A stretch of 41,273 nt of DNA. Origin: Thiotrichaceae bacterium. GTDB taxonomy: Bacteria; Pseudomonadota; Gammaproteobacteria; Eutrophobiales; Eutrophobiaceae. The DNA is taken from positions 1 through 41,273 of the forward strand of contig DUBV01000011.1 of NCBI GenBank assembly GCA_012960105.1, in the 5' to 3' direction. Below are positions 1 to 41,273 of this stretch, piece after piece. A model generated the notes under the pieces. The model searched no databases. It was not told the DNA's origin and saw nothing but the letters and a program-made list of their open reading frames with translations. Position 1 is the first letter of the stretch. Each line of letters starts with the position of its first letter. A program made the translations under genes and the position numbers.

Positions 1-2246
1 AAGTGAAATCTGTTACGAAGCACCCTGATGCAAAAAAACTGCATATCTGCAAAGTAGATTGTGGCGAAAAAGATTTATTAACCATTGTTTGTGGTGCAAG
101 TAATGTCAGAGAAGGTCTACGCACCGTCTTAGCAAAAGTGGGTGCTACTTTGGCAGATAAACCAAAATTAAAAGCGGTTGAATTAAAAGGCGTGCTTTCT
201 CATGGCATGCTTTGTTCGGCTAGTGAGATTGGCCTAGGTCAAGTTGGCAAGGGCGAAGAAAATGACGGAATTATTGAATTATCCGTAAATGAGCCCGTAG
301 GCAAAGCGTTAAACGAAATCATCGATATTGAAGACAATATTATTGAAATATCGTTGACGCCAAATAGAGGCGATTGTCTTAGTCTTCGCGGTATTGCACG
401 TGAAGTCGCTGTCTTTAATCAGCTTGAACAGCCTAAATTCACAGTTAAATCTGTTGATAGCTCATCTAAAGTTACACGTAAGATCAAATTATCTGCTGAG
501 TCAGCTTGTCCGCGATATGTTGGTCGTGTGATTGAAAATGTAGATGTCAGCAGCAAAACACCGCTTTGGCTCTCTGAAAAGTTACGCTATTCAGGTATTC
601 GCAGTATTAATGTTGTTGTCGATATCACTAATTTTGCCATGCTTGAACTAGGTCAGCCCATGCATGCGTTTGATAATGACTACTTGAAAGGTAATATTGA
701 GGTTCGATATCCCCAAGATAACGAGAAATTAAAGCTTCTAGATGAATCAGAACATGAGCTTAAACCAGGTACATTGTTGATTGCTGATGATAATGGGCCG
801 TTGGCCATGGCTGGTTTAATGGGTGGCTTTGATAGTGCGGTAACGCCAGACTCGAAAAATATATTTCTAGAAAGTGCCTTTTTTATGCCAGAGGTGATTT
901 CTGGAGAAGCACGCCAGTATGGAATGCATACAGAATCATCGCATCGTTTTGAGCGCGGTGTTGATCCTCAACTTCAAAAAGCGGCCATTGAACGTGCAAG
1001 TGAGTTAATTCTTCAATTGTGTGGTGGTGAAGCGGGCCCTGTTGTTGAAATGACTAGCGAAGAAAATATACCAAGTAATACTCAGGTCATTTTAAGAAAA
1101 CCTCAGATTAAGCGCGTATTAGGTATAGATTTAGATGACCAATTTGTCACGGATACGTTTATCAGCTTAGGAATGGATTGTAAATCTGATGAAAAACAAT
1201 GGTTTGTCGTTGCTCCTCCACATCGATTTGACATAAATATTGAAGTTGATTTGGTCGAAGAGTTGGCTCGAATTTATAGTTATGACGCCATTACCGTGGC
1301 TACGCCCAGTAATCATTTAAAGATGCGACGTCCAAATCAGGCGCATTTATCGGTTAAGAAAATTCGAGATATATTAATTAACCGAGATTATCAGGAAGTA
1401 ATTACCTATAGTTTTATCGATCCTGACTCGAATAACTTATTGAATAACCAAGATAAAAGCTTAATTCTAGCTAATCCGATTGCTCCAGAATTATCAGCAA
1501 TGCGAAGTAGTCTTTTACCGGGCTTACTTAATTCACTGCGATACAACATTAAACGTCAACGAGCCAGAATTAGGCTCTTTGAAACAGGCTTAGTTTTTAA
1601 AGGTTGCGATGATCTTAAACAAAATTATCATGTTGGTGGGTTGTTACATGGGAATACTAATGAAAAACAATGGGATAAAGAAAATATCTCATCTGATTTC
1701 TATGATTTAAAGTGCGATGTTGAGGTTATTTTATATTCTGTAGTCGAAGCAGGAAGAATTGAATTTAAAGCAAGTAAATCAGAAGTCTTACATCCAGGAC
1801 AAGCAGTAGATGTCTTAATTGATGGAAATGAAATAGGTTATTTTGGTCAATTACACCCTAAAATAGCGTCAAAACTCGATTTAACTAATGCCGTCTATCT
1901 ATTTGATTTTGAAGTGAAAAGTTTAAATAAAAAAGATGCGCTTAAGTTTCAAGCGATATCCAAATTCCCGTCGATTAGACGAGACATTTCAGTGTTAATT
2001 GATGAAGCTGTACCACTTGCTGAGATAATATCGAGTGTGGAATCTGATGCCACTGAGGCATTATCCAAGTTAGAGTTATTTGACGTATATCAGGGCGAAG
2101 GTATTGAAAATAACAAAAAAAGTATTGCTTTAGGCTTGACCTTTCAAGTAACTTCTAGCACTCTTAGGGATGAAGAGGTTGAAACCATTATGGTGAACAT
2201 TGTAGATGGTCTATATAATAAATTCGGTGCGAAACTGAGACAATAA
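1..2246 (+). CDS. pheT: Phenylalanine--tRNA ligase beta subunit (5' end outside window)
   Basis: Beta subunit of the cytoplasmic alpha2-beta2 enzyme that charges tRNA-Phe. The reading frame is open at the window edge. The first visible residues ([16 protein letters not shown]) already belong to the OB-fold tRNA-binding domain, so roughly 40-50 residues are missing and the GTG at base 3 is not the true start. Next come a B3/B4 domain (about visible residues 170-340, with [10 protein letters not shown]), a B5 domain (about 365-440, with [18 protein letters not shown]), the catalytic-like core, and a C-terminal anticodon-binding FDX-ACB domain (about the last 93 residues, beginning near [12 protein letters not shown]). 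The stop lies two bases before ihfA, the usual pheST-ihfA order of gammaproteobacteria, so translation is probably coupled. Confidence 0.98.
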
Positions 2247-2248
2247 TT

Positions 2249-2554
2249 ATGGCAGCACTGACTAAGGCTGAAATGGCGGAAAAACTATACGAAGAACTTG
2301 GCTTAAACAAGCGTGAAGCCAAGGAAATCGTAGAAATGTTTTTTGAAGAAATTCGATCCGCATTAGAGTCTGGGAGTCAGGTCAAACTTTCCGGTTTTGG
2401 AAATTTTGATTTGAGAGACAAAAATCAACGTCCGGGACGAAACCCGAAAACGGGTGAAGAAATTCCTATTAGCGCACGGCGCGTAGTGACATTTCGTCCA
2501 GGACAAAAACTAAAGGCACGGGTAGAGGCATATGCTGGAAGCGTCCAACAATAG
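2249..2554 (+). CDS. ihfA: Integration host factor alpha subunit
   Basis: Nucleoid-associated DNA-bending protein that pairs with IhfB and acts in recombination, replication and sigma-54 transcription. At 101 residues it has the usual family length. It begins with the conserved [19 protein letters not shown] helix and carries the beta-arm motif [14 protein letters not shown], whose proline intercalates into the minor groove at bends. The position directly behind pheT distinguishes it from HU and IhfB. No clear Shine-Dalgarno is visible and the gene starts two bases after the pheT stop, which suggests coupled translation. Its last 23 bases overlap the next gene. IHF commonly assists NtrC-family activators, and one is encoded at 5.8 kb. 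Confidence 0.97.
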
Positions 2555-2888
2555 TGAATTACCGGCAATACCGGGAAAACGATATTTTACAATAGGTGAA
2601 GTTAGTGACCTATGTGCTGTAAAACCACACGTTTTACGTTATTGGGAACAGGAGTTTCCACAACTTAAACCACTTAAGCGTCGTGGTAATCGTCGATATT
2701 ACCAACGTCATGATGTCATTCTTATTAGACAAATCAGAAGCTTGCTTTATGAGCAAGGTTTTACCATAGGCGGAGCTCGTTTACGTCTTTCTGGTGATGA
2801 AGCTAAAGATGATTCAAATCAAAGCCAACAGATTATCAAGCAATTAAGGAGTGAGCTGGAAGACGTTCTGGATATTTTAAGACGTTAG
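2532..2888 (+). CDS. MerR-family DNA-binding protein linked to ihfA
   Basis: Small (118 residues) MerR-superfamily protein. The winged helix-turn-helix spans about residues 18-85, with [20 protein letters not shown], the WEQEFPQL segment and the [13 protein letters not shown] wing typical of the group. A short C-terminal helix (about 95-118, ending [10 protein letters not shown]) probably forms the dimer coiled coil. No cysteine cluster or ligand domain is present, so it is not a metal sensor. Its start lies inside the ihfA 3' end (23-bp overlap), implying translational coupling. This ihfA-merR pair is common in gammaproteobacteria, but the target genes are not known to me. Confidence 0.9.
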
Positions 2889-2995
2889 CTTTTACATTTC
2901 TGCTTTTATACGGTTTCTGTTTCAATCTTTTTGGTCATTTCTTCTTAACTAGTGGCTGAAATATCAATCTTTAGTTATATTTCATTTGAACAATA

Positions 2996-3072
<77 letters not shown>

Positions 3073-3076
3073 TATA

Positions 3077-3118
3077 AAAATAAAAAGTCTCTTATAGAGA
3101 TTTGAGACTTTTTATTTA
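3077..3118 (+). terminator. Rho-independent terminator of tRNA-Pro
   Basis: Perfect 10-bp inverted repeat AAAAAGTCTC (3082-3091) and GAGACTTTTT (3104-3113) with a 12-nt loop, followed by an AT-rich tail. It begins ten bases after the tRNA CCA end. The A/T symmetry of the stem means it could work in both directions. Confidence 0.75.
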
Positions 3119-3159
3119 TATAATGGATTTAGGGAGAATGTGAGCAGAATTGAGGTTCA

Positions 3160-3181
3160 CAAAATCGCAGGAGCGATTTTG
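3160..3181. repeat. Short perfect hairpin between tRNA-Pro and its partial copy
   Basis: CAAAATCGC (3160-3168) and GCGATTTTG (3173-3181) form a 9-bp perfect stem around an AGGA loop. No T-run follows, so it does not look like a standard terminator. The GCAGGAGCG core resembles the CAGGAGCGACGA ends of the 33-bp repeats near 29.65 and 30.56 kb, which suggests it belongs to the same class of dispersed hairpins. That link rests on a short match. Confidence 0.4.
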
Positions 3182-3201
3182 AACAGCGTAGCTGGCTCAA
3201 A

Positions 3202-3248
3202 GGGCGTAGCATACGGATGTGCGGAGTCAATCTTCTCGCCCCGACCAT
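3202..3248 (+). pseudogene. Damaged partial copy of tRNA-Pro
   Basis: The first nine bases, GGGCGTAGC (3202-3210), match bases 2998-3006 near the tRNA 5' end. The last fifteen, TCTCGCCCCGACCAT (3234-3248), exactly repeat 3059-3073, which is the tRNA 3' acceptor strand with CCA and one flanking base. Between them, where the intact tRNA has about 50 bases, only 23 remain, so the D, anticodon and T arms cannot form. It may be an internally deleted tandem duplicate, or the right-hand direct repeat left by an element that integrated into the tRNA 3' end. Confidence 0.55.
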
Positions 3249-3284
3249 TAAATAATTATAAATTAATTAATCAGTAAAAATTCT

Positions 3285-3800
3285 ATGATAAAAACGTACC
3301 TATATTCATTTCTAATCTTTTCACTTTTTCAAATTTCGGCATGTAGTAAAGAGACCGATCCTAAAAAAGCATTTGATAACGGTGATTATGAGACTGCATT
3401 GAGTTTATGGATGCCATTAGCGGAGAACGGAGATGTTGAAGCACAAAATTATCTCGGCATTCTTTATTATTTAGGTTTAGGTGTTCAAAAAGATTATAAA
3501 AAGACACTTAAATGGTATGGACTTGCTGCCAAAGCAGGTCATGCTGATGCCCAGAGAAATTATGCTGATATGATTAATTATGGACGCGGCATACAAAAAG
3601 ATAATTATCAGGCCTATATATGGTATTTTGCTGCTTCTCAGCAAGGAAATGAGAAAGCTGAAAGTCAGATTACAGCGATTGCCGCATCAGGCAATTTGAC
3701 ACCCAATCAACAGATGCACGCAAAAATTGCAGCAAATGAGTTTATTATGGATGAAACAAAACGTTTCATGAGTCACGATACTTATATAGATAAAAACTGA
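3285..3800 (+). CDS. Sel1-repeat lipoprotein
   Basis: A 171-residue exported lipoprotein. The N-terminus has a charged start, a hydrophobic stretch (about residues 6-18) and a lipobox ISAC with Cys20 as the lipidation site. The mature part contains two clear Sel1-like repeats of about 36 residues (46-81 and 82-117, each with the A-A-x-x-G ends and Y-x-G-x-G-V/I-x-K-D centre). Such solenoids normally mediate protein contacts. No enzyme signature is present. It ends nine bases before glmS, so the two may be cotranscribed. The specific role is unknown. Confidence 0.85.
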   Translation: MIKTYLYSFLIFSLFQISACSKETDPKKAFDNGDYETALSLWMPLAENGDVEAQNYLGILYYLGLGVQKDYKKTLKWYGLAAKAGHADAQRNYADMINYGRGIQKDNYQAYIWYFAASQQGNEKAESQITAIAASGNLTPNQQMHAKIAANEFIMDETKRFMSHDTYIDKN

Positions 3801-3809
3801 TAATTAGTT

Positions 3810-5642
3810 ATGTGTGGAATTGTAGGCGCGGTTGCTCAACGTGATGTTTCTCCTGTTTTACTGGAAGGCTTAAAGCGGCTTGAGTATCGAGGTTATGATT
3901 CCGCAGGCTTAGCCGTTCTTAATCATGACAAGCAATTACAACGTATCCGCGTACAAGGAAAAGTAAACGAACTAAAGCAGGAACATCAGGCTTCACCTTT
4001 AAAAGGTGGAACAGGTATAGCTCACACACGATGGGCGACGCATGGCAAACCCAACCTAAACAACGCTCATCCGCATATATGTCGAGATACCGTTGCTCTT
4101 GTACATAATGGAATTATTGAAAATCATGAGCAGCTTCGAACAGAACAAATTGCATCTGGTTTTGAGTTTACTTCAGAAACAGACACAGAAGTGGTGGTTC
4201 ATGCTGTTTATGAAGCCTTGCAATCAACTCCTGATCTTTTACAAGCCGTCTTTACAACAATAAAACAATTGAAAGGTGCTTATGCATTAGGCGTCATTAA
4301 TAATGCTGAGCCAGACAGGTTAATTGCTGCAAGAGAAGGTAGCCCATTGGTTATTGGTGTTGGAATTGGTGAATACTTTATCGCTTCCGATGTTTTTGCA
4401 TTGTTACCTGTTACACAACGATTCATATTTCTAGAAGACGGTGATGTTGCTGATATCACGCGCGATAAATTAACTATTTATGATTCGAATCAAAACATTG
4501 TCGAACGTTCAATTAGCGTTTCGGAATTAAATGCGGATGTAGCAGATAAAGCCGGTTATCGGCATTACATGTTAAAAGAAATATTTTCCCAACCGAATGC
4601 AATTGCAGAATCACTAGTGAATCGTACAAACGATGGTCAGGTTGTTTCAAATGAATTTGGACAAGATGCGGAATCAATATTTCAACAAGTAAAAGCAGTT
4701 AAAATAGCCGCTTGTGGTACTAGTTATCATGCTGGTTTAATCGCCGCACATTGGTTAGAAGAAATTGCACAAGTTCCTTGTCAGGTAGAAATAGCGAGTG
4801 AGTATCGATATAGAAAATCGGTAATTGTCGATAACACCTTGTTTGTCTCTATCTCTCAATCTGGTGAGACTGCCGATACACTTGCCGCATTGCAGTTGGC
4901 CAAAAAATCAGGTTTTTTAAGTACTTTGGCAATTTGTAATGTTGCTGAGAGTTCATTAACAAGAGAAGCTGAACTTGTTTTTCTGACCCATGCCGGTCCT
5001 GAAATAGGTGTGGCGTCGACTAAAGCATTTACAACACAACTAGTAGGATTATTTTTACTGGTTGTAGCCATTGCAAAACACAATGGCCTGTCTAATGAGG
5101 AAGAAGCGAGCTTTGTTAAACAACTAGAAAGCTTACCTGGCCGAGTAAATCAGTTACTGCAGTTTAAAGATGATATTGAAACAATGGCAAAGGACTTTGC
5201 TGACAAACATCATGCCTTATTTCTTGGTCGAGGTAGTTTTCTGCCCGTGGCGATGGAAGGGGCATTAAAGTTAAAAGAAATTTCTTATATACATGCAGAA
5301 GCATATGCAGCGGGTGAATTGAAACACGGGCCTCTTGCACTAGTTGATGATGATATGCCGGTTGTTGCCGTTGCCCCGAATAATCATTTACTGGAAAAGC
5401 TGAAATCAAATTTGCAAGAAGTGCAGGCACGTGGAGGAAAGCTCTATCTGTTTGCTGATAAAGCAAGCGAAGTTGAATCTACAGAAGGTGTCTATGTGCT
5501 TAAAATTAATGCAGTTTGTGATTTCATGGCACCTATACTTTATACAATACCTTTACAGTTACTAGCTTATTATGTCGCGGTAATAAAAGGTGCCGATATC
5601 GACCAACCTCGCAATCTTGCAAAATCTGTCACAGTTGAGTGA
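3810..5642 (+). CDS. glmS: Glucosamine-6-phosphate synthase (isomerizing)
   Basis: Converts fructose-6-phosphate and glutamine to glucosamine-6-phosphate, the entry step to UDP-GlcNAc for peptidoglycan and LPS. At 610 residues it is full length. MCGIVGA places the N-terminal nucleophile at Cys2 of a class II glutamine amidotransferase domain (about 2-240). Two SIS sugar-isomerase domains follow (about 285-420 and 455-600), with CGTSYHAG in the first, and the C-terminus PRNLAKSVTVE carries the conserved Schiff-base lysine (K605). The start is fixed by the required MCGIVG, although no strong ribosome-binding site precedes it. The next gene is a GlrR-type activator. In E. coli, GlrR controls glmS indirectly through the sRNA GlmY. 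Confidence 0.98.
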   Translation: MCGIVGAVAQRDVSPVLLEGLKRLEYRGYDSAGLAVLNHDKQLQRIRVQGKVNELKQEHQASPLKGGTGIAHTRWATHGKPNLNNAHPHICRDTVALVHNGIIENHEQLRTEQIASGFEFTSETDTEVVVHAVYEALQSTPDLLQAVFTTIKQLKGAYALGVINNAEPDRLIAAREGSPLVIGVGIGEYFIASDVFALLPVTQRFIFLEDGDVADITRDKLTIYDSNQNIVERSISVSELNADVADKAGYRHYMLKEIFSQPNAIAESLVNRTNDGQVVSNEFGQDAESIFQQVKAVKIAACGTSYHAGLIAAHWLEEIAQVPCQVEIASEYRYRKSVIVDNTLFVSISQSGETADTLAALQLAKKSGFLSTLAICNVAESSLTREAELVFLTHAGPEIGVASTKAFTTQLVGLFLLVVAIAKHNGLSNEEEASFVKQLESLPGRVNQLLQFKDDIETMAKDFADKHHALFLGRGSFLPVAMEGALKLKEISYIHAEAYAAGELKHGPLALVDDDMPVVAVAPNNHLLEKLKSNLQEVQARGGKLYLFADKASEVESTEGVYVLKINAVCDFMAPILYTIPLQLLAYYVAVIKGADIDQPRNLAKSVTVE

Positions 5643-5764
5643 CAAGTTTTCACAAGCGAGTATTATTTATCATAAAATATGTAATTTGGGCTACGTCAGT
5701 AGTTGTTTATATATAGTAGCTTGACTATGTATCGAGCTAGACAATATCGAAAAGCTAATTATCT

Positions 5765-7141
5765 ATGATAACTAATAAATCAGAATTAATGATAAAGGTC
5801 TTAATTGTTGATGATGACGATGATGTCCTTAATTTACTTGAAACTTGGCTGACTAAAGAAAAATACGATGTCAAAAGAGCATCGTCAGGTTTAGAGGCTT
5901 TAAATCTCGTTGGCATTTATGCGCCAGACCTGGTTATTACTGATCTTTACATGGAAGGTATGGACGGTATGGCATTACTAACAGAATTACATAATGATAA
6001 CCCGTTGCTACCGGTTATTATGTTAAGTGGTCAGGCTCAAATCCCCGATGCTATTAAAGCAATGCATTTAGGAACCTCTGCATTTTTAACTAAGCCTATT
6101 AATCAAAATGAATTCCTGGAGACGGTCAGTAAAGTTAGTCCCAATCTTTCAGATAAAAGCTCATTTAATGAATTCGCGAAGAGCATAGTTTTTGAGAGTA
6201 AGGCAATGTCAGACATCGTTGAGATGGCCAGTTTGGTTGCTGACAATGATGTTTCTGTTTTCATTACAGGTTCTACCGGTTCGGGCAAAGAAGTCATTGC
6301 TAAATCAATACATGCTGCGAGTTCGAGACGAGACCGGCGTTTTATCGCAATAAACTGTGGTGCTATTCCTGAACAATTACTCGAGTCTGAATTGTTTGGA
6401 CATGAGAAAGGTGCATTTACTGGAGCCAATGTTAGACATGAAGGTTTGTTTCAAGCTGCAAATGGCGGCACTATCTTCCTCGATGAAGTTGGTGATATGC
6501 CACTAGCCTTACAAGTTAAGTTATTAAGGGTTTTGCAGGATTTTGAAGTCCGACCAGTTGGTTCAACAAAAACTTATCCGATTGATGTGAGGTTAATTTC
6601 TGCAACACATAAGAATCTGGAAGAAGCCGTAGAAAAAGGCGAGTTTAGAGAAGATCTTTACTATCGATTGAAAGTAATTCCTTTAGATATTCCTAACCTT
6701 GCAGAACGTCAGGAGGATATTCCTGTGTTGGCAGAACATTTTCTATCAGATTTTTCTAAAAAACATCATCAAACCAAAAAGAAATTCTCACCGGATGCAA
6801 TGAGGTATCTTGTTTCTATGCCATGGCCTGGAAATGTTCGGCAGTTAATTAATGTTATTGATTTGTGTGCGACATTAGCAAAGAACAAGAATATACCGTT
6901 TAGTTTGGTTAAAAATGCAGTACATGATGACCCTGTACAATTACAAACACTTAAAGAAGCTAAACATGAATTCGAACGTGGCTATTTATTGAGTGTGCTA
7001 CGAATTACTCACGGTCATGTGGCTAACGCTGCGAAAATGGCAGGGCGCAACCGTACTGAATTTTACAAATTATTAAATCAGTATGGTATTGAACCGGCAA
7101 AATTTCGCGATAAAAATATTATTGAAAAGGAAGTAAATTAA
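5765..7141 (+). CDS. glrR: GlrR-like sigma-54-dependent response regulator
   Basis: NtrC-class activator that remodels sigma-54 RNA polymerase when phosphorylated. The receiver domain (about residues 10-125) has the acidic cluster D16-D18, phosphoacceptor D60 and K110. The AAA+ domain (about 140-370) has Walker A GSTGSGKE (169-176), the sigma-54 contact loop GAFTGA (216-221) and Walker B IFLDE (237-241). The C-terminal Fis-type HTH includes MAGRNRTEFYKLL, which I recall as characteristic of E. coli GlrR/QseF. Start is uncertain: Met9 (base 5789) would give a more usual N-terminus. It is followed by Hpt and hybrid-kinase genes, suggesting it is the output of that phosphorelay, unlike E. coli where GlrK signals directly. 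Confidence 0.88.
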   Translation: MITNKSELMIKVLIVDDDDDVLNLLETWLTKEKYDVKRASSGLEALNLVGIYAPDLVITDLYMEGMDGMALLTELHNDNPLLPVIMLSGQAQIPDAIKAMHLGTSAFLTKPINQNEFLETVSKVSPNLSDKSSFNEFAKSIVFESKAMSDIVEMASLVADNDVSVFITGSTGSGKEVIAKSIHAASSRRDRRFIAINCGAIPEQLLESELFGHEKGAFTGANVRHEGLFQAANGGTIFLDEVGDMPLALQVKLLRVLQDFEVRPVGSTKTYPIDVRLISATHKNLEEAVEKGEFREDLYYRLKVIPLDIPNLAERQEDIPVLAEHFLSDFSKKHHQTKKKFSPDAMRYLVSMPWPGNVRQLINVIDLCATLAKNKNIPFSLVKNAVHDDPVQLQTLKEAKHEFERGYLLSVLRITHGHVANAAKMAGRNRTEFYKLLNQYGIEPAKFRDKNIIEKEVN

Positions 7142-7153
7142 AGGGATGAATTT

Positions 7154-7459
7154 ATGTCAGATGAAAAAATTATTGTCCAGGTAGATCCTGATTTAGAAGA
7201 ATTAATTCCAGGTTTTCTAGAAAATCGTAAGTTGGATATAGAAAAATTACGATCGGCATTAAACGAAAAAGATTTTGTAAATCTTGGATCAATAGGTCAT
7301 AGCATTAAAGGTGTTGGTGGAGGCTATGGCTTTGACCTTATGTCAGAATTTGGTGCAAATATTGAGATTGCAGCGAAAGAAAATAATGCTGATGTTATTC
7401 AAGAAAATATTGATCGATTATACCACTATCTCAAATGTGTCGAAGTTGAATATACTTGA
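7154..7459 (+). CDS. Stand-alone Hpt phosphotransfer protein
   Basis: A 101-residue histidine-phosphotransfer protein, nearly all one Hpt four-helix domain. The phosphoacceptor is His49 in GHSIKGVGGGYGF, the family's HxxKG pattern. A good ribosome-binding site (AAAGGGATG) lies just upstream, and the gap to the activator gene is 12 bp. It is expected to carry phosphate between the hybrid kinase encoded 28 bp downstream (receiver D773) and the GlrR-like regulator upstream (D60). The kinase has no Hpt domain of its own, so a separate one is needed for a classic four-step relay. The pairing is inferred from gene order. Confidence 0.88.
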   Translation: MSDEKIIVQVDPDLEELIPGFLENRKLDIEKLRSALNEKDFVNLGSIGHSIKGVGGGYGFDLMSEFGANIEIAAKENNADVIQENIDRLYHYLKCVEVEYT

Positions 7460-7487
7460 TTGAATCTGGTTTCTGAAAGGTGTTATT

Positions 7488-10019
7488 TTGAATAAAAATG
7501 ATAACCAGGGTATATCTACCAAGTCTACTTACCGGATAACATTTTTACTTGGTCTCGCATTTAGTATTACGCTGATGCAAAGCACATGGAAAACCGCGAT
7601 CGAGCGAAAACAAAAAGATTTTCATTTCGAAATCCTGTCGATTCAGCAATCTGTAACCAATAATGTATTAACTGGGAACGATGTTACGAACAATGTTGCT
7701 TCTTTAATTTCTTCTAACAACGATATTCTATTAAATCAATTTGATACATTTGCAAATGATATTCTTGATAGATATGAGCATATTGAAGCAATTAATTATT
7801 ATCCCTTAACAAAAAATAATGCGAACAGTGAGTTTCGTTTGCGATATGAATCTTCCCGAAATAAAAAAAGAATAAACGTTGGTGACGATGTTTATGTAAA
7901 TAAAAAATATATTGATGCTATTAATACATCTATCATTTCTAATGCAGTTGTGCCTGCACCACCCGATTTAGAGAGTGACCCTGATAGAAAGTATTGGTTA
8001 TTTAAAGCAATTTATAATCATGACGATTCTTTGCTGGATGGAAAAAATAAATCTATGGCTAAAGTTAAAGGTTTAGTATCAGTATTGGTGTCGCCAACAA
8101 AATTATTAGGCAATAAAGGGGAGGGGAGTAGTTTAACGATCACTATATTTAGTGATACCTCCAATTTGTATGGTCGGCAACTATTATATTTTAATGATCC
8201 TGATTTGAAAGGATCTGAAAAGTTATGGAAGGTAGATAAACTTACTGAAGAAAAACTTATTCAACTCCCGCCATATTCCATCAAGATAATTATCGAAAAG
8301 AATCTCTATTTTTCTGAGCTCGAATATCATTTGCTATTAGTCGCTTTATTGATAAGCGTAGGAATAATAATGATGTTGTACGGATTGGTTCGTGCGAAAG
8401 TGCAGCAGGAAGAAGAATTAAAAACAAGAAATGCTGTCATTGAGCAACAAGTTGAAAAGCAAACAAAAGAACTAGCTATTGCAAGAGATGAAGCGCTTGA
8501 GGCAGTGCGAATGAAGTCTGAGTTTCTGGCAAGCATGAGTCATGAAATTAGAACGCCACTAAATGCAATCATAGGCATGAGTGACTTGATGTCGGAGACG
8601 AAATTAACAAACGAACAGGGTCGTTATGTTAGCGTATTTAAAAAAGCGGGTGATGCGTTATTAAGCCTGGTAAATGACATACTTGACCTTTCTAAAATAG
8701 AAGCAGATCAACTGGTTTTAGAAGCGATTCCTTTCAATGTTTTGGAACTGATTGAAGAAGTTGCGGAAATATATGCATTAAAAGCATCAGATAAAAATAT
8801 AGAAATTATTCCTCGTATTGATGCTGGCGTAAATATTTATCGTATTGGTGATCCTGGCAGGTTAAAACAAATCATTCTGAATTTGATTAGTAATGCATTG
8901 AAGTTTACTGACAAGGGTGAAATTGTAGTTGCACTTTCAAACGAAAATGATACCGAAGATAATAATCAACTCCTTATTTCTGTGAGTGATACAGGAATTG
9001 GCATTCCAAAAACTAAACTAGAAGCAATATTTGCCAGTTTTACTCAAGCGGATACATCGACAACTCGTAGGTATGGCGGCACAGGTTTAGGCCTGACTAT
9101 TACAAAACGTTTAACTGAAATGATGGGTGGCAAAATTTGGGTGGAAAGCGAAGAAGATAAAGGTAGCTGTTTCTTTGTGCGAGTTTCACTGCAAGAACAA
9201 ACGCAGCATTCAACGATTAAAAGAGATTTTAATAACAATAATATAATGATTGTTGACTCTAGAATGAATAATTGCCTGAGTATTGAAGAGCAGTTACTTG
9301 CTTCAGGAGCAATTTGTTTTAAAGCTAATAGTATAGAAGAAGCTAATGAAATTCTTAATCATAAAACTACGCCAGAAGTAATGCTGATTGACAGTCGCCA
9401 GATGTTTTCTGATGATGAAATAAATATATCTTTAAATGAAGATGTAACCTTCGATAATATTATATTATTAGTTAATCCTAAAGACATGAGTAAACATTCT
9501 GTCTTAGCTAAAAAAAGTGGTATTAAACATTTGTTGCTTAAACCAATTAAACGTAAGGAATTGTTTAAAGAAGTAAATAAAGTAATCAATAACAAAGATG
9601 AAAGTCTTATTAATAATGTTGAGCAGATTGAGAAAAAAGAAGAAGTAAAAGCAAAGCATATATTGTTGGTTGAAGATAATCCTGATAATCGTTTGTTAAT
9701 CAAGGCGTATCTCAAGAAAACACCACATAGTTTGGATGAAGCAGAAAACGGCTCGGTCGCTGTCGATATGTACAAACAGGGAAGCTATGATTTAGTTTTT
9801 ATGGATGTGCAAATGCCGGTAATGGATGGGCATGAAGCAACTCGACTTATAAGGTCATGGGAAAAAGAACAGAAAATGTCTCCCGCAAAAATTGTGTCGT
9901 TAACCGCACATGCTATTAAAGAAGAAATTGATAAATGCATAGATGCGGGTTGTGACACACATCTCAGTAAGCCAATTAAAAAATCAACGTTATTACAAAC
10001 GATTGAGGAATTGAGTTAG
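7488..10019 (+). CDS. CHASE-like hybrid sensor histidine kinase
   Basis: Membrane sensor kinase of 843 residues. TM1 is about residues 17-35. A periplasmic region of about 245 residues resembles a CHASE ligand-sensing domain. TM2 is about 280-303 and a coiled coil about 305-345. HisKA follows with His352 in MSHEIRTPLNAI, then the HATPase domain (about 455-575) with the N box LKQIILNLISNALKF and a GTGLGL G box. A degenerate receiver (about 585-695) keeps an Asp in LIDSRQ but only one Asp of the usual pair. The final receiver (about 720-843) is canonical, with D773 in FMDVQMPVMDG. The TTG start is chosen because GAAAGG lies seven bases upstream. Ligand unknown. Confidence 0.92.
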   Translation: MNKNDNQGISTKSTYRITFLLGLAFSITLMQSTWKTAIERKQKDFHFEILSIQQSVTNNVLTGNDVTNNVASLISSNNDILLNQFDTFANDILDRYEHIEAINYYPLTKNNANSEFRLRYESSRNKKRINVGDDVYVNKKYIDAINTSIISNAVVPAPPDLESDPDRKYWLFKAIYNHDDSLLDGKNKSMAKVKGLVSVLVSPTKLLGNKGEGSSLTITIFSDTSNLYGRQLLYFNDPDLKGSEKLWKVDKLTEEKLIQLPPYSIKIIIEKNLYFSELEYHLLLVALLISVGIIMMLYGLVRAKVQQEEELKTRNAVIEQQVEKQTKELAIARDEALEAVRMKSEFLASMSHEIRTPLNAIIGMSDLMSETKLTNEQGRYVSVFKKAGDALLSLVNDILDLSKIEADQLVLEAIPFNVLELIEEVAEIYALKASDKNIEIIPRIDAGVNIYRIGDPGRLKQIILNLISNALKFTDKGEIVVALSNENDTEDNNQLLISVSDTGIGIPKTKLEAIFASFTQADTSTTRRYGGTGLGLTITKRLTEMMGGKIWVESEEDKGSCFFVRVSLQEQTQHSTIKRDFNNNNIMIVDSRMNNCLSIEEQLLASGAICFKANSIEEANEILNHKTTPEVMLIDSRQMFSDDEINISLNEDVTFDNIILLVNPKDMSKHSVLAKKSGIKHLLLKPIKRKELFKEVNKVINNKDESLINNVEQIEKKEEVKAKHILLVEDNPDNRLLIKAYLKKTPHSLDEAENGSVAVDMYKQGSYDLVFMDVQMPVMDGHEATRLIRSWEKEQKMSPAKIVSLTAHAIKEEIDKCIDAGCDTHLSKPIKKSTLLQTIEELS

Positions 10020-10132
10020 AGAGCAATTCACGATTTATTTATTTTTGGCGCTTCATTACTTTATAGAAAACTGTCGTAACTCAACGACGAAAAAACACGG
10101 GTGTAACAGTAAAATTGTTAGCCAAGACTCAG

Positions 10133-10197
10133 GCTATAGCTCATGTCTACAGTGTCATCCCCATTCTAAGTAATTGTTATCTAGTCATAGCTATAGC
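10133..10197. promoter_or_regulatory. Pair of GCTATAGC palindromes (possible activator sites)
   Basis: The 8-bp palindrome GCTATAGC occurs at 10133-10140 and at 10190-10197. The match extends to nine bases (GCTATAGCT) when the second copy is read on the other strand. The copies are 57 bp apart and lie about 100 and 45 bp upstream of a candidate sigma-54 promoter. Upstream activation sites of NtrC-family proteins are typically paired palindromes in such positions. The role is inferred. An 8-bp palindrome twice in 65 bp could also be chance or part of a repeat. Confidence 0.35.
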
Positions 10198-10238
10198 GGG
10201 TTTATTGATGTTTAGTCTCTGATTTATGTGGTTTTGCT

Positions 10239-10256
10239 TTGGCATAGCGATTGCGA
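10239..10256 (+). promoter_or_regulatory. Candidate sigma-54 promoter
   Basis: TTGGCATAGCGATTGCGA has the invariant GG (10241-10242) and GC (10253-10254) separated by exactly ten bases, with TGGCA at -24 and TTGC at -12 as in the sigma-54 consensus. Transcription would start near 10266 and enter the ORF beginning at 10291. It is the first intergenic region after a sigma-54 activator operon. Confidence 0.55.
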
Positions 10257-10290
10257 TACTCACTTAACTGTATAGATAGAGATTGTTCGC

Positions 10291-10727
10291 ATGGTAAAAT
10301 TATTTGGATTCAGGATCACCCCATTTTTTCTTTTTATTCTGGGCATGGAATGTTTGGCACTATTAGTCTGTTTTTATATGGGTACTTTATTGTATAAAGA
10401 TGCGGGGCTGGTATTTCAATTGAGCTAATTGACACTTCTGTTTACTCAGGCTTATTTCTGATTATTTTAATTTCTATTTTAACTCCTGGCTTCTTTTACC
10501 AAGCGAAGGTTATAAATTATGTTAAGAAATCGATTGTTGAAAAAATGATCGGTTTTATTGGGGCATTGATTACGATGATGGTAATTTTATTTACCAGTAG
10601 TTCAGGATGGGATTCAAAGGCACTTTTTATTGCAGCTTTAATAAGCGCAGGTGTTGGTTTAGCTATTAATCAAGCAGGGCTACTTGGTAAATACTGGCGT
10701 TTTCTAGTACGAAATGGAGTGAACTAA
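10291..10727 (+). pseudogene. Frameshifted membrane-protein remnant, resembling the N-terminus of XrtA/EpsB-type sugar transferases
   Basis: An ORF from ATG 10291 (MVKLFGFRITPFFLFILGM) ends at TAA 10426-10428 after 45 residues. The next frame is open from before 10401 to a stop at 10725-10727 and continues the same kind of sequence: hydrophobic segments, then SSSGWDSKALFIAALISAG. Adding one base in the GGGG run (10404-10407) joins them into about 145 residues with about four membrane segments. The start pattern (LF-x-x-x-I near residue 5), the F-Y-Q after the third segment and the W-D-S-K-A-L helix recall the N-terminal membrane region of PEP-CTERM-associated sugar transferases, but the transferase domain is absent. 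It may be a decayed gene, or two small membrane proteins. The candidate sigma-54 promoter lies 35 bp upstream. Its 3' end overlaps the convergent gene by four bases. Confidence 0.45.
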
Positions 10728-11293
10728 AGAATTAGTTTTGAGAGGATTTTAAAATCTTTGTGTGAAGCATCGCGTAACCATTCAAACAAAACAGACTCAG
10801 TGTTTAATAAGGTGCAGTCAGCCTGATTTAATCGTAACAGTGTCATCTCATAGCTTGTCGGTTGTCGAGAAGCTATAGCATCTGTAACAACGAATACATC
10901 ATGTCCTTCGGCAATAAATTCTATCGCGCTTTGTAGCACACAAATATGTGCTTCAATACCCGTCAATATAATCTGTTTTTTATTGATCTGTTTGAGGTGT
11001 TCCGGTAGTTGATCTGCACCAAGGCAGGAAAACCGGGTTTTATCAAAACTTCTTGAAGCGTCTGTGAGTTTATTAGTAATAAATTCTTCAATTGGTCCCA
11101 AACCTTTTGGATATTGAGCCGTAGTAATGATTGGAATATTCAACTGATTTGCTGCATCTAATAGAATCAGAGTATTTTTTCTTAAACGTGATATTATTTT
11201 ATCCGGAATAGCTGAACTTAGTTTTTCTTGAATATCAATAATAATGAGGCAACTGTTATCAGCATCACACAGACTATTTTTTGCTACGCTCAT
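10724..11293 (-). CDS. Isochorismatase-family cysteine hydrolase
   Basis: Cytoplasmic alpha/beta hydrolase of the isochorismatase-like superfamily, 189 residues. The catalytic triad is visible: Asp20 (IIIDIQEKL), Lys85 (FDKTRFSC) and Cys118 (GIEAHICVLQSA). The GIEAH-x-C-V motif and small single-domain size are closest to YcaC-type or nicotinamidase-like members of uncertain substrate, so a specific reaction is not assigned. It starts two bases after the stop of the TolC family gene on the same strand and is almost certainly cotranscribed with it. Why a hydrolase should be tied to an outer-membrane efflux channel is not evident. Confidence 0.85.
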   Translation of the reverse strand: MSVAKNSLCDADNSCLIIIDIQEKLSSAIPDKIISRLRKNTLILLDAANQLNIPIITTAQYPKGLGPIEEFITNKLTDASRSFDKTRFSCLGADQLPEHLKQINKKQIILTGIEAHICVLQSAIEFIAEGHDVFVVTDAIASRQPTSYEMTLLRLNQADCTLLNTESVLFEWLRDASHKDFKILSKLIL

Positions 11294-11295
11294 TG

Positions 11296-12636
11296 TTAAA
11301 TTAACCAGCCATTAACGAGTTTAAGATCATCGGGTGATAGTGTCCCCGCTGCTTGTTTAAGTTTAAGTGTATTTAAGATGTAGTCGTATTTAGCCTTGCT
11401 ATAATTTTTTCGTGCTTCTGAGGTTGCGCGTTGTGTGGCTACGACATCGACAGCAGTACGTGTTCCTACTTCAAAGCCAGCCTCGCTGGCTTCCAATGCT
11501 GTTTCACTTGAAATAACAGCCTGTTTTAATGCTTTGACCTGACTAATACCAGATATCACTCCGAGATATGATTCTCTTGTAAGGCGTTGAGCAGAACGTC
11601 TGGACAGTTCTAGCTGATGCATTGCTATATTGTAATTCTCATGTGCTTCTCGTGTTTGGGAACTGACCAGACCTCCAGAGTAAATAGGAATATTTAATTC
11701 AAGACCAATAGAAGAAGCATGCGTTTTGGTTGAACCAAAACGTCCACCGGAAGAATCATATCCATGTGATGCTACTAAATCGAGCGTAGGATGGTGACCT
11801 GATGACTGACGTTTAATTTCATTTCTAGCTGTTTCTGTAGCATGTCTTGCGGCTATGATGCCTATGTTTTGGTCAAGAGATAAAGCTGTCCAACTTTCAA
11901 TGATTTCCGGATCAGGTCGAACTAAGGGCATGTTTTTTCCGAGAGCATCGAAATTTTTAACATAATCTCCAGTTAATTCACGTACGGCTTCTTGAGCATT
12001 ATCAATATCATTTATCGTTAGAATCTCCCGTGCAACTGCAAGGTCATAACCTGCTTGTGCTTCTGTTGCATCAGTAATTGCACTTAAACCGACTTCAAAT
12101 CGTTGGTTTGCTTGTTCAAGTTGTCGAGCTAAAGATTTGACTTCAGCTTGTGAGAATTCAAGGTTGTCCATACTGGCAAGCACATCAAAATAACGCTCAG
12201 AAATACGAATAATTAAGTCTTGTTGAGCTTCAACTAGTTCAGCTTCGGATTGATTGATTTCACTGTCAGCCTGTTTCAACGCCATTAAACGATCTCGTCT
12301 GTATATGGGCTGAAAAATACTTAAGATATAACCACGGTTATTAAAATTCGTCTTACCACTAGAACCAAAGGTGCTTGCGGATGAAATATCCTGATCATGT
12401 CGAGTCGTATCAGCACTTAAGTTTATAGTAGGTAATAATTGTGACATTGCCTGAGGCCGTGTTTCCAACGTCGCACGATGTGACGCTATTTCTTGTAAAT
12501 AGCTAGGATCATTTTTTTCGGCGAGTTTGTATACGTCCAATAAGTCTGCAGCCATACAGTTTACTGAAAATAAAGCAGTCGGTATTAGATAAATAGCCGC
12601 AGTAATTAAATTCGTTTTAAAACGATGGGTGTCCAT
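11296..12636 (-). CDS. tolC: TolC-family outer-membrane channel protein
   Basis: Outer-membrane component of type I secretion or RND efflux, forming a trimeric barrel with a periplasmic alpha tunnel. At 446 residues it matches the family. A signal peptide covers about residues 1-29, with cleavage probably after NCMA. The mature start ADLLDVYKLAEKNDPSYL is the typical TolC opening. Two internally homologous OEP halves follow (about 35-235 and 245-440), rich in helical coiled coil, and the PIY-S-G-G turn is present. No membrane-fusion protein or transporter is adjacent. A linked PCMT-like/rhodanese/TolC arrangement is familiar from other gammaproteobacteria. A TATAAT on the minus strand (12665-12660) could be its -10 box, though I see no good -35. 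Confidence 0.92.
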   Translation of the reverse strand: MDTHRFKTNLITAAIYLIPTALFSVNCMAADLLDVYKLAEKNDPSYLQEIASHRATLETRPQAMSQLLPTINLSADTTRHDQDISSASTFGSSGKTNFNNRGYILSIFQPIYRRDRLMALKQADSEINQSEAELVEAQQDLIIRISERYFDVLASMDNLEFSQAEVKSLARQLEQANQRFEVGLSAITDATEAQAGYDLAVAREILTINDIDNAQEAVRELTGDYVKNFDALGKNMPLVRPDPEIIESWTALSLDQNIGIIAARHATETARNEIKRQSSGHHPTLDLVASHGYDSSGGRFGSTKTHASSIGLELNIPIYSGGLVSSQTREAHENYNIAMHQLELSRRSAQRLTRESYLGVISGISQVKALKQAVISSETALEASEAGFEVGTRTAVDVVATQRATSEARKNYSKAKYDYILNTLKLKQAAGTLSPDDLKLVNGWLI

Positions 12637-12690
12637 AATAAAGAAAATCTATTTTAGTTATTATATTGTAGTTCGATTGTTTTTTTATCC

Positions 12691-12796
12691 TCTGGCGTCG
12701 TTAAAAACGTACTCAATCGGTCACTTATATTCATAAGCTCCCTCATTCCGTGCGTCTTTGCCTAGCCAGCGAACAAAAACTCTGCTCGAACAAAGA
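12691..12796. repeat. Imperfect palindromic intergenic repeat, distantly ERIC-like
   Basis: The gap upstream of tolC contains an imperfect palindrome centred near 12730. The inner stem is CTTAT (12724-12728) with ATAAG (12733-12737), and further out AAAAACGTAC roughly mirrors GTGCGTCTTT. The centre, GTCACTTA then TAAGCTCC, resembles the core of enterobacterial ERIC elements as I remember it. The layout also resembles the centres of the repeats at 25.9, 28.2 and 32.8 kb (CTCA, stem, ACTCC). No gene is evident in the 188-bp gap 12637-12824. Confidence 0.5.
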
Positions 12797-12824
12797 ATTT
12801 ATTATTTTTACAAATAGTCAGTGT

Positions 12825-13142
12825 TTAATATTGAGCCATATCTGCATCAACAGATTTGGCCCAGGCATCAACACCACCTTCGAGGTTCGTAATATTATTG
12901 TAGCCATTATCTTCCAGATAACTGGCAACTTGAAAACTACGCATGCCATGATGACAAATTACTACTGTCTCGTCGTCAGGTTTAAGTTCATCTATCATTT
13001 TCTGAACATTCGACATACTGATATTAATGGAGCCTTCGATATGACATGTTTCGTATTCCCATGCCTCGCGAACATCCAGTAGTACAGGATTTTTGCCCGT
13101 ATCAAGCGTTGTTTTAAGTTCTACTACAGTTATTGTTTTCAT
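12825..13142 (-). CDS. Single-domain rhodanese-like sulfurtransferase
   Basis: A 105-residue cytoplasmic rhodanese domain, the size of GlpE-type proteins. The persulfide cysteine is Cys63 in the active loop CHHGMRS. The conserved VLLDVREAWEYETCHIEGSI segment with the D-V-R and H-I-x-G-S pattern is present. A six-residue loop starting C-H-H-G is common in single-domain bacterial members. The sulfur donor and acceptor are not deducible. It lies eight bases downstream of the PCMT-like gene and upstream of tolC on the same strand, so it is probably part of that operon. Confidence 0.9.
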   Translation of the reverse strand: MKTITVVELKTTLDTGKNPVLLDVREAWEYETCHIEGSINISMSNVQKMIDELKPDDETVVICHHGMRSFQVASYLEDNGYNNITNLEGGVDAWAKSVDADMAQY

Positions 13143-13150
13143 GGAATAAA

Positions 13151-13804
13151 TTAAAACTCAAAGCTTTCTTTTTGTTCAGCGCCAATCAATGCTGGTAAAT
13201 CTATTTCAAAGAAACTTTCTATTGTGTAATTTGAATCGTCTTGCTTCGTTAGTACACAAGCTTCCATAGCAGGTGATTCTCCAATAATGGCAAACATACG
13301 ACCACCATTATTTAATAAACGTAAAAAACGATTATCCATCTCTGGCAAAGAGGCAGTTAAGACAAGAACATCGTATTTTTCTGATTGATCAAACAAGCTA
13401 TACACATCAATATTTTCAAGTTCAATATTAACCAGTCCGGTTTTTATTATGTTGTCATTAGCTGTTTTGATAAAATCGGGGAAGATGTCAATACTTCTAA
13501 CATGTTTCGCCGATTTGGCTAGTAAGGTTGTTAAATACCCACAACCAGTACCAATTTCCAATACTGTTTCATCACCTTTTAGAGCAATGGCCTGTAAAAG
13601 ACGTGCTTCAACTTTGGGAGTCATAGTTGTCTGATTATGGCCAAGAGGAATTCGCGTATCAGCGAATGAAAGTTCTCTATACGCATCAGGGATGAATTCT
13701 TCACGATGAATTTCATTAAATAGTTCCAGTACGTCCATATCGAGGACGTCCCATGTTCGGATCTGTTGTTCAATCATGTTGAATCGAGCTTGTTCAATGT
13801 CCAT
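13151..13804 (-). CDS. PCMT-family methyltransferase, divergent paralogue
   Basis: SAM-dependent methyltransferase of the protein-L-isoaspartate O-methyltransferase family, 217 residues. The N-terminus MIEQQIRTWDVLD and the SAM-binding loop [16 protein letters not shown] are typical. The substrate motif differs from true Pcm: where the second copy in this window (33641-34309) has QTISQP, this one has QTTMTP at the same spacing, so the conserved Ser is a Met. It may therefore methylate something other than isoaspartyl residues, or act as a non-catalytic relative. It is the first gene of the minus-strand run leading to the rhodanese and tolC, and is divergent from thiC. Confidence 0.85.
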   Translation of the reverse strand: MDIEQARFNMIEQQIRTWDVLDMDVLELFNEIHREEFIPDAYRELSFADTRIPLGHNQTTMTPKVEARLLQAIALKGDETVLEIGTGCGYLTTLLAKSAKHVRSIDIFPDFIKTANDNIIKTGLVNIELENIDVYSLFDQSEKYDVLVLTASLPEMDNRFLRLLNNGGRMFAIIGESPAMEACVLTKQDDSNYTIESFFEIDLPALIGAEQKESFEF

Positions 13805-13871
13805 TTTAATAGTCTCTCAGGTCGAATATAAATAGGTTGTAGTCATTAATCGTATTATATAGCATGTATTC

Positions 13872-13952
13872 AAGCTAGGGGCGCCTATATGGCTGAGATT
13901 GACCCTTGACCTGATCTGGTTAGTACCAGCGTAGGGAAGCAAGCATCTTGCC
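13872..13952 (+). promoter_or_regulatory. TPP riboswitch (THI element) upstream of thiC
   Basis: All conserved elements of the thiamine pyrophosphate aptamer are present: GGGGCGCC then CTGAGA (pyrimidine-sensing half, 13878-13898), ACCCTTGACCTGATCTGG (13902-13919), TACCAGCGTAGGGAAGC and the closing region ending near CATCTTG. It lies about 45 bp before the thiC start. Binding of TPP represses thiC in known cases. I see no classic terminator between aptamer and start, so control of ribosome access is more likely, but no clear anti-Shine-Dalgarno is visible. Confidence 0.96.
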
Positions 13953-13967
13953 ATTGGCGCGCTCTAA

Positions 13968-15878
<1,911 letters not shown>

Positions 15879-15896
15879 ATTAATTTATTTGCTTAT

Positions 15897-16886
15897 TTAA
15901 TAGCAGGGGAAAAACTTTTCGCTTGGAATATGTTTCGTGATGATGTCTTTACAGAAGCCTAGCATGTCATCACGAATTTCTACTGGATAGCTAATACTAT
16001 TATTTTCTTCTGTTAGTGGCGATGCAAAAAGTTTTTCATCCGGGTAGAGTTTTTCAAGTTTGCGAAAGTAATCCTTCGGTAGCCTGAAAGTACCCAAACT
16101 TACAGAGTGTGTTAACTCAGGATTAATTTTTGTAAAGATACGATCAAATAATTCACTGTATTCATTAGCGAAACCTTTCGTGTAAATCAGCGGATCAAAG
16201 CGTAAACCCACTTGCCAGCCGGCTTCTTGCAAATCAAGTATTGCTTGTAATCGTTTATTAACGTCAGGCGCTTTATGTTCCAGTGCTTGTGCAATTTTAT
16301 CGGGTGTAAAACTAAAAGCGATAACGCAGTTTTTGATAGGTTCTCGTTTTAATAGACTACGTATTTGTGTGCTTTTAGTTCTCAATTCTAATAATGCTTG
16401 AGGGTTTCTTTCAAAGAAAGGTAAGAATTCATTTGTAAAATCAGTGACGGGGTCGAGAGCAAGGCTGTCGCAATCATAGCCAGAGAAAAAATGAACGGGC
16501 TCATTATTATGTTTGTTTAATGTAGAGTTCATGTCTTCGATGAAATCTTCATAATTTACAAACAAAATATAATGCGCAGATTGAAACATGCCTTGTAAAA
16601 AACAATAGCGGCAGTCATATAAACAATTCAACATATGTGAAAAATAATAGTTATGTTCTGCACCTATGCCATATTGTATTGGCGTCGGTAATACGAGGCT
16701 TTTATGCTTTCTTGCCAGAATTAGTGCGGGCTGTTTTTTTTGTAATCTAAAGTTTTGTGATTTTCGATTGAATATTTCTCCATAACGTTCGCACATGATT
16801 TTGGTTGTTTCTGGAAATCGTTCAAGAATTGCCAATGTGCGCGGATGCGAGGCAATCTCTTCTTCTATGTATATAGTGCTAATCAT
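15897..16886 (-). CDS. Spore photoproduct lyase-like radical SAM protein
   Basis: Radical SAM protein of the SplB family, 329 residues, in an organism with no sign of sporulation. The cluster motif C-x3-C-x2-C is Cys88, Cys92 and Cys95 (NCLYDCRYCFLQ), the family spacing. Cys139 in GYDCDSLALD sits about where B. subtilis SplB has its hydrogen-donating Cys141. True SplB reverses the spore photoproduct, a thymine dimer, in DNA. Proteobacterial relatives have no assigned substrate that I know of, and repair of another UV lesion is a guess. It is the last gene of a four-gene operon and overlaps the nucleosidase gene by eight bases, so their translation is coupled. Confidence 0.85.
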   Translation of the reverse strand: MISTIYIEEEIASHPRTLAILERFPETTKIMCERYGEIFNRKSQNFRLQKKQPALILARKHKSLVLPTPIQYGIGAEHNYYFSHMLNCLYDCRYCFLQGMFQSAHYILFVNYEDFIEDMNSTLNKHNNEPVHFFSGYDCDSLALDPVTDFTNEFLPFFERNPQALLELRTKSTQIRSLLKREPIKNCVIAFSFTPDKIAQALEHKAPDVNKRLQAILDLQEAGWQVGLRFDPLIYTKGFANEYSELFDRIFTKINPELTHSVSLGTFRLPKDYFRKLEKLYPDEKLFASPLTEENNSISYPVEIRDDMLGFCKDIITKHIPSEKFFPCY

Positions 16887-17697
16887 GAATCACAAACTCA
16901 GATGCGTTAATCTTTTCACGCAATACATTTAAAACAGACTTGCCGGTCGTGTTTTCAATCACATGTTTTGTTATTTCATCATTAGGTAGTCGCAAATTCC
17001 ATTGCTGCAATAAACGAGATAGCTGGACTCGTTCAGACTGAGTGAAATGCCATCTTTCTAAAAATTCTTTGTATTCTTTAGGTTCGGAAATAATAGAGTC
17101 GATTTCCAATGTTATTGGTTTCAATGAATCCAGTATATTTTTGATAGTTATTACATGCTTAGCCATCATTTTTTTTACACTATCAGCATTCACTGTTGAT
17201 GTAGCTTGTTCGGCATTGTCTGAAATGATTTTTAGACTATGAATTAATTCAGCGGTGCCTAGACGAATGGCCATTTGATAGAAACCGGATGCTTCCATAT
17301 CAAATAATGCATCTTGGTAATCATCAGAAGGTTTGTCTAGTGTGATTAAAGCGATGCTGTCACAAGGGGCTTTGAAAATTATCTGTGGGTACCAACAGGA
17401 CTTTGTCTGTTCCTCAGTAATTTTATTTACTAAACGGGCTTCGCCAATAGAAATATCGGCATGACCAGCAACACCAATATTCAACCAGATGTCACTAGCT
17501 TTAGTGTTGAGGCTAGCATGATGATAACTAACGGCTGAAGCTGCATTTAGTTTTCCTATTCCCGTTATAGTTAAATCAATCTCTTTGTCTTTAGATTGAT
17601 AGATACGAAATAAATCAAACTGTTTTAATTCAGTTAATTTGAAATTCTGAATGATGGGTTGAGCTTCGCAGGGAAGGGCACAAAAAATATGAATCAT
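16879..17697 (-). CDS. Nucleoside phosphorylase/MTAN-like protein coupled to SplB
   Basis: Protein of 272 residues whose first ~170 match the PNP/UDP phosphorylase and MTA/SAH nucleosidase fold. Visible active-site equivalents are Glu11 (ALPCEA), the TGIGKLNAA and NIGVAGHA glycine loops, Met134-Glu135 in FDMEASGFYQMA for ribose binding, and Asp160 in IISDNAEQ, the purine-N7 acid of MTAN. About 90 extra C-terminal residues (about 182-272) are helical and have no family I recognise. A nucleosidase overlapping a radical SAM gene suggests removal of 5'-deoxyadenosine made by that enzyme, but this is inference. Confidence 0.75.
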   Translation of the reverse strand: MIHIFCALPCEAQPIIQNFKLTELKQFDLFRIYQSKDKEIDLTITGIGKLNAASAVSYHHASLNTKASDIWLNIGVAGHADISIGEARLVNKITEEQTKSCWYPQIIFKAPCDSIALITLDKPSDDYQDALFDMEASGFYQMAIRLGTAELIHSLKIISDNAEQATSTVNADSVKKMMAKHVITIKNILDSLKPITLEIDSIISEPKEYKEFLERWHFTQSERVQLSRLLQQWNLRLPNDEITKHVIENTTGKSVLNVLREKINASEFVIHD

Positions 17698-17702
17698 AAT
17701 AT

Positions 17703-18158
17703 TTATTTCAATATATCTTTCTTTGATAAACAGCGTTCAATAAAGGATGCCCATGTTTCATTCGGTTGCCATATAACCAGCATGTCTTTTTCAACAGTTT
17801 CATTATCACAGTTTAGTTTTATAATGCGGTAAAGATATATAAAACAAACTACGCGCCAGTTGTAAGCGCAATGTACGAATATCGTCTTGTCATCATGTTG
17901 TTCCATTGCTTTGAAAAAATAGTTTATATTAGTTGGCTTATGCTTTTTGAAGATAACGGGAATATGAATGTAAGTCATATTATTTTTTTGAACGATTTGT
18001 TTTTCATTGATAATGGCGCTGGGCGAGTCTGCTGTTGCTAAATTAATAACGATCTTAATGCCCGCATCTTTGATCATTAGAAACTCTTCTACAGTTGGTT
18101 GCGCTGAAGTATGTATCTTGCCTGATATTTTTTTATATTGATTAAGATTGTTGAGCAT
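17703..18158 (-). CDS. Dual-specificity/PTP-like phosphatase protein with a CX4R loop
   Basis: A 151-residue protein of the cysteine-phosphatase fold, with the opening GKIHTSAQPTVEEF and IVINLA strand of the DUF442/BLH-like group. The P-loop region reads VHCAYNWRV: Cys97 and Arg102 are separated by four residues, whereas active PTPs have five (HCX5R). I recall similar HCA-x-N-x-R loops in proteobacterial relatives, so this may be a subfamily feature, and activity is uncertain. It starts 17 bases inside the glycosyltransferase gene and ends five bases before the nucleosidase gene, so it belongs to the SplB operon. Substrate unknown. Confidence 0.75.
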   Translation of the reverse strand: MLNNLNQYKKISGKIHTSAQPTVEEFLMIKDAGIKIVINLATADSPSAIINEKQIVQKNNMTYIHIPVIFKKHKPTNINYFFKAMEQHDDKTIFVHCAYNWRVVCFIYLYRIIKLNCDNETVEKDMLVIWQPNETWASFIERCLSKKDILK

Positions 18159-18972
18159 ATTGCTTTAATAACATCTCGAATTGTTCAGAGTATTCATTGT
18201 TGCCATGTTTCTCTGCACCTTTGAGAAAAATTTTAATTTTATGTAATAACATATCTATGGCAGCTAATTTGTCAGCTTCATATAAATTATTTGATGCAAT
18301 GCTTTTTTCCAAAGCTATAATCCGAAAACGATCCATGCCCCAGTGCTGTCGTGATAATTGATCGTCATGGCCGCCGAATTTATTGGTTAATGCTTCATCT
18401 AGAAATAGCACTGGGTATTTGCAACATATTCGTAGCCACATGTCGTAATCTTCACATGCGGGTAAATTTTCATCAAATAAACCTACATCATCAAATATTT
18501 GTTTATTAATTATGACTGACGATGGTGAGATAGCGCAAAGAGGCAGGCAATGTTGAAAAACATGACCGCCGAGTTTTTCATGTTTTTTACCCTGATTTAA
18601 TATTTTTCCATTTCTATACCATGTTTCATTAGTATGACAGATTAAATGATCCGGGTTATTAGTGAATGCTTGAAATTGTTCGGTTAGTTTGTTTGGTTGC
18701 CAACTGTCATCAGAATCAAGGAAACAGAGCCATTCACTACTTGATGCATTAATTCCGGTATTTCGCGCTGCACTTACGCCTTTATTGCTTTGTTTTATAA
18801 ATTTTATTTGCGGATATTGATTCTTTAATGATTCTTGAGTTTCATCGGTAGAACCGTCATCAATCACAATAATTTCATCCGCAGGCAAAGTTTGAGTAAG
18901 AACGGAGTCAATTGCACGTGGCAAAACAGATGCTCGGTTATAGCTAGGGATAATTACTGTGATTTTATACAT
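18142..18972 (-). CDS. Family 2 glycosyltransferase
   Basis: GT-A fold glycosyltransferase of family GT2, 276 residues. The N-terminus ITVIIPSYNRASVLPRAIDS and IVIDDGSTDET bind the nucleotide sugar. The metal-binding motif is D-S-D in CFLDSDDSW (about residue 85), and the putative base region is CEDYDMWLRI (about 175). No membrane segment is evident, so it is probably peripheral. Acceptor and sugar cannot be told from sequence. First gene of the minus-strand operon with the PTP-like, nucleosidase and SplB-like genes, overlapping the next by 17 bp. It is unusual company for a glycosyltransferase. Divergent from the SDR gene across 80 bp. Confidence 0.88.
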   Translation of the reverse strand: MYKITVIIPSYNRASVLPRAIDSVLTQTLPADEIIVIDDGSTDETQESLKNQYPQIKFIKQSNKGVSAARNTGINASSSEWLCFLDSDDSWQPNKLTEQFQAFTNNPDHLICHTNETWYRNGKILNQGKKHEKLGGHVFQHCLPLCAISPSSVIINKQIFDDVGLFDENLPACEDYDMWLRICCKYPVLFLDEALTNKFGGHDDQLSRQHWGMDRFRIIALEKSIASNNLYEADKLAAIDMLLHKIKIFLKGAEKHGNNEYSEQFEMLLKQYAQQS

Positions 18973-19052
18973 GGCAATATCTTGAGTTTACAGTTGGTAG
19001 CGTTAGAATAGCGCGCTCACGATTAACTACTCATATTATAAATGAAACGTCT

Positions 19053-19808
19053 ATGACACGCCTTAAAGATAAAATTGCAGTAATTACCGGTGCCAGTAGC
19101 GGTATAGGTCGCGGTATTGCTGAAGCCTTTGCTCGGGAGGGTGCGGATGTTGTCGTTAATTATCTAAAGTCCAAAGACAGCGCTGAATCATTAGTCGAAG
19201 AAATTAAGCAATCAGGCCGACGCGCTATTGCTGTACAGGCTGATATGGCGAATGAAGATGATATTGACCGTTTGATTGAAAAAACCATCGAAGAGTTTGG
19301 CCGTATTGATATTTGGGTCAATAATGCCGGTGCAGATATTTTAACAGGTACCGGTGCCGCGGCTGAAATTCATGAAAAACTGGAACATCTTATTGAAGTT
19401 GATCTTAGAGGAACGATTAACGCTTGTTGGTCGATAACTCAAACCATGCAAGAGCAGGGATATGGGGTCATTGTTAATATGGGATGGGATTTGGCAACGC
19501 ATGGTTTCGAAGGAACCAATCCACAAATATTTGCGGCAACAAAGGCAGGTGTACTCGGTTTTACCCGTTCTTTTGCGAAATCTGTAGGGCCTGAAATCAG
19601 GGTTAACTTGGTTTCTCCAGGTTGGATCTCAACGGCATTCGCAGAAGACCATATGGATGCTGAATATCGTCAGGCCAGAATCAGTGAAATTCCACTTGCG
19701 CGGTTTGGACGACCTGAAGACGTTGCCGCCGCTGTTGTTTTCCTCGCTTCCGATGATTCTTCTTATTTAACAGGTGAAGCTATTAAGATTAATGGTGGTT
19801 TAGTTTAA
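19053..19808 (+). CDS. SDR-family protein lacking the catalytic Tyr and Ser
   Basis: Classical short-chain dehydrogenase/reductase fold of 251 residues. The cofactor loop TGASSGIGRG (about 12-21), NNAG and the PG motif (VSPGWIST) are intact. The catalytic Y-x3-K is F-A-A-T-K (TTT codon, not Tyr), and the region where the catalytic Ser normally lies reads NMGWD. I recall a subfamily with an MGWD segment and Phe at this place, so it is probably a defined group and not a damaged gene. Its reaction, if any, is unclear, and a FabG role is unlikely. It lies alone between the divergent glycosyltransferase operon and a convergent zinc-ribbon gene. Confidence 0.85.
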   Translation: MTRLKDKIAVITGASSGIGRGIAEAFAREGADVVVNYLKSKDSAESLVEEIKQSGRRAIAVQADMANEDDIDRLIEKTIEEFGRIDIWVNNAGADILTGTGAAAEIHEKLEHLIEVDLRGTINACWSITQTMQEQGYGVIVNMGWDLATHGFEGTNPQIFAATKAGVLGFTRSFAKSVGPEIRVNLVSPGWISTAFAEDHMDAEYRQARISEIPLARFGRPEDVAAAVVFLASDDSSYLTGEAIKINGGLV

Positions 19809-19817
19809 TTATGTAAT

Positions 19818-20057
19818 TTAGAATAATTCAACTTCGCTGCTGTCATTCTCATCTCTATTTCTTTTATTCTCTTCAGCCAAGACTAAATCTTTAAGGTCAA
19901 TTAGTTCTTCGTCGTTAAAAGCTGAAATATCTAGATGTTGAAATGTTCTTTTTAAGGCTTGATTAGCTTGATGACAACTTTGATGTGCTGGACCTTTTCC
20001 GGGAACAGTGAATCCCTCAGCTCCAAAAACAGATTTATTACAAAATATGCATTTCAT
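19818..20057 (-). CDS. Small zinc-ribbon protein (DUF2175-like)
   Basis: A 79-residue protein beginning MKCIFCNKSV. Cys3, Cys6, His25 and Cys28 (GPAHQSC) form a likely single zinc site. A conserved middle (QALKRTFQHLDISAFNDEEL) and a charged helical tail follow. It fits a DUF2175-type family of unknown function as I remember it. It lies 59 bp downstream of apt on the same strand and may be cotranscribed. It converges with the SDR gene, nine bases apart. Confidence 0.7.
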   Translation of the reverse strand: MKCIFCNKSVFGAEGFTVPGKGPAHQSCHQANQALKRTFQHLDISAFNDEELIDLKDLVLAEENKRNRDENDSSEVELF

Positions 20058-20116
20058 TATTATTTATATGGAATATTTTTAAATTATTGGTTTTTTATAA
20101 ATTATAGAGCATAAAT

Positions 20117-20632
20117 TTAGTAATGAACTAATGAATGAATATCGTATTTCGATAATTTATCTCTACCTTTTAGAAAATCCAGTTCAATAACAAAAGCACA
20201 AGCGACTACTTCAGCGCCTAATTTCTCAACTAATTTACAACTGGCTGCAGCTGTTCCACCTGTAGCTAGTAAATCATCGACTAGTAATACACGGTCACCT
20301 TCTGCAAATGCATCAATATGTACTTCTAAAGAAGCAGAGCCGTATTCCAGGTCATAAGACATGCTGGCAACGTCGTAGGGTAGTTTCCCGGGTTTACGTA
20401 AAGGAATAAAGCCTACGCCTAGTTCCATAGCAGCAAGTGTCCCGAATATAAAACCTCGTGCTTCCATCCCGGCAACAGCGGTAATATTTTGTCCTAGAAA
20501 AGGATGAATTAATTGGTTTACCGAGAGTTTTAACATCGCTGGGTCTTTAACTAGGGGAGTAATATCTTTGAATTGTATTCCGGGTTCAGGAAAGTCTGGA
20601 ATATTTCGAATATAAGCTTCTAGGCGTTGCAT
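20117..20632 (-). CDS. apt: Adenine phosphoribosyltransferase
   Basis: Purine-salvage enzyme converting adenine and PRPP to AMP, 171 residues. The type I PRTase signature VLLVDDLLATGGTAAA is the PRPP-binding loop, and the adenine-side segments FPEPGIQFKDITPL and GMEARGFIFG are standard. The start is set at ATG 20632 because TTGGAGA lies six bases upstream. An in-frame TTG at 20644 would add four residues but has no ribosome-binding site. Adenine released by nucleosidases such as the one at 17 kb would be a substrate. Divergent from tag across 38 bp. Confidence 0.96.
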   Translation of the reverse strand: MQRLEAYIRNIPDFPEPGIQFKDITPLVKDPAMLKLSVNQLIHPFLGQNITAVAGMEARGFIFGTLAAMELGVGFIPLRKPGKLPYDVASMSYDLEYGSASLEVHIDAFAEGDRVLLVDDLLATGGTAAASCKLVEKLGAEVVACAFVIELDFLKGRDKLSKYDIHSLVHY

Positions 20633-20656
20633 GTATGTCTCCAATTAAATTTTCTC

Positions 20657-20662
20657 TATAAT
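20657..20662 (+). promoter_or_regulatory. TATAAT box just upstream of the tag start
   Basis: A consensus -10 hexamer eight bases before the GTG of the glycosylase gene, in the 38-bp divergent gap to apt. If used, transcription would begin within a few bases of the start codon, giving a nearly leaderless mRNA. No convincing -35 hexamer is present, so it may be chance in AT-rich DNA. Confidence 0.3.
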
Positions 20663-20670
20663 ACCGACAT

Positions 20671-21366
20671 GTGAAACAATATGGAAAGTTTGGTCTATTG
20701 AAATCATTTGAATTTATATACGACATTGCCGTTGAACGTTGTGGTGGTATTGATGCGTTGGAATCTGAGCTGCCAAAGCCGCGCACGACAAAACAACTGA
20801 AAAAACTAAGCGATGAATTTTGTTTATCGAATATGACAACTCGCATCTTCCAAGCAGGATTAAACCGAAAAATTATTGATAATAAATGGCCGGCATTTGA
20901 AGAAGTATTTCACCAATTTGATATTGATTTTAATCGCATGTTCAGTGATGAAGGATTAGAAGCACTAATGGATGAGAAACGAATTGTCCGGCATTGGCGC
21001 AAGATTCAAAGCGTGCGACATAATGCACAGATGATTCACGAATATAACGAAGAGCAAGGCGGTTTCGTTAATACGCTTGCGGAATGGCCTGTAGATAATA
21101 TCGTTGAACTTTGGGATGTATTGAAAAAACAATTTAAGCAACTAGGCGGTGCTTCTGGTCCATATTTCTTACGTCGAGTTAAAAAGGATTCTTTTTTACT
21201 TACGGGCGATGTAGTCAGGGCGATGATGACCTGGGGTGCGATAAATGAAATTCCGAAAAATAAAAAACAGAAACAACAGGTACAGAACTGCATGAATGAG
21301 TGGCATGTTGAAAGTCAAACATCATACTGCCAAATGAGTATGATATTAGCTCTGTCGGTCGATTAG
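20671..21366 (+). CDS. tag: DNA-3-methyladenine glycosylase I family protein
   Basis: Base-excision repair glycosylase of the Tag family (helix-hairpin-helix superfamily), 231 residues. Supporting segments are the alpha-helical core with LSNMTTRIFQAGLNRKII, WPAFEEVFHQFD, a DEKRIVRHWRKIQSVRHNA segment, LGGASGPYFLRRV and the C-terminal SQTSYCQMSMILALSVD. The product removes alkylated adenine in classical Tag. This divergent branch may have other substrates. The GTG start is preceded by no clear ribosome-binding site. The stop is one base before greB, so the two genes form an operon. Confidence 0.82.
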   Translation: MKQYGKFGLLKSFEFIYDIAVERCGGIDALESELPKPRTTKQLKKLSDEFCLSNMTTRIFQAGLNRKIIDNKWPAFEEVFHQFDIDFNRMFSDEGLEALMDEKRIVRHWRKIQSVRHNAQMIHEYNEEQGGFVNTLAEWPVDNIVELWDVLKKQFKQLGGASGPYFLRRVKKDSFLLTGDVVRAMMTWGAINEIPKNKKQKQQVQNCMNEWHVESQTSYCQMSMILALSVD

Positions 21367-21367
21367 C

Positions 21368-21871
21368 ATGGGACGTTGGCGACCACCTGCAGCAAAATCG
21401 GCTCCGTATATTACGCCTGAAGGCTATAAAATCCTTGAAGATGAAATGGCGGGACTTTGGAAAAAACGCAATGAAGTAGCGAAAGCTGTGACTGTCGCAG
21501 CAGCAGAAGGCGATCGTTCCGAGAATGCGGAATATATTTATCGAAAGAAACAATTACGTGAAATTGATTCTCGCGTAGGTTTTTTACAACGACGCATGCC
21601 GAAATTGACTGTGGTTAGAGAAATTCAGGATAAGCAGCGTATATTTTTTGGAGCATGGGTTACGGTTGAAGATGAAGAGGGTAATGAGTCGCGGCATCGT
21701 ATCGTTGGTGCTGATGAATTTGATCGTCACAAACAATTTATTACAGTTGATTCACCATTGGCAAAATTATTATTAGGAAAGACTTTAGATGATGAAGTGA
21801 TACTAGAACGAAAAGGGACTGATCAATCTTTGTATATCACTAATATCGAGTATGAAAATACTGAAAACTAA
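21368..21871 (+). CDS. greB: Transcription elongation factor GreB
   Basis: Factor that inserts a coiled coil into the RNA polymerase secondary channel and stimulates cleavage of backtracked transcripts. It is 167 residues, with the N-terminal coiled coil about 15-85. The tip motif EGDRSENAEY contains the Asp and Glu that hold the catalytic metal. A C-terminal FKBP-like domain includes the SPLAKLLLGKTLDDEV segment. The RWRPPAAKSAPYITPEGY opening points to GreB and not GreA. It begins one base after tag, so translation is coupled. No terminator is seen in the 38-bp convergent gap to aas. Confidence 0.95.
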   Translation: MGRWRPPAAKSAPYITPEGYKILEDEMAGLWKKRNEVAKAVTVAAAEGDRSENAEYIYRKKQLREIDSRVGFLQRRMPKLTVVREIQDKQRIFFGAWVTVEDEEGNESRHRIVGADEFDRHKQFITVDSPLAKLLLGKTLDDEVILERKGTDQSLYITNIEYENTEN

Positions 21872-21909
21872 CCAGGTTTGAATTTCACTAATTTATTTAA
21901 TTTATCCAT

Positions 21910-24093
21910 TCAGCCGGCATCGTTTTTATCATTGTCATCAGAAGCTACAAATTTATTAAGAGTGATATAATCCGTCTTGCCCGTGCCTAACACCGGTATT
22001 TTATCAACAACCATCACCGTTCTTGGAATACTTAAGTCACCAAACTGATTAGCTCTGGCAGTTTCCAGTAATGGTCTTCGTTCCGCATCTTTTTTCTCTG
22101 TAATGAGAATAATGCGTTCACCTTTTCGCTCATCGTATACAGCAACAGCGGCATGATTAATATTAGGCCAGGTCAACATAGCAAGTTCTTCAGTAGCCGA
22201 TAGTGATACCATTTCACCAGCAACTTTAGCAAACCGTTTGGCGCGGCCTAAAATCGTTATATAGCCTTCTTCATCGATATCAGCGATATCGCCAGTATCA
22301 TACCAGCCGGTACCGCGCTCCGTTTCTGGAGGCTGTATTTTTCCTTCTTTACCATGCAACAAATAACCTTGCATAATATTTGAACCTTTAACAACAAGGT
22401 GTCCACCGCGATCTATACCTTCGGCCGGTCTTAAATAATATTCCATACCGGGAATGATGCGGCCTACCGTGCCGGACTTGTTTAACATTAAGTGATTTAC
22501 TGAAATTACCGGGCTTGCTTCAGTAACGCCATACCCCTGCATAATGCGGATGCCATATTTGTTTAACCATAACTGAGACGTGTCTTCATGTAATTTTTCT
22601 GCGCCAGCAACAACACATTTTAAAGAATTAAAGTCATAAGGGTGTGCGTAACGCGCATAGGCTTTGAAAAATGTATTGGTGCCGAAAAAGATGGTCGCGC
22701 CAAGTTGGTAGATTAATTCAGGTATAAGTCGGTAATGCAATGGTGTCGGGTATAAAAATATTTTCGCACCGCCAAACAAAGGCATTAAAAAACCGGCATT
22801 AAGACCAAATGAATGAAACAAGGGTAAGCAGCTAAAGACTATTTCTGCAGGGTTAAAATAAATATGGCATTTAACCTGAGAATAATTGGCTAAAAGATTA
22901 CTATGAGATAACACAACACCTTTCGGGTGACCTTCAGAACCTGACGTAAAAAGAATGACGGCTGTTGCGTCAGGGTTCATGTTTTGGTTTTGTCTGGCGT
23001 AATGTATAGCTGGAGTTAAGCTCATAATTAAAGCCGACAATTTTTTAAACAACCCAATTTCTTGTTTAAGGTCTTCTAAATAAATTACTGTATTATTTTT
23101 TTCAAGTTCCACTGCCATTTTATCGAGTTTGGCTTGAGTAATAAATTTTCTAGACGTGTATATAGTTTTTATTTGTGCTGTTTCACAAGCACGATTAACA
23201 GCGAGTGCACCAGCAGAAAAATTCAACATGGCTGGAATACGACCAATGAATTGTAAGGCAAAGAAAAATACGGGTAGTGCATTAACGTTGGGTAATAATA
23301 CTCCTATATGTTCGCCGGAAAGCGTTTGCTTTTTAATTAACTTGCTTAATAAAATGCTGCGCAAGATTATTTGTTTATAGGTTAATGTCTCTCTACTTGC
23401 ATCTTCTAAAACCGTAGTATTCTTATTAAAAAAACTACTCGCATTTAGCAAGGTCGAGTAAAGTGTAGTTCGTTGATTAAAACTTGAATAAGACAACTTG
23501 TACAATAAGTCCTGTAACTGTCTTGCTGCTACCTTTCTGCGAGCATGTCCTTTTAACTCTTCACCAATGCTAATCTTTTCTGGAGCTAGAACGGTTAAGG
23601 TGATTTTCGGAAACCAGCGTACATAGCCTCGCCCTTTCATATAAGACAGACGGCCAAACTGTGCTCCTTCTATACGAATAGGAAGAATGTTTGCATCACT
23701 TTTATCTGCAATTAAGCCGGTGCCTTCATAAATTTTCATTAAGGTTCCAGATGTCGTAATACGACCTTCAGGAAAGATCACCACTTTATTATCTTGTTTG
23801 ATGTATTTGATAACGGTTTTAATTGATAGCGGATTAATCGCATCCATTTCGAATAAACGCACCAAACATAAGAATGGTTTGAAGGCTTTTTTTGCCGCAA
23901 TCTGGGTGTTAATTGCAAAAGTAGGTGTTTCCGGTAGCCATGCATAAAGCAACACGCCATCAAGCAGGGATGTGTGGTTAGCAATAATTAAGACGCGATC
24001 TCCCGCCTTCTCATAATTTTCCATGCCACTGACTTCAACTCTGAATAACAGTCGCAGAAGCAATTTAATAAAAAATTTGAATAAGTGGATCAT
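21910..24093 (-). CDS. aas: Bifunctional acyltransferase/acyl-ACP synthetase
   Basis: Membrane-associated protein of 727 residues for lysophospholipid recycling: it activates fatty acid on ACP and transfers it to 2-acyl-lysophosphatidylethanolamine. The N-terminal PlsC domain (about 1-200) has NHTSLLDG with His40 and Asp45, and FPEGRI (107-112). The C-terminal AMP-binding domain (about 215-715) has the ATP loop LFTSGSEGHPKGV near residue 380, the GYGVTEASPV motif and YDTGDIA. No LplT transporter is fused, unlike some longer homologues. The ATG has no strong ribosome-binding site. It follows mltD on the same strand after 92 bp, with no evidence of cotranscription. Confidence 0.93.
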   Translation of the reverse strand: MIHLFKFFIKLLLRLLFRVEVSGMENYEKAGDRVLIIANHTSLLDGVLLYAWLPETPTFAINTQIAAKKAFKPFLCLVRLFEMDAINPLSIKTVIKYIKQDNKVVIFPEGRITTSGTLMKIYEGTGLIADKSDANILPIRIEGAQFGRLSYMKGRGYVRWFPKITLTVLAPEKISIGEELKGHARRKVAARQLQDLLYKLSYSSFNQRTTLYSTLLNASSFFNKNTTVLEDASRETLTYKQIILRSILLSKLIKKQTLSGEHIGVLLPNVNALPVFFFALQFIGRIPAMLNFSAGALAVNRACETAQIKTIYTSRKFITQAKLDKMAVELEKNNTVIYLEDLKQEIGLFKKLSALIMSLTPAIHYARQNQNMNPDATAVILFTSGSEGHPKGVVLSHSNLLANYSQVKCHIYFNPAEIVFSCLPLFHSFGLNAGFLMPLFGGAKIFLYPTPLHYRLIPELIYQLGATIFFGTNTFFKAYARYAHPYDFNSLKCVVAGAEKLHEDTSQLWLNKYGIRIMQGYGVTEASPVISVNHLMLNKSGTVGRIIPGMEYYLRPAEGIDRGGHLVVKGSNIMQGYLLHGKEGKIQPPETERGTGWYDTGDIADIDEEGYITILGRAKRFAKVAGEMVSLSATEELAMLTWPNINHAAVAVYDERKGERIILITEKKDAERRPLLETARANQFGDLSIPRTVMVVDKIPVLGTGKTDYITLNKFVASDDNDKNDAG

Positions 24094-24185
24094 CAGGCCA
24101 TTGTACCTAATAAACGGTTTAAATATGAGGGCTGTTCGCTAGTAACATATGGATATAGCGATTTAATATGAGGATTTTTTAAGTG

Positions 24186-25823
24186 TTAGGCGCCAGTGGT
24201 AGTTTGTTGAACGATTAAGTTTTGGCCCGGTTGCAGGTGCTTACCTTTTTTGATGTTATTCCATTTGAGTAGATCTTTAACATGGATATCAAATTTTCTA
24301 GCGATTAACCAGAGTGAATCACCATGTTGAACGGTATAGGCATTCCCATTTATAGCTGTGCTTTTAGCCGCAGTCTTTATGATATTTGTTTCTTTTTTGT
24401 TTTCATCATCTTTAACCCAGACCGTTAGTTTTTGTCCGAGTTTTAATATGCTTCTTTTGGAAATACCATTCCATCGAGTAAGTTGACTGACACTAATGCC
24501 GTAATGACGACCGATATCCCAAAGGTTGTCGCCACGTTTTACAGAATAGATATAACGTTTGCCATCACCGGTGGTTTTAAGTCCTTTATACTTTCTGGCA
24601 TCGGCACTTAATGAATAATATTTCTTGGATTCTTTCGCTGTGGGTATCAATAACGAACGGCCTTCACGAATCATACTGCGTTTCAAACGATTGATTTGTT
24701 TTAAAGCAGAAACACTGGTTTGATAACGAGATGCAATCTGACCTAATGTTTCACCTTTACGAATAACATGCTGTTGCCATTTTATGCGTTCAGATTTAGG
24801 CAAGGCAGCTATTTTCTGTTTGAAATCTGCGACTTTATCGACAGGTATCAATAATTGGTGCGGGCCAGCAGGATCGGTTGCCCAACGACTGTACCCAGGG
24901 TTCAAGGTATAAACCTCATCAATTGATAAGCCGGATAATTTTGATACTGTGGCTAAATCAATTTGACTACCGACATCAACCTTTTCGAAATACGGCTTAT
25001 TAGCAATCGCTTTGAAATTAACCTTATGTTTGTCACTATTTTTTAGAATTTCGGCAATAGCTAATAAACTAGGAACATAGTTACGGGTTTCGCGTGGTAA
25101 GCGTAATGACCAGAAGTCTGTACTCTTGCCTTTTTTCTTATTCTTTCTGATGGAGCGTGCAACATTACCTTCACCCGAGTTATAAGCAGCAAGGGCATGG
25201 AACCAATTACCGTTAAATTGTTTGTGTAAAGCTTCAAGATAATCAAGTGCCGCATCAGTTGCCGCAGTAATGTCGCGTCGCCCGTCATACCACCAGTTCT
25301 GCTTTAAACCAAAGCGTCTTCCTGTGGCAGGAATAAATTGCCAAATACCGGATGCACGACTCGGTGAATAAGCAAATGGATGATAAGCACTTTCAACAAT
25401 CGGTAATAAGGCCAAATCCAGAGGCATATTACGTTCTTTTAATTTAGTGATGATATGAAATAAGTAAGGCGCGGCTCGATCAGCTACCCGATCGATGTAT
25501 TCCTGATTACGTGCAAACCAGGCCATTTTTTGTTTAACGCTGCGTCTGTCTGTATGCAGATCAAATTCCAGTCCATCTTTTAGTAATACCCAAACATCAG
25601 AATATTCATGGGGTTTTGCGACTTGGTTTTCCAGTTCCTCATCAACATTAATTGCTGATGAGGATTTCTCAATAGTTTCTGGCAGATGTGTATCGAGAAC
25701 GAGTTGATGGCTTTGCTTAGCGGTCGTTTGTGCTTCGACAGAGTCGGGTTGGGTTGGGGCAAAATTACAGCCGCCTATTACTAGTGGTACAAAGCAAAAA
25801 ATTGCTTTACGTATCATATGCAT
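24186..25823 (-). CDS. mltD: Membrane-bound lytic murein transglycosylase D
   Basis: Lipoprotein (545 residues) that cleaves peptidoglycan glycan strands with 1,6-anhydro product. The signal peptide ends in lipobox VIGGC with Cys19. The SLT domain (about 120-270) has the catalytic Glu in LPIVESAYHPFAYSPSRASG, then WQFIPATGRRFGL and ALAAYNSGEGN. Three LysM domains follow, starting near residues 350 (IRKGETLGQIASRY), 430 (VKRGDNLWDIGRHYG) and 497 (VQHGDSLWLIARKF). The first ATG is preferred because AGGA lies seven bases upstream. The gene is next to gloB, as in many gammaproteobacteria, but here a palindromic repeat separates them. Confidence 0.95.
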   Translation of the reverse strand: MHMIRKAIFCFVPLVIGGCNFAPTQPDSVEAQTTAKQSHQLVLDTHLPETIEKSSSAINVDEELENQVAKPHEYSDVWVLLKDGLEFDLHTDRRSVKQKMAWFARNQEYIDRVADRAAPYLFHIITKLKERNMPLDLALLPIVESAYHPFAYSPSRASGIWQFIPATGRRFGLKQNWWYDGRRDITAATDAALDYLEALHKQFNGNWFHALAAYNSGEGNVARSIRKNKKKGKSTDFWSLRLPRETRNYVPSLLAIAEILKNSDKHKVNFKAIANKPYFEKVDVGSQIDLATVSKLSGLSIDEVYTLNPGYSRWATDPAGPHQLLIPVDKVADFKQKIAALPKSERIKWQQHVIRKGETLGQIASRYQTSVSALKQINRLKRSMIREGRSLLIPTAKESKKYYSLSADARKYKGLKTTGDGKRYIYSVKRGDNLWDIGRHYGISVSQLTRWNGISKRSILKLGQKLTVWVKDDENKKETNIIKTAAKSTAINGNAYTVQHGDSLWLIARKFDIHVKDLLKWNNIKKGKHLQPGQNLIVQQTTTGA

Positions 25824-25865
25824 GGCGAAATCCTAAGGATCATCTGCCTTTTGGTCAAGCAATTT

Positions 25866-26108
25866 ATGAGCATCTCTGAAAATTGACTTTTTTCGCGATT
25901 AATATGCCGTTCCTTATAAATCATTTATGGTAGGCGGCGTCAGCTCCGTGCTCGAATACTCACAGAGTAGGATCTCCTCATGTATTAATCATACACTCCG
26001 GTTCTCGGCTTTGGCTTCCTGCGTCGCTCTACCTCCTGCATCCATGCAGTCGTGTGCGAGGTGCTTCCGTGTCCTCACAAAAAAATCCTGATTTTCAGAA
26101 ACACTCAT
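25866..26108. repeat. Palindromic intergenic element A (ERIC/IRU-like)
   Basis: It fills most of the 298-bp gloB-mltD gap. The ends are inverted repeats: 25866-25883 matches the complement of 26091-26108 at 15 of 18 positions, including TCTGAAAAT/ATTTTCAGA. An internal hairpin has TGTAT (25981-25985) and ATACA (25991-25995), with an extra 18-bp segment before it that contains TACTC/GAGTA. It shares long segments with element B at 32.7 kb (CGCGATT-AATATGCCGT, GGCGGCGTCAG, GTGCTCGAAT, ATACACT, CTCACAAAAAAATC). Bases 26027-26054 match, inverted, 38080-38107 at 25 of 28. No gene is evident. Confidence 0.8.
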
Positions 26109-26121
26109 CGATAAATTAACG

Positions 26122-26892
26122 TTAAAAAGAATCTTTCCAACCACGAATTGCTGCAAAAACCTCATGTGCTTTCTCAAGAATTTTGCCTGTATGCTGGTTT
26201 GCAGCATCAATGACATTCGTCTTTTCACAGCGAAGAAACGGGTTAGTTTCTTTTTCAATTGCCAATGTTGCCGGGATAGTTGGTTGGTTCTGTTCTCTAA
26301 GCCGTTTGGCCTTAAGTAAACGTTCCTGAACTGCCTTGTTTTCTGGCTCAACAGTGGCGGCAAATTTCAGATTAGACACCGTATATTCATGACCACAATA
26401 AAGCAGGGTGTCATCAGGCAAGGTTTTGAATTTTGACAATGAAGCATGCATTTGTGGTGGTGTGCCTTCAAACATACGGCCGCAGCCAGCTGTAAATAAA
26501 GTGTCACCGCTAAATACCATTTCTTCATTATAATATGCGATGGCACCAGAAGTGTGTCCTGGCACATCTAGAATATTCAGTTCCAAATCTAGTTCGGGCA
26601 AAGAAACGATATCGCCTTCACCAACAAGATTAGTGCTGCCCTCAACTGATTCCTTCTTCGGCGTGTAAACCGGGATATCATATTTAGCGGTTATTTCAGC
26701 TATTCCACCGACATGATCCCAATGATGATGTGTAATCATAATAGCGACAGGTATTAACCCTTCCGTCTCTATCATATTTAACAGCGAGGTGGCTTCGCTA
26801 GGGTCTACAATTGCAACATGACTGCTGGCCTTGTTTTTCAGCAACCAGATATAGTTATCCTTTAGGGCAGGTAGGGGTATGATTTCAAGCAT
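26122..26892 (-). CDS. gloB: Hydroxyacylglutathione hydrolase (glyoxalase II)
   Basis: Metallo-beta-lactamase-fold thioesterase that splits S-lactoylglutathione to lactate and glutathione in methylglyoxal detoxification. It has 256 residues from the chosen ATG at 26892 (MLEIIPLPALKDNYIW), the expected family length. An in-frame TTG at 26919 would add nine atypical residues. The binuclear metal motif is THHHWDH (His55, His57, Asp59, His60), followed by GHTSG, FSGDTLFTAGCGR and YCGHEYT, with a C-terminal substrate domain ending FAAIRGW. Divergent from the YafS-like gene across about 59 bp, the same arrangement as gloB-yafS in E. coli. Confidence 0.96.
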   Translation of the reverse strand: MLEIIPLPALKDNYIWLLKNKASSHVAIVDPSEATSLLNMIETEGLIPVAIMITHHHWDHVGGIAEITAKYDIPVYTPKKESVEGSTNLVGEGDIVSLPELDLELNILDVPGHTSGAIAYYNEEMVFSGDTLFTAGCGRMFEGTPPQMHASLSKFKTLPDDTLLYCGHEYTVSNLKFAATVEPENKAVQERLLKAKRLREQNQPTIPATLAIEKETNPFLRCEKTNVIDAANQHTGKILEKAHEVFAAIRGWKDSF

Positions 26893-26951
26893 AGTCCTAT
26901 GATACTTGGAAATGCTCAATACTGGCAGTACCGCTAATCAGAGTTTAGGAA

Positions 26952-27713
26952 ATGAATTCAGAAAAAGATAAAACAACATTAAGAGAACAATTCTCCAACT
27001 GGTTTAGTAGCCCGTTGGGAAAGCGTGTGTTTGTAGCGGAAGAAGAGCAAATGCAAGAAATTTTGCCTGACTTATTTGGTTATCATATTTTGCAATACGG
27101 CTATTCAGCCGAATCAAATTACTTAGGAACATCACGTATCGCCGATAAAACCATTCTCTTTCTTGATAACGCTGAAATAAAAACAGAGTTGAAAGCAATT
27201 CATACCAGTGCCGAAGAATTACCAGTGGCGGCAGATAGTATTGATGTGATCGTATTGCCACATATTCTGGAATATTCAAAAGATGCGCATAAATTACTAC
27301 GCGAAATGGAACGTGTGTTAATTGGTGAAGGCCATGTTGTCATTATCGGGATTAATCCTCTTAGTCTTTGGGGTATCTGGAATTTATTTCTATGTTGGTG
27401 GGGTGAGATGCCATGGAGTGGACGATTAATATCAATCCCCAGAATAAAAGATTGGTTATCCTTACTCGACTTTGAAGTTGAGAAAACAAAATGCTTTTTC
27501 TTCTCGCCACCGTTACGCAATCAAAACTTGCTAAAGAAGCTATTGCCCTTAGAGCGCTTCGGACGATATTGCTGGCCAATACTTGGCGGCTTGTATATTG
27601 TCGTTGCAAAAAAACGCGTCATACCACTCAACCCGATCAAAATGCACTGGCGAGCTAAGCGCAATATAATTGGTGCGGGTGTGGTGGAACCAACAACAAG
27701 AAATCCACATTAA
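26952..27713 (+). CDS. YafS-like SAM-dependent methyltransferase
   Basis: Class I methyltransferase-fold protein of 253 residues, matched mainly by context: it sits between gloB (divergent) and rnhA/dnaQ, as E. coli yafS does. The N-terminal LREQFSNWFSSPLGKR, the DSIDVIVLPHILEYSKDAHK segment, MERVLIGEGHVVIIGINP and a C-terminal variable helical part fit that group. The glycine-rich SAM loop is poorly conserved (LQYGYSAESN in its place). Substrate unknown. A short basic C-terminus is present. rnhA begins 15 bp later and is likely cotranscribed. Confidence 0.8.
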   Translation: MNSEKDKTTLREQFSNWFSSPLGKRVFVAEEEQMQEILPDLFGYHILQYGYSAESNYLGTSRIADKTILFLDNAEIKTELKAIHTSAEELPVAADSIDVIVLPHILEYSKDAHKLLREMERVLIGEGHVVIIGINPLSLWGIWNLFLCWWGEMPWSGRLISIPRIKDWLSLLDFEVEKTKCFFFSPPLRNQNLLKKLLPLERFGRYCWPILGGLYIVVAKKRVIPLNPIKMHWRAKRNIIGAGVVEPTTRNPH

Positions 27714-27728
27714 ACGAATTTAATAACA

Positions 27729-28163
27729 ATGGCTGAAAAAATTTATATCTATTCCGATGGTGCCTGCCGTGGGAATCCCGGCCCCGGGGGATGGGGAACA
27801 TTATTAAAATACAACGGTACAGAAAAAGAACTCTACGGTGGCGAAGAGGATACAACCAATAATCGTATGGAACTCATGGGCGCGATAAGTGGTTTAGAAT
27901 CGTTAACCAAGGAGTGTGAAGTTGTATTAACCACAGACTCGCAATACGTTATGAAAGGTATTACCGAATGGATGGACGGTTGGAAAAGTCGAGGCTGGAA
28001 AACTGCAGCAAAGAAACCGGTAAAGAATCAGGATCTTTGGATACGATTAGATGACGCCTGTAAGCCACATCGAATTGAATGGCAATGGGTTAAGGGTCAT
28101 AGTGGTCATGAAGAAAATGAACGAGTAGATGCACTAGCAAACAAAGCTATAGACGAAATGTAA
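27729..28163 (+). CDS. rnhA: Ribonuclease HI
   Basis: Endonuclease that cuts the RNA strand of RNA-DNA hybrids, removing R-loops and primers. It has 144 residues. The catalytic set keeps E. coli numbering: Asp10 ([16 protein letters not shown]), Glu48 ([10 protein letters not shown]), Asp70 (TTDSQYV), His124 ([18 protein letters not shown]) and Asp134. It includes the basic protrusion ([20 protein letters not shown]). The TAA stop (28161-28163) coincides with the first bases of a palindromic repeat. dnaQ follows on the same strand, whereas in E. coli rnhA and dnaQ are divergent. Confidence 0.97.
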
Positions 28164-28329
28164 AGGTGCTTCACGAATGATCTTTTGTTCTAGTTTATTA
28201 CTTCGTCGCCTAAAGCGCCTACTGTTGGTGGAAATGTGCTCGAATGCTCATTTATTAAACATAAACTCCGCTTCTGCGCGCATTCCCGCCTCGTCTGAAA
28301 ACAAAATCTCTACCCATGAAACACCTTTA
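28161..28329. repeat. Palindromic intergenic element C, overlapping the rnhA stop
   Basis: The ends are inverted repeats: TAAAGGTG (28161-28168) and CACCTTTA (28322-28329) are exact, and AAAGGTGCTTCACG pairs with CATGAAACACCTTT at 12 of 14. The first TAA is the rnhA stop codon. A central hairpin TTTAT (28251-28255)/ATAAA (28261-28265) sits in the same context as elements A and B (GTGCTCGAAT-x-CTCA before, ACTCCG-TTCTGCGCGC after). Bases 28204-28230 match, inverted, 38108-38134 at 25 of 27. It accounts for nearly all of the 183-bp gap. Confidence 0.8.
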
Positions 28330-28346
28330 AAATTAAGGATTTTAAT

Positions 28347-29060
28347 GTGAGACAAATAATACTCGATACAGAAACAACCGGACTGGAACCGAAACAAGGT
28401 CATCGTATTATTGAAATCGGTTGTGTTGAATTAATCAATCGACGTAAAACCGATCAGCATTATCATCAATACATTAACCCTGATCGTGAAATAGATGATG
28501 GTGCATTTAATGTACATGGTATCAGCACAGAGTTTCTATCCGACAAACCACGCTTTAAAGATATAGCACAGGAATTCATCGACTTTATTCGTGATAGCGA
28601 AATCATTATTCACAACGCACCTTTTGATGTTGGCTTTATCGATGCTGAATTAAAAAAACTCGGTAGGAAGTGGGGTAAGACTGAACATTATTGCACTATT
28701 GTTGATACTTTAACTATGGCGCGCGAAAAACATCCCGGTCAAAAAAATAGTCTCGATGCTTTATGTAAACGTTATGAAATAGATAATTCAAAACGTGATC
28801 TACATGGTGCATTACTCGATGCACAAATCCTGCTCGACGTTTATCTCGCCATGACTGGCGGTCAAGAGACCTTAGGTTTTGCAGCACATGAAGAACAGGA
28901 AGCAGAAGAACAAAATACCATTAAACTTGCTGACGCAAATCGTACACCGTTACGCGTTATCGAACCAACCGCAGAAGAACTTGCTGCACATGATAAGTAT
29001 CTTGAGTTGTTAAGGGAGAAGAGTGATGGGAAGTGTGTATGGGATGATGGTGGTCATTAA
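28347..29060 (+). CDS. dnaQ: DNA polymerase III epsilon subunit
   Basis: Proofreading 3'-5' exonuclease of the replicase core, 237 residues. The DEDDh exonuclease domain (about 1-175) has Exo I LDTETTGLEPKQGHRIIEIG (Asp7, Glu9), Exo II HNAPFDVGFID and Exo III with DLHGALLDAQILLDVY. The C-terminal tail (about 190-237), rich in acidic and Q residues, should bind the alpha subunit. The GTG start is supported by AAGGA six bases upstream. An ATG two bases earlier is immediately followed by TGA in its own frame. Its promoter region, if separate from rnhA, lies within repeat C. Confidence 0.96.
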   Translation: MRQIILDTETTGLEPKQGHRIIEIGCVELINRRKTDQHYHQYINPDREIDDGAFNVHGISTEFLSDKPRFKDIAQEFIDFIRDSEIIIHNAPFDVGFIDAELKKLGRKWGKTEHYCTIVDTLTMAREKHPGQKNSLDALCKRYEIDNSKRDLHGALLDAQILLDVYLAMTGGQETLGFAAHEEQEAEEQNTIKLADANRTPLRVIEPTAEELAAHDKYLELLREKSDGKCVWDDGGH

Positions 29061-29296
29061 CTTTTAATTATTCTTTTTAGCTTTTGATTTCGCTTGTTAG
29101 CGAGTCACTTTCTCTTGTGCGACTCTTGTTAATTATTACTTCCGAAGGTAACCGCAGGTCATGACATCAGGAAAAATTTCTTCTGCTTACTTTTCTTTGA
29201 AGAAAAGTGAGGCGCCATGAAGGCGAAAACAATGTTGAAAGGAATTAAAAAATCAAAGGATGAGTTAGAAACCTAACCCACCCTAAAAAGTTATTA
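29061..29296. other. Convergent gap dnaQ/grxD with hairpins
   Basis: 236 bp without a gene. It contains a perfect hairpin ACTTTTCTT (29189-29197)/AAGAAAAGT (29200-29208), and a second, TGAGTTAG (29261-29268)/CTAACCCA (29273-29280) with one mismatch, near the grxD end that could help end its transcript. The stretch 29090-29220 (GAGTCACTTTCT, CTTACTTTTCTTTGAAG, GGCGCCATGAAGGCG) looks like dispersed repeat DNA of a type seen in other gammaproteobacteria, but no second copy is in this window. Confidence 0.45.
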
Positions 29297-29611
29297 TTAT
29301 TTTACCGCGTCCTGCGTCATTTTTTGTAATTCACCTTTCTCAAATAAATCCATGACGATGTCGCAACCGCCGACTAGTTCGCCGTTGATGAATACTTGTG
29401 GAAAGGTTGGCCAATTTGAATATTGTGGCAGGGTGGCGCGGATTTCTGGGTTTGCTAGTACATCTACAAAGTCGAACTCCACTTCGCATTCTTTTAATGC
29501 TTGTGATGTGCGCATGGAGAAGCCGCATTGTGGGAAGTCGGGTGAGCCTTTCATGAATAGTACAACTGGGCTTTCTTCGACGGTTTTTTTGATTTGTTCC
29601 ATTACGTCCAT
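29297..29611 (-). CDS. grxD: Monothiol glutaredoxin (Grx4/GrxD type)
   Basis: CGFS-type monothiol glutaredoxin of 104 residues. The active-site cysteine is Cys29 in SPDFPQCGFS, and TFPQVFINGELVGGCDI carries the glutathione-binding TFP and GGCD motifs. Proteins of this type bind a [2Fe-2S] cluster as glutathione-ligated dimers and pass it to Fe-S carriers. They do not reduce disulfides. MDVMEQIKKTVEE is the standard start. Monocistronic and convergent with dnaQ. The upstream side faces the 33-bp repeat at 29648. Confidence 0.97.
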   Translation of the reverse strand: MDVMEQIKKTVEESPVVLFMKGSPDFPQCGFSMRTSQALKECEVEFDFVDVLANPEIRATLPQYSNWPTFPQVFINGELVGGCDIVMDLFEKGELQKMTQDAVK

Positions 29612-29647
29612 TACATATACCTCTATTTAATGCTTATAAATTCATTT

Positions 29648-29680
29648 TCGTCGCTCCTGTACATCCTGCACCCGCGACAT
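29648..29680 (-). repeat. 33-bp palindromic repeat, left copy
   Basis: Read on the minus strand, this is an imperfect hairpin GTCGC...GCGAC with the core TGCAGGATGTACAGGA. A copy with three differences lies in the opposite orientation at 30559-30591. The two bracket the Urate_ox_N-type gene with its promoter and terminator. The adjacent TTTGTGCTCCTGCACGTC looks like a degraded second unit. The rest of the gap 29612-29898 holds only the promoter described separately. Confidence 0.75.
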
Positions 29681-29806
29681 TTGTGCTCCTGCACGTCATT
29701 GCGGCGGATTATACCTAAAAGCCTTGCTCCGTCACTATCTTAGCGCTAAGCCATTGATTGTATTTGTCGCAATGCAATATTTTGTCAGATTATCTTGTGT
29801 TTGGGG

Positions 29807-29835
29807 GTGTCAGTCGGCATTGAGACCAGTATAAT
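29807..29835 (+). promoter_or_regulatory. Sigma-70-type promoter of the Urate_ox_N-type gene
   Basis: -10 TATAAT (29830-29835) is consensus, and -35 GTGTCA (29807-29812) matches TTGACA at four of six positions, with a 17-bp spacer. Transcription would start near 29842, giving a leader of about 57 nt before the ATG at 29899, which has GGGGA nine bases upstream. Confidence 0.6.
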
Positions 29836-29898
29836 CACGTCCAAATTATTAGTTCATAATTATAAGACACTTTTTTTAACACTATTGGGGAAAATTTT

Positions 29899-30489
29899 AT
29901 GAATCCACTTAAGTCAGTACACGGTACGCTCGCACTAGGTTTTATTACTGCGGCTATTATTATGTTTTGTGTTGGCGGCAAGCCAGAATTCAACTTATTG
30001 TCTATGACTGTCTGGTTTCACGTCTTTTTTGGCGTTATCTGGATTGGTCTGCTTTATTACTTTAATTTCGTACAAGTACCTGCTGTTGGTGAAGCATTAG
30101 GCGACGAAGGCGGACCTGGTCCTGCGGCAATTAATAAGTATGTTGCTCCTCGTGCCTTATGGTGGTTTCGTTGGGGTGCATTGGGTACATGGTTAACCGG
30201 CGCATCTGCACTGGAAAGTTTACCTGGTGTGGGTATTAAGAATGCATTCTTGTTACAAGATGACGCTATGATTATTGGTCTGGGTGCGTGGATGGGTACG
30301 ATTATGTTATTTAATGTTTGGGTATTAATCTGGCCTAACCAAAAGAAAATTTTGGGTATTGTTGAAGCTACTGCTGATGAAATTGCTAAAGGTAAATTCG
30401 TTGCATTAATGGCTTCTAGAACCAACACTTTTCTTTCTATCCCTATGCTTATGTGTATGGTTGGACATGCGCATAATTTGCCTTTATAA
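29899..30489 (+). CDS. Urate_ox_N/PuuD-like integral membrane protein
   Basis: A 196-residue membrane protein with about four or five helices (about residues 8-26, 34-56, 86-105, 122-145 and 170-190). The WFHVFFGVIWIGLLYYFNFVQ stretch and the later ALWWFRWGALGTWLTG resemble the N-terminal membrane domain of PuuD-type urate hydroxylase (Pfam Urate_ox_N). The soluble cytochrome c part of PuuD is absent and no purine genes are near, so urate oxidation should not be assumed. The conserved His in WFH and the WIG motif could hold heme. It has its own promoter and terminator and is flanked by inverted 33-bp repeats. Confidence 0.7.
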   Translation: MNPLKSVHGTLALGFITAAIIMFCVGGKPEFNLLSMTVWFHVFFGVIWIGLLYYFNFVQVPAVGEALGDEGGPGPAAINKYVAPRALWWFRWGALGTWLTGASALESLPGVGIKNAFLLQDDAMIIGLGAWMGTIMLFNVWVLIWPNQKKILGIVEATADEIAKGKFVALMASRTNTFLSIPMLMCMVGHAHNLPL

Positions 30490-30513
30490 GACAGATTACA
30501 TTTAATTGTTTTG

Positions 30514-30545
30514 AAGCCCGGCTATTAGCCGGGCTTGTTAGTTAT
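30514..30545 (+). terminator. Terminator of the Urate_ox_N-type gene
   Basis: A perfect 10-bp GC-rich stem AAGCCCGGCT (30514-30523)/AGCCGGGCTT (30527-30536) with a three-base loop, followed by TGTTAGTTAT. The U tract is interrupted, but the stem is strong and lies 25 bp after the stop codon. Confidence 0.75.
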
Positions 30546-30558
30546 AGGGATATAATTT

Positions 30559-30591
30559 ATGTCGCGGGTGCGGGACGTACAGGAGCGACGA
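30559..30591 (+). repeat. 33-bp palindromic repeat, right copy
   Basis: ATGTCGCGGGTGCGGGACGT and the following bases to 30591 match the complement of 29648-29680 at 30 of 33 positions. GTCGC and GCGAC at its ends can pair. It ends 25 bp before the argD start, so it lies in the argD leader or promoter region. Confidence 0.75.
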
Positions 30592-30616
30592 TTTTGGAGT
30601 TATTAAAAGTTAAAAG

Positions 30617-31789
30617 ATGAGTAGTTTTTTAATGTCGAATTATCAACCTTTATCGGTCGAGTTTAAAAGTGGAGCAGGTGCTTGGCTTACGGACGTCGAC
30701 GGCAATCGTTATTTAGATGCCTTCAGTGGTATAGCTGTGTGTGGTTTAGGTCACGCACATCCTGCTGTGCAAGAAGCAATTGCAGATCAAGCATCGAAGT
30801 TGATTCATACTTCTAATATTTATCGTATTCCTTTACAGGAAAAGCTCGCTGAAAAATTAATTGAGCACTCGGGTATGGATAAAGTGTTCTTTGGTAACTC
30901 CGGTGCCGAAGCGAATGAAGCGGCGATTAAACTTGCGCGTCTTCATGGAAATAATAAAGGCATCAATAATCCTACCATTATCGTTATGGAAAAAAGTTTT
31001 CATGGTCGAACCATGGCGACGTTAACTGCGACAGGTAATGACAAAGTAAAAAAAGGTTTCGCACCTTTAGTCGAAGGCTTTAAACATATTCCATACAACA
31101 ACCTTGATGCGTTGAATGAAGTAGCAGAGACGACGGATGATATTGTTGCCGTTATGGTTGAACCGATCATTGGTGAAGGCGGAATTCTTATTCCTGACGA
31201 AGGTTATTTGAAAGCAATAAGAGCATTTTGTGATGAACACGATTGTTTGATGATATTAGACGAAATTCAAACGGGACTATGTCGAACTGGAGAGTGGTTT
31301 GCCTTTCAACATGAAGGGATTAAACCGGATGTAATGACATTAGCAAAAGCTTTGGGCAATGGCGTTCCAATCGGTGCGTGTTTAGCGAGTGGTGTCGCAG
31401 CAGATTTGTTTCAACCGGGTAGTCATGGTTCTACTTTTGGTGGTAATCCTCTCGCTGCAAGAGCGGCGTTAGCAGTAATAAACGTTTTAGAACAGAATAA
31501 ACTGGAACTACGAGCAATTGAACTTGGAAAACGCTTATTAGACGGCTTTAAACAGTCTTTAAGTGGTATTAAAGGTATAAAAGAGATCCGTGGCAAAGGA
31601 TTGATGTTAGCGATTGAATTGGAAAAGGATTGTGCTGATCTGGTTGGTTTGGCTTTAGAAGAAAAATTATTAATTAATGTAACGGCAGGAAATGTCATCC
31701 GATTATTGCCGCCATTAGTGATGAGTGATGATGAAGCAGATGAAGTTGTTTCTAAATTGAGCGGCGTGCTCAAAAAATATCTGAGTTGA
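30617..31789 (+). CDS. argD: Acetylornithine aminotransferase
   Basis: PLP-dependent class III aminotransferase converting N-acetylglutamate semialdehyde to N-acetylornithine, and possibly also acting in lysine synthesis. It has 390 residues. The PLP lysine is Lys244 in TLAKALGNGVPIGA. FFGNSGAEANEAAIKLAR and FHGRTMATLTATG are family hallmarks, and EIQTGLCRTGEWF and HGSTFGGNPLAARAA follow. Start is uncertain: Met6 (base 30632) is also possible and neither ATG has a well-placed ribosome-binding site. It lies ten bases before argF, forming an arginine operon. Confidence 0.95.
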   Translation: MSSFLMSNYQPLSVEFKSGAGAWLTDVDGNRYLDAFSGIAVCGLGHAHPAVQEAIADQASKLIHTSNIYRIPLQEKLAEKLIEHSGMDKVFFGNSGAEANEAAIKLARLHGNNKGINNPTIIVMEKSFHGRTMATLTATGNDKVKKGFAPLVEGFKHIPYNNLDALNEVAETTDDIVAVMVEPIIGEGGILIPDEGYLKAIRAFCDEHDCLMILDEIQTGLCRTGEWFAFQHEGIKPDVMTLAKALGNGVPIGACLASGVAADLFQPGSHGSTFGGNPLAARAALAVINVLEQNKLELRAIELGKRLLDGFKQSLSGIKGIKEIRGKGLMLAIELEKDCADLVGLALEEKLLINVTAGNVIRLLPPLVMSDDEADEVVSKLSGVLKKYLS

Positions 31790-31799
31790 AGGTGACGTT

Positions 31800-32702
31800 A
31801 TGGAAGTAAGACATTTTTTAACACTAAATAGCTTAACTCGCGATGAGTTGTTGTCGATCATTAATCGCGCAGAGCAACTTAAAAAACAATTTGTCGAAAA
31901 AAACTATGAAACCACTCTCGGTAGTCGTGTATTGGGGATGATTTTTGAAAAATCTTCAACGCGTACTCGTGTTTCATTTGAAGCTGGCATGGCGCAGTTA
32001 GGTGGTCATGCTATTTATCTTGCGCCTACTGGTACGCAGATAGGACGTGGTGAACTATTGGAAGATACCGCACGTGTAATATCAAAAATGGTTGATTGCA
32101 TTATGTTACGAACTTTCGAACATGAAAGAATTGAAAAGTTTGCAGCTTATTCTGATGTGCCAGTCATTAATGGTTTGTCAGACAGCTATCATCCGTGTCA
32201 GTTATTAGCTGATTTATTAACGTATTATGAAAAACGCGGTTCTATTGAAGGAAAAAAAGTCGTTTGGTTTGGTGATGGCAATAATATGTGTCATTCCTAC
32301 ATGAACGCGGCAAAAATTTTTAATTTTCAATTAATCGTTGCTTGTCCTGAAGGCTTTGAACCCGATGAAACAATACTTAATGAGACAAAAAGCAATGTTG
32401 TTATAGAGCGTGATCCGGAAAAAGCAGCAACTAACACTGACCTTGTAGTGACTGATGTTTGGGCAAGCATGGGACAGGAAGAAGAACAAAATGAACGCAT
32501 GCAGAAGTTTGCAAAATTTCAGGTTAATACCGACATAATGGAATGCGCCAACGACGATGCCTTATTTATGCATTGTTTGCCTGCGCATCGTGGCGAAGAA
32601 GTTTCTGAAAATGTTTTGGAAGGACCACAAAGTGTGGTTTGGGAAGAAGCGGGTAATAGATTGCACTCACAAAAAGCCTTATTAGAATTCTTAATTGCTT
32701 AA
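31800..32702 (+). CDS. argF: Ornithine carbamoyltransferase
   Basis: Makes citrulline from ornithine and carbamoyl phosphate in arginine biosynthesis. It has 300 residues. The carbamoyl-phosphate loop is SSTRTR (52-57). HPCQLLADLLTYYE binds ornithine, and HCLPAHRGEE (258-267) contains the catalytic Cys259. AAGGTGAC just upstream of the ATG is a good ribosome-binding site overlapping the argD stop. The final codons GCT TAA run straight into repeat element B, whose first base is 32699. No ArgR box was recognised. Confidence 0.97.
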   Translation: MEVRHFLTLNSLTRDELLSIINRAEQLKKQFVEKNYETTLGSRVLGMIFEKSSTRTRVSFEAGMAQLGGHAIYLAPTGTQIGRGELLEDTARVISKMVDCIMLRTFEHERIEKFAAYSDVPVINGLSDSYHPCQLLADLLTYYEKRGSIEGKKVVWFGDGNNMCHSYMNAAKIFNFQLIVACPEGFEPDETILNETKSNVVIERDPEKAATNTDLVVTDVWASMGQEEEQNERMQKFAKFQVNTDIMECANDDALFMHCLPAHRGEEVSENVLEGPQSVVWEEAGNRLHSQKALLEFLIA

Positions 32703-32876
32703 GTGAACCTAAAAATGCACTTTTTTCGCGATTTAATATGCCGTGCATTGAAAATTATTCATGGTAGCGGCGTCAGTACCGTGCTCGAATCCTCATGTAT
32801 AATTTATACACTCTGGTTCTGCGCGCGTTACTTCCTTGCACTCACAAAAAAATCACTATTTTTAGTGCTCACTTAA
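32699..32876. repeat. Palindromic intergenic element B, overlapping the argF stop
   Basis: 178 bp between exact 8-bp inverted ends TTAAGTGA (32699-32706) and TCACTTAA (32869-32876). The next inner arms CTAAAAAT (32709-32716)/ATTTTTAG (32858-32865) correspond to CTGAAAAT/ATTTTCAG in element A. The central hairpin TGTATAA (32796-32802)/TTATACA (32804-32810) is perfect. It is collinear with element A apart from an 18-bp segment missing here and shortening in the right half. The argF stop TAA (32700-32702) is inside the left end. It occupies nearly all of the 195-bp gap to surE. Confidence 0.85.
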
Positions 32877-32897
32877 TTTTTATTAAAGTATTTATAT

Positions 32898-33644
32898 ATG
32901 CATTTCTTATTAAGTAACGATGATGGCTATCAAGCGCCCGGTTTAGCTGCTTTAGCTGAAGTACTCACTGATTTGGGCAAGGTAACTGTTGTTGCGCCTG
33001 ATCGCGATCGTAGTGGTGCCAGTAATTCATTAACATTGGATGCGCCGTTATATGTCAAACAAGATAATCGTGGTTTTTATTATGTAAATGGTACGCCGAC
33101 GGATTGTGTACACCTTGCTGTTACCGGATTATTAGACGAAGAACCGAATATGGTGATTAGCGGAATCAATTCCGGTGCAAATATGGGTGATGATGTGCTG
33201 TATTCTGGTACCGTTGCTGCAGCGATGGAAGGTCGCTTTCTTGAACGTCCTTCAATTGCATTTTCACTTGCTGCTGTAAGACCTGATGATTATTCCTCTG
33301 CTGTTATCGTCGCCAAAAAAATCGTTCAGTCAATTATGGAAAAACCTTTAGGTGATGTTTTATTAAATGTGAACATTCCTAATGTTGAATACGAAAAGAT
33401 AGACGGTTTTGTTACTACACGTTTGGGTAGTCGCCATAAAGCTGCGCCAGCACAAGAAGCGTTTGATCCAAAAGGACGTAAAGTTTATTGGGTTGGACCT
33501 GTTGGCGCTGAACAAGATGCAGGCGAGGGGACTGATTTTCATGCAGTACGCTCGAATAAAGTCTCAATAACGCCTTTACAGATTGATTTAACGCGACACG
33601 AATTATTACAAACGATGAATGATTGGATAGAGGTGATGAAATGA
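32898..33644 (+). CDS. surE: 5'/3'-nucleotidase SurE
   Basis: Metal-dependent nucleoside monophosphate and exopolyphosphate phosphatase, 248 residues. The N-terminal [12 protein letters not shown] holds the metal aspartates (Asp8, Asp9), [14 protein letters not shown] a metal- and substrate-binding Ser, and [22 protein letters not shown] the active-site Asn. It is first in the surE-pcm-nlpD-rpoS set conserved in gammaproteobacteria and linked to stationary-phase survival. Its stop overlaps the next ATG (ATGA), so translation is coupled. A promoter may lie in or after repeat element B. Confidence 0.97.
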
Positions 33645-34309
33645 TGTCTGCCGAGCATCATGGTGTCGGTATGACTTCACAGCGTGCTCGTGATCGTTTG
33701 GCAGAGACTCTGGTTAAAATGGGTATAAAGTCTGGCGTTATTCTTGATGCCATACGCAATACGCCAAGACACTTATTTATTGACGAAGCATTATCTAGTC
33801 GAGCCTATGAAAATACCGCGTTGCCGATAGGTTTTAATCAAACTATTTCACAACCCTATATTGTTGCGAAAATGACGGAAGCTTTGATAAAAGACAGGCA
33901 ACTAAAGAATGTTCTGGAAATTGGAACAGGCTGTGGTTATCAAAGTGTTATTATGGCGCAATTCACTAAACGACTTTATACCATTGAAAGAATAGATGCG
34001 TTATTAACACGTGCGCGCGAACGTTTTCAAAAATTATCATTTACCAATATCCGAACTAAGCATGCTGATGGTAATATTGGTTGGGAAGCACAAGCGCCTT
34101 TTGATGGTATTATTGTTGCGGCAGCACCGATAGGTGTGCCAGATGCATTAAAAGAACAATTAGCAATGGATGGACGTTTAATCATTCCTGTTGGTAAGTC
34201 AGGAGATCAAAAATTATTATTGATTACGCGTACAGAAGAAGGTTTTGAAGAAGAAATTATTGACTCGGTAAGTTTTGTACCGATGCTCGGTGGTATTGAT
34301 ACGACTTAA
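33641..34309 (+). CDS. pcm: Protein-L-isoaspartate O-methyltransferase
   Basis: Repairs isoaspartyl residues in aged proteins by SAM-dependent methylation. It has 222 residues from ATG 33641, which overlaps the surE stop and has GAGGTGA just upstream. An in-frame TTG at 33623 is less likely. The substrate motif [16 protein letters not shown] and the SAM loop [16 protein letters not shown] are canonical, unlike the divergent paralogue at 13.2 kb. LGGIDTT is close to the usual C-terminus. Expected to be cotranscribed with surE, nlpD and rpoS. Confidence 0.97.
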
Positions 34310-34334
34310 ATTGATAGGATTTTAAAGTGATAGG

Positions 34335-35204
34335 ATGAAGCACCAATTTAGCATTATTATTTTTCTATTCGTTTTTTTATTACTTCAGGGCTGTGCTAGT
34401 ACGAGTACAGCTCCTGTTGCGAATCGTGGCGAAGTTAAAGAATCTATAGCAACATCAACGCAGCGAAGTGCTAAACCTCAAGTTAAAGCAGCAAATAAGG
34501 TTTCACCTAAAAATAAAAACGGTTATCACATCGTTACCAAAGGTGACACGCTCTATTCAATTGCATGGCGTTACAGTTTTGATTTCAAAGAAGTAGCAAG
34601 TTGGAACCAGGTTAAATCCCCTTACACTATCTACCCCGGCCAATTGGTCCGTTTAAAATCGACGATTAGAAAGAAAGCGGTAGCAATAAAAAAGCCTGCA
34701 GTAACGTCAAAAAAGATAGTTCCAAAAGTAGTCGCGAAACAACCATTACCTAAAAAAACACTTAAACCCATTCAGAAAAAGTCAACAGTTGCCGCTAAGA
34801 AGGTAAGCGCTAAGCCTGTTTTATCTAAAGGCCCGGTTAAATGGTCTTGGCCTGCTGCTGGCAAGTTAGTTAAATCGAACTCGCCGACATCAAAGAAAGG
34901 TATCGATATATCAGGAAATAAGGGGCAGCGAGTAAAAGCGGCTGCATCTGGTGAGGTTGTGTACAGTGGTGGTGGACTTTTAGGCTATGGAAAGCTTATT
35001 ATCATAAAACACAATGAAACGTACTTGAGTGCTTATGCGTACAACAGCAAATTATTGGTCAAGGAAGGTGACAAAGTGAAAGTAGGACAAGCTATTTCAG
35101 AAATGGGACAGGATCATACTGGTCGCACAGTGCTTCATTTTGAAATACGTCAGAATGGTAAGCCCATTAACCCCACCAAATATCTCCCTAAGAAACGTGC
35201 CTAA
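34335..35204 (+). CDS. nlpD: NlpD-type LysM/LytM lipoprotein
   Basis: Outer-membrane lipoprotein of 289 residues. The lipobox LLQGC gives Cys20. One LysM domain (about 64-107, YHIVTKGDTLYSIAWRYSF) is followed by a Lys/Pro-rich linker (about 110-170) and a C-terminal LytM (M23) domain. The LytM active site is incomplete: KKGIDIS replaces H-x-GIDI, and YAY replaces the H-x-H, leaving only HFEIR. That matches NlpD proteins, which activate the amidase AmiC in septal splitting and do not cut peptidoglycan themselves. The gene lies directly before rpoS, and in E. coli the main rpoS promoter is inside nlpD. Confidence 0.95.
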   Translation: MKHQFSIIIFLFVFLLLQGCASTSTAPVANRGEVKESIATSTQRSAKPQVKAANKVSPKNKNGYHIVTKGDTLYSIAWRYSFDFKEVASWNQVKSPYTIYPGQLVRLKSTIRKKAVAIKKPAVTSKKIVPKVVAKQPLPKKTLKPIQKKSTVAAKKVSAKPVLSKGPVKWSWPAAGKLVKSNSPTSKKGIDISGNKGQRVKAAASGEVVYSGGGLLGYGKLIIIKHNETYLSAYAYNSKLLVKEGDKVKVGQAISEMGQDHTGRTVLHFEIRQNGKPINPTKYLPKKRA

Positions 35205-35232
35205 TAATAATAATTAAGGAACGATAAGAGTC

Positions 35233-36234
35233 ATGAAAGACGAAAATACAAAGTCTAACTCTAACATAGAAGAAAATGACGTTGAGGAAATTCAACTAGC
35301 TAATGAAGAGGGTGCAATCAACGAAGTTGAAGAAGAAAGCAAAGCAAAACCCAAAAAGAAAGAAAAAGAAACTGTAAAGGCGCTTGTAACTTCAGGTGAA
35401 CTGGATGCCACCCGCTTATATTTGAATGAAATTGGTTTTTCTCCCTTATTAAGTGCAGAAGAAGAGGTTTATTTCTCACGTCTATCATTAAAAGGTGATG
35501 AAAGCGCAAGAAAACGCATGATTGAAAGTAATTTGCGTTTGGTTGTAAAAATTGCACGTCGATATATGAATCGTGGCTTAGCATTACTCGATTTAATTGA
35601 AGAAGGTAACCTTGGACTAATACGCGCAGTAGAAAAGTTTGATCCTGAACGAGGTTTCCGTTTTTCAACCTATGCTACCTGGTGGATAAGACAAACTATA
35701 GAACGCGGATTAATGAATCAGACACGTACAGTGCGTTTACCTATACATGTTGTGAAAGAAATTAATATTTACTTGCGTGCAGCACGAAAATTGTCGCAAA
35801 CACTGGATCGAGAACCAACGACACAAGATGTTGCTGAGATGCTTGATCAACCCTTAGACGTTGTTAAACGTATGTTGGGATTAAATGAACGAGAAACATC
35901 GGTTGATTCACCTAGCCCTTATGATCCGGATAAATCTTTATTAGATACACTACCGGACGAACAAAATCTTGATCCATCCTTGCTTTTACAAAATAGCGAT
36001 GTAAAAGAACACATCGATACCTGGTTAAATCTACTTACGGATAAACAATGTGCTGTTGTAGAACATCGGTTTGGTTTACATGGCAGAGAAGTCGCTACGT
36101 TGGAAGAAATAGGCAATGAATTAGGTGTTACTAGAGAACGTGTAAGACAAATTCAGATAGAAGCGATTAAACGATTGCGACAAATTTTATTGAGAGAAGG
36201 CTTTTCTCTTGATACATTAAACATGGAAAACTAA
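35233..36234 (+). CDS. rpoS: RNA polymerase sigma factor RpoS
   Basis: Stationary-phase and stress sigma factor, 333 residues. An acidic, low-complexity N-terminus (about 1-50) is followed by region 1.2 ([21 protein letters not shown]), region 2 ([48 protein letters not shown]), region 3 and region 4 with the [21 protein letters not shown]. The [12 protein letters not shown] linker is RpoS-like, and the position after nlpD settles the identity. Its last four bases overlap the convergent Mth938-like gene. No terminator is seen between them. Confidence 0.97.
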
Positions 36235-36611
36235 TTGTTAGGTAAAAATAGACAGGCAACGACATTTCTTCCTTCATCAATCAATAAATTATAACTACGA
36301 CATGCTGCACCGGTGTTCATAATTTCCAAACCAATGTTTTTTGAGGTGATATAAGCTAATAACTCCTGATTTTGAATGCCTGACTCTTTACCAGCACCAA
36401 TTATTATAATTTCAGGCTGCCATGCAATGATTTTATCCATCTGTTGCAATGTAAGAACGTTATAATGTTCAACAGACCATGATTCTATTAAATGATCTTT
36501 AGAAATAACTAAATTTGATGCGATTTTTTTATCTTTTAACGTAAAAGAGTCGTCAGAATAAGAAATAATTTTGTTTGAAGAGGAATTTTCACTATCAAGT
36601 TCAATCTTCAT
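36231..36611 (-). CDS. Mth938-like (DUF498) domain protein
   Basis: A 126-residue single-domain protein of the Mth938-like fold (Pfam DUF498), also found in mitochondrial NDUFAF3 relatives. The segment [19 protein letters not shown] and the later [29 protein letters not shown] are the family core, including the N-T-x-A-A-x-x-x-Y-N motif. Molecular function in bacteria is not established. Convergent with rpoS with a four-base overlap, and divergent from adk across 70 bp. Confidence 0.85.
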
Positions 36612-36675
36612 CGATTTTTATGTCCAATTTTATAATATTTTGTTAATTATATTGTAGTAACAGAACGAGAGGTAA

Positions 36676-37332
<657 letters not shown>

Positions 37333-37464
37333 TTTTTTATTTTTATAAATAGATATAAACATAAAAAAGTATGTTTTATTGTAAAAATAACTATAAATGA
37401 TGCGTTTATATGCAAACATTAAAGATTATTATTAAAAAATCATAGAAAAAATATAAAACATGAC

Positions 37465-37470
37465 TATAAT
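37465..37470 (+). promoter_or_regulatory. Putative -10 box of the histone H1-like gene
   Basis: TATAAT 78 bp before the ATG, in a very AT-rich gap (37333-37547) that contains no other gene. No TTGACA-like -35 lies 16-18 bp upstream, so an activator or a sigma-S-type promoter is possible. A TTAGGGGAG ribosome-binding site at 37527-37535 is 12 bases from the ATG, which is rather far. Confidence 0.4.
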
Positions 37471-37547
37471 TGCAACGTGTTTGTTTAATGTTATGTATAC
37501 ATTTTGTTAAATTAAATTATTCAGTTTTAGGGGAGTCTCTAAATATT

Positions 37548-37877
37548 ATGGCCAAGAAGAAAGCGAAAAAGAAAGTAGCTAAGAAAAAAGCTGCGAAGAG
37601 AAAGGTAGCTAAGAAGAAGGCAAAGAAAAAAGCTTCTAAGAAAAAAGCTAAGAAGAAAACTTCTAAGAAGAAAACTTCTAAGAAGAAAACTTCTAAGAAG
37701 AAAACTTCTAAGAAGAAAGCCAAGAAGAAAACTTCTAAGAAGAAAGCCAAGAAGAAAACTTCTAAGAAGAAAGCCAAGAAAAAAGCTAAAAAGAAAGTAG
37801 CTAAAAAGAAGGCTAAGAAAAAAACTTCTAAGAAAAAGGCTAAGAAGAAAGCCAAAAAAAAATCTAGAAGAAAATAA
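37548..37877 (+). CDS. Lysine-rich histone H1-like DNA-binding protein
   Basis: A 109-residue protein made almost entirely of Lys, Ala, Ser and Thr, starting MAKKKAKKKVAKKKAAKRK and built from KKKTS and KKKA units, with an SRRK end. Such tails resemble the C-terminus of eukaryotic H1 and bacterial AlgP/HctB-type proteins, which bind DNA by charge and can condense it. There is no folded domain. ATG 37548 is preferred over an upstream in-frame TTG at 37470, which would add 26 non-basic residues and overlap the -10 box. The strongly repetitive coding DNA is expected to vary in length between strains. A tiny basic ORF follows ten bases later. Confidence 0.85.
   Translation: MAKKKAKKKVAKKKAAKRKVAKKKAKKKASKKKAKKKTSKKKTSKKKTSKKKTSKKKAKKKTSKKKAKKKTSKKKAKKKAKKKVAKKKAKKKTSKKKAKKKAKKKSRRK
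37650..37775. repeat. Tandem repeats inside the H1-like gene
   Basis: Four perfect copies of the 15-mer AAGAAGAAAACTTCT (KKKTS) run from 37650 to 37709. They are followed by two perfect 27-mers, each an AAGAAGAAAGCC block plus the 15-mer (37710-37736, 37737-37763), and one more 12-bp block to 37775. All units are multiples of three, so gain or loss changes length but not frame. Confidence 0.95.
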
Positions 37878-37887
37878 GAAGCAGAAA

Positions 37888-37992
37888 ATGACACTTGGTC
37901 AGCGTGATAAACAACGCAGAGAAAAGGCCAGAACAGTCATCGAAGCTAGAAAAAAGCGCCGAGAGGCGTTAGTTAAGAGTTTACTGAAGTAA
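37888..37992 (+). CDS. Small basic ORF (34 residues) downstream of the H1-like gene
   Basis: A short ORF starting MTLGQRDKQRREKARTVI and ending VKSLLK. It is rich in Arg, Lys and Glu and is likely one amphipathic helix. It begins ten bases after the H1-like stop, is on the same strand, and sits directly before a rho-independent terminator, so it would be on the same transcript. The ribosome-binding site is weak (AGAAGCAG). I do not recognise a family, and chance cannot be excluded at this length. Confidence 0.45.
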   Translation: MTLGQRDKQRREKARTVIEARKKRREALVKSLLK

Positions 37993-38018
37993 TAAGTAAG
38001 ATTTTAGCTAGAAATATT

Positions 38019-38050
38019 AAAGGCTCCGTTTATACGGGGCCTTTTTTTAT
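38019..38050 (+). terminator. Rho-independent terminator of the H1-like operon
   Basis: Stem AAAGGCTCCG (38019-38028)/CGGGGCCTTT (38035-38044), ten pairs including one T-G, six-base loop, followed by an uninterrupted T-run (38042-38048). It lies 27 bp after the small basic ORF. Confidence 0.9.
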
Positions 38051-38059
38051 TTACACGGA

Positions 38060-38180
38060 CGTAATGTATGTCTTTTGTGCACGACAGCATGGAAGCAGGA
38101 GTTAGAGCACCAAAAGTAGGCGCTTTAGGCGATGTCGGGAACAATTGCGAGGAGTCTGAAGCGACGATGTTTAAAAGAAC
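38060..38180. repeat. Mosaic intergenic repeat D
   Basis: In the 297-bp gap between the H1 terminator and mrcB. Bases 38080-38107 match the complement of 26027-26054 in element A at 25 of 28 positions, and 38108-38134 match the complement of 28204-28230 in element C at 25 of 27. The two segments are adjacent here but belong to different elements elsewhere. I see no inverted ends and no gene. The rest of the gap (38181-38289) is AT-rich and must hold the mrcB promoter, which I could not place. Confidence 0.7.
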
Positions 38181-38289
38181 TCTTTCAATTAAGATATTTA
38201 TGCTTTATTTATCATCTCTACTTCTTTTCTTGTAGATATCTCTCATTTTCGACATAGTTATCAGATTATTTCTTAAATAACGCTATTTC

Positions 38290-40563
38290 ATGGTTAAAAA
38301 ACGAAAAACTTCCCAAAAACGAAAAAGTCCAACTAAGAAAAAGAAAAAATCTTTACTTAGACTATGGATGGTTCAGTTTCTGGTTATTCTTATCTGTGTA
38401 TTCCTTTCTTATTGTATTGTTATGGATTTTCAAATCAGGAAAGAATTTGAAGGAAAGCGCTGGTCAGTACCTGCTAGAGTTTATGCGCAACCTATAGAAC
38501 TCTATGCAGGTAGAAAATTTGAGCAAAAAGAATTAATAGATCAATTAAAAACTGCTGCTTATCAACCGGTTTTAAAGTTAACAAGTCCAGGTCAATTTAA
38601 TAGTCGTGCTTCTGTTATCGATTTGTATACTCGGCAATTTCATTATTGGGATGGTTTTGAACAAGCGAAAAAGATACGGATTCAACTGAGTAACGGTCAT
38701 ATTTCAAAAATTACAGCATTGGATAATAAAGAAACTGTCCAAATAGTTAGATTAAGTCCTGCGTTAATCGGGAAAATATTTCCTTTGCATGATGAAGATC
38801 GTGTTCTTATTTCCTACAAGGAGATACCAAATTCTTTAATAAAGGCATTGATAGCTGTAGAAGACAGGCATTATTTTGAACACATTGGTATCGATCCCCT
38901 CGGTATTTTACGTTCATTGTTTAAGAATCTATTAGCAGGGAAAATTTCTCAAGGTGGTAGTACTTTGACGCAACAATTAATAAAAAACATGTTTTTAAGT
39001 CGTGAACGGACTTATACACGCAAGTTAAATGAAATGTTGATGGCTTTGATGCTGGAATATCATTATTCGAAACAAAGTATTCTTGCGGCATATGTTAATG
39101 AGATCTATTTAGGACAAAATGGTGCTCGAAGTATTCACGGTTTTGGTACGGCAGCAGAATTTTATTTTTCCAAGCCATTAAATGAATTAAATGTGGCGGA
39201 AATTTCATTGTTAGTGGGTTTGGTTAAAGGCGCATCTTATTATAATCCACGAAAAAATCCGCAAAGAGCTCTAAAGCGTCGAAATCTGGTTTTAACGTTA
39301 TTACACAAACAGGAATTTATTAGTGCCTCAGAATTAAAAAGGGCATCAGCAACGTCATTAGCGGTGACTAAAAAACCAAATTGGAGTAGTGCTAAATATC
39401 CTGCTTATCTCGATTTGGTAAGGCGTCATATAAAGCGGGATTATCAAATTGACGATCTTAGAAATGAAGGTTTACAAATTCATACGACGCTGGATGTTGA
39501 AAAACAGGAAATAGCACAAAATAGTGTTGATTTAAGCTTATCGAAACTGGATAAAGACAGAAGATTTAAAGCGGGGACACTTCAGTCCGCATTAGTTATG
39601 GTTGAACCGCATAACGCGGAGGTGTTGGCATTAGTAGGAGACAGAAATAAGCATAGAAATGCATTTAATCGTGCACTTGATGCAAAAAGGCCGATAGGTT
39701 CATTAGTTAAACCTGCCGTTTACATGACCGCTCTGGATCGTGCTAAAAAATATAATGTTCTTTCATCGCTTGATGATAGACAACTTGTATTAAAACAAGC
39801 TAAAAATAAAACATGGGTACCAAAGAATTATGATCATCGATCACATGGCAAGATTCCTTTAGTTCGCTCAATAGCTAAGTCATATAATATCTCTACAGTC
39901 CGACTTGGTATGGCACTTGGTCTGGAAAATGTTATTCAAACATTAAAAAATCTGGGTATTACTTCACCTATACCTAATCTACCTTCAATTTTATTGGGTT
40001 CATTAAACTTATCTCCATATGAAGTAACACAAATGTATCAAACGATTGCCAGTGGTGGTTTACAAATTCGACTGAAATCAATTCGCGCGGTATTAGATAA
40101 AGAAGGCCAGCCGTTGCGACGTTATGATCTAGCTGTGAAAGAATATGTAAAACCTGAAACAGCATTTCTAACGCAATACCTGTTAACAGAAGTTGTTCAA
40201 AATGGAACAGCTAAACGACTGATTCGTGAGTTGCCTTCTTTAATGCCGTTAGCCGGTAAAACAGGTACTACGAATGCATTGAGAGATAGTTGGTTTGCAG
40301 GTTTCGGTGATCGCTTATTAGCTGTCGTTTGGGTGGGTCGCGATGATAATCAAACCGCTAAACTGACAGGCTCTACAGGTGCAATGCAAATATGGCTGGA
40401 TATGATGAAAAAAATTAAACCGGAGCCATTAAGTTTAATAGCACCGGAAGAAATAGAGTGGTATGAATTTCCTGATATGAGTAAGCCTGATAGCAGTTGT
40501 ACCCAGACTAAGGCATATCCATTTGTAAAAAAATATCCACCTGAATATGTTAATTGCTTTTAA
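38290..40563 (+). CDS. mrcB: Penicillin-binding protein 1B
   Basis: Bifunctional class A PBP, 757 residues, that polymerises and cross-links peptidoglycan. A very basic cytoplasmic start (about 1-22) and a TM helix (about 24-46) are followed by a UB2H-like region (about 65-150) where LpoB docks in E. coli. The GT51 domain (about 165-340) has Glu191 in AVEDRHYFEHIGID and GGSTLTQQLIKN. The transpeptidase domain (about 410-720) has Ser471 in GSLVKP, SYNIS as SxN, and Lys657 in GKTGTT. The WSVPARVYA opening favours PBP1b over PBP1a. No clear ribosome-binding site. A TPR lipoprotein gene follows immediately. Confidence 0.95.
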   Translation: MVKKRKTSQKRKSPTKKKKKSLLRLWMVQFLVILICVFLSYCIVMDFQIRKEFEGKRWSVPARVYAQPIELYAGRKFEQKELIDQLKTAAYQPVLKLTSPGQFNSRASVIDLYTRQFHYWDGFEQAKKIRIQLSNGHISKITALDNKETVQIVRLSPALIGKIFPLHDEDRVLISYKEIPNSLIKALIAVEDRHYFEHIGIDPLGILRSLFKNLLAGKISQGGSTLTQQLIKNMFLSRERTYTRKLNEMLMALMLEYHYSKQSILAAYVNEIYLGQNGARSIHGFGTAAEFYFSKPLNELNVAEISLLVGLVKGASYYNPRKNPQRALKRRNLVLTLLHKQEFISASELKRASATSLAVTKKPNWSSAKYPAYLDLVRRHIKRDYQIDDLRNEGLQIHTTLDVEKQEIAQNSVDLSLSKLDKDRRFKAGTLQSALVMVEPHNAEVLALVGDRNKHRNAFNRALDAKRPIGSLVKPAVYMTALDRAKKYNVLSSLDDRQLVLKQAKNKTWVPKNYDHRSHGKIPLVRSIAKSYNISTVRLGMALGLENVIQTLKNLGITSPIPNLPSILLGSLNLSPYEVTQMYQTIASGGLQIRLKSIRAVLDKEGQPLRRYDLAVKEYVKPETAFLTQYLLTEVVQNGTAKRLIRELPSLMPLAGKTGTTNALRDSWFAGFGDRLLAVVWVGRDDNQTAKLTGSTGAMQIWLDMMKKIKPEPLSLIAPEEIEWYEFPDMSKPDSSCTQTKAYPFVKKYPPEYVNCF

Positions 40564-40587
40564 ATAAAATTGAGTAAGAAAAATCCT

Positions 40588-41106
40588 ATGAATAGATTTC
40601 GATTAGCATTATTGATCATCATTATTATGTCGTTAACAGCGTGTGCAGAACAATCAACAAAATCTGCCGAATTAATTCCCGTCGAAGAACGAAATATTCC
40701 TTTTGCAAAAGCAAAGCCACAAGCGACGGTGCTTGAGCAGCAAACAAATATTGAAAACCAAAAGAAAGTTGTCAGCAAACAAAAAGAATCGGTTATTACT
40801 GCATTACTTGATGATGCTGATTTGTTTTCTAATAAAGGTCAAAGTGAAAAAGCGGCAGCGACGATAGAACGCGCGCTTCGTATCGAACCTAAGAACGCAT
40901 TACTGTGGCATCGTCTTGCTGTTATTCGCATGCAACAACAACAATGGCAACAAGCGATAGCTATGGCAAGAAAATCGAACGCTTTGGCAGCAAATAACAA
41001 AAAATTAAAATCTGATAATTGGGCAGTGATAGCCGCTGCCTATGATAATCTGGGTAATAAGAAAAAAGCGAATGAAGCGAGAAATAAACAATTCGGTCAG
41101 GCGTAG
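40588..41106 (+). CDS. TPR lipoprotein next to mrcB
   Basis: A 172-residue lipoprotein. From ATG 40588 the signal sequence MNRFRLALLIIIIMSLTAC gives a good lipobox LTAC with Cys19. The in-frame TTG at 40570 would place six polar residues in front and is less likely. After a low-complexity linker (about 25-70) there are about two TPR units (about 72-165, with AATIERALRIEPKNALLWHR and a following helix pair). It lies 24 bp after mrcB. By analogy with LpoA/LpoB it might be a PBP partner, but that is inference from adjacency only. Confidence 0.8.
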   Translation: MNRFRLALLIIIIMSLTACAEQSTKSAELIPVEERNIPFAKAKPQATVLEQQTNIENQKKVVSKQKESVITALLDDADLFSNKGQSEKAAATIERALRIEPKNALLWHRLAVIRMQQQQWQQAIAMARKSNALAANNKKLKSDNWAVIAAAYDNLGNKKKANEARNKQFGQA

Positions 41107-41130
41107 TAGATAGTATTCAGCGGCAATGAT

Positions 41131-41273
41131 TTAGGCGTGACTAGGTATTTTACCTTTGATGATATAAGCAAAAGTAATTACTTCTGCAACTGCGATATAA
41201 AGCTCTCTAGGAATTTCTTCATCCAATTTTAATTTAGCTAATAAATTTACCAAGTCGGGTTCTTCACGAATTG
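41131..41273 (-). CDS. FlhB-like export switch protein, C-terminal part (start outside window)
   Basis: The last 46 codons of a minus-strand gene that enters from beyond the window. The visible residues include LLAKLKLDEEIPRELYIAVA and AEVITFAYIIKGK, which fit the C-terminal cytoplasmic domain of FlhB/YscU, or the short stand-alone FlhB2-type protein found near fliK. Which of these it is cannot be told from this fragment. It suggests that flagellar or type III export genes begin at this edge. Convergent with the TPR lipoprotein, 24 bp apart, without an evident terminator. Confidence 0.75.
   Translation of the reverse strand, partial: IREEPDLVNLLAKLKLDEEIPRELYIAVAEVITFAYIIKGKIPSHA

Follow-up and report, generated by a model that had tools for sequence, protein, structure and literature searches.

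Annotations of proteins related to spore photoproduct lyase (SPL; SplB) tend to name them as spore photoproduct lyases or DNA repair photolyases. Radical SAM enzymes share one route with MTAN-type nucleosidases in the hopanoid HpnH-HpnG and menaquinone MqnE-MqnB pairs; HpnH/HpnG/HpnI, which act on hopanoid side chains, and MqnE/futalosine hydrolase are adenosylation-type routes. In the SPL literature, a hydrogen-donor role is assigned to Cys140 (Gt) or Cys141 (Bs) (PMC3742179), the SPL of Clostridium acetobutylicum is described with its conserved cysteine at another place (PMC5368176), and other SplB-like proteins are linked to ImuB-C/SOS operons (PMC3765255). Two further reports describe QueK/QueL of Clostridioides difficile queuine salvage, a nucleoside hydrolase and a radical SAM queuine lyase in a tRNA-related pathway (PMC11130926, PMC9210968).

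We analyzed a 41,273-nucleotide stretch of a Thiotrichaceae bacterium genome (contig DUBV01000011.1 of assembly GCA_012960105.1; here, the window) that encodes a glycosyltransferase (GT), a PTP-like protein, a nucleosidase (NUC), and an SPL-fold radical SAM protein (SPLB). Our search of open-licence papers found no description of the GT/NUC/SPLB unit.

Organization of the operon

The GT gene (positions 18142 to 18972, minus strand) encodes a 276-aa GT2 glycosyltransferase (Glycos_transf_2, E=1.9e-35), and the remaining GT2 matches in the genome were all at 1.7e-10 or weaker. Also on the minus strand are the genes for the PTP-like accessory protein (17703 to 18158; 151 aa), NUC (16879 to 17697; 272 aa), and SPLB (15897 to 16886; 329 aa). 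The open reading frame coordinates give a 17-bp overlap between GT and PTP-like, a 5-bp gap between PTP-like and NUC, and an 8-bp overlap between NUC and SPLB, exactly matching the four-gene operon described in a sequence-only reading of this DNA. The same gene order was found again in many loci, more than expected by chance, and database records label its nearest named relatives as MAGs of Gammaproteobacteria or Thiotrichaceae. Promoter and terminator scans gave no signal above shuffles.

On the opposite strand lies a divergent short-chain dehydrogenase (SDR) gene (19053 to 19808, plus strand; 251 aa), which sits next to GT at almost every locus mapped in the window's family. As for the idea that NUC could feed adenine to apt (20117 to 20644), apt is outside the operon, with the divergent SDR gene between them, and it fell inside the fetched stretch at only 15 of 80 named loci.

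The PTP-like assignment was weak and under every cut-off (PTP-NADK, 1.9e-5; Blh NF040641, 1.2e-10, 40.9 of 625 bits). The canonical protein tyrosine phosphatase loop is HCX5R (CX5R). The PTP-like motif HCAxNxRV, invariant in 15 of 15 rows, has C-x4-R, one residue short of that loop. For GT, we rejected an arsenosugar route after a match to TIGR04283 below its cut-off (70.1 of 182 bits) and a literature search that gave nothing; GT may conceivably be related to the queuosine galactosyltransferase QTGAL.

SPLB has a predicted SPL fold and a tyrosine at the SPL hydrogen-donor position

SPLB matched the Pfam SPL family (PF20903) at E=6e-22 with 78.4 bits, passing the cut-off of 27, and scored below the curated NCBIfam SPL cut-offs (TIGR04070, 93.7 of 400 bits; TIGR03886, 81.8 of 437.55). 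An AF2 model (pLDDT 86.4) has the SPL fold over the whole SPLB chain, with Z 31 to six SPL entries over 318 to 323 residues. The best match, an SPL, covered 321 of 329 residues, and the next, RlmN, was at Z 14.5; MqnE was among the structural matches at Z 13. SPLB thus shares with Geobacillus SplB (PDB 4fhc and 4rh0) a full-length fold, as predicted by the model, along with the CxxxCxxC radical SAM motif and a tyrosine (Y94) before the third cysteine, whereas sequence identity is only 17 to 18%. Retention of the cluster cysteines, as noted in the sequence-only reading, was confirmed: none of C88, C92, and C95 varies across 21 orthologues or across 17 diverse rows.

The residues around the SPL hydrogen donor differ. 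In two alignments, Cys140 of the solved SPL faces Tyr137 of SPLB, which is invariant in the 17 diverse rows. The previously noted cysteine near the donor position does exist as C139, invariant in the 21 orthologues, but in both alignments it lies opposite Ser142, two residues off Cys140, and it is replaced by T or A in Fusobacterium and gut rows. As for the relay tyrosines Y96 and Y98 (Gt), the first is kept as Y94, and the second is replaced by F96 in all 38 gamma rows, with Y there in the Fusobacterium row and two gut rows.

These substitutions bear on the proposal of SPLB as a repair enzyme for spore photoproduct or a similar pyrimidine lesion, with NUC clearing 5′-deoxyadenosine. The complete SPL fold of the predicted model and the cluster cysteines are what such an enzyme would have, in one lineage (L178) UvrB is the direct upstream neighbor of GT, and the different cysteine placement reported for C. 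acetobutylicum SPL (PMC5368176) would mean that the donor position can move. Against repair stand Tyr137 for Cys140 and Phe96 for Tyr98 in the aligned gamma members, the loss of C139 in distant rows, the wide shortfall from the 400-bit curated spore photoproduct lyase cut-off, and the recurrent partners SDR2 (a short-chain dehydrogenase of ~238 aa), GT, and NUC, none of which is a repair protein. In having these partners, SPLB also differs from Geobacillus SplB. Spore photoproduct repair by SPLB is therefore unlikely, DNA photoproduct repair as an account of the whole locus is quite improbable, and SPLB probably has a function other than spore DNA repair.

The NUC C-terminal domain is tied to SPLB

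The only Pfam match of NUC was PNP_UDP_1 (E=5.6e-6; 26.4 bits, just above the cut-off of 25.1). NUC fell below all NCBIfam cut-offs, including PRK05584 (22 of 169 bits), and gave a weak hit to the profile for futalosine hydrolase (1.6e-5; 24.8 of 124.7 bits). A counterpart relationship with QueK was set aside since the families differ, QueK being assigned to IPR023186 (PMC11130926). Structure comparison of the predicted NUC model identified an MTAN fold at Z 20 to 23 over residues 1 to 200, the nucleosidase part itself spanning residues 1 to ~195. E11, E135, and D160 were placed by motif and are invariant in 26 rows of the alignment; we take them to be the MTAN catalytic residues Glu12, Glu174, and Asp197 (E. 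coli numbering). NUC thus shares its fold, E11, the conserved M134-E135 pair, and D160 with MTA/SAH nucleosidase (MTAN; Pfs) and futalosine hydrolase, but it adds an all-helical C-terminal domain of ~70 residues (~200 to 272).

Where the genome has SPLB, 74 of 74 NUC loci carried this domain; where it does not, 1 of 12 did, a count that takes in one row (L159) scored from a 273-residue frame (script count, 73 and 1). Away from the operon, NUC with the full domain occurred in 8 of 8 SPLB genomes reached via named loci. On the NUC tree, the SPLB label changed at least 5 times on starred branches, and an independent-pair test of the domain against SPLB gave 4:0 with one tie (p 0.125). One genome of the window's genus (G001) lacks SPLB yet keeps a long NUC. 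Of three genomes in genus g60, two have SPLB; in the third, which lacks it, a stop truncates NUC after ~204 residues. A Fusobacterium record contains a NUC::SPLB fusion of 623 aa followed by SDR2. On a gut scaffold (L058) that retains SPLB and SDR2, the SPLB-adjoining protein aligns with NUC, with the C-terminal part kept and the catalytic part gone; E11 and E135 are missing, and it has no Pfam match.

Because of the 74/74 and 1/12 distribution, the C-terminal domain probably serves SPLB, and we infer that NUC docks on SPLB through it. Comparison of the whole NUC model with known structures gave no match covering this domain. There is also a second SPL group, of ~430 aa; homology of the NUC domain to the N-terminal domain of that group was not supported (hhalign, 19 columns, probability 8%).

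GT, NUC, and SPLB form a conserved unit

In the class sample of 369 genomes, SPLB was found in 49, NUC in 58, and both in 46. NUC was therefore present in 46 of 49 SPLB genomes versus 7.7 expected (Fisher 1e-43, phylogeny not corrected for), the exceptions being three genomes without a scored NUC (G087, G329, and G095). GT (E<1e-60) occurred in 27 of 29 NUC-positive relatives and 0 of 29 NUC-negative relatives, and PTP-like (E<1e-15) in 19 of 29 versus 7 of 29. SDR2 was present in 32 of the 49 SPLB genomes; 41 of 42 SDR2 genomes carry NUC, and 17 of 58 NUC genomes lack SDR2. The window genome has no SDR2; its divergent SDR is distinct and may possibly stand in for SDR2. GT, NUC, and SPLB occur together, joined by SDR2 outside the window's family, and the genes often lie side by side and point the same way. 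The refuting condition set in the sequence-only reading, a lack of co-occurrence in other genomes, thus does not hold for GT, NUC, and SPLB, which form a conserved unit, whereas the PTP-like gene accompanies them more loosely, as an accessory and not a strict member. The suggestion of a plausible undescribed pathway gains from this, as the locus contains a real multi-enzyme unit.

Membership varies. GT was found in 14 of 26 chosen genomes (adjacent after all in 3 and elsewhere in 11), and 10 NUC-positive genomes among the 26 lack GT, including 4 of 7 methanotrophs and 3 of one family (f67). The Fusobacterium and gut loci are also without GT. For the seven methanotroph-type genomes among the eight SPLB genomes reached via named loci, the stretch fetched around NUC did not contain SPLB. 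The cultured Methylobacter tundripaludum SV96 carries SPLB with SDR2 (L110), NUC, and GT. The system spans Gammaproteobacteria, a Fusobacterium, and gut bacteria. In a phylum draw whose make-up is known in part, the window's own genome was the sole match (1 of 398 at E<=1e-50), and scans of viral contigs found no relatives.

Some genomes that lack SPLB still have NUC next to GT and SDR2. The partnership of NUC and SPLB, seen in the fusion and the C-terminal domain, makes the proposed clearance of 5′-deoxyadenosine possible, but this persistence means that clearing the SPLB by-product is not the only job of NUC. A broader disposal role, in which NUC hydrolyzes whole-cell 5′-deoxyadenosine or MTA, SDR and GT detoxify 5-deoxyribose, and SPLB is merely a heavy producer, would suit the MTAN fold and catalytic residues and the occurrence of an MTAN above the curated cut-off in only 1 of 58 relatives (G043, outside the window's family). 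It would also suit the inhibition of radical SAM enzymes by 5′-deoxyadenosine that has been reported (PMC8102628). We nonetheless consider it improbable: NUC is missing from 311 of 369 class genomes and so is too rare for general salvage, the SPLB-tied domain and the fusion argue for a specific partner, and a GT2 would be an unusual enzyme for by-product disposal.

An adenosylation route, with SPLB attaching 5′-deoxyadenosyl to an acceptor, NUC removing adenine to leave a ribosyl product, SDR reducing the ribose, and GT glycosylating it, would follow the order of the hopanoid and futalosine routes with the same enzyme set (radical SAM enzyme, MTAN-type nucleosidase, SDR, and GT2). The weak futalosine hydrolase match of NUC and the presence of MqnE among the SPLB structural matches fit it, and the fusion and C-terminal domain data suit it equally. 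Yet SPLB is much nearer SPL (Z 31) than MqnE and, unlike the HpnH-HpnG and MqnE-MqnB enzymes, belongs to the SPL fold family; NUC, GT, and SDR2 remain where SPLB is absent; and such a route should break on the gut scaffold, where the NUC catalytic part is gone though SPLB and SDR2 stay. We regard adenosylation as rather doubtful.

Neighboring genes and a possible tRNA substrate

Direct neighbors encode TmcA in 3 genomes of one genus, Dus in 3 genomes of one genus, and TrmO in 1 genome, so the pathway target is perhaps tRNA. These tRNA modification genes represent three lineages among many unrelated neighbors (UvrB, MOSC, DUF1820, DUF169, SSF, PGM, PMSR, Usp, and others), and they may therefore be neighbors by chance. 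No ImuB-C/SOS operon genes were among the scanned neighbors. A ~480-aa gene after SPLB in relatives, whose length had suggested a photolyase, encodes a sodium:solute symporter in the three scanned (L031, L033, and L050).

Discussion

We tentatively favor a model in which these genes are part of a conserved, undescribed modification pathway involving SPLB with a possible tRNA nucleoside substrate, a docked NUC, an SDR, and a GT2. SPLB would make the 5′-deoxyadenosyl radical and take a hydrogen from its substrate, which would resemble a nucleotide but differ from spore photoproduct, a tRNA nucleoside being the most plausible candidate. The docked NUC would strip the resulting adenine nucleoside (5′-deoxyadenosine), driving turnover. 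The SDR may reduce or oxidize the product at a carbonyl or hydroxyl group, and GT2 may add a sugar cap. Where a lineage lacks SPLB, the remaining GT, NUC, and SDR2 would run a shorter version. A more specific form of this model, a tRNA hypermodification system in which the SPL-fold enzyme and docked nucleosidase attack a (dihydro)pyrimidine or other nucleoside and SDR and GT2 finish a glycosylated base, is a speculative reading that we hold with little confidence.

The SPLB family has the whole SPL fold but not the hydrogen-donor residue of SPL, and its recurrent partners are NUC, an SDR, and GT. A second chemistry for the SPL fold would follow, and the family would be a naturally occurring example of a radical SAM enzyme bearing its own by-product or product nucleosidase. 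M. tundripaludum SV96, being cultured and harmless, makes the pathway testable.

Organization of the operon and its neighbors

Four minus-strand genes, encoding a GT2 glycosyltransferase (GT; 18142-18972), a PTP-like protein (PTP; 17703-18158), an MTAN-like nucleosidase (NUC; 16879-17697), and a radical SAM protein with the fold of spore photoproduct lyase (SPL) (SPLB; 15897-16886), have the positions, overlaps, and spacing that the sequence-only reading gave them. Pfam and NCBIfam assigned them to GT2, PNP_UDP_1, and SPL, plus a weak PTP-like match. A divergent gene for a 251-aa short-chain dehydrogenase (SDR; 19053-19808, plus strand) starts 80 bp upstream of GT, and apt follows beyond it on the minus strand. 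On the other side, a convergent ORF (13998-15878), which we take from its sequence to be thiC, has its stop 18 bp away from that of SPLB, with 15879-15896 separating the two. This SPLB-thiC arrangement, also found in loci L043 and L070-L073, differs from that of several relatives, where symporter- and glnE-like ORFs intervene (scanned in L031). A Pfam scan of L031 alone found glnE in two ORFs of 430 and 440 aa (L031:8725-11339); ORF pairs of these sizes adjoin thiC in L034-L036 and L038, and L047 has a single 873-aa ORF there that reads as glnE-like.

Co-occurrence of GT, NUC, SPLB, and SDR2

Among 58 close relatives, counting the window's own genome, 27 contained close SPLB orthologues (55-100% identity, fragments counted). 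NUC was present in 29, these 27 plus genomes G001 and G045; the sole matches in G001, G026, and G045 (25-27%) belonged to a different SPL-like group. GT (E<1e-60) occurred in 27 relatives, every one NUC positive, and the strongest GT match in NUC-negative relatives was 4.5e-34. PTP (E<1e-15) was found in 19/29 NUC-positive versus 7/29 NUC-negative relatives. Gene maps showed the codirectional order GT-(PTP)-NUC-SPLB, with PTP absent or short in several relatives. The PTP-like family (17703-18158 in the window; L186-L190) has an invariant C-x4-R loop, HCAxNxRV; it is not confined to loci with a labeled NUC or SPLB close by, and it adjoins the 251-aa SDR in L186-L188.

A contig scan yielded at least 580 pattern stretches encoding a relative, with up to two stretches per locus. 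The best 80 loci, which we retained, were named as gammaproteobacterial groups, Proteobacteria, or uncultured bacteria, and many were methanotrophs. In methanotroph loci, a second dehydrogenase of ~238 aa (SDR2) immediately follows SPLB. In L110 (4350-6001) and similar loci, proC (named in L110) and an unnamed 191-aa ORF are divergent from SPLB-SDR2, and ORFs of both sizes recur across many methanotroph loci.

Across 369 genomes of the class, we detected SPLB (E<1e-130) in 49, NUC in 58, and SDR2 (E<=1e-55) in 42; SPLB stood well clear of the five remaining SPL-like matches, whose E values were 1e-32 to 1e-42. SPLB and NUC occurred together in 46 genomes (7.7 expected), SDR2 and NUC in 41 (6.6 expected), and SDR2 and SPLB in 32 (5.6 expected); the Fisher values for these pairs ignore phylogeny. 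Three SPLB genomes lacked a scored NUC: G087 and G329, of one genus, where an ORF occupies NUC's place, and G095, which is 82% complete. The complete order GT-NUC-SPLB-SDR2 was labeled in 17 of the 45 loci L139-L183. Genes lying apart can still co-occur, since long NUC was present in all eight genomes reached from named loci; no SPLB lay within the stretch fetched around NUC in the seven of methanotroph type (7/7). In 26 chosen genomes with GT previously unlabeled beside SPLB or NUC, GT was present in 14, adjoining NUC in three (G198, G249, and G330) and lying elsewhere in 11, including 2.3 kb from NUC in G406 and about 13 kb in G402. GT was not found in the other 12, ten with NUC and two, G145 and G095, also without it. 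SDR2 was not found in the window genome, whose family has the divergent 251-aa SDR at a near-constant position in its stead. A phylum draw returned 1 positive genome of 398, the window's own, and the family is therefore patchy.

A second group of SPL-like proteins, ~412-476 aa long and extended at the N terminus (L028:1051-2346, L224:4336-5631, and L197:6454-7884), carries GTGQSSD (GSGQASD in L197) in place of GYDCD. It occurs in several SPLB-less genomes and in some with SPLB, and in one case, L197, it directly adjoins GT-NUC-SDR2.

Fusion and the NUC C-terminal domain

In a Fusobacterium vincentii record (L056:7104-8975), NUC and SPLB form a single 623-aa ORF followed by SDR2. The L056 record is filed as a 2.1-Mb plasmid, a more chromosome-like length, and the annotation in the collection used lists no features for this stretch. 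One gut scaffold, filed as phage, carries the order NUC-SPLB-SDR2; another encodes SDR2, a 160-aa NUC-aligning protein, and SPLB. The 160-aa protein lacks the catalytic part, retains the C-terminal part, and had no match in Pfam.

NUC mostly ends at residue 187-210 in SPLB-less genomes. Over 86 NUC loci, the long form occurred in 74/74 from SPLB-positive versus 1/12 from SPLB-negative genomes, with G304 scored positive on a contig-edge fragment and L159 assigned the long form from its frame length; the exception, G001, belongs to the window's genus. A tree of the nucleosidase part placed at least five SPLB-label changes on starred branches, and five independent pairs comparing SPLB label with C-terminal domain gave four concordant, none opposed, and one without difference (p 0.125). 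Of the three genomes of genus g60, two combine SPLB with long NUC; the third lacks both SPLB and an intact C-terminal part. GT-NUC-SDR2 was contiguous without SPLB in seven loci. In the simplest reading, the NUC C-terminal domain serves SPLB, and the core nucleosidase also has a role beside GT and SDR2 where SPLB is absent.

Predicted structures and SPLB residues

Residues 1-200 of the NUC model (pLDDT 94.2) matched MTA/SAH nucleosidases and futalosine hydrolase (Z 20-23), leaving the C-terminal helices uncovered; NUC is MTAN-like and is not QueK. The SPLB model (pLDDT 86.4) aligned with the six SPL entries across 318-323 residues (Z 31); RlmN came next (Z 14.5). In sequence alignments to solved SPL, Tyr137 faces the hydrogen donor Cys140, Cys139 faces Ser142, Tyr94 faces Tyr96, and Phe96 faces position 98. 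Tyr137 was invariant in 17/17 diverse rows, and Cys139 was Thr or Ala in three Fusobacterium and gut rows. Roles of SPL residues C140/C141, Y97, and Y99 are given in PMC3742179 and PMC5368176; as the latter places the conserved cysteine of C. acetobutylicum SPL at a different site, a missing Cys140 alone does not exclude spore photoproduct chemistry. SPLB is a member of the SPL structural family, yet it failed tests that would identify a spore photoproduct lyase proper.

A proposed pathway and its possible target

Our literature search found no description of a GT-NUC-SPLB unit. The GT-NUC-SPLB pathway is real and conserved and, as far as we searched, undescribed. An undescribed pathway, for DNA photoproduct repair or nucleotide/base modification, had been proposed from the sequence; that proposal was right in outline, but DNA repair is unlikely. 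Alongside the demonstrated co-occurrence, fusion, domain dependence, predicted folds, and residues, we propose a mechanism in which NUC would dock on SPLB, the 5'-deoxyadenosyl radical would abstract a hydrogen, docked NUC would remove 5'-deoxyadenosine, and SDR and GT may act on the product. The direct neighbors in operon position include TmcA (L167, L172, and L209, one genus), Dus (L169, L171, and L201, one genus), and TrmO (L202), which point at tRNA as a possible target, but many other neighbors, UvrB once among them, are unrelated.
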